DNA of 44,328 nt, from positions 1-44,328 of the forward strand of contig CAJXQX010000026.1 in NCBI GenBank assembly GCA_913058185.1. Reading direction: 5' to 3'. The notes beneath the pieces were generated by a model, which searched no databases, was not told the origin of the DNA, and saw only the letters and a list, made by a program, of their open reading frames with translations. This document shows, in pieces, positions 1 through 44,328 of this stretch. Each line of letters begins with the position of its first letter. The first letter of the stretch is position 1. The stretch is from an uncultured Verrucomicrobiota bacterium (GTDB lineage Bacteria; Verrucomicrobiota; Verrucomicrobiia; Opitutales; Opitutaceae). A program made the translations under genes and the position numbers.

Positions 1-274
1 GACCATAGATTTCCCGATTGGAAGTCTTGGGCTGAGGTTTGCCGTGGCCCAGCGATAGGAAGTCGGCGATAATCTTTTCTGCGGAGAGGCCGAGGTAGGT
101 CGAGTAGTTGCGCAGGAACCCGCGCACGTAGATGTCGGGCAGGTTCAGGTCGAACTGATTGCTCTCGAATTTGTGCAGGTAATCGCCGCGGACTTTCGTT
201 GCCTCGGAAGCTTCGCGGATGGAGATACCTTTACTCTTCCGTGCTTCTTCCAGTCGTTCGCCGATATTCTGCAT
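1..274 (-). CDS. RodZ-like helix-turn-helix membrane-morphogenesis protein (partial, N-terminal part only)
   Basis: Only the first 91 codons lie in the window; the gene runs off the left edge. The protein opens with MQNIGERLEEARKSKGISI, continues with an xRE/Cro-type helix-turn-helix and then the family block 'LPDIYVRGFLRNYSTYLGL', which is typical of the HTH_25 domain of RodZ-type proteins. In that family a cytoplasmic HTH binds MreB and is followed by one membrane span and a periplasmic DUF4115 domain; those parts would lie outside the window and cannot be checked. It is transcribed in the same direction as ftsK and starts 68 bases after ftsK ends, so the two may be cotranscribed. Family assignment is fairly sure. 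Use as a shape factor rather than a transcription factor is inferred from the family. Confidence 0.8.
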   Translation of the reverse strand, partial: MQNIGERLEEARKSKGISIREASEATKVRGDYLHKFESNQFDLNLPDIYVRGFLRNYSTYLGLSAEKIIADFLSLGHGKPQPKTSNREIYG

Positions 275-342
275 AGTCGTAAATTAGAACCGAGAAACTG
301 GAACTAGGAAGCGTGAAATCATGAATCGACGAGGGATTCGCC

Positions 343-2910
343 TTAGAGGCTGTCGAGGTCCACCAGGATCTCACGAGGACTCGAACCATTTTCAGGCCCG
401 ACAATGTTGTTGTCTTCGAGCTTATCGATGATGCGCGCGGCCCGATTGTAGCCAATCCGGAGGCGGCGTTGGATCATCGAAGTCGAAGCCCGTTTGGTGG
501 ACTTCAGCACATCCAAGGCGCGGTGGTAGAGCTCATCATCTTCGTCGGACGGAGTATCATCGTCGTCGCCCCCTTTGGGGGTGTCGGCGCTTTCGATTCT
601 CTCTTGCACGTCCTGCTTGTAGATCGGCAGGCCGTTGTATTTTTGCATGAACTCAACGATGTCCATGACCTCTTCGTCGGAGCAGAAGGCACCCTGCGAA
701 CGCACGAGGCGGGCCGTGCCAGGAGGTGAGAAGAGCATGTCACCCCGACCGATCAGATTCTCGGCCCCCTTGGAGTCCAAGATGGTGCGGGAGTCGATCT
801 GGGAGGCGACCTGGAAGGCGATCCGCGAGGGGAGGTTGGCCTTGATGACGCCTGTAATGACATTCACGGACGGACGCTGCGTCGCGATGATGAGGTGAAT
901 ACCGGCGGCACGAGCGAGCTGGGCAAGGCGGGCGATCGAGGTTTCGATCTCCGCGGGTGCCACCATCATGAGATCGGCGAGCTCATCGATAATAGCTACG
1001 ATGTAAGGGAGTTTCTCGGGCAGTTCGACTTCTTCATCATCTACGCCGGGCAGATCTGCCTGAGCCGGCGGTGCATCTGGCAGGTCGGCTTTGGCGTTCC
1101 GTTTCTTTCGGTTGTTGAAGCCGATGATGTTACGAACGTTGCACTTCGCGAAAAATTGGTAGCGCTGCTCCATCTCGGAGAGCAGCCATTTGAGCGCGCC
1201 GGGGACCATCTTGGGAGAGGTCACCACAGGGATGAGCATATGGGGGAGGGTGTTGAACACCTTCAGTTCGACCACCTTGGGATCGACCATGATCATGCGC
1301 ACTTCGTCGGGGGTCTTAGAATAGACGATCGAGGCGACGATGGAGTTGATACAAACGGATTTGCCCGAGCCGGTTGCACCCGCGATGAGCAAATGGGGCA
1401 TTTTCGCGAGATCGGAGACCAACGGCTTACCCGAGACATCTTTACCGAGAGCGATGGGCAGCTCGGCTTTATGAGAGGCCCAGTCTTGCGATTCGAGAAT
1501 CTCGCGCATACCCACTGCGGTCGGATGTTTGTTGGGCACTTCGACACCGACGGCGGCTTTGCCCGGGATGGGGGCGAGAATACGCACCGACTGGGCCCGC
1601 ATGCCTAAGGCGATATTTTTATCGAGTCCGGAGATTTTTTCGACGCGGACACCGGGGGCAGGCACGACTTCGTAGCGCGTGATGACCGGGCCGACGTGGA
1701 TTTCGCCGATCGAGACCTTGACGCCGAACTCTTCCAAGATGCGGAGAAGATTCTCGGCGTTGTTTTGGTGCTCCTCCTCGGAGTTTTCGTCGTGAGGTTT
1801 GGCCGGCTCGCTGAGTATGCTGAGGGGCGGGTATTTATAGTCGCCGGCCGCTTTCGGGGAGTCGGCGTTACGGGCTTTTTTGAGCTCCTCGGGTTTGACG
1901 ATGTTGAGCTCGAGTTTTTTGGGTTCCTCGCCTGAGGCCTCGGGGCCGGGATCTTTTTTGCGGGAGAGTCCGAGAACTTTGGGCGGCTCCCGCTTGGGCT
2001 CGGGTTTCGGCGCGGGTGCCGCTGGCTGGGGGATTGCAGCGGTTGAGGGCTGCTGGGTGACCGGTTTAACGGAAGGGAGTGAGGCGAGTGGATCCTCGGT
2101 GCCGCCAGCCAGCTTGATACCTTTGGGCGCTACATTACCGGCTTTCTTCGCTTCTTTGGCGGCGATCTTGTCGGCTGCGAGACGTTCTTTCTCGGCCAGT
2201 TTGTTTGCCTTGGCGGTTTCCTTTTCTTGGATTTTGAGACGTTTGCGCTCTTCTTTCGCGAGTTGTTTCTCCTGCGCCCGGGCTGCTGAGGCCTCAGCTC
2301 TGCGAGTGCGCCAATCTTGGAAGCTGGAGGTGATCTGATCGAACATCGCGGAGATGTTGCGGGTGAGAATGAACACCCATGCCATTACCAGCACGGTGCA
2401 CATCAACGACGCCGCCCCAAATACACCCACGGTTTCAGCGAGTAATACGTCGTAAATCCAGGCTCCAACGTGTCCGCCGAGACGGCCATCGGGAAAATAT
2501 TGGCTATTGGCAAAGAAATCGAGTTTCACCATCGCCGCTAAACTGCAGGCTGATGTGAGGGCGAATCCCATGGCGACGAAGCGATTCAACGCGAGGCGAC
2601 CGGCGTGGCGAATGGCGACCCAGAGTGACCAGAACGAGAAAACGGGGATCAGCCAGGCGCCTAATCCGAGCCAAATGAAGCTGAGTCGGGCGACATCAGC
2701 TCCTGCTTTACCCACTAAGTTTCGCTCCGTGGCACCAGTCGTATTGCTGGTGATAAATCCTTCTTGTAGAGGGCTATAGTTGAGATAGGCCACGGTTAAC
2801 CAGAGGCCCAGCAACAAGCAGATAATGGCCACAAGCCATTTCGGCCGGTGGAGGGGAGGAACGAATCCGGTTTTACCGGCCTTTGAGTTTGAAGTCTTGG
2901 ACTTGGCCAT
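343..2910 (-). CDS. ftsK: DNA translocase FtsK/SpoIIIE
   Basis: An 855-residue septal DNA pump that clears chromosome ends through the division septum and activates XerCD at dif. Four membrane segments are visible at about residues 24-45, 76-98, 107-128 and 155-182. A charged Lys/Glu/Ala-rich coiled linker (about 200-260) and a Pro-rich stretch follow, then the RecA-like motor with Walker A 'GATGSGKS' near residue 510 and Walker B 'IVAIIDELADLMM'. The C-terminal 60 residues ('STSMIQRRLRIGYNRAARII') are the winged-helix gamma domain that reads KOPS sites. The motor carries a short acidic/proline insert before Walker B. The ATG at 2908-2910 gives a normal N-terminus. It diverges from manA across a 123-base spacer and reads into the RodZ-like gene. 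Confidence 0.97.
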   Translation of the reverse strand: MAKSKTSNSKAGKTGFVPPLHRPKWLVAIICLLLGLWLTVAYLNYSPLQEGFITSNTTGATERNLVGKAGADVARLSFIWLGLGAWLIPVFSFWSLWVAIRHAGRLALNRFVAMGFALTSACSLAAMVKLDFFANSQYFPDGRLGGHVGAWIYDVLLAETVGVFGAASLMCTVLVMAWVFILTRNISAMFDQITSSFQDWRTRRAEASAARAQEKQLAKEERKRLKIQEKETAKANKLAEKERLAADKIAAKEAKKAGNVAPKGIKLAGGTEDPLASLPSVKPVTQQPSTAAIPQPAAPAPKPEPKREPPKVLGLSRKKDPGPEASGEEPKKLELNIVKPEELKKARNADSPKAAGDYKYPPLSILSEPAKPHDENSEEEHQNNAENLLRILEEFGVKVSIGEIHVGPVITRYEVVPAPGVRVEKISGLDKNIALGMRAQSVRILAPIPGKAAVGVEVPNKHPTAVGMREILESQDWASHKAELPIALGKDVSGKPLVSDLAKMPHLLIAGATGSGKSVCINSIVASIVYSKTPDEVRMIMVDPKVVELKVFNTLPHMLIPVVTSPKMVPGALKWLLSEMEQRYQFFAKCNVRNIIGFNNRKKRNAKADLPDAPPAQADLPGVDDEEVELPEKLPYIVAIIDELADLMMVAPAEIETSIARLAQLARAAGIHLIIATQRPSVNVITGVIKANLPSRIAFQVASQIDSRTILDSKGAENLIGRGDMLFSPPGTARLVRSQGAFCSDEEVMDIVEFMQKYNGLPIYKQDVQERIESADTPKGGDDDDTPSDEDDELYHRALDVLKSTKRASTSMIQRRLRIGYNRAARIIDKLEDNNIVGPENGSSPREILVDLDSL

Positions 2911-3033
2911 GTGGGTTGAATCGTCGAACCCTCCGAGGGGCTACGAGTGGATAGGAGGGATTTCATCTGTGCCGCCTGCCCGGTCAATTGTAAATCCCTC
3001 TCCCGGTATATCCGCAATTAACTTACTCTGCAT

Positions 3034-3987
3034 ATGAATCAAGTCATTCGATTTCAGCCTATTTACCAAGATCGAGTCTGGGGAGGTCGCGCGCTCGAGA
3101 CGGCTCTGCACCGTGAATTGCCCCATGATGGCCCAATTGGCGAAAGCTGGGAGGTGGTTGATCGGTCGGAGGCGCAATCTGTTTGCCGCGGCGGAACTCT
3201 CGATGGGGTTTCAGTCCGAGAGGCGCTACAACAACACCGCGCGGACATCATGGGACCGAGTTGGCCAGCGGATCGTCCGTTCCCGATTCTCGTCAAGTGG
3301 CTCGATTGTCGCGAACGCCTCAGTCTGCAGGTGCACCCGCCGGCGGAGATCGCTGGGGCACTGGGTGGTGAACCGAAGACCGAGAATTGGTTCATCGCGG
3401 AGACAGCAGGCGATGCAAATCTGATCGTAGGCCTGAAGCAGGGGGCGACGCGCGGAGAGTTCGCCGCCGCGCTCATCGATAATACGCTCGAATCATGCGT
3501 GCACCGTTTTCCGGTGCAGGAGGGCGATTCTATTTTAGTGGAGAGTGGCACCATTCACGCGATCGATGGCGGCAACCTGATCCTCGAGATTCAGCAAAAT
3601 TCCGACACCACCTACCGCGTTTACGATTGGGGTCGAGTGGGTCTCGACGGGAGTCCGCGGCAGCTACACATCGCCGAATCTCTCGCGTCGATCGAATGGG
3701 AGGGTGATGAACCAGAGCCGATCCGCGCGGCAAATGTGGAGGCGGTGATTGCTGATAGTCTGCTATTCCGAATCCGGCGCGTGCCGCTGGCTGCTGGCGC
3801 GAAATTGCATTTTGCGGCCGGCGAACAACCTCGGTTACTGAGCGTCGCCAAAGGCAGCGTGTCGATCGGCGGCGATGCCCACGATCTACTCAGTCGGGGC
3901 GACAACGTGCTTTTACCGTTTGGGGGTGAGTTTGAGTTTACGGCGACGGACGAGACTCTCGTATTGGTGACGGAGAACTTTGTATGA
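3034..3987 (+). CDS. manA: Mannose-6-phosphate isomerase, class I (short form)
   Basis: A zinc enzyme interconverting fructose-6-phosphate and mannose-6-phosphate, the entry to mannose-containing polysaccharides and GDP-mannose. At 317 residues it is the short type-I form. Visible family features are the N-terminal 'YQDRVWGG', the metal-site region 'LSLQVHPPAE' at about residues 91-100, and the second half-barrel 'SGTIHAIDGGNLILEIQQNS' with a metal-site His, followed by 'TTYRVYDWGR'. The ATG at 3034 is preceded by no clear Shine-Dalgarno sequence. The stop overlaps the start of the next gene by four bases (ATGA), implying translational coupling to the AsmA-like protein. No isomerase partner such as ManB/ManC is in the window. 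Confidence 0.92.
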   Translation: MNQVIRFQPIYQDRVWGGRALETALHRELPHDGPIGESWEVVDRSEAQSVCRGGTLDGVSVREALQQHRADIMGPSWPADRPFPILVKWLDCRERLSLQVHPPAEIAGALGGEPKTENWFIAETAGDANLIVGLKQGATRGEFAAALIDNTLESCVHRFPVQEGDSILVESGTIHAIDGGNLILEIQQNSDTTYRVYDWGRVGLDGSPRQLHIAESLASIEWEGDEPEPIRAANVEAVIADSLLFRIRRVPLAAGAKLHFAAGEQPRLLSVAKGSVSIGGDAHDLLSRGDNVLLPFGGEFEFTATDETLVLVTENFV

Positions 3988-4796
3988 GTGGGCGTCCCGG
4001 TTTTTCTGACGCTAGACGAGCGGGCGTCTTCGTGGGGCTGGTCGTCTTCATGCTCGTGATTGCGGCGGTCGCGGCGTTGGCGTGGATGGTTCTTTTGCCG
4101 CGCGTGATTACATCATCGGCCAGTGAACTCACTGGTTTCCCGACCCGGTTGGGCTCATTGCACGCCAATCCGTTTACGGGCGCATTCCACGGTGAGTCGC
4201 TCGTAATGAGTAACCCGACGGAGTGGGGCGGCGACGCTCTCGCTGAATTGGGGGAGGTTTCGGGCCGCGTGCATATCATGTCGCTACGAGGTAAGACGGC
4301 CCTTGTTGAGGACCTTACGATCCAGATCGACCGACTCGTCATCAAGGTGAACGCCGACGGTCGTACTAACGTCGAAGCGTTGGGCGAACGATTCAACTTC
4401 GTGGTGCCCACCGAACAGATTGAAACACCGCGTTATGTGACGGCAGGTTTCTTTGGTGGTGGAGAAGATCCAGAGGCGGTTTTGATCGAGCGACTGGTTT
4501 TGCGCATCGGGACGATTGAAATCCACGACCAAGGCACGAGCCCCGAGTCTCGAATTACCGACGAAATCAATTATGAGCACACTTATACCGACGTGCGGCG
4601 TTACGAGCAATTGATCACACCCGAACTGCTGGCCAGCTTGGCCAAATCACCCGCAACCCTGCACGTGCTTTTGTCCAGAGGTCTCCTGGGCGGGGCGGCC
4701 GGAAACGGTGCTGGAGGGATCCAACAGCTCATTGAACGGGCCGGTGGAGCCATAAATTCATTTTTGCAGGGACTTGAACAAACGGGAAAGCCGTAA
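3984..4796 (+). CDS. Membrane-anchored AsmA-like protein of unknown function
   Basis: A 270-residue protein with one strong N-terminal membrane span (about residues 13-38, rich in Val/Ala/Leu) followed by a soluble, presumably periplasmic part. The sequence after the span ('TGFPTRLGSLHANPFTGAFH', then 'ESLVMSNP' and 'INADGRTNV'-like text reading VNADGRTNVEAL) resembles the N-terminal beta repeat of AsmA/DUF748-type proteins, which handle lipid transport or envelope assembly. The C-terminal third ends in 'GGIQQLIERAGGAINSF' and is probably amphipathic helix. The gene overlaps manA by four bases and is followed 17 bases later by grpE. AsmA relationship is judged by eye; the specific role is unknown. 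Confidence 0.6.
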   Translation: MSGRPGFSDARRAGVFVGLVVFMLVIAAVAALAWMVLLPRVITSSASELTGFPTRLGSLHANPFTGAFHGESLVMSNPTEWGGDALAELGEVSGRVHIMSLRGKTALVEDLTIQIDRLVIKVNADGRTNVEALGERFNFVVPTEQIETPRYVTAGFFGGGEDPEAVLIERLVLRIGTIEIHDQGTSPESRITDEINYEHTYTDVRRYEQLITPELLASLAKSPATLHVLLSRGLLGGAAGNGAGGIQQLIERAGGAINSFLQGLEQTGKP

Positions 4797-4813
4797 GAAC
4801 GTAGTCCTTTACA

Positions 4814-5452
4814 ATGAACGATACGGCATCCAAATCCGACCACAACGATACCGAAGTGCCTGTTTCCCAACCGGAAACCGAAGCTGCTGAGACGACGGCT
4901 CCTGCCGCTGATTCAGCGACCGAAACTCAGGCCGAGGAGCAAATCGTTACCGAACTCACTCTCGAGCAACAGCTGGAGCAGGCTCAAAAAGACACTGCCG
5001 CCGCTAAAGAATTGCACCTTCGCGCCGTGGCAGACCTCGAGAACTTCCGTCGCCGCACGGCTCGGGAGAAGAACGATCTGCGGGCCTTCGCCGCCGCCAA
5101 TGTCGTCGAAGAGCTCATGCCTGTCCTTGATAACCTCGGCTTCGCACTCGTCGCGGCCCGCGCCGACAACGCCGAGCTTAAAGTGATCACTGATGGGGTA
5201 GAAATGGTAGGCACCCAGTTTAAAACCGCTCTGGGCAACCACGGCCTCAAAGAAATCAATCCGGTCAACGCAGCGTTCGATCCCAACCACCATGAAGCAC
5301 TTTCCCAGCAAGCCAGCGAAGAAGTCGCCGATGGCACGGTTCTCCAAGTCGTGCGCGTGGGTTATTCACTCAACGGCCGCTTACTGCGTCCTGCGTCCGT
5401 GATCGTATCCAGTGGCGCCGGAACCGAAGACGATGCCAAGCAGGATGCCTGA
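4814..5452 (+). CDS. grpE: Nucleotide exchange factor GrpE
   Basis: A 212-residue co-chaperone that releases ADP from DnaK. The N-terminal 60 residues are an acidic, Thr/Glu/Ala-rich disordered tail. The coiled coil follows ('LEQQLEQAQKDTAAAKELHL'), then the family signature 'RAVADLENFRRRTAREKNDL', and the C-terminal beta domain with 'NPVNAAFDPNHHEALSQQ', 'VVRVGYSLNGRLLRPASVIV'. Length and order match ordinary GrpE. It lies 38 bases upstream of dnaJ, a common arrangement; dnaK itself is not in the window. No CIRCE-type inverted repeat is visible in the 17-base gap upstream, so heat-shock control through HrcA at this point is not supported. Confidence 0.96.
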   Translation: MNDTASKSDHNDTEVPVSQPETEAAETTAPAADSATETQAEEQIVTELTLEQQLEQAQKDTAAAKELHLRAVADLENFRRRTAREKNDLRAFAAANVVEELMPVLDNLGFALVAARADNAELKVITDGVEMVGTQFKTALGNHGLKEINPVNAAFDPNHHEALSQQASEEVADGTVLQVVRVGYSLNGRLLRPASVIVSSGAGTEDDAKQDA

Positions 5453-5490
5453 TCGGCGCTGCACTTTAAACTCACTCAATTTTCGATAAC

Positions 5491-6672
5491 ATGGCTAAGG
5501 AAGATTTTTACGACCTACTCGGTGTCAGCCGCGAGGTCAGCGACGCAGAACTCAAAAAAGCTTACCGCAAAAAAGCGGTGAAGTATCACCCGGATAAAAA
5601 TCCGGATGACGCGGCAGCGGAAGAGAAGTTTAAGGAAATTTCGCACGCTTACGAAACCCTCAAGGACGCTCAGAAACGAGCTGCGTATGATCGTTATGGT
5701 CACGCCGCGTTCGAAGGCGGCGGTCGTGGTCCGGGCGGTATGAGCGGCGGCGGTGGAGGCGGTGGTTTCCACGACCCGTTCGACATCTTCCGCGAAGTAT
5801 TTGGCCAAGGCCAAGGCGGCGGCGGTGGAGGCGGTGGTGGTGGCGGAATCTTTGATGAGATGTTCGGCGGCGGTGGCCAAGGTGGCGGAGGAGGAGGCGG
5901 CCGTGATGGCAGCGACCTGCGCTACGATTTAGAAATCTCACTCAGTGATGCCGCCAAAGGCATCGAGAAAGAACTCTCGTTCCGCAAAGCCGCATCGTGC
6001 GAACGATGCGATGGCAGTGGAGCCGAACCTGGCTCCAAGAAGGTCACGTGCCCGACCTGTCGCGGCGCTGGTCAGGTGCAACGCAGTGGTGGTATCATCA
6101 CGTTTCGCCAGACGTGCCCGACCTGTGGTGGCGCTGGAACCAAGATTGAAAAGCCTTGTTCACGCTGTCGCGGCGAAGGCCGCGAAAACAAATCGGCGAA
6201 GGTCAAAGTTCGCATCCCGGCGGGAGTGGACACCGGTTCTCGTCTGCGTTCCGTCGGCAACGGCGAAGCCGGTTTATCTGGTGGCCAACCGGGTGATCTC
6301 TACATCGTGCTCACGGTCAAAGATCACGAGATCTTTGAGCGACAGGGCCAAGACCTGTTCTGTGAGATTCCGATCAAGTTCACTCTAGCTGTGCTCGGTG
6401 GCACGATCGAAGTGCCGACCCTGTTTGGTAAAGGTTCCCTGAAGATTCCAACGGGCACGCAAAGCGGCACCACCTTCCGACTGCGCGGCAAAGGTATGCC
6501 GTCACTGCGGGGCGGATCGCAAGGTGATCAACTGGTGCGGATGCACGTGGAAGTCCCCAAGAAATTGACCGACGAACAGCGCACCCTGTTGGAAGAGTTT
6601 GCCAGAGTAAGCGGCGATGCGGATCACCCGACCGGAGAAGGTTGGTTCGATAAAGCTAAGAAGTTCTTCTAG
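5491..6672 (+). CDS. dnaJ: Chaperone protein DnaJ
   Basis: A 393-residue type-I J-protein that delivers substrates to DnaK and stimulates its ATPase. The J domain covers residues 4-68 with the HPD motif ('[10 protein letters not shown]'). The Gly/Phe linker (about 72-140) is unusually rich in runs of Gly (up to ten or so in a row), encoded by long GGN tracts. Four zinc-binding CxxCxGxG repeats follow: [24 protein letters not shown] and CSRCRGEG. The C-terminal substrate domains end with '[12 protein letters not shown]'. It follows grpE and closes the manA-dnaJ block; a rho-independent terminator starts 29 bases after the stop codon. Confidence 0.97.
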
Positions 6673-6701
6673 GTCGATCTTGGTTCTAGCTCTGAAATTT
6701 C

Positions 6702-6732
6702 AAAGGTGTGATCGAGGGATCACGCCTTTTTT
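6702..6732 (+). terminator. Rho-independent terminator of dnaJ
   Basis: An AAGGTGTGATC arm pairs with GATCACGCCTT (one G-U pair) around a short GAGG-region loop, immediately followed by six T. It sits just after dnaJ and before the unrelated propeller gene. Confidence 0.88.
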
Positions 6733-6813
6733 GTGCGTAGGCAGTTTGGATATTTGCCTTTGAATAAATTGGCGCTCACCAGTCGATACTAACCACGGAA
6801 GGAACTTGGTATT

Positions 6814-8253
6814 ATGGAACGAATTTCGAAAACAATGAGATGGGGTCTAGCTCTGACCGGGATCGTCACCGGAGCGGTAGCCGCGGTCGTCGATATCGGG
6901 AATCGACGGGAGCTTTTTGTGGATCATGAGCTGATCGAATCCCTCGACGGGGTTTCCCTTCGTTTACATCAGCCTCGCAATGCCGGCCCCGCGTTTCAAT
7001 TCGATAAACCTTGGGAAGGAAAGTTCTCCGCTTCTGTGACGGTGCTTGATGACGACGGACTTTACCGGATGTATTACCGGGGTTTGCCGCGGGCCAATGG
7101 CGAATCGGAGGCGGTGACCTGTTATGCCGAATCACTCGACGGGGTGAATTGGGTGAAGCCGAATCTCGGACTTTTCGAAATCGAAGGGACGATGGACAAT
7201 AACGTGGTGATCGCGGTCAACGAACACGCCCGCGGCTTCAGTCCTTTCATTGATACACGACCCGGCGTTCCGGCGAGTGAGCGCTACAAAGCGATTGCCG
7301 GAGTGGAGACGAAGGGTCTGCTCGCCTTCGTTTCAATCGACGGTATCCGCTGGAAGCCATGGGGCGAAGGTTACATATTTACCGAGGGCATGTTCGATTC
7401 GCACAACGTCGTGTTCTGGTCCGAACACGAAGGGGCCTACGTGTGCTACTTTCGCACTTGGACCGAGGCAGGATTTAATGGCTTTCGCACCATCAGTCGC
7501 ACCACGTCACCGGACATGTTGAATTGGTCGAAGCCGGTGGCGATGAGCTTCGGCGATACGCCCATGGAACATCTCTACACGAATGGCACCTATCCGTATT
7601 ATCGCGCACCCCACATCTACGTGGGGTTGGCAAAACGCTTCCTCCCGGAGAAGGCCGCGTTATCGGTCAAGCAGACTCAAGCCCTCACCAAAGACCCCGA
7701 GCGAGGTTACGATTCGAGCGACGCGATTCTGATGACGACCCGGGGTGGCGATCGTTATGATCGCACCTTTATGGAGGCGTTTATTCGACCGGGCGATACG
7801 GCGGCGGATTGGGTTGCTCGTGACAACACGCCGGCGCTTGGCCTCGTGCCGGCCATGAACGGTAGGGAGCTCTACATTTATCGCATGTCACACTATGCGC
7901 AGGATACCTCGCATCTTTCACGACATGTTCTCCGCGTTGATGGATTCGTCTCGGTCCACGCGCCGTATGGCGGAGGAGAGTTGCTGACCAAACCCTTCCG
8001 GTTCAGTGGCAATCAGCTTGTCCTCAATTTTGAGAGCTCGGCCGCCAGTGAACTCCGAGTGGAGCTACAGGATGTAAATGGTGCGCCGATTGACGGATTC
8101 TCTGCCGCTGATTGTGAATTAATTTTCGGCAATGAGATCGACGGTGAAGTGCGCTGGACTGGCGACCGAGATCTCAGTGAGTTGGTCGGGCAAGAGGTGC
8201 GGATGCGTATCGAGATGAAAGACGCCGATCTTTATTCGTTTCAGTTTCGTTAG
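6814..8253 (+). CDS. Secreted GH43/GH32-like five-bladed beta-propeller protein
   Basis: A 479-residue exported protein. Residues 1-26 look like a signal peptide (basic 'MERISKTMRW', then a hydrophobic core ending near AVAAV). Text such as 'RELFVDHELIES', 'DDDGLYRMYYRG', 'YAESLDGVNWVKPNLGLFE' and 'SHNVVFWSEHEGAYVCYFRT' is typical of the uncharacterised glycosidase-like propeller proteins common in Planctomycetes and Verrucomicrobia. The C-terminal 80 residues form a separate small beta domain. Catalytic acids cannot be assigned by eye, so hydrolase activity is a family inference. A usable AAGGAA ribosome-binding site lies about 10 bases before the ATG. A decayed copy of this gene's 3' end lies 1.2 kb downstream, on the far side of the desaturase gene. 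Confidence 0.72.
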   Translation: MERISKTMRWGLALTGIVTGAVAAVVDIGNRRELFVDHELIESLDGVSLRLHQPRNAGPAFQFDKPWEGKFSASVTVLDDDGLYRMYYRGLPRANGESEAVTCYAESLDGVNWVKPNLGLFEIEGTMDNNVVIAVNEHARGFSPFIDTRPGVPASERYKAIAGVETKGLLAFVSIDGIRWKPWGEGYIFTEGMFDSHNVVFWSEHEGAYVCYFRTWTEAGFNGFRTISRTTSPDMLNWSKPVAMSFGDTPMEHLYTNGTYPYYRAPHIYVGLAKRFLPEKAALSVKQTQALTKDPERGYDSSDAILMTTRGGDRYDRTFMEAFIRPGDTAADWVARDNTPALGLVPAMNGRELYIYRMSHYAQDTSHLSRHVLRVDGFVSVHAPYGGGELLTKPFRFSGNQLVLNFESSAASELRVELQDVNGAPIDGFSAADCELIFGNEIDGEVRWTGDRDLSELVGQEVRMRIEMKDADLYSFQFR

Positions 8254-8386
8254 GATCCACTCCAGAGTCTCGTCATGCTTGCGACAACCCCGATCAGTTC
8301 GCAATTTAAGTTCTCCTCCGATCAAATCGAATTTCATCACCGTGATGGGTTCCTGTTAGTTGATGACGTTTCTCCAAAATAAATCC

Positions 8387-9427
8387 ATGAAAGAACCCAA
8401 AGATAGTTTTGTTAAAGGAATGCTATTAGCTCCATCGTATGGGTGGGAGCATGATGGTGAGTTAGTCGTCCCCTCACTCCTTGATTTGATTAAGGAGTGG
8501 TGTAAGAGAGTGAACATTGTAAGTTCAAAGAGGAATTGGTATACCTTTCTCTGCACCACATCTCTCTTTTTAACAGGTATAATATTTTTTGTATTTATGG
8601 CATTTTTCTTTGACTGGTTGTCGTTGATTGTAGCGCTCGTTTTCGCAGCCATAATTATGGGAACGCAGCAAACTATTTGGCACCATCGTTATGCCACTCA
8701 TCACGCCTTTAAGATTAAGTATAATTGGGTGAAAATTTTGCTCAGGAACATGGTTCCAAGATTCCTGTTGGAGGAAGTCTATGTCGTGCCGCATTACGTT
8801 CACCATGCTTTATCGGATAAACCCGGCGACCCGTATAACTCCAAAGGAGGTTTTTGGTATTGTATGCTTTCGGAGGAAAATCACCAATGCATCTCCCGGA
8901 AATTATCCGAAAACGATTACAAGAGAGTCCGGAATTTGTTGGTTCACTCGGGGGTGTATACCAATTCCTACAAAGAGTATCAAAAGTGGGGCACGGTAAC
9001 AAATCCACTGCATACGATTCCCAATGTGATCATGAATTGGGTTATTTGGTATGCGCTGCTGTATTTTATCGGAGGACATAGTCTCGCGACAGCGGTTATT
9101 GGAGCCAATTTCGTTTATCTGATCGCTCTCCGGTATTTTAATTATGACGGCCACGGAAGCGGTAAAGAAGCATGGCAGGATGGAGTAGATTTTGACCGAA
9201 CCAATCTCTCGGTTAACCAAGCCGTCTATGGGCTTGTTTCAGGTGAATGGCATAACAATCACCACCTCTTCCCGCGAAGTGCGAATACGGGATTTTTGGA
9301 TCATCAAATTGATTTTGCTTATCTAGCTATTGTGTTGATGAAAAAGGCCGGACTTGTGACCGATGTTGTTGATGCTAAGTCTGAATTTGATTCGAAATAT
9401 TCAGGGCATCAGAAGCGGAACCGATAA
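8387..9427 (+). CDS. Membrane fatty-acid desaturase, probably horizontally acquired
   Basis: A di-iron membrane desaturase of 346 residues from the ATG at 8387. ATG 8363 and TTG 8360 are alternative starts giving extra 'MTFLQNKS'-type residues; none has a clear Shine-Dalgarno sequence. The three histidine clusters are visible: 'WHHRYATHH', 'HYVHHALSD' and 'GEWHNNHHLFPRS', together with at least four hydrophobic spans (two around residues 60-95 and two around 210-240). Base composition differs strongly from its surroundings: 20 of 60 bases are G/C at 8581-8640 against 41 of 60 at 7801-7860 in the previous gene, and codons end in A/T much more often. It is clearly different from the cluster desaturase at 38973-40103. 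It may introduce a cis double bond into membrane acyl chains; position specificity cannot be read from the sequence. Confidence 0.85.
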   Translation: MKEPKDSFVKGMLLAPSYGWEHDGELVVPSLLDLIKEWCKRVNIVSSKRNWYTFLCTTSLFLTGIIFFVFMAFFFDWLSLIVALVFAAIIMGTQQTIWHHRYATHHAFKIKYNWVKILLRNMVPRFLLEEVYVVPHYVHHALSDKPGDPYNSKGGFWYCMLSEENHQCISRKLSENDYKRVRNLLVHSGVYTNSYKEYQKWGTVTNPLHTIPNVIMNWVIWYALLYFIGGHSLATAVIGANFVYLIALRYFNYDGHGSGKEAWQDGVDFDRTNLSVNQAVYGLVSGEWHNNHHLFPRSANTGFLDHQIDFAYLAIVLMKKAGLVTDVVDAKSEFDSKYSGHQKRNR

Positions 9428-9445
9428 TGTGAGCGCCTTAATTGA

Positions 9446-9594
9446 TTCTCTGCCGCCGATTGTGAGTTGATCTTCGGTAAGGAGATCGACGGCGAATGGC
9501 GATGGCCCGGGAGCTAAGAGGGTTAGCCGGGCATGAAGTGCGAATACGCATCGAGATGAAAGACGCCGATTTGTATTCGTATCAATTTCGCTAG
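9446..9594 (+). pseudogene. Remnant of a second GH43/32-like propeller gene (3' end only)
   Basis: This stretch is a degenerate copy of the last ~50 codons of the propeller gene at 6814-8253. One frame reads FSAADCELIFGKEIDGEW, matching FSAADCELIFGNEIDGEV of the intact gene. It then loses several bases and shifts frame, and the new frame reads HEVRIRIEMKDADLYSYQFR-stop against QEVRMRIEMKDADLYSFQFR-stop. Stop codons (TAA, TAG) interrupt the first frame soon after the match. No start or N-terminal coding sequence of this copy remains upstream; the desaturase occupies that place. It is therefore the tail of a paralogue that was deleted or replaced. Confidence 0.88.
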
Positions 9595-9825
9595 CTTTGG
9601 GCTAAGCGTTCGAGTCTATGCGTGTTGTTAGCTTAGGTTACTAACCACGACTACTGATCGGACATTTCTTTTGGAGGTTGGCTGATCTTGCGGAGAGGGG
9701 AGGGGCCGGCTTGGTGAAAAAATTGAGACGGTCATTCGGCTGACTGATAACCGGAATCAACCGCCGTGCGTTCTTAGAATTTCCGGTGAGCTTGCTTAGC
9801 CAGCGGTTGTCGCATCTATAAAAGA

Positions 9826-10596
9826 ATGTCTTCTGAGTTCTCTCGGTCTGCGGCGTTTTATGTATTGGCCGGCGCGATAGTCATCCTCGCCGCGGCTCTC
9901 GTTTATTTCGGACACAGTCTGAAGAAGGTCGGAGATGGGCTGCCTCCTGTGGTGGCGGGGATTCAAGAGGTCACCGCGGAATTCCCCCCTATCTTGGAAC
10001 GAATCGATGAAATCACGCAATTGGTGCCGAAGATTGTGGAGGAGGTTGCTAACATCCGGATTCAAGTTGAGAGCATTCAGGCTGATCTGCCCATCATTCT
10101 AGCCGAAGCCGCGGCGTATCGGGAAACCATTCCCTCCATTGTGGGGGAGATCGGAAACGCGCGTGCGGCCATTCCACCGATGCTGGAGCGGATTGAAAGT
10201 ATCCAAACTCAGATCCCGGATATTTTGAACGAAATCGAGGCGGTGCGGGGTGAAGTGCCCGCCATCGTCGAGCAGATTGAGAGTATCCAGGCGCAGATCC
10301 CGGCGATCTTGGCTGAAGTGGAATCGGTTCGGGTCGCGATCCCGGACTACATCGATGACGCCATCGCGCTAGTCGGACAGGTCCGCACGGCCGGCAAGGA
10401 AGCTGCCGAAGGTGCGGCTCAGGGATTTTTCATGGGTATTCTTAAAGCACCCGTCAAAATGGTGTCCGGATTGGGCTACAACATGTTCGGCGGGGTGCGG
10501 ATCACCGATGAGGTTCGCCAGACGTTCAAGGATGCGATCGCGCGATTGCTCGCCAACCCGGAAGGGAGATACGGTGGAGTGGAACGATGCCAATAG
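9826..10596 (+). CDS. Membrane-anchored protein of 14-residue proline-punctuated helical repeats (frameshifted at its C-terminus)
   Basis: I do not recognise this family. The 256-residue product has one membrane span at about residues 8-29 and then a strikingly regular array in which Pro recurs every 14 residues: LPPVVAGIQEVTAE, FPPILERIDEITQL, VPKIVEEVANIRIQ, a 7-residue half unit VESIQAD, LPIILAEAAAYRET, IPSIVGEIGNARAA, IPPMLERIESIQTQ, IPDILNEIEAVRGE, VPAIVEQIESIQAQ, IPAILAEVESVRVA, and a final IPDYIDD. The hydrophobic pattern is two heptads per unit, so a long helix or coiled stalk outside the membrane is likely. After it comes a Gly/Ala-rich segment ('AAEGAAQGFFMGILKAP') and, in the adjacent frame, a basic domain (separate entry). 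The original protein was probably about 310 residues. Confidence 0.75.
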   Translation: MSSEFSRSAAFYVLAGAIVILAAALVYFGHSLKKVGDGLPPVVAGIQEVTAEFPPILERIDEITQLVPKIVEEVANIRIQVESIQADLPIILAEAAAYRETIPSIVGEIGNARAAIPPMLERIESIQTQIPDILNEIEAVRGEVPAIVEQIESIQAQIPAILAEVESVRVAIPDYIDDAIALVGQVRTAGKEAAEGAAQGFFMGILKAPVKMVSGLGYNMFGGVRITDEVRQTFKDAIARLLANPEGRYGGVERCQ

Positions 10597-10759
10597 TAAG
10601 CTCAGTGGCGTGTTTAAAATTACGCGCCTGCGAGGCAACGAGGGGAAACGTGTGGTGCGAATGGAGTCCCGTTCTTTCCGCAACAAAAAGGAACTGGATA
10701 GGGACCAGCTCGAAGCAATCGAACGACCGGATGGGTCTTGGTATACGAAACGTCGTTAA
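10565..10759 (+). pseudogene. Out-of-frame C-terminal domain of the 14-residue-repeat protein
   Basis: If one G of the GGG at 10564-10566 is skipped, the reading frame of the preceding gene continues as GDTVEWNDANSKLSG, then VFKITRLRGNEGKRVV, and ends ERPDGSWYTKRR before a stop at 10757-10759. The composition is that of a real folded domain, and the end resembles the C-terminus of 17-kDa surface-antigen proteins, where a 'PDGSW' motif is common (weak, by eye). In the frame as given, the upstream protein ends instead with the unconvincing tail 'RYGGVERCQ'. So the gene carries a +1 frameshift, or one extra G is an assembly error. There is no separate start codon with a ribosome-binding site for this piece. 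Confidence 0.7.
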
Positions 10760-11068
10760 CCGGATACCCGTTGATAGGAAGGTGTAGTTGATTCCGATTA
10801 ACGGACCGTGGACTACGGTGTCGCAAAATAGATTATAGGGCGATCCGGTAGCGCCATTTTCATAGTTTCAAAAGGCTCCCTGAAATCGTGAGCCGATCAT
10901 TCGGAGTTGAGCCCAAAGGTCGAGCCGACAGGTGTCTGGAATATCTGAACGTAGAGGGTGGACAGTCGGGACGAGATGCTTCTTCCCCTACCTTTGATCG
11001 TCGGCATCGGAAGTATTCCATGATGCGAGCACGAAGCAGATTGCCAATTCGAGCACGGCGCCTCCGAA
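10760..11068. other. Intergenic region without a recognisable gene
   Basis: About 309 bases between the repeat protein and purN. Open frames here read Arg/Ser/His-rich and resemble no family. I see no convincing terminator, promoter pair or RNA structure. The region may simply hold the purN promoter. Confidence 0.4.
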
Positions 11069-11653
11069 ATGGAGGCCATGCGCGTCGTCATTCTAGGTTC
11101 CGGCACCGGATCAAATGCCAAAGCCATTTTGCAGGCTCAACGCGATGGTGCGTTGGGTAAGGCCGAAGTGGTGCAAATTATCGCCGATAAGCCGGAAGCG
11201 GGAATCCTCGCCCACGGCAAGACGTTTGGGGTGCCCGCGCAGTATTTGGATCCAGCCCCATTCAAGACAAAGCTGGAGGGAGAGGGGGAGGATCTTTATA
11301 TCGACACGATTACCGCGCTTCGCGCCGATTTGGTTGTTCTGGCCGGATTCATGCGGGTGATTAAGCCGAAGTTCATTCGCACGTTCGCGGGTAAGATTAT
11401 CAACCTGCACCCAAGTCTGCTACCGAGTTTCCCGGGGCTCGATGGAATCGGCCAAGCGTGGCGACGAGGCGTGAAGGTGAGCGGCTGCACGGTGCATTAC
11501 GTGACCGCTGAAGTGGATGGTGGACCGATCGTCGACCAAGCAACGGTGCGGATCGACCCCGATGATACGCTGGTGACCTTCGCCGATAAGATTCACAGGG
11601 CAGAACACACATTGCTGCCTGCGGTCGTGGCCCGACTGAGTAGCGGGCATTAA
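11069..11653 (+). CDS. purN: Phosphoribosylglycinamide formyltransferase
   Basis: Third step of de novo purine synthesis: transfers the formyl group of 10-formyl-THF to GAR. The product is 194 residues. The N-terminal nucleotide loop is 'MRVVILGSGTGSNAKAIL'; the catalytic block 'GKIINLHPSLLPSFPGLDG' contains the family Asn and His, and 'VTAEVDGGPIVDQ' contains the catalytic Asp. Two starts are possible: ATG 11069 (adds M-E-A) and ATG 11078, which gives the usual PurN N-terminus but has GGAGG only two bases upstream. The second ATG is the more family-like. It is a single gene here, without other pur genes beside it. Confidence 0.94.
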   Translation: MEAMRVVILGSGTGSNAKAILQAQRDGALGKAEVVQIIADKPEAGILAHGKTFGVPAQYLDPAPFKTKLEGEGEDLYIDTITALRADLVVLAGFMRVIKPKFIRTFAGKIINLHPSLLPSFPGLDGIGQAWRRGVKVSGCTVHYVTAEVDGGPIVDQATVRIDPDDTLVTFADKIHRAEHTLLPAVVARLSSGH

Positions 11654-11813
11654 CCCAAGATTTTGTGCCTGTTAGCAACAGGGAGACGATAGTTTTCTAA
11701 GGCATGGCCGGGAGGCGAATCGGCGCTTAAAAAATTAAAACTGTTTTTGTGTAACCTTGAGGTGGTCGATCACGTCATAGCTTCGGTTAGCCGCTCTAGC
11801 CCTAATCTTTCCG

Positions 11814-13199
11814 ATGCGACGACCGTTATATCTACTGGCACTCCTCCTCACAAATTCGATATCTGCTTCCGCTCAAAATTCGGGGAATGAGATTCCGATG
11901 GAGCGGGACCTTGCTTTGCCCGAAGTGATTTCTTTGGCCCTGAATCGAAATCTTTCGCTCAAGCGCTCGAGCATCCAAATTCGGCTTCGCGAAAACACGG
12001 TCGTGGCTGAAGAGGCTAATTTTGACCCTAGTCTGACCGCGAGTGCGGGGGGGGCGCTGCGCTATTCAGGTGATGGCCGAGAACCGGTTTGGGATACAGG
12101 CGAATTTTCTGAATCGGCGAATGCGGGATTGAACGCCTCGATGACCATTTATCGCGGAGGTGAGCGCGAAGCGTCTCTGAAGGAGGCGAGCCTCAATCTG
12201 CAGGCCAGTCGTCAGGATTTTGACCGTTCCCGGCAGTTTATCCTGTTTCAATCAGTAGCCCGCTATCTGGAGGCGGACCTGCGCTTGAAGGAGATCGATA
12301 TTCAAACGGAAGAACTCGCGTCGCGCCGCGAAAACCTCGAGCGGATCCAGGTCGATTATGAGAGTGAGATTCGGATTTTCGCGGATGTTCAACGCCAACT
12401 TGCTTTGGTCGCGGACAGTGAACGACGAGTCGCGGAGGCGAGACGATCATATGAAAGTGGCCTATATCTTTTAAAGGATCTGCTGCTGTTGCCGCCCTCC
12501 ACGCCCATCACGCTAAATCTCGACAACGCTGTTTGGCTGGAGCCGGAAAACATCGGTGAGCCTAACGTCTCACAGTCTTTGGCCCGCGTTTTTAATCGAT
12601 CCGATGTTTTAGCTCAAAAACTCCGATTGAACGCGGCGAAGCAAGGCATCCGGATCGCTGAATCCGGCCGCAAGGTATCGGTGAGTGCCTCTGCGAGTTT
12701 ACGCACCAGTTATTCCGGGGGGAGTCCGTTCGGAAACTTTGGTGAGCAATTTTTCAAAAATCAGCCCGATGCATCCGGGGGGATATCCGTATCCATACCG
12801 ATTTTTGATCGGAGGCGAACGGAGACCAATATCGTGCGAGCCCGCTTGCAGCGCGATCAGGAAGAGCTCGATTTGGCTGGTCTGGAGCAGGCCGCGGAGA
12901 CCGATTTTAGACTGGCGCTGCTCAACTTCAACTCAACGAAACTCCAGTTGAAAGCGTCCCAGGAGCAACTGAGTTCCGCGGAGATCGCCCTGGAAGCGGA
13001 GCAAGCGCGTTTTGAAGCGGGTGCGGCGACCCTGCTGGACGTTAATAGCCTTCGGGCCACCCGTCTCGATGCGGCGGTATCTGTGGAGGAGTCCCGCTTC
13101 GACCTTTTCGTCAACCGACTGGATATCTCGTTTCAAGACGGGACCATCGAGTCCTTTCTGCTCAATCAGCTGAACGCTAGCATCCCTGAATTGGAGTAA
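11814..13199 (+). CDS. TolC-family outer-membrane efflux protein
   Basis: A 461-residue outer-membrane channel of the OEP family. The N-terminal signal peptide ('PLYLLALLLTNSISASAQ') has a likely cleavage after ASA. Two repeated halves follow, each with beta strands ('DPSLTASAGGALRYSGDG', 'RKVSVSASASLRTSYSGGS') and long alpha-helical coiled segments, typical of the TolC barrel and tunnel. 'NRNLSLKRSSIQIRL' at the mature N-terminus is the usual first helix. It is the first gene of a four-gene efflux operon, six bases ahead of the adaptor, so it would form the exit duct for the MacAB-like pump. Confidence 0.88.
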   Translation: MRRPLYLLALLLTNSISASAQNSGNEIPMERDLALPEVISLALNRNLSLKRSSIQIRLRENTVVAEEANFDPSLTASAGGALRYSGDGREPVWDTGEFSESANAGLNASMTIYRGGEREASLKEASLNLQASRQDFDRSRQFILFQSVARYLEADLRLKEIDIQTEELASRRENLERIQVDYESEIRIFADVQRQLALVADSERRVAEARRSYESGLYLLKDLLLLPPSTPITLNLDNAVWLEPENIGEPNVSQSLARVFNRSDVLAQKLRLNAAKQGIRIAESGRKVSVSASASLRTSYSGGSPFGNFGEQFFKNQPDASGGISVSIPIFDRRRTETNIVRARLQRDQEELDLAGLEQAAETDFRLALLNFNSTKLQLKASQEQLSSAEIALEAEQARFEAGAATLLDVNSLRATRLDAAVSVEESRFDLFVNRLDISFQDGTIESFLLNQLNASIPELE

Positions 13200-13205
13200 C
13201 TCTTT

Positions 13206-14594
13206 ATGAAAATGAAATTTATCGTAACCCTGTTGATCCTGGGTGGTGTCGGCTATGGTGGGTATCGCTATTATGCCGAATCCACGACCGATGAAACGAC
13301 CGGTCCGGTTTACAATTTTGCCAAGATTGAACGGAAGACCATTCAGAATATGGTGTCATCGACCGGAACATTGACGGCTCGTGAGCTTGTCGAAATCGGT
13401 TCCCAAGTATCAGGGACGATTGAGGAGGTGTATACGGATTTTAATGACATTGTTGAAGCGGGACAGCTCCTCGCTCTGATTGACCCTTCAGTATTGAACG
13501 CCCAAGTGAAAAGCTCGGAAGCGGACCTCCTTCGTCAAAAAGCGAACCTCCGAAAGGCAAAACTGGATTTCGAGCGATTCAAGCCGGTGAATGAGAAAGG
13601 ATTCTTATCTGGAAAGGACTTTCTCGGCTACGAGATCGCGCTGCAAACGGCGGAAGCAAGTGTCATGAGCGCCGAGGCCTCGTTAGAAAGAATCGAACGA
13701 AGCAGGGATTTTTCGGAGATTCGATCGCCGATTAGCGGGGTCGTAATTGATCGAAACGTGGAGAAGGGCCAAACGGTGGCCACGAGTTTCAATACCCCTC
13801 GATTGTTCATCATTGCGGAAGATCTTTCCCTTATGGAAATTCTGGCGAACGTCGACGAGAGCGATATTGGACAGATTGAAACAGATCAAGTCGTCCGCTT
13901 CACCGTGGCGGCTTTTCCGGAACGGAACTTTACCGGCACGGTGACGGAAATCAGATTGCAGCCCAAGGTGGTGCAGAACGTGGTGAATTACACGGTAGTG
14001 GTGGAAACCGAAAATCCGCGACGCGTGCTTCTGCCGGGGATGACGGCGACGCTGGATTTTGTGGTGGAGGAAGTCAAAAATGTAGTTTCGGTCCCCGCTT
14101 CGGCTCTCAGTCTTAAGATGGACGACGCCATGATCGCCAAAATGCAGGAGCGGCGGGAAGAACTTATTGCCCAGCGGGAATCGTCTGGCGGTGGTGGTGG
14201 CGAAGGTCGCCAGCGAGCCGGCGGCGGTGAAGGTCGGCAGCGAGGCGAAGGCGGTGCTAGCCTTTTAGGTGGCGGGCGCCAGCGTGGAGCGGGAGGCGGT
14301 GGTTCTGGCGGAGGCGGTGCCGGAGGTCGTCAAAGTATGGCCGTGATTTGGTATTTGGACGAGGCCAAGGAGCTTCAGATGATGTCCATTCGCACGGGGG
14401 TGAGTGATGGATTGACCACGGAGGTCAGCCCGGTTCAAGCGGATCAAGATATTGAAGGTGTCGAGATCATTGCGAAAGTGCTCACGCCTTCGACAAACCC
14501 CACGCCCGCCTTTGGTGGTCGTGGTGACGGTGGCGCCTTTGGTGGTGGTGGCGGCCGTGGTCCCGGAGGCGGTGGTCGTGGTCGTGGATTCTAG
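13206..14594 (+). CDS. MacA-like periplasmic adaptor subunit with glycine-rich insertions
   Basis: A 462-residue membrane-fusion protein linking an inner-membrane ABC pump to TolC. One N-terminal span (residues 4-22) is followed by the biotinyl-lipoyl half 'GSQVSGTIEEVYTDFNDIVE', a helical hairpin ('VKSSEADLLRQKANLRKAKL'), the second lipoyl half 'IRSPISGVVIDRNVEKGQTV', a beta-barrel and a membrane-proximal domain. Two low-complexity Gly/Arg/Gln-rich segments are unusual: about residues 325-380, interrupting the membrane-proximal domain, and the final 30 residues (repeats of GGGGRG type). They are not part of classical MacA. The next gene is the cognate ATPase. Confidence 0.87.
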   Translation: MKMKFIVTLLILGGVGYGGYRYYAESTTDETTGPVYNFAKIERKTIQNMVSSTGTLTARELVEIGSQVSGTIEEVYTDFNDIVEAGQLLALIDPSVLNAQVKSSEADLLRQKANLRKAKLDFERFKPVNEKGFLSGKDFLGYEIALQTAEASVMSAEASLERIERSRDFSEIRSPISGVVIDRNVEKGQTVATSFNTPRLFIIAEDLSLMEILANVDESDIGQIETDQVVRFTVAAFPERNFTGTVTEIRLQPKVVQNVVNYTVVVETENPRRVLLPGMTATLDFVVEEVKNVVSVPASALSLKMDDAMIAKMQERREELIAQRESSGGGGGEGRQRAGGGEGRQRGEGGASLLGGGRQRGAGGGGSGGGGAGGRQSMAVIWYLDEAKELQMMSIRTGVSDGLTTEVSPVQADQDIEGVEIIAKVLTPSTNPTPAFGGRGDGGAFGGGGGRGPGGGGRGRGF

Positions 14595-14615
14595 TTTCTC
14601 AAATTCTTAAATATC

Positions 14616-15356
14616 ATGCCAGCAGTCATACAGACCGTAGACCTGAGGAAGACCTATCAATTGGCCGAGCCTGTTCATGCCTTGAGAGGGGTGAATCTTA
14701 CGATCGGTTCGGGTGAGTTCGTTTCAATTATGGGAGCGTCCGGATCGGGGAAATCGACCTTTATGAATATCCTCGGGTGTCTGGACCGACCGACTACCGG
14801 AACTTATGCGTTGGATGGAGTTCCGGTCGCAGGATTGTCTCGAAATGAACTCGCGGATGTCCGAAACGAGAAAATCGGGTTCGTCTTTCAAGGCTTTAAT
14901 CTACTCTCCCGAACCTCTGCGTTGGAGAACGTCGAGCTCCCTTTGGTTTATCAGCGGAAGAAGACAAAGATCAAACCTCGCGACAAGGCCACGGAGTGCC
15001 TGAAGCGAGTCGGATTGGGCGATCGGATGGATCATCAGACGCAACAGCTTTCAGGAGGCCAACAGCAACGGGTCGCTATCGCTCGGTCGTTGGTGAATGA
15101 TCCGGCTTTGATTTTGGCGGACGAGCCCACCGGAAACTTGGACTCCCGCACCTCCCTCGATTTGATGGGCTTGTTTCAAGAGTTGAATGAGCAAGGCATC
15201 ACTATCGTGCTGGTAACTCACGAGCCGGACATTGCGTTGTTTTCCAAGCGATGTGTTGAAATGCGGGACGGCGTTGTCGTGCGGGACATGGAGATCGAGG
15301 ATCAGCGCGACGCTCGAGTTGAGCTCGAGAAATTTTCCGGAGTCACCGGCTTGTAG
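14616..15356 (+). CDS. MacB-type ABC transporter ATP-binding protein
   Basis: A 246-residue ATPase of the LolD/MacB group. Walker A 'GASGSGKST' lies at about residues 40-48, the Q loop in '[20 protein letters not shown]', the signature '[15 protein letters not shown]', Walker B '[17 protein letters not shown]', and the switch His in 'IVLVTHEPD'. MacB of Escherichia coli is a fusion of ATPase and permease; here they are separate genes, as in many Bacteroidetes and Verrucomicrobia. It is 21 bases after the adaptor and 62 bases before the permease. Confidence 0.93.
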
Positions 15357-15418
15357 TATGCTCCCGGCCAAACCGTATCGGAATCAGCCCGGCCTTTCCA
15401 ACCTTTTGGACACTCGTT

Positions 15419-16636
15419 ATGAAATTTTTTAAGCTCCTGAAAATAGCCCTGAGCAGTCTGTTTAAAAACCGCACCCGCAGCATCCTGACCATGCTGGGAA
15501 TTGTCATCGGAGTGGGTGCCGTGATTGTGATGGTCGCCATTGGCGAGGGTGCTCAGCAGGAAATCGAAACGCGGATCAATTCACTGGGGACGAATTTGAT
15601 CATGGTGCGATCCGCGTCAAATTCGGCCGGCGGGGTTCGCCGAGGGTCCGGCAGTGCTCGCACGTTGTTCATGAGCGATGAGCAGACTATTCGCGAACAG
15701 TGCGATCTGGTGATGGCGGTATCCGGAATCGTGACCGTAAATGGTCAAATCATCGGCGGAGGAACGAATTGGTCATCGTCGGTGATGGGAGTCTCACCGG
15801 ATTTTACCGTGATCAAGAGCTGGGAACTCGAAGAGGGATCGTTTTTCACCGAGCGAGACATGAGGGCGAAAACGAAATTCGCCGTCGTGGGAAAATCCAT
15901 CCAAGACAATCTTTTCGGCGGAGGAAATGTGATCGGGCAGAGTATTCGAATCCAGTCAGTTCCTTTTAAGATCATAGGCTTACTCGAGGAGAAAGGTTCG
16001 AACGGAGCACAGGATCAGGATGATGTGGTTTTGGTGCCGCTAACGACAGCGGCCTATCGATTGAGGGGAGATTCCCGATACGTGAGCCAGATCTATGTCA
16101 GTGCTGTAAGCATGGATTTATTGGAAGCGGCGCAAGAAGAAGTTTCTCAAACGCTCCGCCAGGCGCATAAGCTCATTGATGGCGAGGACGACGACTTCTC
16201 GGTGCGAACCCAAACCGAGCTTACCGAGGCGTTCACTTCCTCTACCCAAACGATGACGACTTTGCTCGCTTGGATTGCGGCGATCTCCCTATTCGTGGGG
16301 GGCGTAGGGGTCATGAATATCATGTTGGTATCTGTCACGGAGCGCACCCGGGAAATCGGTATTCGGGTCGCGGTCGGAGCCCGGAGCTTCGATGTGATGA
16401 TGCAATTTTTGATCGAAGCAGTGGTGTTGAGTTTGGTGGGTGGTCTTTCCGGCATCGCCATTGCTTTTGGCGTTTGCGAAGCGCTCACCCGATTCCGAGG
16501 AATGACGACGATCATTCAGTCGGATATCATTCTCCTGTCCCTAGCCGTATCGGCTGTGATTGGCGTTTTCTTCGGCCTCTATCCGGCCAAGAAAGCGTCC
16601 GAATTGGATCCGATCGACGCGCTTCGCCACGAGTGA
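15419..16636 (+). CDS. MacB/FtsX-family ABC transporter permease
   Basis: A 405-residue permease with the standard layout: an N-terminal amphipathic start ('MKFFKLLKIALSSLFKNRTR'), a first span ('LGIVIGVGAVIVMVAIGEGA'), the periplasmic MacB_PCD domain from about residue 40 to 270, then three C-terminal spans beginning 'LLAWIAAISLFVGGVGVMN' and containing the FtsX signature 'VTERTREIGIRVAVGAR'. The last residues 'PAKKASELDPIDALRHE' are the usual MacB ending. Together with the previous three genes it would form an export complex for a lipid-like or peptide substrate; the substrate is not predictable from sequence. Confidence 0.93.
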   Translation: MKFFKLLKIALSSLFKNRTRSILTMLGIVIGVGAVIVMVAIGEGAQQEIETRINSLGTNLIMVRSASNSAGGVRRGSGSARTLFMSDEQTIREQCDLVMAVSGIVTVNGQIIGGGTNWSSSVMGVSPDFTVIKSWELEEGSFFTERDMRAKTKFAVVGKSIQDNLFGGGNVIGQSIRIQSVPFKIIGLLEEKGSNGAQDQDDVVLVPLTTAAYRLRGDSRYVSQIYVSAVSMDLLEAAQEEVSQTLRQAHKLIDGEDDDFSVRTQTELTEAFTSSTQTMTTLLAWIAAISLFVGGVGVMNIMLVSVTERTREIGIRVAVGARSFDVMMQFLIEAVVLSLVGGLSGIAIAFGVCEALTRFRGMTTIIQSDIILLSLAVSAVIGVFFGLYPAKKASELDPIDALRHE

Positions 16637-16799
16637 GTTTTACGGGCCTTGTCCCGGGAGCTTGTGCCCAGGGTTGATGGAGGCGATTCACTGGCCGTAA
16701 TATCTTGGGATCGGGTTGGAAAGAACCGACATCTCCAGCGCACGGCATTTTCATCCTGCGCTTGAGTAATGAGAAGGGGCGCCTGAGGCTGATTTTTCC

Positions 16800-17753
16800 A
16801 TGAAATTTAAGGTTTTTGTTGATGGGTCCGAGGGGACCACCGGATTGCAGATTCACGAGCGACTTGCAGGTCGTTGGGAACTCGAGCTGATCACAATTGA
16901 TCCGGCAAAGCGCAAAGATCCGGTGGCTAAGGCAGCCTGTCTCAATGAAGCGGATGTTGCGTTCCTTTGTTTACCCGATGCCGCGGCCCGCGAATCCGTG
17001 GCCTTGGTCACAGATCCGAATACGGTTTTGATTGATGCGAGCACGGCTCACCGCACGAACCCAGACTGGGCTTACGGTTTGCCGGAACTCGGTGTGGAAT
17101 GGCGGGAGCGCATCATCTCATCCAATCGTATCGCCAACATCGGTTGCCATGCTGGTTCGTTCATCCTTGCGGTGCAGCCGTTGGTGAAGTCCGGCCTTAT
17201 TCCGGCTGATCAGGTGCTGAATTGCTTTTCGCTAACCGGCTACAGCGGCGGTGGCAAAAAGATGATCGCGCAGTATGAAGCGGCGGATCGTCCGGAGACG
17301 TTGCAAAGTCCGCGACCCTACGCGCTGAGCCTTGCCCACAAACACTTGCCCGAGATGCGGCAACACGCGGGACTCGTGCATTCACCCATTTTCAGTCCGG
17401 TGGTCGCGCCTTTTCGGCAAGGACTTTCGGTGACCGTGCCGCTCGCTTTGCCGCAGCTTCCGGGAGCACCGAAACTCGTGGATGTTCATAACGTCTTAGC
17501 CGACGCCTATGCGGGCCAGACCTTCGTGAAAGTTCTGCCTCGGGGCGACGATGCGGCGAATCTTGATGGAGGTTTCTTTGACCTGCAGGCGTGTAACGGC
17601 ACCAACCGTGCTGACGTTTTGGTCACGGGCCACGACGAGCAAGCGCTGGTCATGGTGCGGGTGGATAATCTCGGCAAAGGCGCCTCCGGTTCTGCGATCC
17701 AGAACATGAACATCCGCCTCGGTCTGCCCGAAGACGCGGGGTTGAAGATTTGA
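16800..17753 (+). CDS. argC: N-acetyl-gamma-glutamyl-phosphate reductase (type 2)
   Basis: Third step of arginine synthesis: NADPH-dependent reduction of N-acetylglutamyl phosphate to the semialdehyde. At 317 residues it fits the shorter type-2 form. The N-terminal 'VFVDGSEGTTGLQIHERL' is the nucleotide-binding loop, and the catalytic Cys (about residue 115) lies in 'NIGCHAGSFILAV'. 'LSLAHKHLPEMRQHAGL' contains the conserved His of the family. No other arg gene is nearby. It is followed 19 bases later by the broken GPP34 gene. Confidence 0.92.
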   Translation: MKFKVFVDGSEGTTGLQIHERLAGRWELELITIDPAKRKDPVAKAACLNEADVAFLCLPDAAARESVALVTDPNTVLIDASTAHRTNPDWAYGLPELGVEWRERIISSNRIANIGCHAGSFILAVQPLVKSGLIPADQVLNCFSLTGYSGGGKKMIAQYEAADRPETLQSPRPYALSLAHKHLPEMRQHAGLVHSPIFSPVVAPFRQGLSVTVPLALPQLPGAPKLVDVHNVLADAYAGQTFVKVLPRGDDAANLDGGFFDLQACNGTNRADVLVTGHDEQALVMVRVDNLGKGASGSAIQNMNIRLGLPEDAGLKI

Positions 17754-17772
17754 TCAACTAAGTTCCTGAAAT

Positions 17773-18006
17773 ATGAAAGAGAAGCCTGAACTGTTCTTGC
17801 ACGAAGAGGTAACGCTGTTGGCGTTATCGGATGATGAAGGCAGGATTGAAACGGGAAGTTGGTATTCGCAGGTCGTAGCAGGAGCGGTGCTGGCTGAATT
17901 GATGCGGCGAAAGCACGTGCGTATTCAGTCCGTGACTGAAGCGAAATCAACGGGTTCGTTGTTTGATCGGAAACCCAACTGGTGGTCATTGATCCTCAAC
18001 CGATAG
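17773..18006 (+). CDS. GPP34 (GOLPH3/Vps74-like) protein, N-terminal part of a frameshifted gene
   Basis: The first 65 or so residues ('LFLHEEVTLLALSDDEGRIE', then 'VVAGAVLAELMRRKHVRI') match the start of the GPP34 family, in which the eukaryotic members bind phosphatidylinositol-4-phosphate on Golgi membranes and bacterial members are uncharacterised. The frame then runs into a tail ('PNWWSLILNR') and stops at 18004-18006. The rest of the domain is in the adjacent frame from about 17976. The break maps to the AAACCCAAC region at 17971-17979: one missing base there would restore one continuous protein of about 238 residues. Either the gene is dead, or the assembly lost one C, or a -1 shift is used. 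Confidence 0.75.
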   Translation: MKEKPELFLHEEVTLLALSDDEGRIETGSWYSQVVAGAVLAELMRRKHVRIQSVTEAKSTGSLFDRKPNWWSLILNR

Positions 18007-18491
18007 GCGACTCGCTGGCCGACGAGTGGCTCAAAGAAATATCCGCCTCGCCCAAACTCAGGCCAGTCGATCACTGGCTCGTTAAGATTGCGGGCACTAA
18101 AGAACTCAAGGCCCGCGTGGCTGAACGTTTGGTGAAGCTTGGCATTTTGGAACAACGCGAAGCCAAGGTGCTGTGGGTTTTCAATCGCGTCGTTTACCCG
18201 GAAGCGAAGGTGGCTCCGGAAGCGGAAATTCGTCAGCGGCTCGAAGCTGCGATCTTCTCCGATACCGCCGAGGTGGAAGTCGCCACCGTTATTCTGCTCT
18301 CTCTGGTGAATGGAGGGGCTTTTTTACCTCATCTATTTGACCGCAAGGCGCTCAAATCGCGTCGCATGCATATCGAAACCGTGATCGCAGGTGAAAAATT
18401 GGGGGCCGCGACGGCTGCATTGATTGAATCAATTCAGGTGATGATCGTGGCCGTGATGGTTGCGAGCACCGTGACGGTGACGAGCTCCTGA
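17982..18491 (+). CDS. GPP34 (GOLPH3/Vps74-like) protein, C-terminal part of a frameshifted gene
   Basis: The frame reads Q-L-V-V-I-D-P-Q-P-I-G-D-S-L from 17976, which is the family's strand plus 'DPTPTGDPLLDEAL'-like element, then 'LVKIAGTKELKARVAERLVK', 'LGILEQREAKVLWVFNRVVY' and a C-terminal hydrophobic segment. All of these are expected in the second half of GPP34 proteins. GTG 17982 could act as a start but has no ribosome-binding site and lies inside the domain, so independent translation is unlikely. A stop codon at 17964-17966 closes this frame upstream. The C-terminus ends in an unusually Val/Met/Thr-rich run. Confidence 0.72.
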   Translation: MVIDPQPIGDSLADEWLKEISASPKLRPVDHWLVKIAGTKELKARVAERLVKLGILEQREAKVLWVFNRVVYPEAKVAPEAEIRQRLEAAIFSDTAEVEVATVILLSLVNGGAFLPHLFDRKALKSRRMHIETVIAGEKLGAATAALIESIQVMIVAVMVASTVTVTSS

Positions 18492-18544
18492 GTGCACCGC
18501 GGTCTGCAGTTGTGTTCGGCGCGGTGAAACGTTGAGGTCCGCGC

Positions 18545-19411
18545 ATGAGTCTATGGGAAGTTAAAGCGACCTTGCCGGTCGAGTTGGTGGATGAAGTCGA
18601 TATGATGCTCCTCGTGCGCGAAGATGAGCGCTGGAGCGTGATGCATGATGTGCTGATCCCGGCCGCTTGGGTCATCGGGCTATTTGACGATGAAACCGAT
18701 GCTCGAACCCAGTGGGGAGAAATTGCGGCATTGGTTCCGCAAGCCGGCGAAGCTGCGTTTCAGGAGATGGCCGATGAAGATTGGAAGGAGAGTTACAAGT
18801 TACACTTTCAGGCGTGGCGCTGCGGGCGGTTGCATTGGGTGCCGGTTTGGGAACGCGAAAGCCATCGGATGAAGGACGGCGATGTCGCGATTTGGCTCGA
18901 TCCGGGCATGGCCTTTGGCACGGGCAATCATGAGACCACGCGGCTCTGTTGCGAACGGCTGGTAGCGTGGGCGGAGAACGCGCCGTGTGATGCCAAAATT
19001 AGTGATGCGGGTTGCGGCTCTGGTATTTTGGCTATTTCTGCCGCGCGGCTTGGTTTTACCCATGTGCAAGGCTTCGACAACGATCCTGAGGCCGTGCGCA
19101 TCGCGCAGGAAAACGCGGAACTCAATGACTTGTCGGATCCACTTGATTTCTTCGAAGGCGATTTGGAGACGGGGTTCAAGGATGGACCCTACGATTTGGT
19201 GCTCGCGAATATTCTGGGTCACATCCTCGCCGAGTATGTGCCTCAACTCACGGCGGCGGTGAAGCCTGGAGGTTTGCTCATTTTGAGTGGAATCCTGGTG
19301 GTAGAAGTGCGCACGATTCAGGCCGCCTTCACCCCAGTTGTGCCTGATTGGGCCGTCGAGGCCCGGGAGATGGGCGAGTGGTGCGATATCGCGCTCACGC
19401 GACCGATCTAA
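18545..19411 (+). CDS. prmA: Ribosomal protein L11 methyltransferase
   Basis: SAM-dependent trimethylation of ribosomal protein L11. The product is 288 residues. The N-terminal substrate-recognition domain (1-95) is poorly conserved, as in the family, and includes 'EDWKESYKLHFQAWRCGRLH'. The family signature 'WLDPGMAFGTGNHETTRLC' precedes the SAM-binding motif 'ISDAGCGSGILAISAARLG' at about residues 152-170, and 'YDLVLANILGHILAEYVPQL' gives the NIL substrate motif. The ATG at 18545 fits the family's length. Confidence 0.93.
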   Translation: MSLWEVKATLPVELVDEVDMMLLVREDERWSVMHDVLIPAAWVIGLFDDETDARTQWGEIAALVPQAGEAAFQEMADEDWKESYKLHFQAWRCGRLHWVPVWERESHRMKDGDVAIWLDPGMAFGTGNHETTRLCCERLVAWAENAPCDAKISDAGCGSGILAISAARLGFTHVQGFDNDPEAVRIAQENAELNDLSDPLDFFEGDLETGFKDGPYDLVLANILGHILAEYVPQLTAAVKPGGLLILSGILVVEVRTIQAAFTPVVPDWAVEAREMGEWCDIALTRPI

Positions 19412-19493
19412 AAACGTGTCTAAATTGCAGACCGCGCCTTGCACCGATTGGTCCGATTTGCTTGGTTGCTCCTTCCGACATCGCTTCGGGTAG

Positions 19494-21752
<2,259 letters not shown>

Positions 21753-21787
21753 TCCGGATTACCTCAAATCGAATTCGATTTTTTCGA

Positions 21788-21820
21788 CCCCCGTCTCGCT
21801 TCGGCGCGGCGGGGTTTTTT
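21788..21820 (+). terminator. Rho-independent terminator of katG (overlaps the aroE stop)
   Basis: CCCCGTCTCGC pairs with GCGCGGCGGGG (one mismatch, one G-U) around a TTCG tetraloop at 21800-21803, followed by six T at 21815-21820. The T tract runs into the stop codon of the convergent aroE gene. Confidence 0.9.
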
Positions 21821-22712
21821 ATTTGGCAATAACCGCGCGGCGCATGGCGTCGAAGGGCACGGCAGTATCGCTCCAAATTTCAAGCGCGCGGACGCCTTGA
21901 TGAATTAGCATAGAAAGACCGTTGGCGGTGGGGATTCCTTGAGCGGCGGCTGCAGCGAGGAGTTTGGTTTCGGCGGGATTATAAATCATGTCGAATACGC
22001 CGCAGGGTTTGGGCAGCGCTTTCAAATCAACCGGTAACGGGTCGCCCGCTTTGAGTCCGGCGCTGGTGGCGTTGATCACTAGAGTATTTGCCGGAAGATC
22101 TTGCGGGATGTCTTGTGGGCTAAAGCCATTCACCGGGATGTCGCCTTTGATCGGCTGCAACTGAGCGATCAAAGCATCCCGATTTGCCGCGGTGCGATTG
22201 GCGATGTGCAGTGAGGCGCACCCGCGTTGCAGACATTCTACGGCAGCGCCACGCGCGGCGCCACCCGCGCCGAGTAGGGTGATGTGGGTTCCGGATAGAT
22301 CGATGTTGAGATCTTCCTGCACGGCGGTCGCCATGCCGTAGCCGTCGGTATTGAACCCATGCCAACCCGCATCGTTGCGGCGGAGCGTGTTTACGGCCCC
22401 GATGGGTTGGGCGCGGTCGTCGACTCCAGCGATAAGATCAAAAGCCAATACTTTGTGCGGCACGGTCAGATTGAGCCCAAAGAATCCGGCCGCATGCAGT
22501 CGTTCGAGAGCAACGGGAAGGTCTTCGGGCGGAACGTCGAAACGGAAATAGCGCCAAGAGTGGAAGCGCGCGTCGGTTTCGGCCATTTCAGCGAGGGCGG
22601 TGTTGTGCATCGCCGGACTGATCGAGTGCTTGATCGGATGCCCCAGCACCGCGAGGGCAGTGCCTTCGAACGACCAGTTGTCTAAATCGGCAAGTGTAAG
22701 AATGGGCTCCAT
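21819..22712 (-). CDS. aroE: Shikimate dehydrogenase
   Basis: NADPH-dependent reduction of 3-dehydroshikimate to shikimate in aromatic amino-acid synthesis. From the ATG at 22710-22712 the protein is 297 residues. The substrate domain has 'AVLGHPIKHSISPAMHNTAL' and the catalytic Lys in 'GLNLTVPHK' (about residue 85), with the catalytic Asp in 'GFNTDGYGMATAV'. The nucleotide loop is 'TLLGAGGAARGAAVECL', followed by 'IANRT', which supports NADP specificity. Its stop codon sits in the T tract of the katG terminator from the opposite strand. Confidence 0.94.
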   Translation of the reverse strand: MEPILTLADLDNWSFEGTALAVLGHPIKHSISPAMHNTALAEMAETDARFHSWRYFRFDVPPEDLPVALERLHAAGFFGLNLTVPHKVLAFDLIAGVDDRAQPIGAVNTLRRNDAGWHGFNTDGYGMATAVQEDLNIDLSGTHITLLGAGGAARGAAVECLQRGCASLHIANRTAANRDALIAQLQPIKGDIPVNGFSPQDIPQDLPANTLVINATSAGLKAGDPLPVDLKALPKPCGVFDMIYNPAETKLLAAAAAQGIPTANGLSMLIHQGVRALEIWSDTAVPFDAMRRAVIAK

Positions 22713-22773
22713 CAAAGGCGGAGTGCGAATTTCGGATCGAGGAATGTCAACCCGCCCCTGCGCCTATCGACGC

Positions 22774-23640
22774 CTACATCATGTTCTTGGCGTAGATCGC
22801 CTCGAACTCAGTCACGAAACTATCGAAGAGGCTCGAGTGGTCGCGGTCGCCGTTGGCCGCGTAGTGGTTGGCCAGATTACGGCAACTGCGGCACAGCACC
22901 TCGCGCACGGGGGTTGGCGCCAGATCCGCCAGTTGCGGTGACATGTTGTGTGACCGCAGAAACACAAAAATCTCTTCGGGTGAGCGGAAGATGCCTCCAT
23001 CGAATGCATCGATAAAGAAGGGGCGTTCCTCCGTGAAGCAACCGATCATGAAGTGCCTAGGGAGTCCGATAGGTTCGAGGTTAAGCCCGAGTCGATACGC
23101 GACCAGCAGATAGATCGTGCATAGCGATATGGGAATGCCGCGGCGGGTTTCCAGGACCTGATCGATGAAGTTATTATTGGGATCCGTGTAGTGCTCTACG
23201 TTCCCATGAAATCCCATTTCGTGATAAAGAATGCGATTAATGACGCGGCATTTCGCCCGCGTGCCGGAAGGCTCGATGATGAGCTCTCGACAGCGGTCGG
23301 CGATTTGATCGAGGGCTTCACAACACGCCCCGGTATCAAGGTCGGGGCGCACCGTTCGGGCAATCATGAGTGAACCGGATTCCAATTCGTAATTGAGCGA
23401 CTGGATGAACTCCCGGAATTCCGCCTTGGGGTCACTCAGCCGGAGCTTTTCCAGATAGCGGCGCGCGTGCCAAGCGAGATGTCGGTTAGAGCTCTTCGCC
23501 GTATCGCGGAGGAAATCCCGCGCCGGGTTCCCGAGCCCGGTGAAATAATAGCTCAGTTCTCGCCGGACGGTGGCGTTAGAATCATCAAGCAGACTCAGGA
23601 GAGCGGCTCGCTGCGTGGGGAGTAAGGTCAACGTTTCCAC
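22774..23640 (-). CDS. SirB1-family transglutaminase-like protein
   Basis: A 288-residue protein of the SirB1/YchA group (transglutaminase-like core). The typical block 'RGIPISLCTIYLLVAYRLGL' carries the Cys, and 'PIGLPRHFMIGCF' plus 'PFFIDAFDGG' supply the His and Asp of the presumed papain-like triad. The N-terminal 80 residues are helical and HEAT-like ('RRELSYYFTGLGNPARDFLR'). The start is a GTG at 23638-23640. The family is widespread but its substrate is unknown. It lies between aroE and yggS on the same strand, with gaps of 61 and 127 bases. Confidence 0.82.
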   Translation of the reverse strand: METLTLLPTQRAALLSLLDDSNATVRRELSYYFTGLGNPARDFLRDTAKSSNRHLAWHARRYLEKLRLSDPKAEFREFIQSLNYELESGSLMIARTVRPDLDTGACCEALDQIADRCRELIIEPSGTRAKCRVINRILYHEMGFHGNVEHYTDPNNNFIDQVLETRRGIPISLCTIYLLVAYRLGLNLEPIGLPRHFMIGCFTEERPFFIDAFDGGIFRSPEEIFVFLRSHNMSPQLADLAPTPVREVLCRSCRNLANHYAANGDRDHSSLFDSFVTEFEAIYAKNMM

Positions 23641-23767
23641 GATCTTTCAGACAATCGATTTCGGAAAAGGTGGCAAGATTAAGCACTGAATTTACACAGT
23701 CTGTTTTTGGCTCATTTCGAGTGCGCCCGGTTCCGTTTTTTAGTCAGACGACTACGGTTAAAGTAAG

Positions 23768-24460
23768 CTAGCGGCGACCGAATAGGGCCGTGCCGATTCG
23801 AACTTGTGTGCTCCCTGCCGCGATAGCGGGAATGAGATCGCCACTCATTCCCATAGAGAGGGTTGCGAGCGGCGTCCCAAAGTCGGATGCCAACCGGTCG
23901 CGGAGCTCCCGAAGGTTGGCGAAAGTGCGTTGGGCAATCGAAACATCATCGGCTAAAGGTGCGATGGTCATGAGACCGTCGACTTGAAGATGAGGGAGGG
24001 CGAGTGCCGCCTCTAGGAGCGATGGTGCGTCCGCCAAATCGACGCCAAATTTGGCGGGATCGTCCCCCGCATTCACTTGAAGCAGCACGCCCAGTTTTCG
24101 ATTAAGCTCAGCGGCGGCGGCATCGAGGCGGCGAAGCAGTTTTACGCTGTCTACACTCTGCACGCGGTCGAAGTTCTCGGCCGCTACACGGGCTTTGTTG
24201 GATTGAAGGTGACCGATCAATTCCCATCGCAAGGGAGCTGCTACGAGCGGTTTCTTTTCCATGGCTTCTTGCACCCGGTTTTCACCCACGCCGGTCAGAC
24301 CGTAACGCGCGGCATATTCAGGTGCCCATGCTCCATGGTTTTTCGTTACTGCCAATAGTTCGACTTCAGTTGGCACACGTCCAGCGGCCTCGCAGGCCGT
24401 GGTAATCTCTGCCCGGACGGTATCAGCGTTGCTCACGAAGGTGGAATATTCGGGTGTCAT
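23768..24460 (-). CDS. YggS-family pyridoxal-phosphate homeostasis protein
   Basis: A 230-residue single-domain PLP-binding protein of the PLPBP/YggS family, involved in vitamin B6 and amino-acid homeostasis rather than catalysis. The PLP lysine is in 'LLAVTKNHGAW' (about residue 41). Other family marks are 'GVGENRVQEAMEKKPL', 'WELIGHLQSNKAR', 'LLQVNAGDDPAKFG' and the phosphate loop region 'LSMGMSGDLIPAI', ending 'VRIGTALFGRR'. It diverges from a LysR regulator over a 68-base gap. Confidence 0.93.
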   Translation of the reverse strand: MTPEYSTFVSNADTVRAEITTACEAAGRVPTEVELLAVTKNHGAWAPEYAARYGLTGVGENRVQEAMEKKPLVAAPLRWELIGHLQSNKARVAAENFDRVQSVDSVKLLRRLDAAAAELNRKLGVLLQVNAGDDPAKFGVDLADAPSLLEAALALPHLQVDGLMTIAPLADDVSIAQRTFANLRELRDRLASDFGTPLATLSMGMSGDLIPAIAAGSTQVRIGTALFGRR

Positions 24461-24488
24461 GTAGGGGGGTTTATAGGTTGCTTCATGA

Positions 24489-24521
24489 TAAGGACAGATT
24501 ATACCTTACTCTGAACTGTCC
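24489..24521. promoter_or_regulatory. Possible LysR operator: nested inverted repeats in the yggS-lysR spacer
   Basis: TAAGG (24489-24493) faces CCTTA (24504-24508) across 10 bases, and GGACAG (24492-24497) faces CTGTCC (24516-24521) across 18 bases. Both pairs lie just upstream of the LysR start codon and between divergent genes, where LysR regulators usually bind. Function is inferred from position only. Confidence 0.35.
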
Positions 24522-24528
24522 GCTACTT

Positions 24529-25437
24529 ATGCAAATTGAGAATTTTAAGGTCTTCGCTGATCTCGTCGAAACCAGAAGTTTTTCGAAATCTGCCAAGATC
24601 AACGGTATCACCCAATCCGCGGTTAGCCAGCAAGCTCGCGCGATGGAGAAGCATTTTAAAACGCTCCTCATTGATCGCAGTCAGAAGCAGTTTCAGCTCA
24701 CGCGTGAAGGTCAGTCGGTCTATGAAACGGCTAAGGAGTTGCTGCACGGCTACGACAAATTGCTCTCCGAATTGCAGGAGATGAAAAAGGTGATCAGCGG
24801 CACGATTCGTATCGCGACGATTTACTCGATTGGGCTGCACGAGTTGCCACCCTACATCAAACGCTTCCTCCACGATTTCCCGTCGGTGAATGTGCGGGTG
24901 GAGTATCGTCGTTCAAATCTTGTCTACGAGGACATCCTCCATAACTCAGTGGATTTTGGACTCGTGGCTTTTCCTCTCAAGCATCGTCAAATCGAGGCCC
25001 TCCCGTTCCGTGACGACCATCTGGTGTTGATCACTCATCCCGAACATGCGCTCGCCAAGCGAGGAGGCCCCGTGGAGCTGCCGGAGATGAGTGGATTGAA
25101 ATTTATTGGCTTTGATCCGGATATTCCGACTCGCAAGGCCGTCGATCAGATCTTCCGTGATAATAAAATCGATATAGAACCCGTCATGGAATTCGACAAT
25201 ATCGAGACCGTAAAACGGGCGGTTGAAATCGACCATGGCGTGGCCATCGTGCCCCAAGCCACCGTGCAGCGTGAGTCCCAGCAAGGGTCACTTAAGATGT
25301 TATCATTCAAGGATAAAAACTTTACCCGACCTTTGGCGATTTTGCATCGCAAGGGACGAGTGCTCACCCCCGCGATGCGCAAGTTTATCGAGGTGTTGGG
25401 CATGGAGTTGAGCACGTCCGTGGGGCCGGCCAAGTAG
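24529..25437 (+). CDS. LysR-family transcriptional regulator
   Basis: A 302-residue regulator starting at ATG 24529 (MQIENFKVFADLVETRSFSK); the frame stays open further upstream but the extra residues do not belong to the family. The winged HTH occupies residues 1-65 ('SAKINGITQSAVSQQARAME'), followed by the linker helix and a periplasmic-binding-like effector domain ('VISGTIRIATIYSIGLHELP' onwards). The effector domain resembles the CysB/CbbR side of the family; the ligand is not predictable. Nested inverted repeats lie just upstream of its start. Possible targets are itself, yggS, or the glycosyltransferase downstream. Confidence 0.9.
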   Translation: MQIENFKVFADLVETRSFSKSAKINGITQSAVSQQARAMEKHFKTLLIDRSQKQFQLTREGQSVYETAKELLHGYDKLLSELQEMKKVISGTIRIATIYSIGLHELPPYIKRFLHDFPSVNVRVEYRRSNLVYEDILHNSVDFGLVAFPLKHRQIEALPFRDDHLVLITHPEHALAKRGGPVELPEMSGLKFIGFDPDIPTRKAVDQIFRDNKIDIEPVMEFDNIETVKRAVEIDHGVAIVPQATVQRESQQGSLKMLSFKDKNFTRPLAILHRKGRVLTPAMRKFIEVLGMELSTSVGPAK

Positions 25438-25504
25438 GTCTCAATCCTCTCGAAGTTGTTTTTGGGGCATAAACGGGCACGGTGTCGGCTCTAATTCTCT
25501 GCTG

Positions 25505-26998
25505 ATGTCGACTTTGCTCACTGCCGTTTATTTTCTGATCCTGTTCGGACTGACCCTCTATGGTGCTCATCGTCTGAAAATGCTGGTGCTCTATTGGCGC
25601 GCCATGAAGCGGCCAGTACTGGTTGAACCTGATTTGGGGCGCACGCCCAAGGTGTGTATTCAACTCCCGCTGTTTAATGAACCGCTGGTCGTTGAGGCTT
25701 TGCTGGAAAAGGTATCGTCGATTCGCTGGCCGGAGTCTGAATGTGAGATCCAGATCCTCGACGACTCTACCGATGAGACTCCCGAGATCATAGCGCGGTG
25801 GATCGAGCAGAACTCCGATGCGGCCGCGCGAATGACCCATGTTCGTCGGCCCAAGCGTGAAGGATACAAGGCGGGTGCCCTCAAGTATGGGATAGAACTT
25901 ACGGACGCGGAGTTTTTTGCGATCTTCGACGCGGACTTCCGACCCGAGCCCGACTTTCTCGAACGCATGATGCCTCACTTTGTAGCGGATGATGTGGCGG
26001 TGGTGCAAGCGCGGTGGGAATTTGCCAATCGCAAGCAAAGTCTACTCACCCGATTCCAAGCAGTATTTCTGGATGCTCACTTCGTGGTCGAACAAACGGC
26101 CCGAGCGGCGGCTGGTTTATTCTTTAATTTTAATGGCACGGCGGGGATCTGGCGCCGCACGGCGCTGCTCGATGTGGGTAATTGGACCAGTGACACGGTC
26201 ACCGAGGATCTTGATATCAGTTATCGGGCGCAGCTACGTGGCTGGCGCTTGGTGTATCTCGATCGCTACTCAGTTCCGTCGGAATTGCCGGAGAATCTGA
26301 TCGCATTCAAGTCGCAGCAGCGGCGTTGGACGAAGGGCGGCATCCAAGTCGCGCGGAAAGTGCTGGGACAAGTGATGTCATCATCGTTGCCGGCTCGAGT
26401 GAAACGTGAGGCCTGGTGGCATCTCACGATTGGCGTGGTGCATCCTTTGTTAGTTTCGTTTTCCCTCCTGTTTTTGCCTTACCTCTGGTTTGCCAGTGAT
26501 CAGCTCGGCGCGTGGTGGCATCTCGCCAATCCCGCGGTCGTATTACTGGCTGGTGGAGCTCCCGTGGCATTTTATGTGGCCGGACAATTTTTCCAACGCC
26601 GCGAGTGGCGCGAAGGCTTGGGGTGGCTGTTGGCTTCGCCTTTGTTGCTGTCCTTTGGGCTGGCCCTGAGCGTCACCTTATGCGCCGCGTTCTTTGAGGG
26701 GTTATTTTCTAACGGTGGTGAATTTGTGCGCACGCCAAAGGGCGGGCGCCAGGTGCGTTCCGGTGGATTACTGACGCAGATGCGTAGTCGCACGTTCTTC
26801 GCGTCGGTCTCTGCTATCGAAGTGGCACTTGGCCTTATTTTGCTCAATGGTGCGGTCCAGTTTGGGATGAACGGCCAACCGGAGATCGCCGCGACACTGA
26901 CCCTCAAGGGAGTGGGCTTTATGGTCGTCGCATTTTTGTCTTCGGGTGACTTATGGCCGAGTTTCTGGCGACGAACCTCGACGTTGCCGGTGAGTTAA
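25505..26998 (+). CDS. Processive GT2 glycosyltransferase (cellulose-synthase/CslA-like)
   Basis: A 497-residue inner-membrane enzyme. An N-terminal span is followed by a GT2 domain with all processive-synthase motifs: DDS at about residue 86, DAD in 'FAIFDADFRPEPDF' (about 141), TED in 'DTVTEDLDISYRAQ' (about 232) and QQRRW in 'FKSQQRRWTKGGIQ' (about 272). Four or so C-terminal spans complete it. This layout matches bacterial relatives of glucomannan 4-beta-mannosyltransferase (CslA) and similar beta-glycan synthases that use UDP- or GDP-sugars. The local manA could supply mannose-phosphate precursors, but the link is speculative. No BcsB/BcsC-like partner is nearby. Confidence 0.88.
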   Translation: MSTLLTAVYFLILFGLTLYGAHRLKMLVLYWRAMKRPVLVEPDLGRTPKVCIQLPLFNEPLVVEALLEKVSSIRWPESECEIQILDDSTDETPEIIARWIEQNSDAAARMTHVRRPKREGYKAGALKYGIELTDAEFFAIFDADFRPEPDFLERMMPHFVADDVAVVQARWEFANRKQSLLTRFQAVFLDAHFVVEQTARAAAGLFFNFNGTAGIWRRTALLDVGNWTSDTVTEDLDISYRAQLRGWRLVYLDRYSVPSELPENLIAFKSQQRRWTKGGIQVARKVLGQVMSSSLPARVKREAWWHLTIGVVHPLLVSFSLLFLPYLWFASDQLGAWWHLANPAVVLLAGGAPVAFYVAGQFFQRREWREGLGWLLASPLLLSFGLALSVTLCAAFFEGLFSNGGEFVRTPKGGRQVRSGGLLTQMRSRTFFASVSAIEVALGLILLNGAVQFGMNGQPEIAATLTLKGVGFMVVAFLSSGDLWPSFWRRTSTLPVS

Positions 26999-27066
26999 AT
27001 CGTCCCGATTGCGAGGTTTTAAGAAAGTCGTAAGTCGGCTGTCCAACTTTGAATTCAAGGGTAATT

Positions 27067-27576
27067 ATGAAAAAAGTAATTTGGGTATTTTTGAGCGCCG
27101 CACTGCTCTACGCTTGGGCGGGATGCGGAACACGAGACGACAAGACAACGGCCGGTGATATCGTATCTGTGGCGGGACCTGATTGGTCCCTCTCGCGCCT
27201 CGATGGTTCAACCCTGAGTTCGGAAGAACTGAAGGGTAAGGTAGTGGTGGTGGACTTTTGGGCTACGTGGTGTCCGCCGTGTCGGGCCGAGATACCTGGT
27301 TACATCGAGATGCAGCAGGAGTTGGGCGATGAAGGACTGGTGATCGTAGGGGTCTCACTCGATGAAGATGGCCCCGCTGTGGTGCAGCAGTTCGCCGAAC
27401 AGATGGGAATCAATTATGAGATCGTCATGGGCGACAGAGCGATGGTGGAGGCGTTTGGTGGCGTGCAGGTGATCCCAACGACTTTCCTGATCGATCGCGA
27501 TGGAAAGGTGCGACATCGCAAAGAAGGCGCGATGGCACGGGAGGATTACGAGCCCTTCGTGCGGGAGTTGCTTTAA
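27067..27576 (+). CDS. TlpA-like thiol-disulfide oxidoreductase, probable lipoprotein
   Basis: A 169-residue exported thioredoxin-fold protein. From ATG 27067 the N-terminus is MKKVIWVFLSAALLYAWAGC, a signal peptide with a lipobox-like ending (W-A-G-C; position -3 is not the usual Leu). The redox motif 'ATWCPPCRAEIPG' is at about residues 70-82, with the cis-Pro in 'VQVIPTTFLIDRDGKVR'. It probably reduces disulfides or assists cytochrome maturation in the periplasm. A TTG start 18 bases upstream would add non-family residues. Two hairpins lie downstream, the second being a clear terminator. Confidence 0.9.
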   Translation: MKKVIWVFLSAALLYAWAGCGTRDDKTTAGDIVSVAGPDWSLSRLDGSTLSSEELKGKVVVVDFWATWCPPCRAEIPGYIEMQQELGDEGLVIVGVSLDEDGPAVVQQFAEQMGINYEIVMGDRAMVEAFGGVQVIPTTFLIDRDGKVRHRKEGAMAREDYEPFVRELL

Positions 27577-27664
27577 CCGAGCAGCAGGTGGTGCCCTTTG
27601 GGGAGGGCCCGCCGAAAACCCCTTAACGGCGGACCCATTGTTTTCTAGTTAGTCCATGCGAACC

Positions 27665-27708
27665 AACATCCATCTAACCCCAAAACCCGGTTAGACCGGA
27701 TGGATGTT
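27665..27708. repeat. Long hairpin between the TlpA-like gene and the GH3 gene
   Basis: AACATCCATC (27665-27674) pairs perfectly with GATGGATGTT (27699-27708), and inside it CTAACC pairs with GGTTAG across a CAAAAC-type loop, with a 4-base bulge (ACCG) on the right. No T tract follows, so it is not a classical terminator. Its CATCC..TAACC / GGTTA..GGATG layout recurs in the palindrome at 44173-44207. Confidence 0.6.
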
Positions 27709-27727
27709 TAGAATAGCACTGGGCGTG

Positions 27728-27758
27728 CCAACTTCCTCGCGGACGAGTTGGTTTTTTT
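27728..27758 (+). terminator. Rho-independent terminator of the TlpA-like gene (overlaps the GH3 stop)
   Basis: CCAACT (27728-27733) pairs with AGTTGG (27746-27751), with CG pairs inside, followed by seven T at 27752-27758. The last T bases belong to the stop codon of the convergent GH3 gene. Confidence 0.85.
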
Positions 27759-28896
27759 AATCTATTGCGAATCTCGCCATCCCGGTGAGACTGTCCGCGA
27801 TTTTTCGATCGTTGCGTGTGATGGGCAGCTTATGGGGCCCGCCCCACAATTGGTTATGCTTCATCCAATGTTCGAAGGCACCGGGCATCACGAGTCGCAC
27901 GTATGGGGCGCTCAAATTTCCGGCTGCTCGTTGGGATTTATAACCTTCGTGTGAACTCTGGAGTAAGTGATCCAGCTCTTTGGCTATGGTGGGCCCCATC
28001 GGAGTGTCGACTGTTCCGGGGCGAAGTTCGATCCACCACTCGTGACAGCCGTGCGTCACTCCGAGTTCGGAGCGGCTCGGCAAAGGGGCCACGTGAAAAA
28101 AGGTCAGTGACCATTTTTTTGCCCGACAAAGCGTGGTGATCACATCGACCATATCGCGGGCGAACACGTTCTCGCTAAAAGTATTCAGGCGTAGACTAAT
28201 TTGGCCCATCGGTAAAATACGTGGTGGACGCATGCTGGCGAATTTCACCACATCGCCGCTAAGGTGGCGCACCAAACCAGCAGGTGTCGTGAGAACGAGT
28301 AGGTAGTTGCGGTCGGGTGAAACCTCGGGCAGGGCCACGGCCTTCTCGCCCAATTCATCCAGCTTGTCCGGGTCGTAGTCATCCAGAGGTAAGAACTCGA
28401 AATACACGCCGGTTTCGGCCAGCAAGCGCAGCCCGGGCAGCGAGCCTGGTCCTTGAGCGGCGATCACAGCTTCGGCCGTGGCGAAGGCTTCGTGCATCAT
28501 AACTCCGTAACCAGCGATCTTCTTGAGTTGGCCGGTAATCGGAGCAGGGAAATCCCCGGAGAGCACGATGCATCGCAGTTGCGGCCATAACTTTGCGAGG
28601 AAAGCGTATTTTCGTTTGGCGGTAGAAACCCTCTTCAAGGCTTGCCGTGAAAAGGCCAACAACCACTGCGGGTTACCGGCGATCAGGGAGATGTCGCGCT
28701 TCCGGGTGCGTTTGAGGGTTTGCTCCACCATGTTGTCCCAATTTTTAAGCAGAGCGATTCGGGAACCGGGTTCAAAGTAGTGGCAGGCGATCCATTCCGG
28801 ATGCTGCACTGCCGCTAGAGTCGACAGGTCCGCGATCGAAACGAGTTGTTCCTCATCGAGTTGATTGGTGGAAACGTTTCCGCCGATTAGCAGCAC
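27757..28896 (-). CDS. GH3-family acyl-adenylate enzyme lacking its N-terminal part (probable pseudogene)
   Basis: The 379 residues from the GTG at 28896 match the second part of GH3-type acyl-acid amido synthetases, beginning at the 'VLLIGGNVS' strand. They include 'HEAFATAEAVIAAQGPGSLP' in the place of the adenylate-motif region and 'YFEFLPLDDYDPD'. Full GH3 enzymes are about 500-550 residues, and their first ATP-binding motif (Ser/Thr/Gly-rich) precedes the LLIGG strand; it is absent here. Upstream this frame is open only back to a TGA, reading L-V-H-D-A-D-S-S-S-P-A-A-E-T-P-G-R with no start. A GH3-like N-terminus lies in another frame (28887-28988). An internal deletion with frameshift explains this best. 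Confidence 0.68.
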   Translation of the reverse strand: MLLIGGNVSTNQLDEEQLVSIADLSTLAAVQHPEWIACHYFEPGSRIALLKNWDNMVEQTLKRTRKRDISLIAGNPQWLLAFSRQALKRVSTAKRKYAFLAKLWPQLRCIVLSGDFPAPITGQLKKIAGYGVMMHEAFATAEAVIAAQGPGSLPGLRLLAETGVYFEFLPLDDYDPDKLDELGEKAVALPEVSPDRNYLLVLTTPAGLVRHLSGDVVKFASMRPPRILPMGQISLRLNTFSENVFARDMVDVITTLCRAKKWSLTFFHVAPLPSRSELGVTHGCHEWWIELRPGTVDTPMGPTIAKELDHLLQSSHEGYKSQRAAGNLSAPYVRLVMPGAFEHWMKHNQLWGGPHKLPITRNDRKIADSLTGMARFAID

Positions 28897-28988
28897 TCTG
28901 CCCGGTGTTTCTGCCGCAGGCGACGACGAGTCAGCGTCGTGAACCAGTCACCCGCGATATTCAGCAGAGGTTTGTATAAATCCGGCAT
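28887..28988 (-). pseudogene. Detached N-terminus of the GH3 gene
   Basis: A short frame from ATG 28986-28988 reads MPDLYKPLLNIAGDWFTTL followed by TRRRLRQKHRAECC and a stop. A helical start with an Arg-rich end is what bacterial GH3 proteins usually begin with. It overlaps the beginning of the GH3 remainder in a different frame. The roughly 90-100 residues that should lie between, including the first nucleotide-binding motif, are missing. The similarity is judged by eye. Confidence 0.5.
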
Positions 28989-29116
28989 TTTGAATCCGTT
29001 TAGGTCGCAAGGCGACGACGGCATGGTCGGAGCAGCAAGCAGATTAAGTCGCTCACCGGGAGGTATATTGTTTTTTACCGGTTGTTTGAGATTCGGAGAT
29101 CACCCAACGTGCCCGA

Positions 29117-29905
29117 GTGAGCGTATATTCGATAGTGCACGAAGATGATTCCATGCTGGTGGTCAACAAACCGGCGGGCTGGTCTATTGCGCGTCGAGAG
29201 TCAGCCGGGAAAGGGCCGGGTGGGGTGTTGCTTGATCACCTGAAGGCCGCTTCAAGTGAGCCGATATTACCTACTCATCGCATTGATGATGAAGTGAGTG
29301 GACTGGTCGTATTCGCCAAGTCTAAGACGGGTCTCGATTTTCTTAGCGGTCAGTTCCAGAGCAAAACAGTTGAGCGGGTCTATTGTGGGTTTGCCGTCGT
29401 CGCGAGCGAGGAAGAAGCGGCGGAGGTCACCTCGTTGCCCTTATTACGGGCGGAGGGCGGGGGACTACCGGCATCTTTTGAAGTCAGTTATGCGCTCGCT
29501 CCCGATGAACACGTGATTGGCCGGATGCACGTTTATCGGAGAAAGGGAGGGCGACCCGCGTTCACGGAATTTAACGTGCTCGAGTCGTTCGGCCGCTTCG
29601 TGTGGTTCGAAGCGCGACCGGAAACGAGCCGACAGATGCAAGTGCAGGCCCACTTGGCCTCGATCGGTGCACCGGTGCTGGGCGATGATGCGCATGGCCT
29701 GTCGGAAGTGCGGTTGTTGTTGTCGGGATTGAAACGAAATTACAAAGGGCGCGATGAAGAGAAGCCGATGGTCGAAGGTTTGGCGCTGTGTGCGACGAAG
29801 CTGACGTTGAAGCATCCCGATTCTCGTGAGGAAATGACATTCGAGATTGAACCGCCAAAGCCGTTTCTGATCGCGTTGCGAAATCTCCGTAAATTTTCCC
29901 GCTAA
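29117..29905 (+). CDS. RluA-family pseudouridine synthase, divergent
   Basis: A 262-residue protein starting at GTG 29117 (V-S-V-Y-S-I-V-H). The core is recognisable: '[15 protein letters not shown]' near the N-terminus, the catalytic-Asp motif '[18 protein letters not shown]' (HRID instead of the usual HRLD) and '[10 protein letters not shown]'. The later motif that normally reads GRTHQIRVHL-like is replaced by '[20 protein letters not shown]'. There is no S4 domain. Modification of rRNA or tRNA uridine is the family role; because motif III is altered, the target and even activity are uncertain. Confidence 0.78.
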
Positions 29906-29955
29906 AGGACGGTGCGAGATTGCTAGATAAGGCGGAACTGTTTGTGTCCAAGGCT

Positions 29956-30687
29956 ATGCCTTCCCCAATTCGAGTTACCGTCTGGAACGAGTATCGGCAC
30001 GAGAAAGAAAACCCGAAAGTCGCCGCGGTTTATCCGGACGGAATTCATGTGGCGTTAGCCGGTTTTCTCGGAAACGAAGCCGATATCGAGGTGCGCACGG
30101 CGACTCTCGATGAAGCGGAATATGGATTAACCGAATCGGCGCTCGATGCCACCGATGTGTTGATCTGGTGGGGGCACAAAGCTCATGGCGATGTGGCCGA
30201 CGAGATCGCCGACCGCGTGGCGGCCCACGTGCACGCCGGTATGGGTTTCATCGCCCTGCATTCGGCGCATTATGCGAAGGCTTTTAAGCGTCTCATGGGT
30301 TCAACGTGTTCGTTGAAGTGGCGAGACGATGGAGAGAAAGAGCGGATATGGAACGTGCGTCCGTCTCATCCAATTGCGGCTGGGATCCCGGAGCATTTCG
30401 AACTCGAGCAAGAAGAAATGTATGGGGAGCCGTTCGGTATTCCGGAGCCGGATGAATTGATCTTTATCTCATGGTTCGCAGGCGGAGAGGTCTTCCGATC
30501 CGGTGCGACCTGGCAACGCAGCCACGGCCGAGTCTTTTACTTTCGACCCGGCCACGAAACCTTCCCAACTTACGCTAACCCCAATATTCAACGCGTGATC
30601 ATCAATGCTGTCCGCTGGGCGAAACCCACCGTCCGACTTCCTGATAAAGCACCCCGCGCAGATGCGCTCGAACCTCTTGCCCGATGA
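29956..30687 (+). CDS. ThuA-like (trehalose-utilisation type) protein
   Basis: A 243-residue protein of the ThuA class-I glutamine-amidotransferase-like fold. From ATG 29956 it reads [20 protein letters not shown]. Family marks are '[13 protein letters not shown]', '[16 protein letters not shown]', '[20 protein letters not shown]', '[20 protein letters not shown]' and '[20 protein letters not shown]'. Such proteins occur with sugar-utilisation genes in Planctomycetes-Verrucomicrobia; ThuA of rhizobia acts with ThuB in trehalose use. A TTG start at 29920 is possible but less likely. The stop overlaps the next ATG by four bases, so the following gene is translationally coupled to it. Confidence 0.86.
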
Positions 30688-30986
30688 AACGTTTCCCCTT
30701 TTCCCAAATACTTCCCGCGGCGTTGTTGAGCGCGGTTTCAGCCTCCGCCCTGACTATTGAGCTGGACTATACCCATGATTCAGTCGCGACGGATTTCTTT
30801 GGCACCTACGCCACCGCCAAGAGCGCGCTTGAACAAGCTGCATCCGATATCGGCGACGTTCTAAATTCCTCGATCGGGGCAATCACCTCAACTCAATCCG
30901 AAGGAGTTACTGGCACTTCTGGTTCCACCACAGTGACACTGGATTGGAAGTTTACCTATACGAATCCTTCGACGGGCGCTTTATAA
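30684..30986 (+). CDS. PEP-CTERM metalloprotease-like protein, N-terminal part before an in-frame stop
   Basis: Residues 1-22 form a signal peptide ('[16 protein letters not shown]'). The mature start '[15 protein letters not shown]' and '[16 protein letters not shown]' belong to the same domain as the downstream frame. The reading frame ends with TAA at 30984-30986, and the very same frame continues open for another 770 bases (E-L-T-T-F-T-A-L-A-D-T-I-K-I-F). A single substitution (for example TAT or TAC to TAA) therefore splits a 357-residue gene. Read-through, nonsense mutation or an assembly error are all possible. ATG 30684 overlaps the stop of the ThuA-like gene. Confidence 0.7.
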
Positions 30987-31007
30987 GAACTCACGACCTT
31001 CACGGCT

Positions 31008-31757
31008 TTGGCCGATACGATTAAGATCTTTGTGGGCGCCCGGAATTTGGAGGGATCCACCTTAGGCCAGGGCGGCCCGGGTGGAGCTGGGGTTTCTTTG
31101 GGAGTGAATGGGTTTGAGAGTGAGTGGGTTGCGGCAATGGCGGCTGCTGAGACGGCGTCGAACAGTGTTTTCCAACGCGGAAGTCAGGTTCCGATTATCG
31201 GAAATCTCAGTGACTCTTTTACAGTGGGCAGCACTACAGCGAATTACAGCCTGAACTACGGTCCAGTCGTAGGAAACCTATGGTTCGATGACGATACCGA
31301 CAACGCGGATGGAACTGATGATGCCACTCGGCTAGGGAATTACTGGCACTTTGACCACACCACCGCGGTGGCTGTAGGCAAAATCGATTTCTATTCGGTA
31401 GCGCTTCACGAGATCCTTCACGCGATGGGATTTGGCCTCGGCAACGAGTGGACTTCTAACGTATCTGGCACCATTTGGTTGGGCGCGGATAGTATTGCCG
31501 CGAATGGCACCGGTGTTGGGTTGGTCGACGTAAACGGTGCGCATCTCGCCACCAGTATCTCTAGCACCGCGCTCGAGGGTGGTGCAGCGCAGGATGTCGT
31601 GAGCATTTCAACGGGCGTCCGTAAGACTCTCACGGCACTCGATCTCGCGATTCTAACCGATCTGAATTATTCGGCGGTGCCGGAGCCCGCCCACGCGGCC
31701 GTTTTATTTGGGGCCTTGGCTCTAGGGCTCGTGGGCTCGCGTCGTCGTCGCGAGTGA
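31008..31757 (+). CDS. PEP-CTERM metalloprotease-like protein, C-terminal catalytic and sorting part
   Basis: It lies in the same frame as the preceding piece. The zinc motif 'HEILHAMGFG' (HExxHxxG) marks a metzincin-like protease domain, preceded by 'YWHFDHTTAVAVGKIDFYSV'. The C-terminus is a textbook PEP-CTERM exosortase signal: VPEP, a hydrophobic stretch ('AAVLFGALALGLVGS') and an Arg-rich end 'RRRRE'. The exported full protein would be sorted by an exosortase to the envelope. As it stands this part has no signal peptide, and codon 31008 is a TTG-type start with no ribosome-binding site, so it is probably not made alone. Confidence 0.72.
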   Translation: MADTIKIFVGARNLEGSTLGQGGPGGAGVSLGVNGFESEWVAAMAAAETASNSVFQRGSQVPIIGNLSDSFTVGSTTANYSLNYGPVVGNLWFDDDTDNADGTDDATRLGNYWHFDHTTAVAVGKIDFYSVALHEILHAMGFGLGNEWTSNVSGTIWLGADSIAANGTGVGLVDVNGAHLATSISSTALEGGAAQDVVSISTGVRKTLTALDLAILTDLNYSAVPEPAHAAVLFGALALGLVGSRRRRE

Positions 31758-31776
31758 TGCGGTAGCGCCCCTAGAC

Positions 31777-32550
31777 TCAGCCGAGCTGCGCGAGAGCCTC
31801 ACGCGCTAGAGCTTTGACGGTTTCGTCGTGCTTTTCTCGATTAGGCATACTGAGCCCTTGCTCAAAAATGTTACGGGCTTTTTTGATCTCGCCGGCAGCT
31901 TGGTAGGCAAATCCTAGTTCCAAGAAGTGACTAAGGCTTTCGGGATCTAACGCGGTCGCTTTTTCGAGATGGTAGACGGCTGCCTCAATGGAGGCTTCCG
32001 GCAGCCCGCCGTAGAGTATTTTGGTGAAGAATCGGGTGATTGCCCCCAACTCGTCTACTTCGCGGTGCCAGCGGCCGAGCACATGGTGGGCCCACGCGTA
32101 ATCGGGATCGAGTTCGATTGCGCGCCGGGCGTCGGCCTTGATGATGCGTGCTGCTTCGACTTTGGCTTTGTTATCACCGAGTTGGGCAATCTTTCCGCGA
32201 GTGATGGCGAGAGACAGCACATTCACGGGATCATTGGGTTGTAGGTCTGTTGCCCGTTGGGAATAAGCTAGGGCTTGGTCGAGAAGCTGGCGTTGCTCGA
32301 TTTCACTAATCGCATCGATCGTGGAATCAGAATATTGGCGTGCTATCTTCTGTAGCACCTTGGGGTTTTTGGGCGCGAGTTTCTCTACTTGCAGCATCAA
32401 TTCTAATGCCTCGCTGGTCCGAAGATCGTTTTGGGCGATTAGCCCGGACTCATAAAGATTACCGGCCTCACCCTGTAAGCCAGCATCATTGGCGCGCGCG
32501 CCGTTCGACGTGAATAAGCTGAATAAGAGGATTACTCGAACGAGCGTCAT
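31777..32550 (-). CDS. Exported TPR-repeat protein (RMD-like)
   Basis: From ATG 32548-32550 the protein is 257 residues with a signal peptide (MTLVRVILLFSLFTSNGARA). The rest is helical TPR sequence: 'ALELMLQVEKLAPKNPKVLQ', 'ALAYSQRATDLQPNDPVNVL', 'ARRAIELDPDYAWAHHVLGR' and 'HLEKATALDPESLSHFLELG'. The layout resembles bacterial relatives of the RMD (regulator of microtubule dynamics) TPR family. It overlaps the end of the upstream methyltransferase gene by four bases (ATGA), which fixes the start and makes it the last gene of the lipid island. A periplasmic scaffold or chaperone role is inferred from position only. Confidence 0.78.
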   Translation of the reverse strand: MTLVRVILLFSLFTSNGARANDAGLQGEAGNLYESGLIAQNDLRTSEALELMLQVEKLAPKNPKVLQKIARQYSDSTIDAISEIEQRQLLDQALAYSQRATDLQPNDPVNVLSLAITRGKIAQLGDNKAKVEAARIIKADARRAIELDPDYAWAHHVLGRWHREVDELGAITRFFTKILYGGLPEASIEAAVYHLEKATALDPESLSHFLELGFAYQAAGEIKKARNIFEQGLSMPNREKHDETVKALAREALAQLG

Positions 32551-33554
32551 GGCTTCACAAATCGGTAGTGACTCACGAGCCATTCTTCGCCGTTCCGGTA
32601 ACCCCAGAGTTCGGCGCAACTCATGTAGAACACCCGCCAGTAGACCCACCATTTTTTCGTTTGATCGGCTCCGTATGTGGCAACGAGCAACGGTTCAATT
32701 TCGGCGCGATGCTGATCCATATTTTCCAACCAATGCTCGGCGGTTTGCTGGTAGTGGCGTCCATTGATTTTCCAATCCTGCTCCAGCTTCAAATCATCCT
32801 GAAACGCAGCGAGCAACTGATGTGAAGGCATTTGCCCGCCGGTGAAAAAATAGCGACTCATCCAGTCCGATTGGTCCCGCACCACAAAATGGTAAGAGAA
32901 TTTTTGGTGGGTGAAAATATGGACGAATAACTTGCCGCCAGATCGTAGCCAGCGGGCAACATTAGCTAGTAAAGATTGGTAGTTCTTCATGTGTTCGAAC
33001 ATCTCGATCGAGATTACGCGATCGAACGAAGAGGCCGTGATGTCGAAGTCGTTCATGTCGGCTGTTATGACTGTGACGTTATTCAGGCCGCGGGTGACGG
33101 CTTGCGCGTCGATGTGTTCCTTCTGGGTCCGGGAGTTCGATACCGCGGTGATCTTGGAATTTGGATACTTCGCCGCGAGGTAGAGCGTGATGGAGCCCCA
33201 CCCACAACCGAGTTCCAGAATGTCCTGGCCATCGGTGAATTCACCTCGTTCGGCGTAGAGGTCGAGCATCGCCGTTTCCGCCTGCTCGAGGGTTTCATTG
33301 CCGGATTCGTAGTAACAACCGGAATACTTTAAGCGAGGGCCGAGGCACTTGAGGTAAAACTCCGTCGGCACCTCGTAGTGCTGCTCGTTAGCCGTGGCCG
33401 TTTGTTCCGCGATTCCGCGATTCTTGAGGTTGGCCACATAGGCGGATTCATCGTAGCCTGATTCCTCTCTGAGGCGCTCGCCGAGCAGTTTGCGGATGCC
33501 CATCCGCACGGCGAAATCAGGCAGGAGGTTCTTTTCTAGCAGCGTATCAATCAT
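32547..33554 (-). CDS. CFA-synthase-like SAM-dependent methyltransferase (second copy)
   Basis: A 335-residue enzyme of the cyclopropane-fatty-acid synthase / coclaurine N-methyltransferase superfamily. 'EQHYEVPTEFYLKCLGPRLK' plus 'YSGCYY' is the substrate-site block, 'DILELGCGWGSITLYLA' the SAM motif, and 'FDRVISIEMFEHMKNYQSLL' the following catalytic-region motif. It is shorter and clearly diverged from the CFA synthase at 35320-36612. It may methylate a different acyl double bond or another lipid. It overlaps the upstream DUF1295 gene and the downstream TPR gene by four bases each. Confidence 0.88.
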   Translation of the reverse strand: MIDTLLEKNLLPDFAVRMGIRKLLGERLREESGYDESAYVANLKNRGIAEQTATANEQHYEVPTEFYLKCLGPRLKYSGCYYESGNETLEQAETAMLDLYAERGEFTDGQDILELGCGWGSITLYLAAKYPNSKITAVSNSRTQKEHIDAQAVTRGLNNVTVITADMNDFDITASSFDRVISIEMFEHMKNYQSLLANVARWLRSGGKLFVHIFTHQKFSYHFVVRDQSDWMSRYFFTGGQMPSHQLLAAFQDDLKLEQDWKINGRHYQQTAEHWLENMDQHRAEIEPLLVATYGADQTKKWWVYWRVFYMSCAELWGYRNGEEWLVSHYRFVKP

Positions 33555-34342
33555 GACGAAGCGCGGGGTGTTCCTGGGAAAAAGGCATTGGTCGTTTTCT
33601 GGTATTCACGGAATAGGTCCCCCTTGGATTTGAGCGAAGATTCTTCCGCCATGGGAACGCCGGTTTTATAGCGTAGAAGGTAGTAGATTGAGGCGGGCGC
33701 GATCAGGCCGATCCATCCCCATACAGAGCCCAGAGCGAAGATCCCGAAGCCGACCCAGATACACCATTCGAAGAAGTAATTAGGATGTCGGCTGTAGTGC
33801 CATAGCCCGACGTTGCAGACTTGGCCTTTGTTTGCGGGCTTGCGGCGAAAAGCCGCAAGTTGTCCATCGGCGACTGATTCGCCGCAAAGGGCTAGGAAAC
33901 AGATTGCGGTGCCGACTATTTCCCAATGCGAAAAATAGGTCACTGCGTTGTGCACGGGGAGAAGGAAAGGCAACGAAAGCACGACCACCGCGAGGGCTTG
34001 CAGCTGGAAAAACCCAAACATCATCGTCCCGAAGTTATCTTTCCAATCGATTCGCAGCTGTTGGTAGCGGCTGTCCTCTACCGGGTGATGACTCATCACG
34101 CGTTTATAGAGATGGGAGCCGAGTCGAATACTCCATGCGCTCGCGAGCGACGCGAGCACGAGTTTCCGCATACTCCATCCGTTGCCCGCGAATGCGTAGA
34201 ACCAAGCCACTCCCGTAAAGGCATAAGACCAAACGACGTCGACGATGCCGTAGTTGTTCATGCGTCGGCAGAGTAAGAAGGTGAGTGAGAACCAAACCAT
34301 TAAGAGGCCGGTCATCGACAATATCATCAGTGGGTGGCTCAT
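33551..34342 (-). CDS. DUF1295 membrane protein (steroid 5-alpha-reductase-like fold)
   Basis: A 263-residue polytopic membrane protein with about six spans. 'NNYGIVDVVWSYAFTGVAWF' and the C-terminal 'GLWHYSRHPNYFFEWCIWVG' are typical of DUF1295, which is related to the steroid reductase/isoprenylcysteine methyltransferase fold. Members are regular companions of CFA synthase and the FAD amine-oxidase-like gene, and may reduce or modify acyl chains; no reaction has been assigned with certainty. It has ATGA overlaps with DUF2062 upstream and with the methyltransferase downstream. Confidence 0.86.
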   Translation of the reverse strand: MSHPLMILSMTGLLMVWFSLTFLLCRRMNNYGIVDVVWSYAFTGVAWFYAFAGNGWSMRKLVLASLASAWSIRLGSHLYKRVMSHHPVEDSRYQQLRIDWKDNFGTMMFGFFQLQALAVVVLSLPFLLPVHNAVTYFSHWEIVGTAICFLALCGESVADGQLAAFRRKPANKGQVCNVGLWHYSRHPNYFFEWCIWVGFGIFALGSVWGWIGLIAPASIYYLLRYKTGVPMAEESSLKSKGDLFREYQKTTNAFFPGTPRASS

Positions 34343-34863
34343 ACTGTATCTCGGTTGGTTCGGTGGGCAGCCAGCCGGCTAATTATGGGTTTCAAAATGA
34401 GGTATAGAGCCCCGAACAGTAACGGTCCCGTGAGGCTCCATGCTGTAAAGGCGTGGATTCCGGCCCAGCCGAACCTGGATAGGAATTCCGCTACGGAAAG
34501 TTCAGTAAATGACTGCACCATTTCGATCACCGAAAAACGGTGCTCGCTGGCGCCCCAGATCCATTCTCCCACGCGGACGTAAACTAGGATCATGACCAAG
34601 TGCACGGGGGTAAGCAGTTGGTTGAGCGTTTGCATAATCGGCTGATTGAGTCGGAGCGGTAGGCCGACCGAAAGATTCAGCAACCACGTAAACCCGAGAA
34701 AGGGAAACATGGAGCAGACGGTGCCCAGTGAGAGGGTGAAAGTAATCTTACCTGGCGTGACTCCTTGAGTCAGCTGCCTCGCTATGGGATCGACTAGGCG
34801 GCGTTGCCAGAAACCGCGACGAGGCACCGTAACCTCAGCAGATGTAGCAGCTGCGGCGCTCAT
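34339..34863 (-). CDS. DUF2062 membrane protein
   Basis: From ATG 34861-34863 the protein is 174 residues (M-S-A-A-A-A-T-S-A-E-V). The frame is open further upstream, but the extra sequence is Arg/His-rich shadow of the preceding gene. The DUF2062 block is visible: 'QGVTPGKITFTLSLGTVCSM', 'FPFLGFTWLLNLSVGLPLRL' and 'NQPIMQTLNQLLTPVHL', with about three membrane spans. The family's function is unknown. Four-base overlaps with both neighbours fix its ends and show it is part of the same transcript. Confidence 0.85.
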   Translation of the reverse strand: MSAAAATSAEVTVPRRGFWQRRLVDPIARQLTQGVTPGKITFTLSLGTVCSMFPFLGFTWLLNLSVGLPLRLNQPIMQTLNQLLTPVHLVMILVYVRVGEWIWGASEHRFSVIEMVQSFTELSVAEFLSRFGWAGIHAFTAWSLTGPLLFGALYLILKPIISRLAAHRTNRDTV

Positions 34864-35273
34864 GCCAAAAGTGGACCTGCTCCGAGTAAATATGCGGCGA
34901 CTCCCAAGATTATGAATGCAATGGGAAGGGCAATTTTCCCTTCTCGACGCACGGTGAATACTTCTCGGAGGCGATCGATATGATCGATACGGAAGAGTTC
35001 GATGACCATATAGATAGCCATCGCGAAATTCCCCCACATCAGCACCACCAACAGCCACAGCATGCGGGCACCGGTCGATCGCTCTTTCCAGGCCACCCAG
35101 ACGTAGAATGTGATGAAAGCGAAGTAGGCATCGAACAGGGTCGCGATGAACCATGGGTTGGTGAATACCCCCCGCGGGATCCCAAAGATCGGCTGCTCCG
35201 AGCTCGCCCAAACAATAAGCGAAGACATAGCCAGGAAGATGCCGATGAAAAGCGCACGTAGAAACCAGAGCAT
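34860..35273 (-). CDS. DUF1475-like small membrane protein
   Basis: A 137-residue protein with about four membrane spans. 'SEQPIFGIPRGVFTNPWFIA' followed by 'TLFDAYFAFITFYVWVAWKE' is the recognisable DUF1475 pattern (Asp-Ala-Tyr and Trp-Val-Ala-x-Lys-Glu). The family occurs in bacteria and plants and its function is unknown. Its stop overlaps the DUF2062 start. It begins 46 bases after the CFA synthase stop. Confidence 0.75.
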   Translation of the reverse strand: MLWFLRALFIGIFLAMSSLIVWASSEQPIFGIPRGVFTNPWFIATLFDAYFAFITFYVWVAWKERSTGARMLWLLVVLMWGNFAMAIYMVIELFRIDHIDRLREVFTVRREGKIALPIAFIILGVAAYLLGAGPLLA

Positions 35274-35319
35274 TTTATGAGTTACCGAAGTTTGGATCGC
35301 CCATCGATACGGAAGAGTA

Positions 35320-36612
35320 TCAGCCCGCGAAGTTATTGGCCCGCATATGCAATGTCTGGACCACGGAGATATTCTTCATGGCAAAGGCTGCTTCGCAATA
35401 GCGCAGGTAGTAGTCCCACTTACGGATAAAACGGTCGTCGAAGCCGAGCTCACGCACCTTCTCGATCCGGCTTTCGAATGCTTTTTGCCACTGACGCAGG
35501 GTCAGGGTGTAGTCGAAACCGTAGTCTTCCATGCCGCGGAGAACGAAACCACCGGACTTTGCCAGTTGGTCGTTCACACGATTGGTTGAGAGCAGCAACG
35601 AACCGGGAAAGACGTGTTTTTGGATAAAGTCGACGCCCTTGCGGAACGAGTCATAGCGGCCGTCTGGACAAGTAATGAACTGGAGCGCGAGCCGGCCCTT
35701 AGGTTTTAGCAAACGGGACAACGAATCCGTGAAAGCCGGCAGGTATTGATGCCCGAGTGCCTCCATCATTTCGATCGAAACGATCTTGTCGAACTGGCCT
35801 TCGATGTCGCGGAAATCACGCAACTGCACGTCGATTCGATCGGACAATCCTGCTTCAGCGATACGCACCACGGCAAGATCAAGTTGCTCCTGGGAGATGG
35901 TCACGGTGGTGACCTTGCAGCCGTATTTCTTGGCGGCGTGCATCGACCAACCACCCCAGCCCGTGCCGATCTCAAGCACGTGATCGTCGGGCTGCAGATT
36001 AAGCTTCTGGCAAAGCGCTTCGTTCTTCGCCGCTTGGGCTTCGGCGAGCGGAATATCTGCGGTCGCGAAGTGAGCGCCCGAATACATCATCGAAGGATCG
36101 AGGAAGAGGGCGAAGAATTCGTTGGAGAGATCGTAGTGCTCGCTGATGTTGCGACGTGCGGTGGTGCGATTGTTGGGTCGCAAGAGGTGGCCGACGCGGT
36201 TTGCTGCGCGGAAAAGATTAACGGCGCGATCTTTCCAACTTTGGCGTTGAGAGCCGGAAAGGGTCGGGGCGTTTTCGACGTTGTTGATAAACCACGCGAT
36301 CACGGCGGCCAGGTCCGGGGTGTCCCAGTCACCATCAACGAAGCTTTCTCCAAAGCCGACATCACCAGCCAGCACACATTTTTTGAAGAACGCCTCGCGC
36401 TTCACGCGGATGCAAGCCGTCCCCGAAATGCCTTGGGCGAGATTGGAGTGCTTGCCCGGCTGGCCGAGCTGAATATTGCCACCTTCAGGAAGCTTCAGGA
36501 GGAGCGAACCGCGGTCCATGCCTTCGAGGGTTTGTATAACCAAGCGTCGACTGAGACTCAAGCGGCCTTCGGCGGACTTGCTGGGCGAAAGGGTGGCGGT
36601 GTTAGAATTCAT
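35320..36612 (-). CDS. cfa: Cyclopropane-fatty-acyl-phospholipid synthase
   Basis: From ATG 36610-36612 the protein is 430 residues; the open frame upstream adds Pro/His-rich residues that are not family sequence. It transfers a methylene from SAM to a cis double bond of phospholipid acyl chains. The N-terminal lipid-binding domain contains 'ACIRVKREAFFKKCVLAGDV' and 'GFGESFVDGDWDTPDL'. Then come the substrate block 'ISEHYDLSNEFFALFLDPSM' and 'MYSGAHF', the SAM motif 'VLEIGTGWGGWSMHAAKKYG', and the catalytic-region 'DKIVSIEMMEALGHQYLPAF'. Located between DUF1365 (19-base gap) and DUF1475, it is the core of the lipid island. Confidence 0.93.
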   Translation of the reverse strand: MNSNTATLSPSKSAEGRLSLSRRLVIQTLEGMDRGSLLLKLPEGGNIQLGQPGKHSNLAQGISGTACIRVKREAFFKKCVLAGDVGFGESFVDGDWDTPDLAAVIAWFINNVENAPTLSGSQRQSWKDRAVNLFRAANRVGHLLRPNNRTTARRNISEHYDLSNEFFALFLDPSMMYSGAHFATADIPLAEAQAAKNEALCQKLNLQPDDHVLEIGTGWGGWSMHAAKKYGCKVTTVTISQEQLDLAVVRIAEAGLSDRIDVQLRDFRDIEGQFDKIVSIEMMEALGHQYLPAFTDSLSRLLKPKGRLALQFITCPDGRYDSFRKGVDFIQKHVFPGSLLLSTNRVNDQLAKSGGFVLRGMEDYGFDYTLTLRQWQKAFESRIEKVRELGFDDRFIRKWDYYLRYCEAAFAMKNISVVQTLHMRANNFAG

Positions 36613-36631
36613 ATGAAGGGAAAATGGTGGG

Positions 36632-37525
36632 TTATGATTGGTGGGCTTTGGACAGCGGTGTAGCCGGGTCCTGGACATCACGGATAGAAGGGTGAGGGCG
36701 ATAGAGTTCAGTTTGCTCGGCGGCTCGCTCTTTTTTGCCGAACCACGTCACGCGCTTCATCCATAGTCGTAGGGCGTGCCAGTGGATCAGGAAAATCACC
36801 CGCAGAGTGAGGAGCTGATATTTGAAAACGAACCACGCCAAAGCGCCGTCAGTGAGGGGCCGCGCCGGTCCTGAGATGGAGGTCGCGAGATTTCGACGTT
36901 CGCCTTCGTAGTCGTCGATTTGCACCGCTAACCGGTCGGAGGAGGGACGGAGTCGGAAATTGAAATCGATATTTACGTCCGAGAAAGGTGAGACATAGAA
37001 GTTTTTGTTCACGCGATGCTCAAACCCGTCTGGGCCTAGCATGACTTTGGTGAGCAAAAAGGGCTTCATTTCGTGGAACGTATTGGTCACTTCGACAATC
37101 GCAGCAATAAGGTTCCCAGCGGAGTCGCGAATGTAGTAAAACGAGACGGGATTGAACCGGTAGCCAAACATACGCGGCAGCGTCACCAGTTCGACTCGGG
37201 CGGAATCATCTACGGCGACGTCATACACCGTGAGGTAGCGTATCACGCGATCCTTCAGTGAGGGCCTATCCTCCTCCAAGTAACCATAATGGTTACTTTG
37301 GGCTGAAGTGGCCGGATTGTGAATCGGTTCGGTTAAGGGGAGGAAATCACGTTGCCGGAGGCTAAACAGATTGCCCCGATCGATGGATAGGAGCCGATGA
37401 CGGTTGTCGATTTCGGCGAGTTCATCCAGATCGACCGACATCATGAACAAGCGGTAGACGAACCGGTGAGCTTTGGGAAAAAAGCGCGCGTGCATGACAT
37501 TGCATTCGTAGATTTTCGACCGCAT
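36632..37525 (-). CDS. DUF1365 protein of the CFA cluster
   Basis: A 297-residue protein of DUF1365 (COG3496). It opens 'SKIYECNVMHARFFPKAHRF' with 'VYRLFMMSVDLDELAEI', and has 'LPRMFGYRFNPVSFYYIRDS' and 'AIVEVTNTFHEMKPFLL', all diagnostic. In many Proteobacteria the trio FAD amine-oxidase-like / DUF1365 / CFA synthase is under a singlet-oxygen-responsive ECF sigma factor (RpoE-ChrR); no ChrR or ECF gene is in this window. Its biochemical step is unknown; a role in acyl-lipid modification follows from this constant company. Confidence 0.9.
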   Translation of the reverse strand: MRSKIYECNVMHARFFPKAHRFVYRLFMMSVDLDELAEIDNRHRLLSIDRGNLFSLRQRDFLPLTEPIHNPATSAQSNHYGYLEEDRPSLKDRVIRYLTVYDVAVDDSARVELVTLPRMFGYRFNPVSFYYIRDSAGNLIAAIVEVTNTFHEMKPFLLTKVMLGPDGFEHRVNKNFYVSPFSDVNIDFNFRLRPSSDRLAVQIDDYEGERRNLATSISGPARPLTDGALAWFVFKYQLLTLRVIFLIHWHALRLWMKRVTWFGKKERAAEQTELYRPHPSIRDVQDPATPLSKAHQS

Positions 37526-37675
37526 GAGTGAGGTAAATCATGGTGCGGATCTATTTTAAGGCAAATGGTCCTGCCAGAAAGTTAGACAATAACTAGACGA
37601 AGATGTTAATCAAAATGGTAACAATTAGATTAAATCACTCTACTACAGGTAAATAAAGTCTATCCGATCAACTGC
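37526..37675 (-). promoter_or_regulatory. AT-rich spacer inside the lipid island, probable internal promoter
   Basis: This 150-base gap is the largest in the island and is much more AT-rich than the flanking genes (AAAATGGTAACAATTAGATT at 37613-37632). On the minus strand it would drive DUF1365-cfa and the genes after it. A TGATC element lies at its upstream end (37670-37666, minus), which is the -35 core of ChrR-type ECF promoters, but I cannot pair it with a convincing -10. Confidence 0.3.
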
Positions 37676-38962
37676 CTAATGAGTCCAAGGATCCTCGCCA
37701 AGGAGGAGCTCGCAGAGCTGAACAGCGCTCCAGAGGCCGTCTTCGTGGAATCCGTAGCGTTGGTATGCGCCGACGAAATAGGTATTAGTGGTGCCGGTGG
37801 CGTCCGCGTTGAGCCCGGCGATTTCGTCCTGGGCCTTAAGAGCGGCGAGGTCGAATAGCGGGTGGGCATATTTGATGGTCTGCTGGACCTTTTCGGGTTC
37901 GATATCGGCGGCGCGATTGATTGAGACGAAAAACTGCTCCGTGTCGCTGACGCCTTGCAGGGAGTTCATCCAGTAATGCGTGGCAGGATCGATGCGACCT
38001 TCGGGCCCCCGCACGAGTTGGTAGTTCCAGCTGGACCAGGCCCGCTTGGTTTTAGGCATGACCGTGGTATCGGTGTGCAGGGTGGCTGTATTGGACTGGA
38101 ACTGAAAACAGCGTAGAATCCGGGACTCGTCGGGGGTTGGGTTGACCAACAGTTTGAGCGCCACATCTGCGTGAGTCGCCATGATGACTTGGTCGAATGA
38201 TTCAGCTTGGCCCTGAGCGGTCATGACAATGACACGCGAACCCGCCCGCACGATTCTGGTAGCGGCGTGATTGGTACGGATCCGATCGTGGAAGGGCTCG
38301 GTGATGCGTTTGACGTATTCGCGACTGCCGCCATCGAGGGTCCACCATTGGTGTTGGGTGCTGAGGCCGAGAAACCCGTGGTTATGAAAAAAGCGCAGCA
38401 GGCTCGATGCCGGAAATTGCAGCATCTTTTCCGGTGGCGTGCTCCACACCGCCGAACTCATGGGCACGAGATAGAGATTGAAGAAGTCCTCCCCGTAAGC
38501 GCCGGCGCGCACGTAGTCGGCCAGAGTGACCTCGCGCAGGCTGGGATCATCGAGGGCCTTGATCGCGTCACTGTTGAAGCGGTTGACCGCGAGCAACATT
38601 TTGATGAAGCGCGGGCTGAAGATATTTTTGCGCTGAGCGAACAGGTGATTGAGCGAGGTGCCGCTCCACTCGAGACCCGTTTCGTCTTCCTTCACCGAGA
38701 AGGACATCGTCGTTTTTTTAGTCGGCACCTTGAATTGCTCGAACAGCCGACAAAGATGCGGGTAGGTCTCTTGATTGAAGACCATAAAACCGGTGTCGAT
38801 CGGCACGGTCCGTCCGGTCGGAGCCTCTTTCGCATCCACGGTGTTGGCGTGCCCTCCAACGTGGGCGTTGGACTCGAAGACCGTGACGTTGTGGTGCCGG
38901 TGCAGAAAATGAGCACAGCCCAAACCGGATATGCCGGAGCCGATGATGGCGATGCGGGCCAT
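37676..38962 (-). CDS. FAD/NAD(P)-binding amine-oxidase-like protein of the CFA cluster
   Basis: A 428-residue flavoprotein (COG2907-like). The N-terminal dinucleotide loop is 'ARIAIIGSGISGLGCAHFL' followed by the FAD motif 'VTVFESNAHVGGHANTVD'. The middle has 'PIDTGFMVFNQETYPHLCRL', and the C-terminus has the second FAD contact, 'NTYFVGAYQRYGFHEDGL'. Related proteins in fatty-acid clusters act as acyl-chain oxidoreductases; the furan-fatty-acid enzyme UfaD of Rhodobacter is a flavoprotein partner of a CFA-like methylase, which makes a similar role here plausible but unproven. It begins 10 bases after the end of the desaturase gene. Confidence 0.88.
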   Translation of the reverse strand: MARIAIIGSGISGLGCAHFLHRHHNVTVFESNAHVGGHANTVDAKEAPTGRTVPIDTGFMVFNQETYPHLCRLFEQFKVPTKKTTMSFSVKEDETGLEWSGTSLNHLFAQRKNIFSPRFIKMLLAVNRFNSDAIKALDDPSLREVTLADYVRAGAYGEDFFNLYLVPMSSAVWSTPPEKMLQFPASSLLRFFHNHGFLGLSTQHQWWTLDGGSREYVKRITEPFHDRIRTNHAATRIVRAGSRVIVMTAQGQAESFDQVIMATHADVALKLLVNPTPDESRILRCFQFQSNTATLHTDTTVMPKTKRAWSSWNYQLVRGPEGRIDPATHYWMNSLQGVSDTEQFFVSINRAADIEPEKVQQTIKYAHPLFDLAALKAQDEIAGLNADATGTTNTYFVGAYQRYGFHEDGLWSAVQLCELLLGEDPWTH

Positions 38963-38972
38963 TCTAGCGGAG

Positions 38973-40103
38973 TCAGCCGTTTTGGCTGGAGCTGTCGCGG
39001 TCGACTTTTAGCCCAGAAATATCCTGGTGTGTGGCGGGTGATTCCGTGTCCTCGGCCGAGGTCATGTGAGCGGCGTTGACTGCGCCCACTGCTAACGCAG
39101 CGGCGGTCGGCATCACTTTTTTTAACGATGAGTGCACGTGAGTCGGTTCGCTCTTAGCGGCGGCGGCGACTGAGTCCAGATGTTCGGCGCGCATGCCTTC
39201 GTCGAGCACGGATTGGGGAACCTTTTTCAAACCCCAGATCAGACCCGTCCAGGAAAGCATCTTCAGGCCGTAGTAGGTCGGGTCGATTTCCCACCAGTAG
39301 AAACCGTTACGGGTCGAGCTTTGATAGCGGTGGTGATTGTTGTGCCAGCCCTCGCCGAGGCAAATGATGGCCAAAATGAAGCTGTTCCGTGAATCGTCGT
39401 CGGTTTTGAAGCGCCGCTTGCCCATAAGGTGGGCCAGAGAGTTGATACAGGAGGTGCCGTGAAACAACGCTGTCGTGCTGACGAAGAAGCCCCAGACGAG
39501 TAGCTGTGGACCGGTTACCCCGAGTCCGGGGGCCCAAGTTGCCAATCCCGCGCCGAGTCCGTAGATCGCCGAGGCAAAAAGCACCGGCACGATGAGATCG
39601 AAGCGGTTGAGGAAGACCAATTCGGGATACTTGGTGAGGTCCTTGATTTGGGAGTAGTCGGTGGGAAAATTGCGTTTGCTGGTGATCCAACCGATATGCG
39701 CCCACCAAAAACCGTGCACCACGGGGGAGTGAGCATCGTGCTCGTCGTCACTATGCTGGTGATGGTGGCGATGGTGGCCGGCCCACCATAATGGACCGCG
39801 TTGGGCGGCGGTGCCGCCCCAGACTGCGAGCAGGAATTGACCGATGCGCGAAGTGCGGTAGGTCTTGTGCGAAAAGTAGCGGTGGTAGATCCCGGTGACC
39901 GCAAACATGCGTACGAAATACAGTGCGACCGCGAAGACGACCGCGAATGGACTCCAGCCGACCCAAATCAGGCCTAGACAGCCAAAATGAAGCATGGAAA
40001 ACGGAATGACGCGCACCCAATCGACTTTGTCGGGCTGTTGCCGAAGTTTCTCCCGACCTTCGGGACAATAGTCGGCGTCGATTGATTGAACGATCGACGT
40101 CAT
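38973..40103 (-). CDS. Acyl-CoA/acyl-lipid delta-9-type fatty-acid desaturase
   Basis: From ATG 40101-40103 the protein is 376 residues. The three His boxes are textbook: 'GIYHRYFSHKTYRT', 'WWAGHHRHHHQHSDDEHDAH' and 'GEGWHNNHHRYQSSTRNGF'. Four membrane spans flank them. The C-terminal 75 residues ('SVAAAAKSEPTHVHSSLKKV' onwards) are an Ala/Ser-rich extension not found in the family core. As first gene of the island it would supply the cis double bond that the CFA enzymes use. Its GC content matches its neighbours, unlike the desaturase at 8387-9427. Confidence 0.92.
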   Translation of the reverse strand: MTSIVQSIDADYCPEGREKLRQQPDKVDWVRVIPFSMLHFGCLGLIWVGWSPFAVVFAVALYFVRMFAVTGIYHRYFSHKTYRTSRIGQFLLAVWGGTAAQRGPLWWAGHHRHHHQHSDDEHDAHSPVVHGFWWAHIGWITSKRNFPTDYSQIKDLTKYPELVFLNRFDLIVPVLFASAIYGLGAGLATWAPGLGVTGPQLLVWGFFVSTTALFHGTSCINSLAHLMGKRRFKTDDDSRNSFILAIICLGEGWHNNHHRYQSSTRNGFYWWEIDPTYYGLKMLSWTGLIWGLKKVPQSVLDEGMRAEHLDSVAAAAKSEPTHVHSSLKKVMPTAAALAVGAVNAAHMTSAEDTESPATHQDISGLKVDRDSSSQNG

Positions 40104-40561
40104 GATGCGACGGAGAGGGGAGGGGGAGGTTGAATCAGAAGATGGCACGGTTCGTAAAGATGCGGCAAACGTGCCTAGCCCCCCCTCTTTGTGCAAGTCG
40201 TCTGACGTTTCTGACGTCTTTTAACGACCGAGGAGATCCGTTTATCAGCGCTGGAATAGGCGCGTCGGGGAGGATTTCGTCCCCCTCCCACTAAATGCGA
40301 ACATCTTGATATTCGAGAATAGAGGAACGACTGCCGGGGCGAGGGGCGCATTATACGCGGGAATCCATTGCGCGATTTCCGACTTTTAGGCGGCGTGAGC
40401 GGGATTTTTGGTGAGATTGTGCCGTTCGGGTGGCTGCTGAGTATCCGGTGATAAATCGAAGCAGGGTGGGGCAGGAGGTCACCCAGCGGGGCAACGTTGT
40501 TGGCCCTTGGCAATGAAGTGGAATAAGGCATGAATTCGGGGAGCGTGCGCGCTCCTTCCTT
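40104..40561. promoter_or_regulatory. Divergent control region between the lipid island and the AraC gene
   Basis: 458 bases without a convincing gene. On the minus strand a TATAAT hexamer (40355-40350) could be a -10 box for the desaturase transcript, without a good -35. A tandem TCTGACGT repeat lies at 40201-40217 (own entry). A GGAGCG / CGCTCC hairpin (40540-40555) ends six bases before the AraC GTG start and could mask its translation start. Confidence 0.4.
40201..40217. repeat. Tandem TCTGACGT half-sites, possible AraC binding site
   Basis: TCTGACGT occurs at 40201-40208 and again at 40210-40217, a 9-base direct repeat just upstream of the desaturase. AraC proteins bind direct repeats, and an AraC gene diverges from this spacer; the assignment is inference. 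Confidence 0.35.
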
Positions 40562-41446
40562 GTGAACGATTCGACTGATTTTCTGATCTATCAACCGGTG
40601 CCCCCAGATGCAGATGTTTGGGGTATGGCGGTGGTAGCTGGTGGCTGCGCAAGCGTGTCTCCGGGGGCTGAATATCCTCCGGTGGGCCATGGGGAGGGCC
40701 ATGCATTCACGTGGGAGAATGGTCGGGTGCTGGGAGCGTTTCAGGTGGTGGGCGTGACTGAGGGAATCGGCGAATTTGAATCAAAAGTAACCGGACGAGT
40801 ATCTGTGCGGGCGGGCACCGTGATGCTACTTTTTCCCGGGGTGTGGCATCGCTATAGGCCGAATGCTCGAACGGGTTGGTCGGAGAGTTGGATCGAACTG
40901 GTGGGAACCACTGCTGATCGTTTGTTGGCCGCAGGGGTGATTAGCCCGGAACGAGCCGTTGTTAGACTGTCAGAAGTTAGTGCGTTTAGTGAATTGATGG
41001 GCGGAATTCACGCGCGGCTCCGGCAACCCTCACAAGGATATGATGCAGAAACGGGTGCACTCGCATTGCAGTTGATGAGTCGATTGGCCTCGGATCGACG
41101 AGGCGGCGCCGAACCGTCGCCATTGGACGCGGCGATCGCACGGGCGGAGCGGATATTGCTCGAACATTTGCACGATCCTCCAGCGATGCCTGAAGTGGCA
41201 GAAAAAGTAGGATTGGCCTATTCTTACTTCCGTCGGGAATTCAAGCGCCGCACCGGTTTTTCACCCCGACTTTATCTCCAGCGACTGCGCTTGGATAAAG
41301 CCCGACGAATGCTCGGAACGACCCCGGACTCGATTCAGGCCATTGCGGATCGGCTGGGGTTCAATTCTGCGTTTCATTTATCGGCCTCATTCAAAAAAGA
41401 GTTTGGGGTTTCGCCTCAGGGGTGGCGGCGATCCACCTCCAAATAA
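40562..41446 (+). CDS. AraC-family transcriptional regulator
   Basis: A 294-residue regulator starting at GTG 40562. The N-terminal cupin-like sensor (1-160) includes 'GRVSVRAGTVMLLFPGVWHR' plus 'YRP', typical of sugar-sensing AraC proteins. The C-terminal 100 residues carry the two HTH motifs: 'AMPEVAEKVGLAYSYFRREF' with 'KRRTGFSPRLYLQRLRLDKA', then 'SIQAIADRLGFNSAFHLSAS' with 'FKKEFGVSPQGWRR'. It faces away from the lipid island and is followed 56 bases later by an MFS transporter gene. Either could be its target; carbohydrate sensing is suggested by the cupin type. Confidence 0.92.
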   Translation: MNDSTDFLIYQPVPPDADVWGMAVVAGGCASVSPGAEYPPVGHGEGHAFTWENGRVLGAFQVVGVTEGIGEFESKVTGRVSVRAGTVMLLFPGVWHRYRPNARTGWSESWIELVGTTADRLLAAGVISPERAVVRLSEVSAFSELMGGIHARLRQPSQGYDAETGALALQLMSRLASDRRGGAEPSPLDAAIARAERILLEHLHDPPAMPEVAEKVGLAYSYFRREFKRRTGFSPRLYLQRLRLDKARRMLGTTPDSIQAIADRLGFNSAFHLSASFKKEFGVSPQGWRRSTSK

Positions 41447-41502
41447 ATGTCTACGCGCTCCTAGCTTGCGAAGGTTAGACGGGTGAGTTGCACTCGCCAC
41501 GC

Positions 41503-42783
41503 ATGGACGATTCCTCCGCGCCACTCGAGTCCCCCGCGTCGAGCCCCCCTATTCCCGTTAAACGGCGGGAAGTCTTTGGCTGGTGTTGTTTCGATTTCGC
41601 TAACTCGGCCTTCACGACGATCGTGATAACGGTCGTTGGGTTGCCCTACTTCAAAGTAGTGGTGGCAGAAGGAAATCCGGCGGCGGAAGGTTGGTGGGGC
41701 ACGATGCTCGCGTTGTCGCAGGTCGGGGTGTTGTTACTCGCTCCTCTGATTGGAGTGGTGGCCGATGTGCACGCCAGTAAGAAGCGATATCTCGCGATCT
41801 CCGCGTTGATATGCTCGGTGGCGACGGTGTTATTGTTTGGCGTCGGAGCCGGGCAGGTTTGGCTGATGCTGGGACTCGTATTGGTCGCCAACTTCGCGTT
41901 CTCCACCAGTGAGAACATTTGCTCGGCCTTTCTGCCGAAAATCAGCACCCCAGCAAACGCGGGCCGTATATCCGGCTACGGTTGGTCGTTCGGGTATCTA
42001 GGCGGTTTGCTCAGTTTGGTGATTGCCCTGGTGATTATCAGCAGCGGCGACGGGCGCGCCCATTGGTCTTTCGCGGCGACGGGATTGTTCTTTTTTCTAG
42101 CCAGCCTACCCACCCTATTACTCCTCAAAGAGCGAGCCACCCCGCGTCCGCTGGCGCCGGGGCAGCGGTATTTACGCGTGGCCTGGCAGCAATTTGCGGA
42201 TATGAAGCGCGAGCTGCCGCAGCACCGCATGCTCGTGCTGTTCTTTGTGGCGATGACTTTTTATTTGGCGGGTCTGATGGCCGTGGTTGGGTTTGCGGCG
42301 GGTTATGCGACCGAGGTTCTCGCCATGGAACAGGAGCAAATTATCGGGCTCTTTGCCGTGCTGCAAATCGCCGGAGTGGCGGGCGCGTTTGGATTTGGTT
42401 TTTTGCAGGATCGCACCGGCCCTAAACTTCCGTTGGCGGCGGCGCTTGTGATTTGGATCGTGGCCTGCCTGTGGGCTTCGCGATGTGAGACCGTGCGCGA
42501 GTTCTACCTGATCGGTGTGCTGGCCGGAATCGGAATGGGCTCGTTGCAGTCGGCGAGTCGCGCGGTGGTTTCCACGCTTACGCCGGCGGGACGATCGGGA
42601 GAGTTTTTTGGCTACTGGGGATTTTTTGCCAAGCTGGCTGCCGTGATCGGCACTTTCGTTTTTGGTAATCTTGTTTCCCTGACGGACTATCGAATCGCGA
42701 TTGCGGCTAACACGGGATTTTTTGTTATCGGACTGCTGATTCTACTCCCACTCAAGTTACGTTCCAGCGTCAAAGACACTTGA
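41503..42783 (+). CDS. UMF1/Atg22-like MFS transporter
   Basis: A 426-residue membrane transporter starting at ATG 41503 (M-D-D-S-S-A-P-L); a TTG 15 bases upstream is less likely. The N-terminal block 'EVFGWCCFDFANSAFTTIVI' is diagnostic of the UMF1 (vacuole effluxer Atg22-like) branch of the major facilitator superfamily, and about 12 spans follow. 'DVHASKKRYLAISALICSVA' is the loop 2-3 MFS motif region. Substrates in bacteria are unknown; relatives in yeast release amino acids from the vacuole. Downstream lies a sigma-54 promoter within 18 bases of the stop, so this gene and the next one are controlled separately. Confidence 0.9.
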   Translation: MDDSSAPLESPASSPPIPVKRREVFGWCCFDFANSAFTTIVITVVGLPYFKVVVAEGNPAAEGWWGTMLALSQVGVLLLAPLIGVVADVHASKKRYLAISALICSVATVLLFGVGAGQVWLMLGLVLVANFAFSTSENICSAFLPKISTPANAGRISGYGWSFGYLGGLLSLVIALVIISSGDGRAHWSFAATGLFFFLASLPTLLLLKERATPRPLAPGQRYLRVAWQQFADMKRELPQHRMLVLFFVAMTFYLAGLMAVVGFAAGYATEVLAMEQEQIIGLFAVLQIAGVAGAFGFGFLQDRTGPKLPLAAALVIWIVACLWASRCETVREFYLIGVLAGIGMGSLQSASRAVVSTLTPAGRSGEFFGYWGFFAKLAAVIGTFVFGNLVSLTDYRIAIAANTGFFVIGLLILLPLKLRSSVKDT

Positions 42784-42800
42784 ATTTAACTCATCTCAGT

Positions 42801-42815
42801 TGGCACGGAGATTGC
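42801..42815 (+). promoter_or_regulatory. Sigma-54 (RpoN) promoter
   Basis: TGGCAC-GGAGA-TTGC, with ten bases between the invariant GG (42802-42803) and GC (42814-42815), equals the -24/-12 consensus with its T before and A after. Transcription would begin near 42827. An inverted repeat (GCAAAG ... CTTTGC) overlaps the -12 box. The gene served is the TonB-C protein at 43089. Confidence 0.82.
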
Positions 42816-42826
42816 AAAGGGGTCGT

Positions 42827-43088
42827 CAGCGAATGACCTTCGCTTTGCTTTCTTAGGGCCTCCCCCTAACAAAAGTTCTTTGATTTTTTGCCGGCCGGGA
42901 GTGGGCCGAGCAGACGCTTTTCGTCACCGTAGTTGAGCGAGTTTCGCTACGCGTGACGGTGGAATTTGGTGCTGCTTCGGCAGGACCAAAAGCACCTGAC
43001 CACTGTGCCGCACTTAAGCGGGAGGTGAGGGTGTTTAACTAGATCAGAAAAACAAACGCCGCCCGGTCGTCTATCCGGGTAATCCAAC
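42827..43088 (+). ncRNA. Structured 5' leader (or small RNA) of the sigma-54 transcript
   Basis: The stretch between the predicted start site and the TonB-C ATG holds no convincing ORF but a chain of hairpins. These are AGCGAA/TTCGCT (42828-42844); TTAGGG/CCCTAA (42853-42869), followed by TTTTTT 15 bases later; CGTCAC-CGTAG paired with CTACG-c-GTGACG (42922-42958); and TTTGGT-g-CTGC-TTCG-GCAG-g-ACCAAA (42965-42990). In the last of these an alternative pairing GGTGCT/AGCACC (42968-42973 with 42991-42996) excludes the outer stem. A CCCGG/CCGGG stem (43062-43079) ends nine bases before the ATG, and no Shine-Dalgarno sequence is visible there. Stem strengths are judged by eye. It could be a regulatory leader or an independent small RNA. 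Confidence 0.5.
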
Positions 43089-43478
43089 ATGAAAGCAGTA
43101 AAAAAACTCGCAATCGTGATCAGCCTTGGGCTGTTCGCCGCTTCCGTTTCCGCGGAATCGTCTGAGCAGGCCTACATGAAATCCTACGCTGGTGTGACTG
43201 ACGCGCCCGTGCCCGTGAAAGTGGTGTCGCCCGACATCACCACGATCCGCGGCGCGGAAGTTGTGCTGGAGTTCGTCATCGATGAAAATGGGGTGCCGCA
43301 AGGCATTGCCGTCGCCAAATCCAACAATGATGCGTTAGCGGAAGCAGCTCTGAAGGCAGTCGCCGACTGGCGCTTCAGTCCGCTCGTCAAGGATGGTGAA
43401 GCGGTCTCATCGAAGGTTCGCCTGCCCGTTGTCGCGGCACTCCCGAACCTCGCGAGAGGTCGCTTCGCGCTCAACTGA
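43089..43478 (+). CDS. Small exported TonB C-terminal-domain protein
   Basis: A 129-residue protein. A signal peptide (residues 1-22, 'LAIVISLGLFAASVSA') is followed by a TonB-C domain: 'EVVLEFVIDENGVPQGIAVA', 'SNNDALAEAALKAVADWRFS' and 'PLVKDGEAVSSKVRLPVV', the usual strand-helix-strand pattern. It lacks the membrane anchor and Pro-rich spacer of true TonB, so it is a free periplasmic domain. It is the only gene behind a sigma-54 promoter and a long structured leader, and is closed by its own terminator, so it is a monocistronic, specially regulated unit. Function is unknown; interaction with outer-membrane receptors or stress sensing is conceivable. Confidence 0.85.
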   Translation: MKAVKKLAIVISLGLFAASVSAESSEQAYMKSYAGVTDAPVPVKVVSPDITTIRGAEVVLEFVIDENGVPQGIAVAKSNNDALAEAALKAVADWRFSPLVKDGEAVSSKVRLPVVAALPNLARGRFALN

Positions 43479-43511
43479 GGGTCACGATTAGAAGTATAAG
43501 TTAGAAATCAA

Positions 43512-43554
43512 CCGGGCCGTCCTGCTTTACCGCGGGGCGGCCCGTCTTATTTTT
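43512..43554 (+). terminator. Rho-independent terminator of the TonB-C gene
   Basis: CGGGCCG (43513-43519) pairs with CGGCCCG (43538-43544), with inner CC.GC/GC.GG pairs, followed by TCTTATTTTT at 43545-43554. Confidence 0.85.
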
Positions 43555-43600
43555 GAGGATTGGCTTGAGAACGGTTCGACTCCCATGGTCCGACTCTTCC

Positions 43601-44125
43601 ATGCGTTCCGCTGTTATTTACGTCGTTGCTGTCTTGGTCGCGAATCTCACCGCGACCTGGTTCATCCCCTTGCCCGTTTTTGGGCAGGTGGCGGTGGGCA
43701 CGTTTATCTTTGGCTTCACGTTTACGCAACGCGACCGGATGCATCGGAAGGGGCGCAAGTTCGTCTATTCGGTCATCGCAGTTGCCGCGCTGTTGAGCGC
43801 GTTGCTTTCGCTGGCGGGGCAAATCCCGGCACGGATCATTGTTGCTTCGGTCATCGCGATCTTGATTGCGGAAACGGCGGACACCGAGATCTACCAACGC
43901 TTGCTGGCGCAGTCGTGGTGGCATCGGGTGCTCAAATCCAATGCGGTGAGCATTCCGTTGGATTCCCTTTTTTTTAATATCGTCGCCTTTCTAGACGTAT
44001 TGGAACCGAGCATGTTGGTCTCATTGATCGTCGGCGAAATCGTAGTGAAATTTGCCGTTGGTGCACTCACCGCTATTTGGCGCGGTAAACAAGAACGCGC
44101 CAAGACCACGTCGAAGTCGACCTAA
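43601..44125 (+). CDS. VUT/YhhQ-like membrane transporter (putative queuosine-precursor type)
   Basis: From ATG 43601 the protein is 174 residues with about five or six membrane spans. 'VVAVLVANLTATWFIPLPVF', 'GQVAVGTFIFGFTFTQRDRM' and 'SIPLDSLFFNIVAFLDVLEP' match the VUT family, in which YhhQ imports queuosine precursors. The family's usual 'A-E-x-D-T-E-I-Y' pattern is seen in 'IAETADTEIYQRLLAQSWWH'. The protein is shorter than E. coli YhhQ. An upstream TTG would add non-membrane residues. No preQ1 riboswitch is seen in the 46 bases after the terminator. Confidence 0.8.
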   Translation: MRSAVIYVVAVLVANLTATWFIPLPVFGQVAVGTFIFGFTFTQRDRMHRKGRKFVYSVIAVAALLSALLSLAGQIPARIIVASVIAILIAETADTEIYQRLLAQSWWHRVLKSNAVSIPLDSLFFNIVAFLDVLEPSMLVSLIVGEIVVKFAVGALTAIWRGKQERAKTTSKST

Positions 44126-44172
44126 CTAAGAAGAGAATTTGGGTCAGTAAATTTCTAGCTTAGAGCCTAATA

Positions 44173-44207
44173 CATCCCAGTTTAACCATATTGGTTAAAC
44201 TGGGATG
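44173..44207. repeat. 35-base near-perfect palindrome
   Basis: CATCCCAGTTTAACCA (44173-44188) and TGGTTAAACTGGGATG (44192-44207) are exact reverse complements around a TAT centre. No T tract follows on either strand, so it is not an ordinary terminator. It could be a dimeric-protein operator or a mobile palindromic element. The central TAACCATATTGGTTA differs in one base from a palindrome inside the DUF1365 gene (37281-37295). Confidence 0.8.
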
Positions 44208-44278
44208 AGAGCGATTGACCGGAGGAGTGTTGGTGGTGGTGCGGTTAGACCACGGAGTCGGAGGGGAGTGGTGGGGGG

Positions 44279-44328
44279 CTGTCTCTTATACACATCTGAC
44301 GCTGCCGACGACTCCTTACGTGTAGATC
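44279..44328 (+). other. Illumina Nextera sequencing adapter (assembly artefact)
   Basis: CTGTCTCTTATACACATCT (44279-44297) is the Tn5 mosaic end used in Nextera libraries. It is followed by GACGCTGCCGACGA (44298-44311, read-1 adapter), CTCCTTAC (44312-44319, an 8-base index position; reverse complement GTAAGGAG) and GTGTAGATC (44320-44328, start of the P5 reverse complement). These bases are not genomic. Confidence 0.97.

Follow-up and report, generated by a model that had tools for sequence, protein, structure and literature searches.

A nine-gene locus in an uncultured member of Verrucomicrobiota that probably encodes a complete route to mono- and dimethyl furan fatty acids

Furan fatty acids are unusual membrane lipids that quench singlet oxygen. 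The reactions of four enzymes of their synthesis, UfaM, UfaD, UfaO and FufM, have been shown experimentally in Rhodobacter or Rhodopseudomonas (PMC7380195). Plants encode homologues proposed to act in the formation of furan acids on lipid droplets, namely UFAMD1, UFAO1 and FUFM1; here a single protein resembles both UfaM and UfaD, UFAO1 and FUFM1 correspond to UfaO and FufM, and no operon is involved (PMC10940516). In the green alga Chlamydomonas, the SAK1-dependent genes responding to singlet oxygen include CFA1, CFA2, DUF1365 and DUF1295, with CFA2 annotated in another table as a coclaurine N-methyltransferase (PMC4067076); whether furan products are formed there has been described as under investigation (PMC8491031).

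The stretch of DNA analysed here (44,328 nucleotides from an uncultured representative of the family Opitutaceae, hereafter the window) contains homologues of all four enzymes known from Rhodobacter sphaeroides and Rhodopseudomonas palustris. They are part of a run of nine open reading frames on the minus strand, extending from position 40103 to 31777 and encoding, in this order, a desaturase, UfaD, UfaO (a DUF1365 protein), UfaM, DUF1475, DUF2062, DUF1295, FufM and TPR proteins. The families and the order given in the initial annotation were borne out by our searches, as each gene has a Pfam match above the curated cut-off (PF00487, PF01593, PF07103, PF02353, PF07343, PF09835, PF06966, PF02353 and TPR, respectively). 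The last five genes are indeed chained by overlaps, of 4 nt at each of the four junctions, and the remaining gaps measure 10 nt (desaturase–UfaD), 150 nt (UfaD–UfaO), 19 nt (UfaO–UfaM) and 46 nt (UfaM–DUF1475). Considering homology, the clade and residue signature described below, co-occurrence and gene order, we regard it as very probable that the island encodes the synthesis of furan fatty acids, both mono- and dimethyl, in membrane lipids.

The closest comparison is with R. palustris XCP, where a UfaD-UfaO-UfaM run (locus L144) and a second locus, with DUF1295 directly before FufM as in the window, lie on different contigs, whereas the window unites everything in one locus; in Chlamydomonas, a eukaryote, the genes have separate gene numbers. 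Identity between the window proteins and their XCP counterparts is 37% for UfaD (431 columns), 34% for UfaO (257 columns), 36% for UfaM, 38% for DUF1295 and 47% for FufM, with orthology to the genes of the experimentally tested strain, CGA009, being inferred. The earlier comparison of this cluster for lipid modification with the Ufa genes is thus well founded. Relative to the described pathway, the window has a desaturase gene in front and additional DUF1475, DUF2062 and TPR genes, and ChrR was not found.

Both CFA-type enzymes of the island belong to PF02353 with scores above the cut-off, as would be expected if they formed cyclopropane rings that the remaining proteins then modify. We consider such a cyclopropane fatty acid cluster very improbable, because neither enzyme clusters in our tree with the two solved CFA synthases and because of the residues at four positions (C139, E239, H266 and Y317, E. 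coli numbering) that we take to be the bicarbonate ligands of cyclopropane fatty acid synthase. The first enzyme (35320..36612, minus strand; PF02353, 273.5 bits), a putative SAM-dependent acyl C-methyltransferase, falls into one clade with Rhodopseudomonas UfaM (29 sequences, support 0.989), separate from the CFA synthases, and carries G/E/Q/Y at these positions, thus lacking the full CFA-synthase set. The Gln at the H266 position occurs in all 29 UfaM-type sequences, the UfaM and FufM labels having been assigned by best profile score before residues were counted, and is replaced by His in the two solved CFA synthases and in four further Rhodopseudomonas paralogues, presumably RPA3082-like. 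Judged by these residues, the window UfaM is not a cyclopropane synthase.

The second CFA-type enzyme (32547..33554, minus strand), the candidate SAM-dependent furan-ring methyltransferase, groups with Rhodopseudomonas FufM in the tree, although the node joining the two has a support of only 0.359 and the separation of the FufM clade from two plant N-methyltransferases is likewise weakly supported (0.555). Among solved structures its best relative is the coclaurine N-methyltransferase 6gkv, at 267 bits versus 101 bits for the CFA synthase 6bqc. It carries G/E/H/Y at the four positions, with the His at the H266 position found in all 55 FufM-type sequences; identity with the plant coclaurine N-methyltransferase was rejected, as the coclaurine and pavine enzymes, which pair together with a support of 0.996, have Glu there. 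The second methyltransferase, previously viewed as an addition pointing to a longer pathway, is instead a homologue of FufM, the enzyme making the dimethyl furan.

The FAD-dependent protein (37676..38962, minus strand; Amino_oxidase, 80.4 bits) would correspond to UfaD, the desaturase of methylated fatty acyl chains. Its seven Pfam matches include Amino_oxidase, NAD_binding_8 and DAO, and FAD_binding_4 is absent among them. Synthesis of 10-methyl fatty acids by a BfaAB-type pair, in which a FAD_binding_4-type partner stands beside a CFA-like enzyme, was therefore set aside. The putative O2-dependent furan-ring former UfaO (36632..37525, minus strand) matches PF07103 with 233.7 bits; comparison of its profile with solved structures gave only a chance-level match to sperm lysin (E 0.014), and structure prediction without an alignment was unusable (mean pLDDT 43). 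It might be argued that Ufa-like enzymes have been co-opted here into a pathway to some other lipid, be it methyl-branched or oxidised, ending, for example, at the methyl-diene or built on iso-branched chains, with no furan formed: identity to the R. palustris UfaD, UfaO and UfaM proteins is modest, the three accessory genes belong to no tested pathway known to us, and the substrate chains may differ. However, the island has counterparts of each of the four activities established by experiment, and it retains FufM, which reportedly did not methylate 18:1 to a significant extent (PMC7380195), so that we deem this alternative improbable.

The first gene of the island (38973..40103, minus strand; PF00487, 66.9 bits) encodes a membrane fatty acyl desaturase with the histidine boxes HRYFSH, HHRHHH and HNNHH, read by eye. 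It had been called a front-end desaturase; the family assignment holds, and if the cytochrome-b5-fused class was meant, the protein does not belong to it, because the HPGG haem motif is absent from its sequence. It likely supplies the cis-monoene substrate. The desaturase is not special to this island, as two Acinetobacter plasmids (NZ_CP053948.1 and NZ_CP015616.1) carry it in the equivalent position of a cluster ordered desaturase-UfaD-UfaO-UfaM-DUF1295-FufM, as in the window. These plasmid clusters yielded no DUF1475, DUF2062 or TPR matches, and are adjoined by genes for a lipocalin, a histidine kinase and a response regulator.

The island families are by no means neighbours in this genome only, and co-occur in many others. 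In our first sample, 240 genomes of Verrucomicrobiota, all 43 genomes with FufM also have UfaO, and FufM (at E <= 1e-40) is found in none of the 186 genomes lacking UfaO; the Fisher p-values for such co-occurrences treat related genomes as independent and serve as a guide only. Exceptions are R. rhenobacensis, with UfaO and without FufM, and, in the second sample, genome G272, which has FufM and DUF1295 and no UfaO match. The identical set of nine families recurs at five of the 43 FufM loci of Verrucomicrobiota (the window, L033, L036, L038 and L041), so the gene order is not due to chance, and many of the nine are present at further loci. Eight named genomes (seven of Rhodopseudomonas, one of Bradyrhizobium) possess one DUF1365 gene each, placed in a UfaD-UfaO-UfaM run in all four that were inspected (L144, L146, L148 and L150), and all but one of them encode a single protein that is 46–48% identical to the second methyltransferase of the window. 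In the four genomes inspected, this FufM-like gene overlaps a DUF1295 gene by 4 nt, and Ufa and Fuf genes occur together at seven annotated plasmid loci.

From these sequence comparisons we infer that the organism runs the furan pathway, which would proceed as follows. The desaturase would make a cis-monoene, to which UfaM would add a methyl group from SAM; UfaD would desaturate the product to a conjugated methyl-diene, and UfaO would close the furan ring with O2, a reaction (diene + O2 -> furan + H2O) that by our own arithmetic balances without a reductant. FufM would add the second methyl group, and the resulting furan could then trap singlet oxygen. No evidence was found for the suggested transport or assembly of the new lipid. 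The island would extend a small, experimentally defined pathway to Verrucomicrobiota, where the entire dimethyl branch would be assembled at a single site. Our literature search turned up no account of furan acids from this phylum, the two terms being mentioned together in what are, by title, studies of diet, serum, gut or rumen. The major fatty acids given for Opitutaceae in the consulted part of PMC5303756 include iso-C15:0, C16:0 and C16:1 w5c, with no furan acid among those given; these strains may or may not carry the island.

The DUF1295 membrane protein (33551..34342, minus strand; PF06966, 217.1 bits) belongs to the steroid-5-alpha-reductase/ICMT superfamily. Its gene lies <=300 nt upstream of FufM at 40 of 55 loci. 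One explanation might be operon habit, with the protein working elsewhere in lipid or quinone metabolism; indeed, among 14 control genomes two have DUF1295 and lack DUF1365 (Lactococcus lactis and, at a looser threshold only, Methanosarcina acetivorans), and the same holds for four of the 26 alphaproteobacterial genomes with DUF1295 in our sample. We consider this possible, albeit not likely, as DUF1295 is present in 49 of the 51 FufM genomes of the two samples and UfaO in 48 of the 49 strong-DUF1295 genomes of Verrucomicrobiota. A scan of viral contigs revealed no relatives of DUF1295.

A role of DUF1295 as an ICMT-like methyltransferase using SAM, rather than as a reductase, is somewhat more doubtful. 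Among its weak profile matches to solved structures, which also comprise 7bw1 and 9l5r, the ICMT 4a2n (E 9.3e-5) scores above the steroid reductase 7c83 (E 0.0037), and there is an NCBIfam isopcys_mtase match, at 21 bits far under the cut-off of 160. However, the protein passes the Pfam cut-off for Steroid_dh (PF02544; 28.0 bits versus 22.6) and fails that for ICMT, and its RHPNYF motif, containing Asn188, is closer to PNYLGE in 7c83 and to RHINYLGD in sterol C14 reductase than to RHPMY and RHPSY in the two ICMTs compared. D159 and N188 are invariant in 20 of 20 sequences, R166 is Arg or Lys in 18/20, and E192 is conserved in 18/20, with Gln instead in the R. palustris XCP and L045 proteins; all four residues presumably align with NADPH contacts of SRD5A2. 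Structure prediction without an alignment was unusable (mean pLDDT 51). We consider the reduction of some furan-related lipid to be the most likely role of DUF1295.

A more specific role, which we regard as unlikely and put forward as speculation, would be that of an NADPH-dependent enedione reductase closing a repair cycle of membrane furans. Singlet oxygen would convert the dimethyl furan to an unsaturated 1,4-dicarbonyl (enedione), a reactive electrophile; DUF1295, related to enzymes reducing steroid enones, would reduce its double bond, and the saturated 1,4-dione would reclose to the furan with loss of water. If so, furan lipids would be quenchers that are renewed rather than sacrificed, and DUF1295 would also be paired with furans in green algae, whose DUF1295 gene shares in the response to singlet oxygen. 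The close linkage places DUF1295 in a biochemical context in both genome samples, and DUF1475 in one within Verrucomicrobiota, which makes their functions testable. PMC7380195 lists a strain lacking RPA0923; going by its number, this gene adjoins fufM, and it may be the one for DUF1295.

Regulation by a ChrR-type system, as proposed initially, is not supported: ChrR (TIGR02451) is absent from the one genome carrying the window (G000, 0/1) and gave no match in 42 neighbourhoods and the window. Sigma-factor-like frames occur in eight of the 42 neighbourhoods and not in the window, where sigma-70 promoter-like sites do not exceed shuffled sequences (3 versus 4.9). An AraC gene at 40562-41446 was dropped as a candidate regulator, with a weak match in one of 40 neighbourhoods searched (L058).

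The DUF1475, DUF2062 and TPR proteins are putative accessories. The first (34860..35273, minus strand), with about four hydrophobic segments by hydropathy, is related to DUF1475 as had been claimed (PF07343, 36.9 bits) without being a full member; the match covers only positions 157-228 of the 236-position model, so we regard the protein as a short relative of the family. Its profile had no matches among solved structures, and comparison with DUF2177, which is the small membrane protein encoded in proteobacterial clusters, gave no indication that the two are the same (hhalign probability 0.4%, three DUF2177 sequences). All 19 strong-DUF1475 genomes of Verrucomicrobiota carry FufM and UfaO. The DUF2062 membrane protein (34339..34863, minus strand; PF09835, 44.9 bits) is encoded between 4-nt overlaps on both sides. 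The TPR protein (31777..32550, minus strand; TPR_11, 44 bits) had been described as exported, with which a signal-like start recognized by eye agrees, whereas a hydropathy scan shows no segment above threshold there; its relatives occur at 11 of the 43 FufM loci of Verrucomicrobiota, the window included.

The nine reading frames of the island, their order and their four ATGA-type overlaps, as laid out in the initial annotation, were all borne out on reading the sequence, and Pfam matched the family names given there to all nine genes, each above the curated cut-off. The genome that carries them comprises 4.09 Mb on 159 contigs and is 99% complete. Judged by homology, the island is a predicted variant of the known furan pathway, made up of four known enzymes, a reductase-like partner (DUF1295) and three accessories. 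In Rhodobacter sphaeroides and Rhodopseudomonas palustris, UfaM methylates an 18:1 chain, the phytoene-desaturase-like flavoprotein UfaD yields the methyl-diene, and UfaO (DUF1365) forms the furan with O2. Three genes are enough to make the monomethyl furan in R. sphaeroides; the second methyl group comes from FufM, which with SAM gives the dimethyl furan in vitro (all described in PMC7380195).

Counterparts were sought in eight named genomes (seven Rhodopseudomonas, one Bradyrhizobium) found by a scan with the R. palustris cytochrome c2. Each has one DUF1365 gene, and seven have a single gene that shares 46-48% identity with the second CFA-type gene of the window, no such gene being found in the eighth, R. 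rhenobacensis. In all four of the genomes read, the DUF1365 gene is part of a UfaD-UfaO-UfaM run, and in 4/4 a DUF1295 gene precedes the FufM-like gene with a 4-nt overlap. Identities between the window and R. palustris XCP (loci L144 and L143), which is not the experimentally tested strain CGA009, are 37% for UfaD, 34% for UfaO, 36% for UfaM, 38% for DUF1295 and 47% for FufM.

Among the 240 genomes sampled from the window's phylum, FufM occurs in 43 (E <= 1e-40), DUF1365 in 54, DUF1295 in 49 at E <= 1e-40 (60 at E <= 0.001) and a strong DUF1475 relative in 19, the marginal G002 being left out. DUF1365 accompanies FufM in 43/43 genomes and strong DUF1295 in 48/49 (G146 is the exception), and all 19 DUF1475 genomes have both DUF1365 and FufM; seven of the 11 genomes with DUF1365 and no FufM have DUF1295. 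The co-occurrence that the initial annotation suggested looking for was found, in that the island's families are not neighbours in the window alone: at the 43 FufM loci (the window and 42 neighbourhoods read), all nine genes are found in five, UfaD shares the stretch with FufM in 32, and 28 have DUF1295 on the strand of FufM and <=300 nt upstream of it. Where UfaD is missing from the stretch (11 loci), DUF1365 is found at another place in the genome.

In Pseudomonadota, DUF1295 stands <=300 nt before FufM at 8/8 plasmid loci (including the unannotated L079) and 4/4 Rhodopseudomonas/Bradyrhizobium loci; since these loci were chosen by a FufM match, out of 44 plasmid records with such a match, they bear on gene order and not on frequency. 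A second sample, of 190 genomes from the class to which R. palustris belongs, contains DUF1365 in 93, DUF1295 (E <= 1e-20) in 26 and FufM (E <= 1e-40) in eight. All eight FufM genomes have DUF1295, adjoining FufM in five, and seven have DUF1365; DUF1295 is accompanied by DUF1365 in 22 of 26, and 71 genomes have DUF1365 without DUF1295. DUF1295 is thus not required in every genome that has UfaO, but FufM rarely lacks it: 49 of the 51 FufM genomes of both samples together have DUF1295 (G050 and G087 do not). Two of the 14 control genomes, those of Lactococcus lactis and Methanosarcina acetivorans, carry DUF1295 and lack DUF1365, which counts against an exclusive association. In the second sample, the eighth FufM genome, the alphaproteobacterial G272, has DUF1295 and FufM side by side (G272:C2:15239-17016) with no DUF1365 match found; either the pair has another role there or a contig is missing.

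The window's DUF1295 protein matches Steroid_dh above the cut-off, and the family profile weakly matches an ICMT (4a2n, E = 9.3e-5), the steroid reductases 7c83 (E = 0.0037) and 7bw1 (E = 0.12), and one sterol C14 reductase (E = 0.25). By its residues, the motif RHPNYF, whose Asn is invariant, resembles PNYLGE/RHINYLGD of the reductases more than RHPMY/RHPSY of the ICMTs; the Glu that follows is kept in 18 of 20 DUF1295 sequences, with Gln in its place in R. palustris XCP. Because the passages on the published reconstitution do not name DUF1295 (PMC7380195), we place it, as a hypothesis, after furan synthesis. Furans and singlet oxygen are described as giving a reactive keto-enal (PMC8888431), and cells under singlet oxygen are reported to lose 9M5-FuFA rapidly (PMC7380195). 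An enone-type reductase encoded beside the furan methylase, taken with this oxidation, suggests that oxidised furan is cleared or recycled, a task that DUF1295 might hypothetically perform. The singlet-oxygen-induced, SAK1-dependent genes reported for Chlamydomonas include CFA1, CFA2, DUF1365 and DUF1295 (PMC4067076). The reductase-like DUF1295 has a strong link to the pathway, of which no discussion was found in the literature searched, where none of the matches listed connects DUF1295 by name with furan acids.

The two methyltransferases were labelled UfaM or FufM by best profile score before residues were counted. A tree of 92 sequences places all 29 UfaM-type proteins, those of the window and Rhodopseudomonas among them, in one clade (support 0.989) that excludes two solved CFA synthases and another four paralogues from Rhodopseudomonas. 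We take these paralogues to be RPA3082-like; deletion of RPA3082 is reported to cause no significant change (PMC7380195). The position of Escherichia coli His266 is Gln in 29/29 UfaM-type proteins and His in the CFA synthases and the four paralogues. The solved relatives nearest to the window's second methyltransferase are the coclaurine (267 bits) and pavine (226 bits) N-methyltransferases, with a CFA synthase at 101 bits. The Arabidopsis protein AT4G33110 is related to the coclaurine enzymes. A position occupied by Glu in two plant N-methyltransferases is His in 55/55 FufM-type proteins; FufM and these plant enzymes are separated with low support (0.555). AT4G33110 is given as 37.87% identical to FufM (PMC10940516).

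The surroundings of this core vary. A desaturase heads the cluster in the window and two Acinetobacter plasmids. In the stretches read, a DUF1475 relative is present at 18, DUF2062 at 19 and the TPR protein at 11 of the 43 FufM loci of the phylum, with variable adjacency (DUF1475 lies 13 kb away in L037). Unlike the window, plasmids of Rhizobium, Mesorhizobium, Shinella and Burkholderia have a small unknown protein or a lipocalin after FufM. In the window's phylum, L068 (the locus checked by Pfam), L071, L072 and L151, FufM neighbourhoods that all come from one family (f22), encode relatives of the lipocalin and NTF2/SnoaL-like protein of the proteobacterial clusters; these form another accessory set around the core. 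The plasmids of the four genera named above have sigma and anti-sigma genes nearby, with ChrR in the first three genera. For ChrR, neither the window's genome nor any of the 42 FufM neighbourhoods searched gave a match; eight of these neighbourhoods contain sigma-factor-like frames.

An AraC-type regulator (40562-41446, plus strand) is divergent from the cluster, and 1 of 40 related neighbourhoods searched gave a weak match to it. The gene at 30684-31757 (plus strand) ends in a PEP-CTERM-like tail (VPEPAHAAVLFGALALGLVGSRRRRE) and includes a stretch, HEILHAMGF, that by eye resembles a zinc-protease motif; its second part has no Pfam match. A single in-frame stop interrupts it after residue 100 and may reflect a pseudogene, a sequencing error or readthrough. 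An MFS transporter, with ATG22 (vacuole effluxer like) as its best Pfam match at 150 bits, is encoded at 41488-42783 (plus strand).
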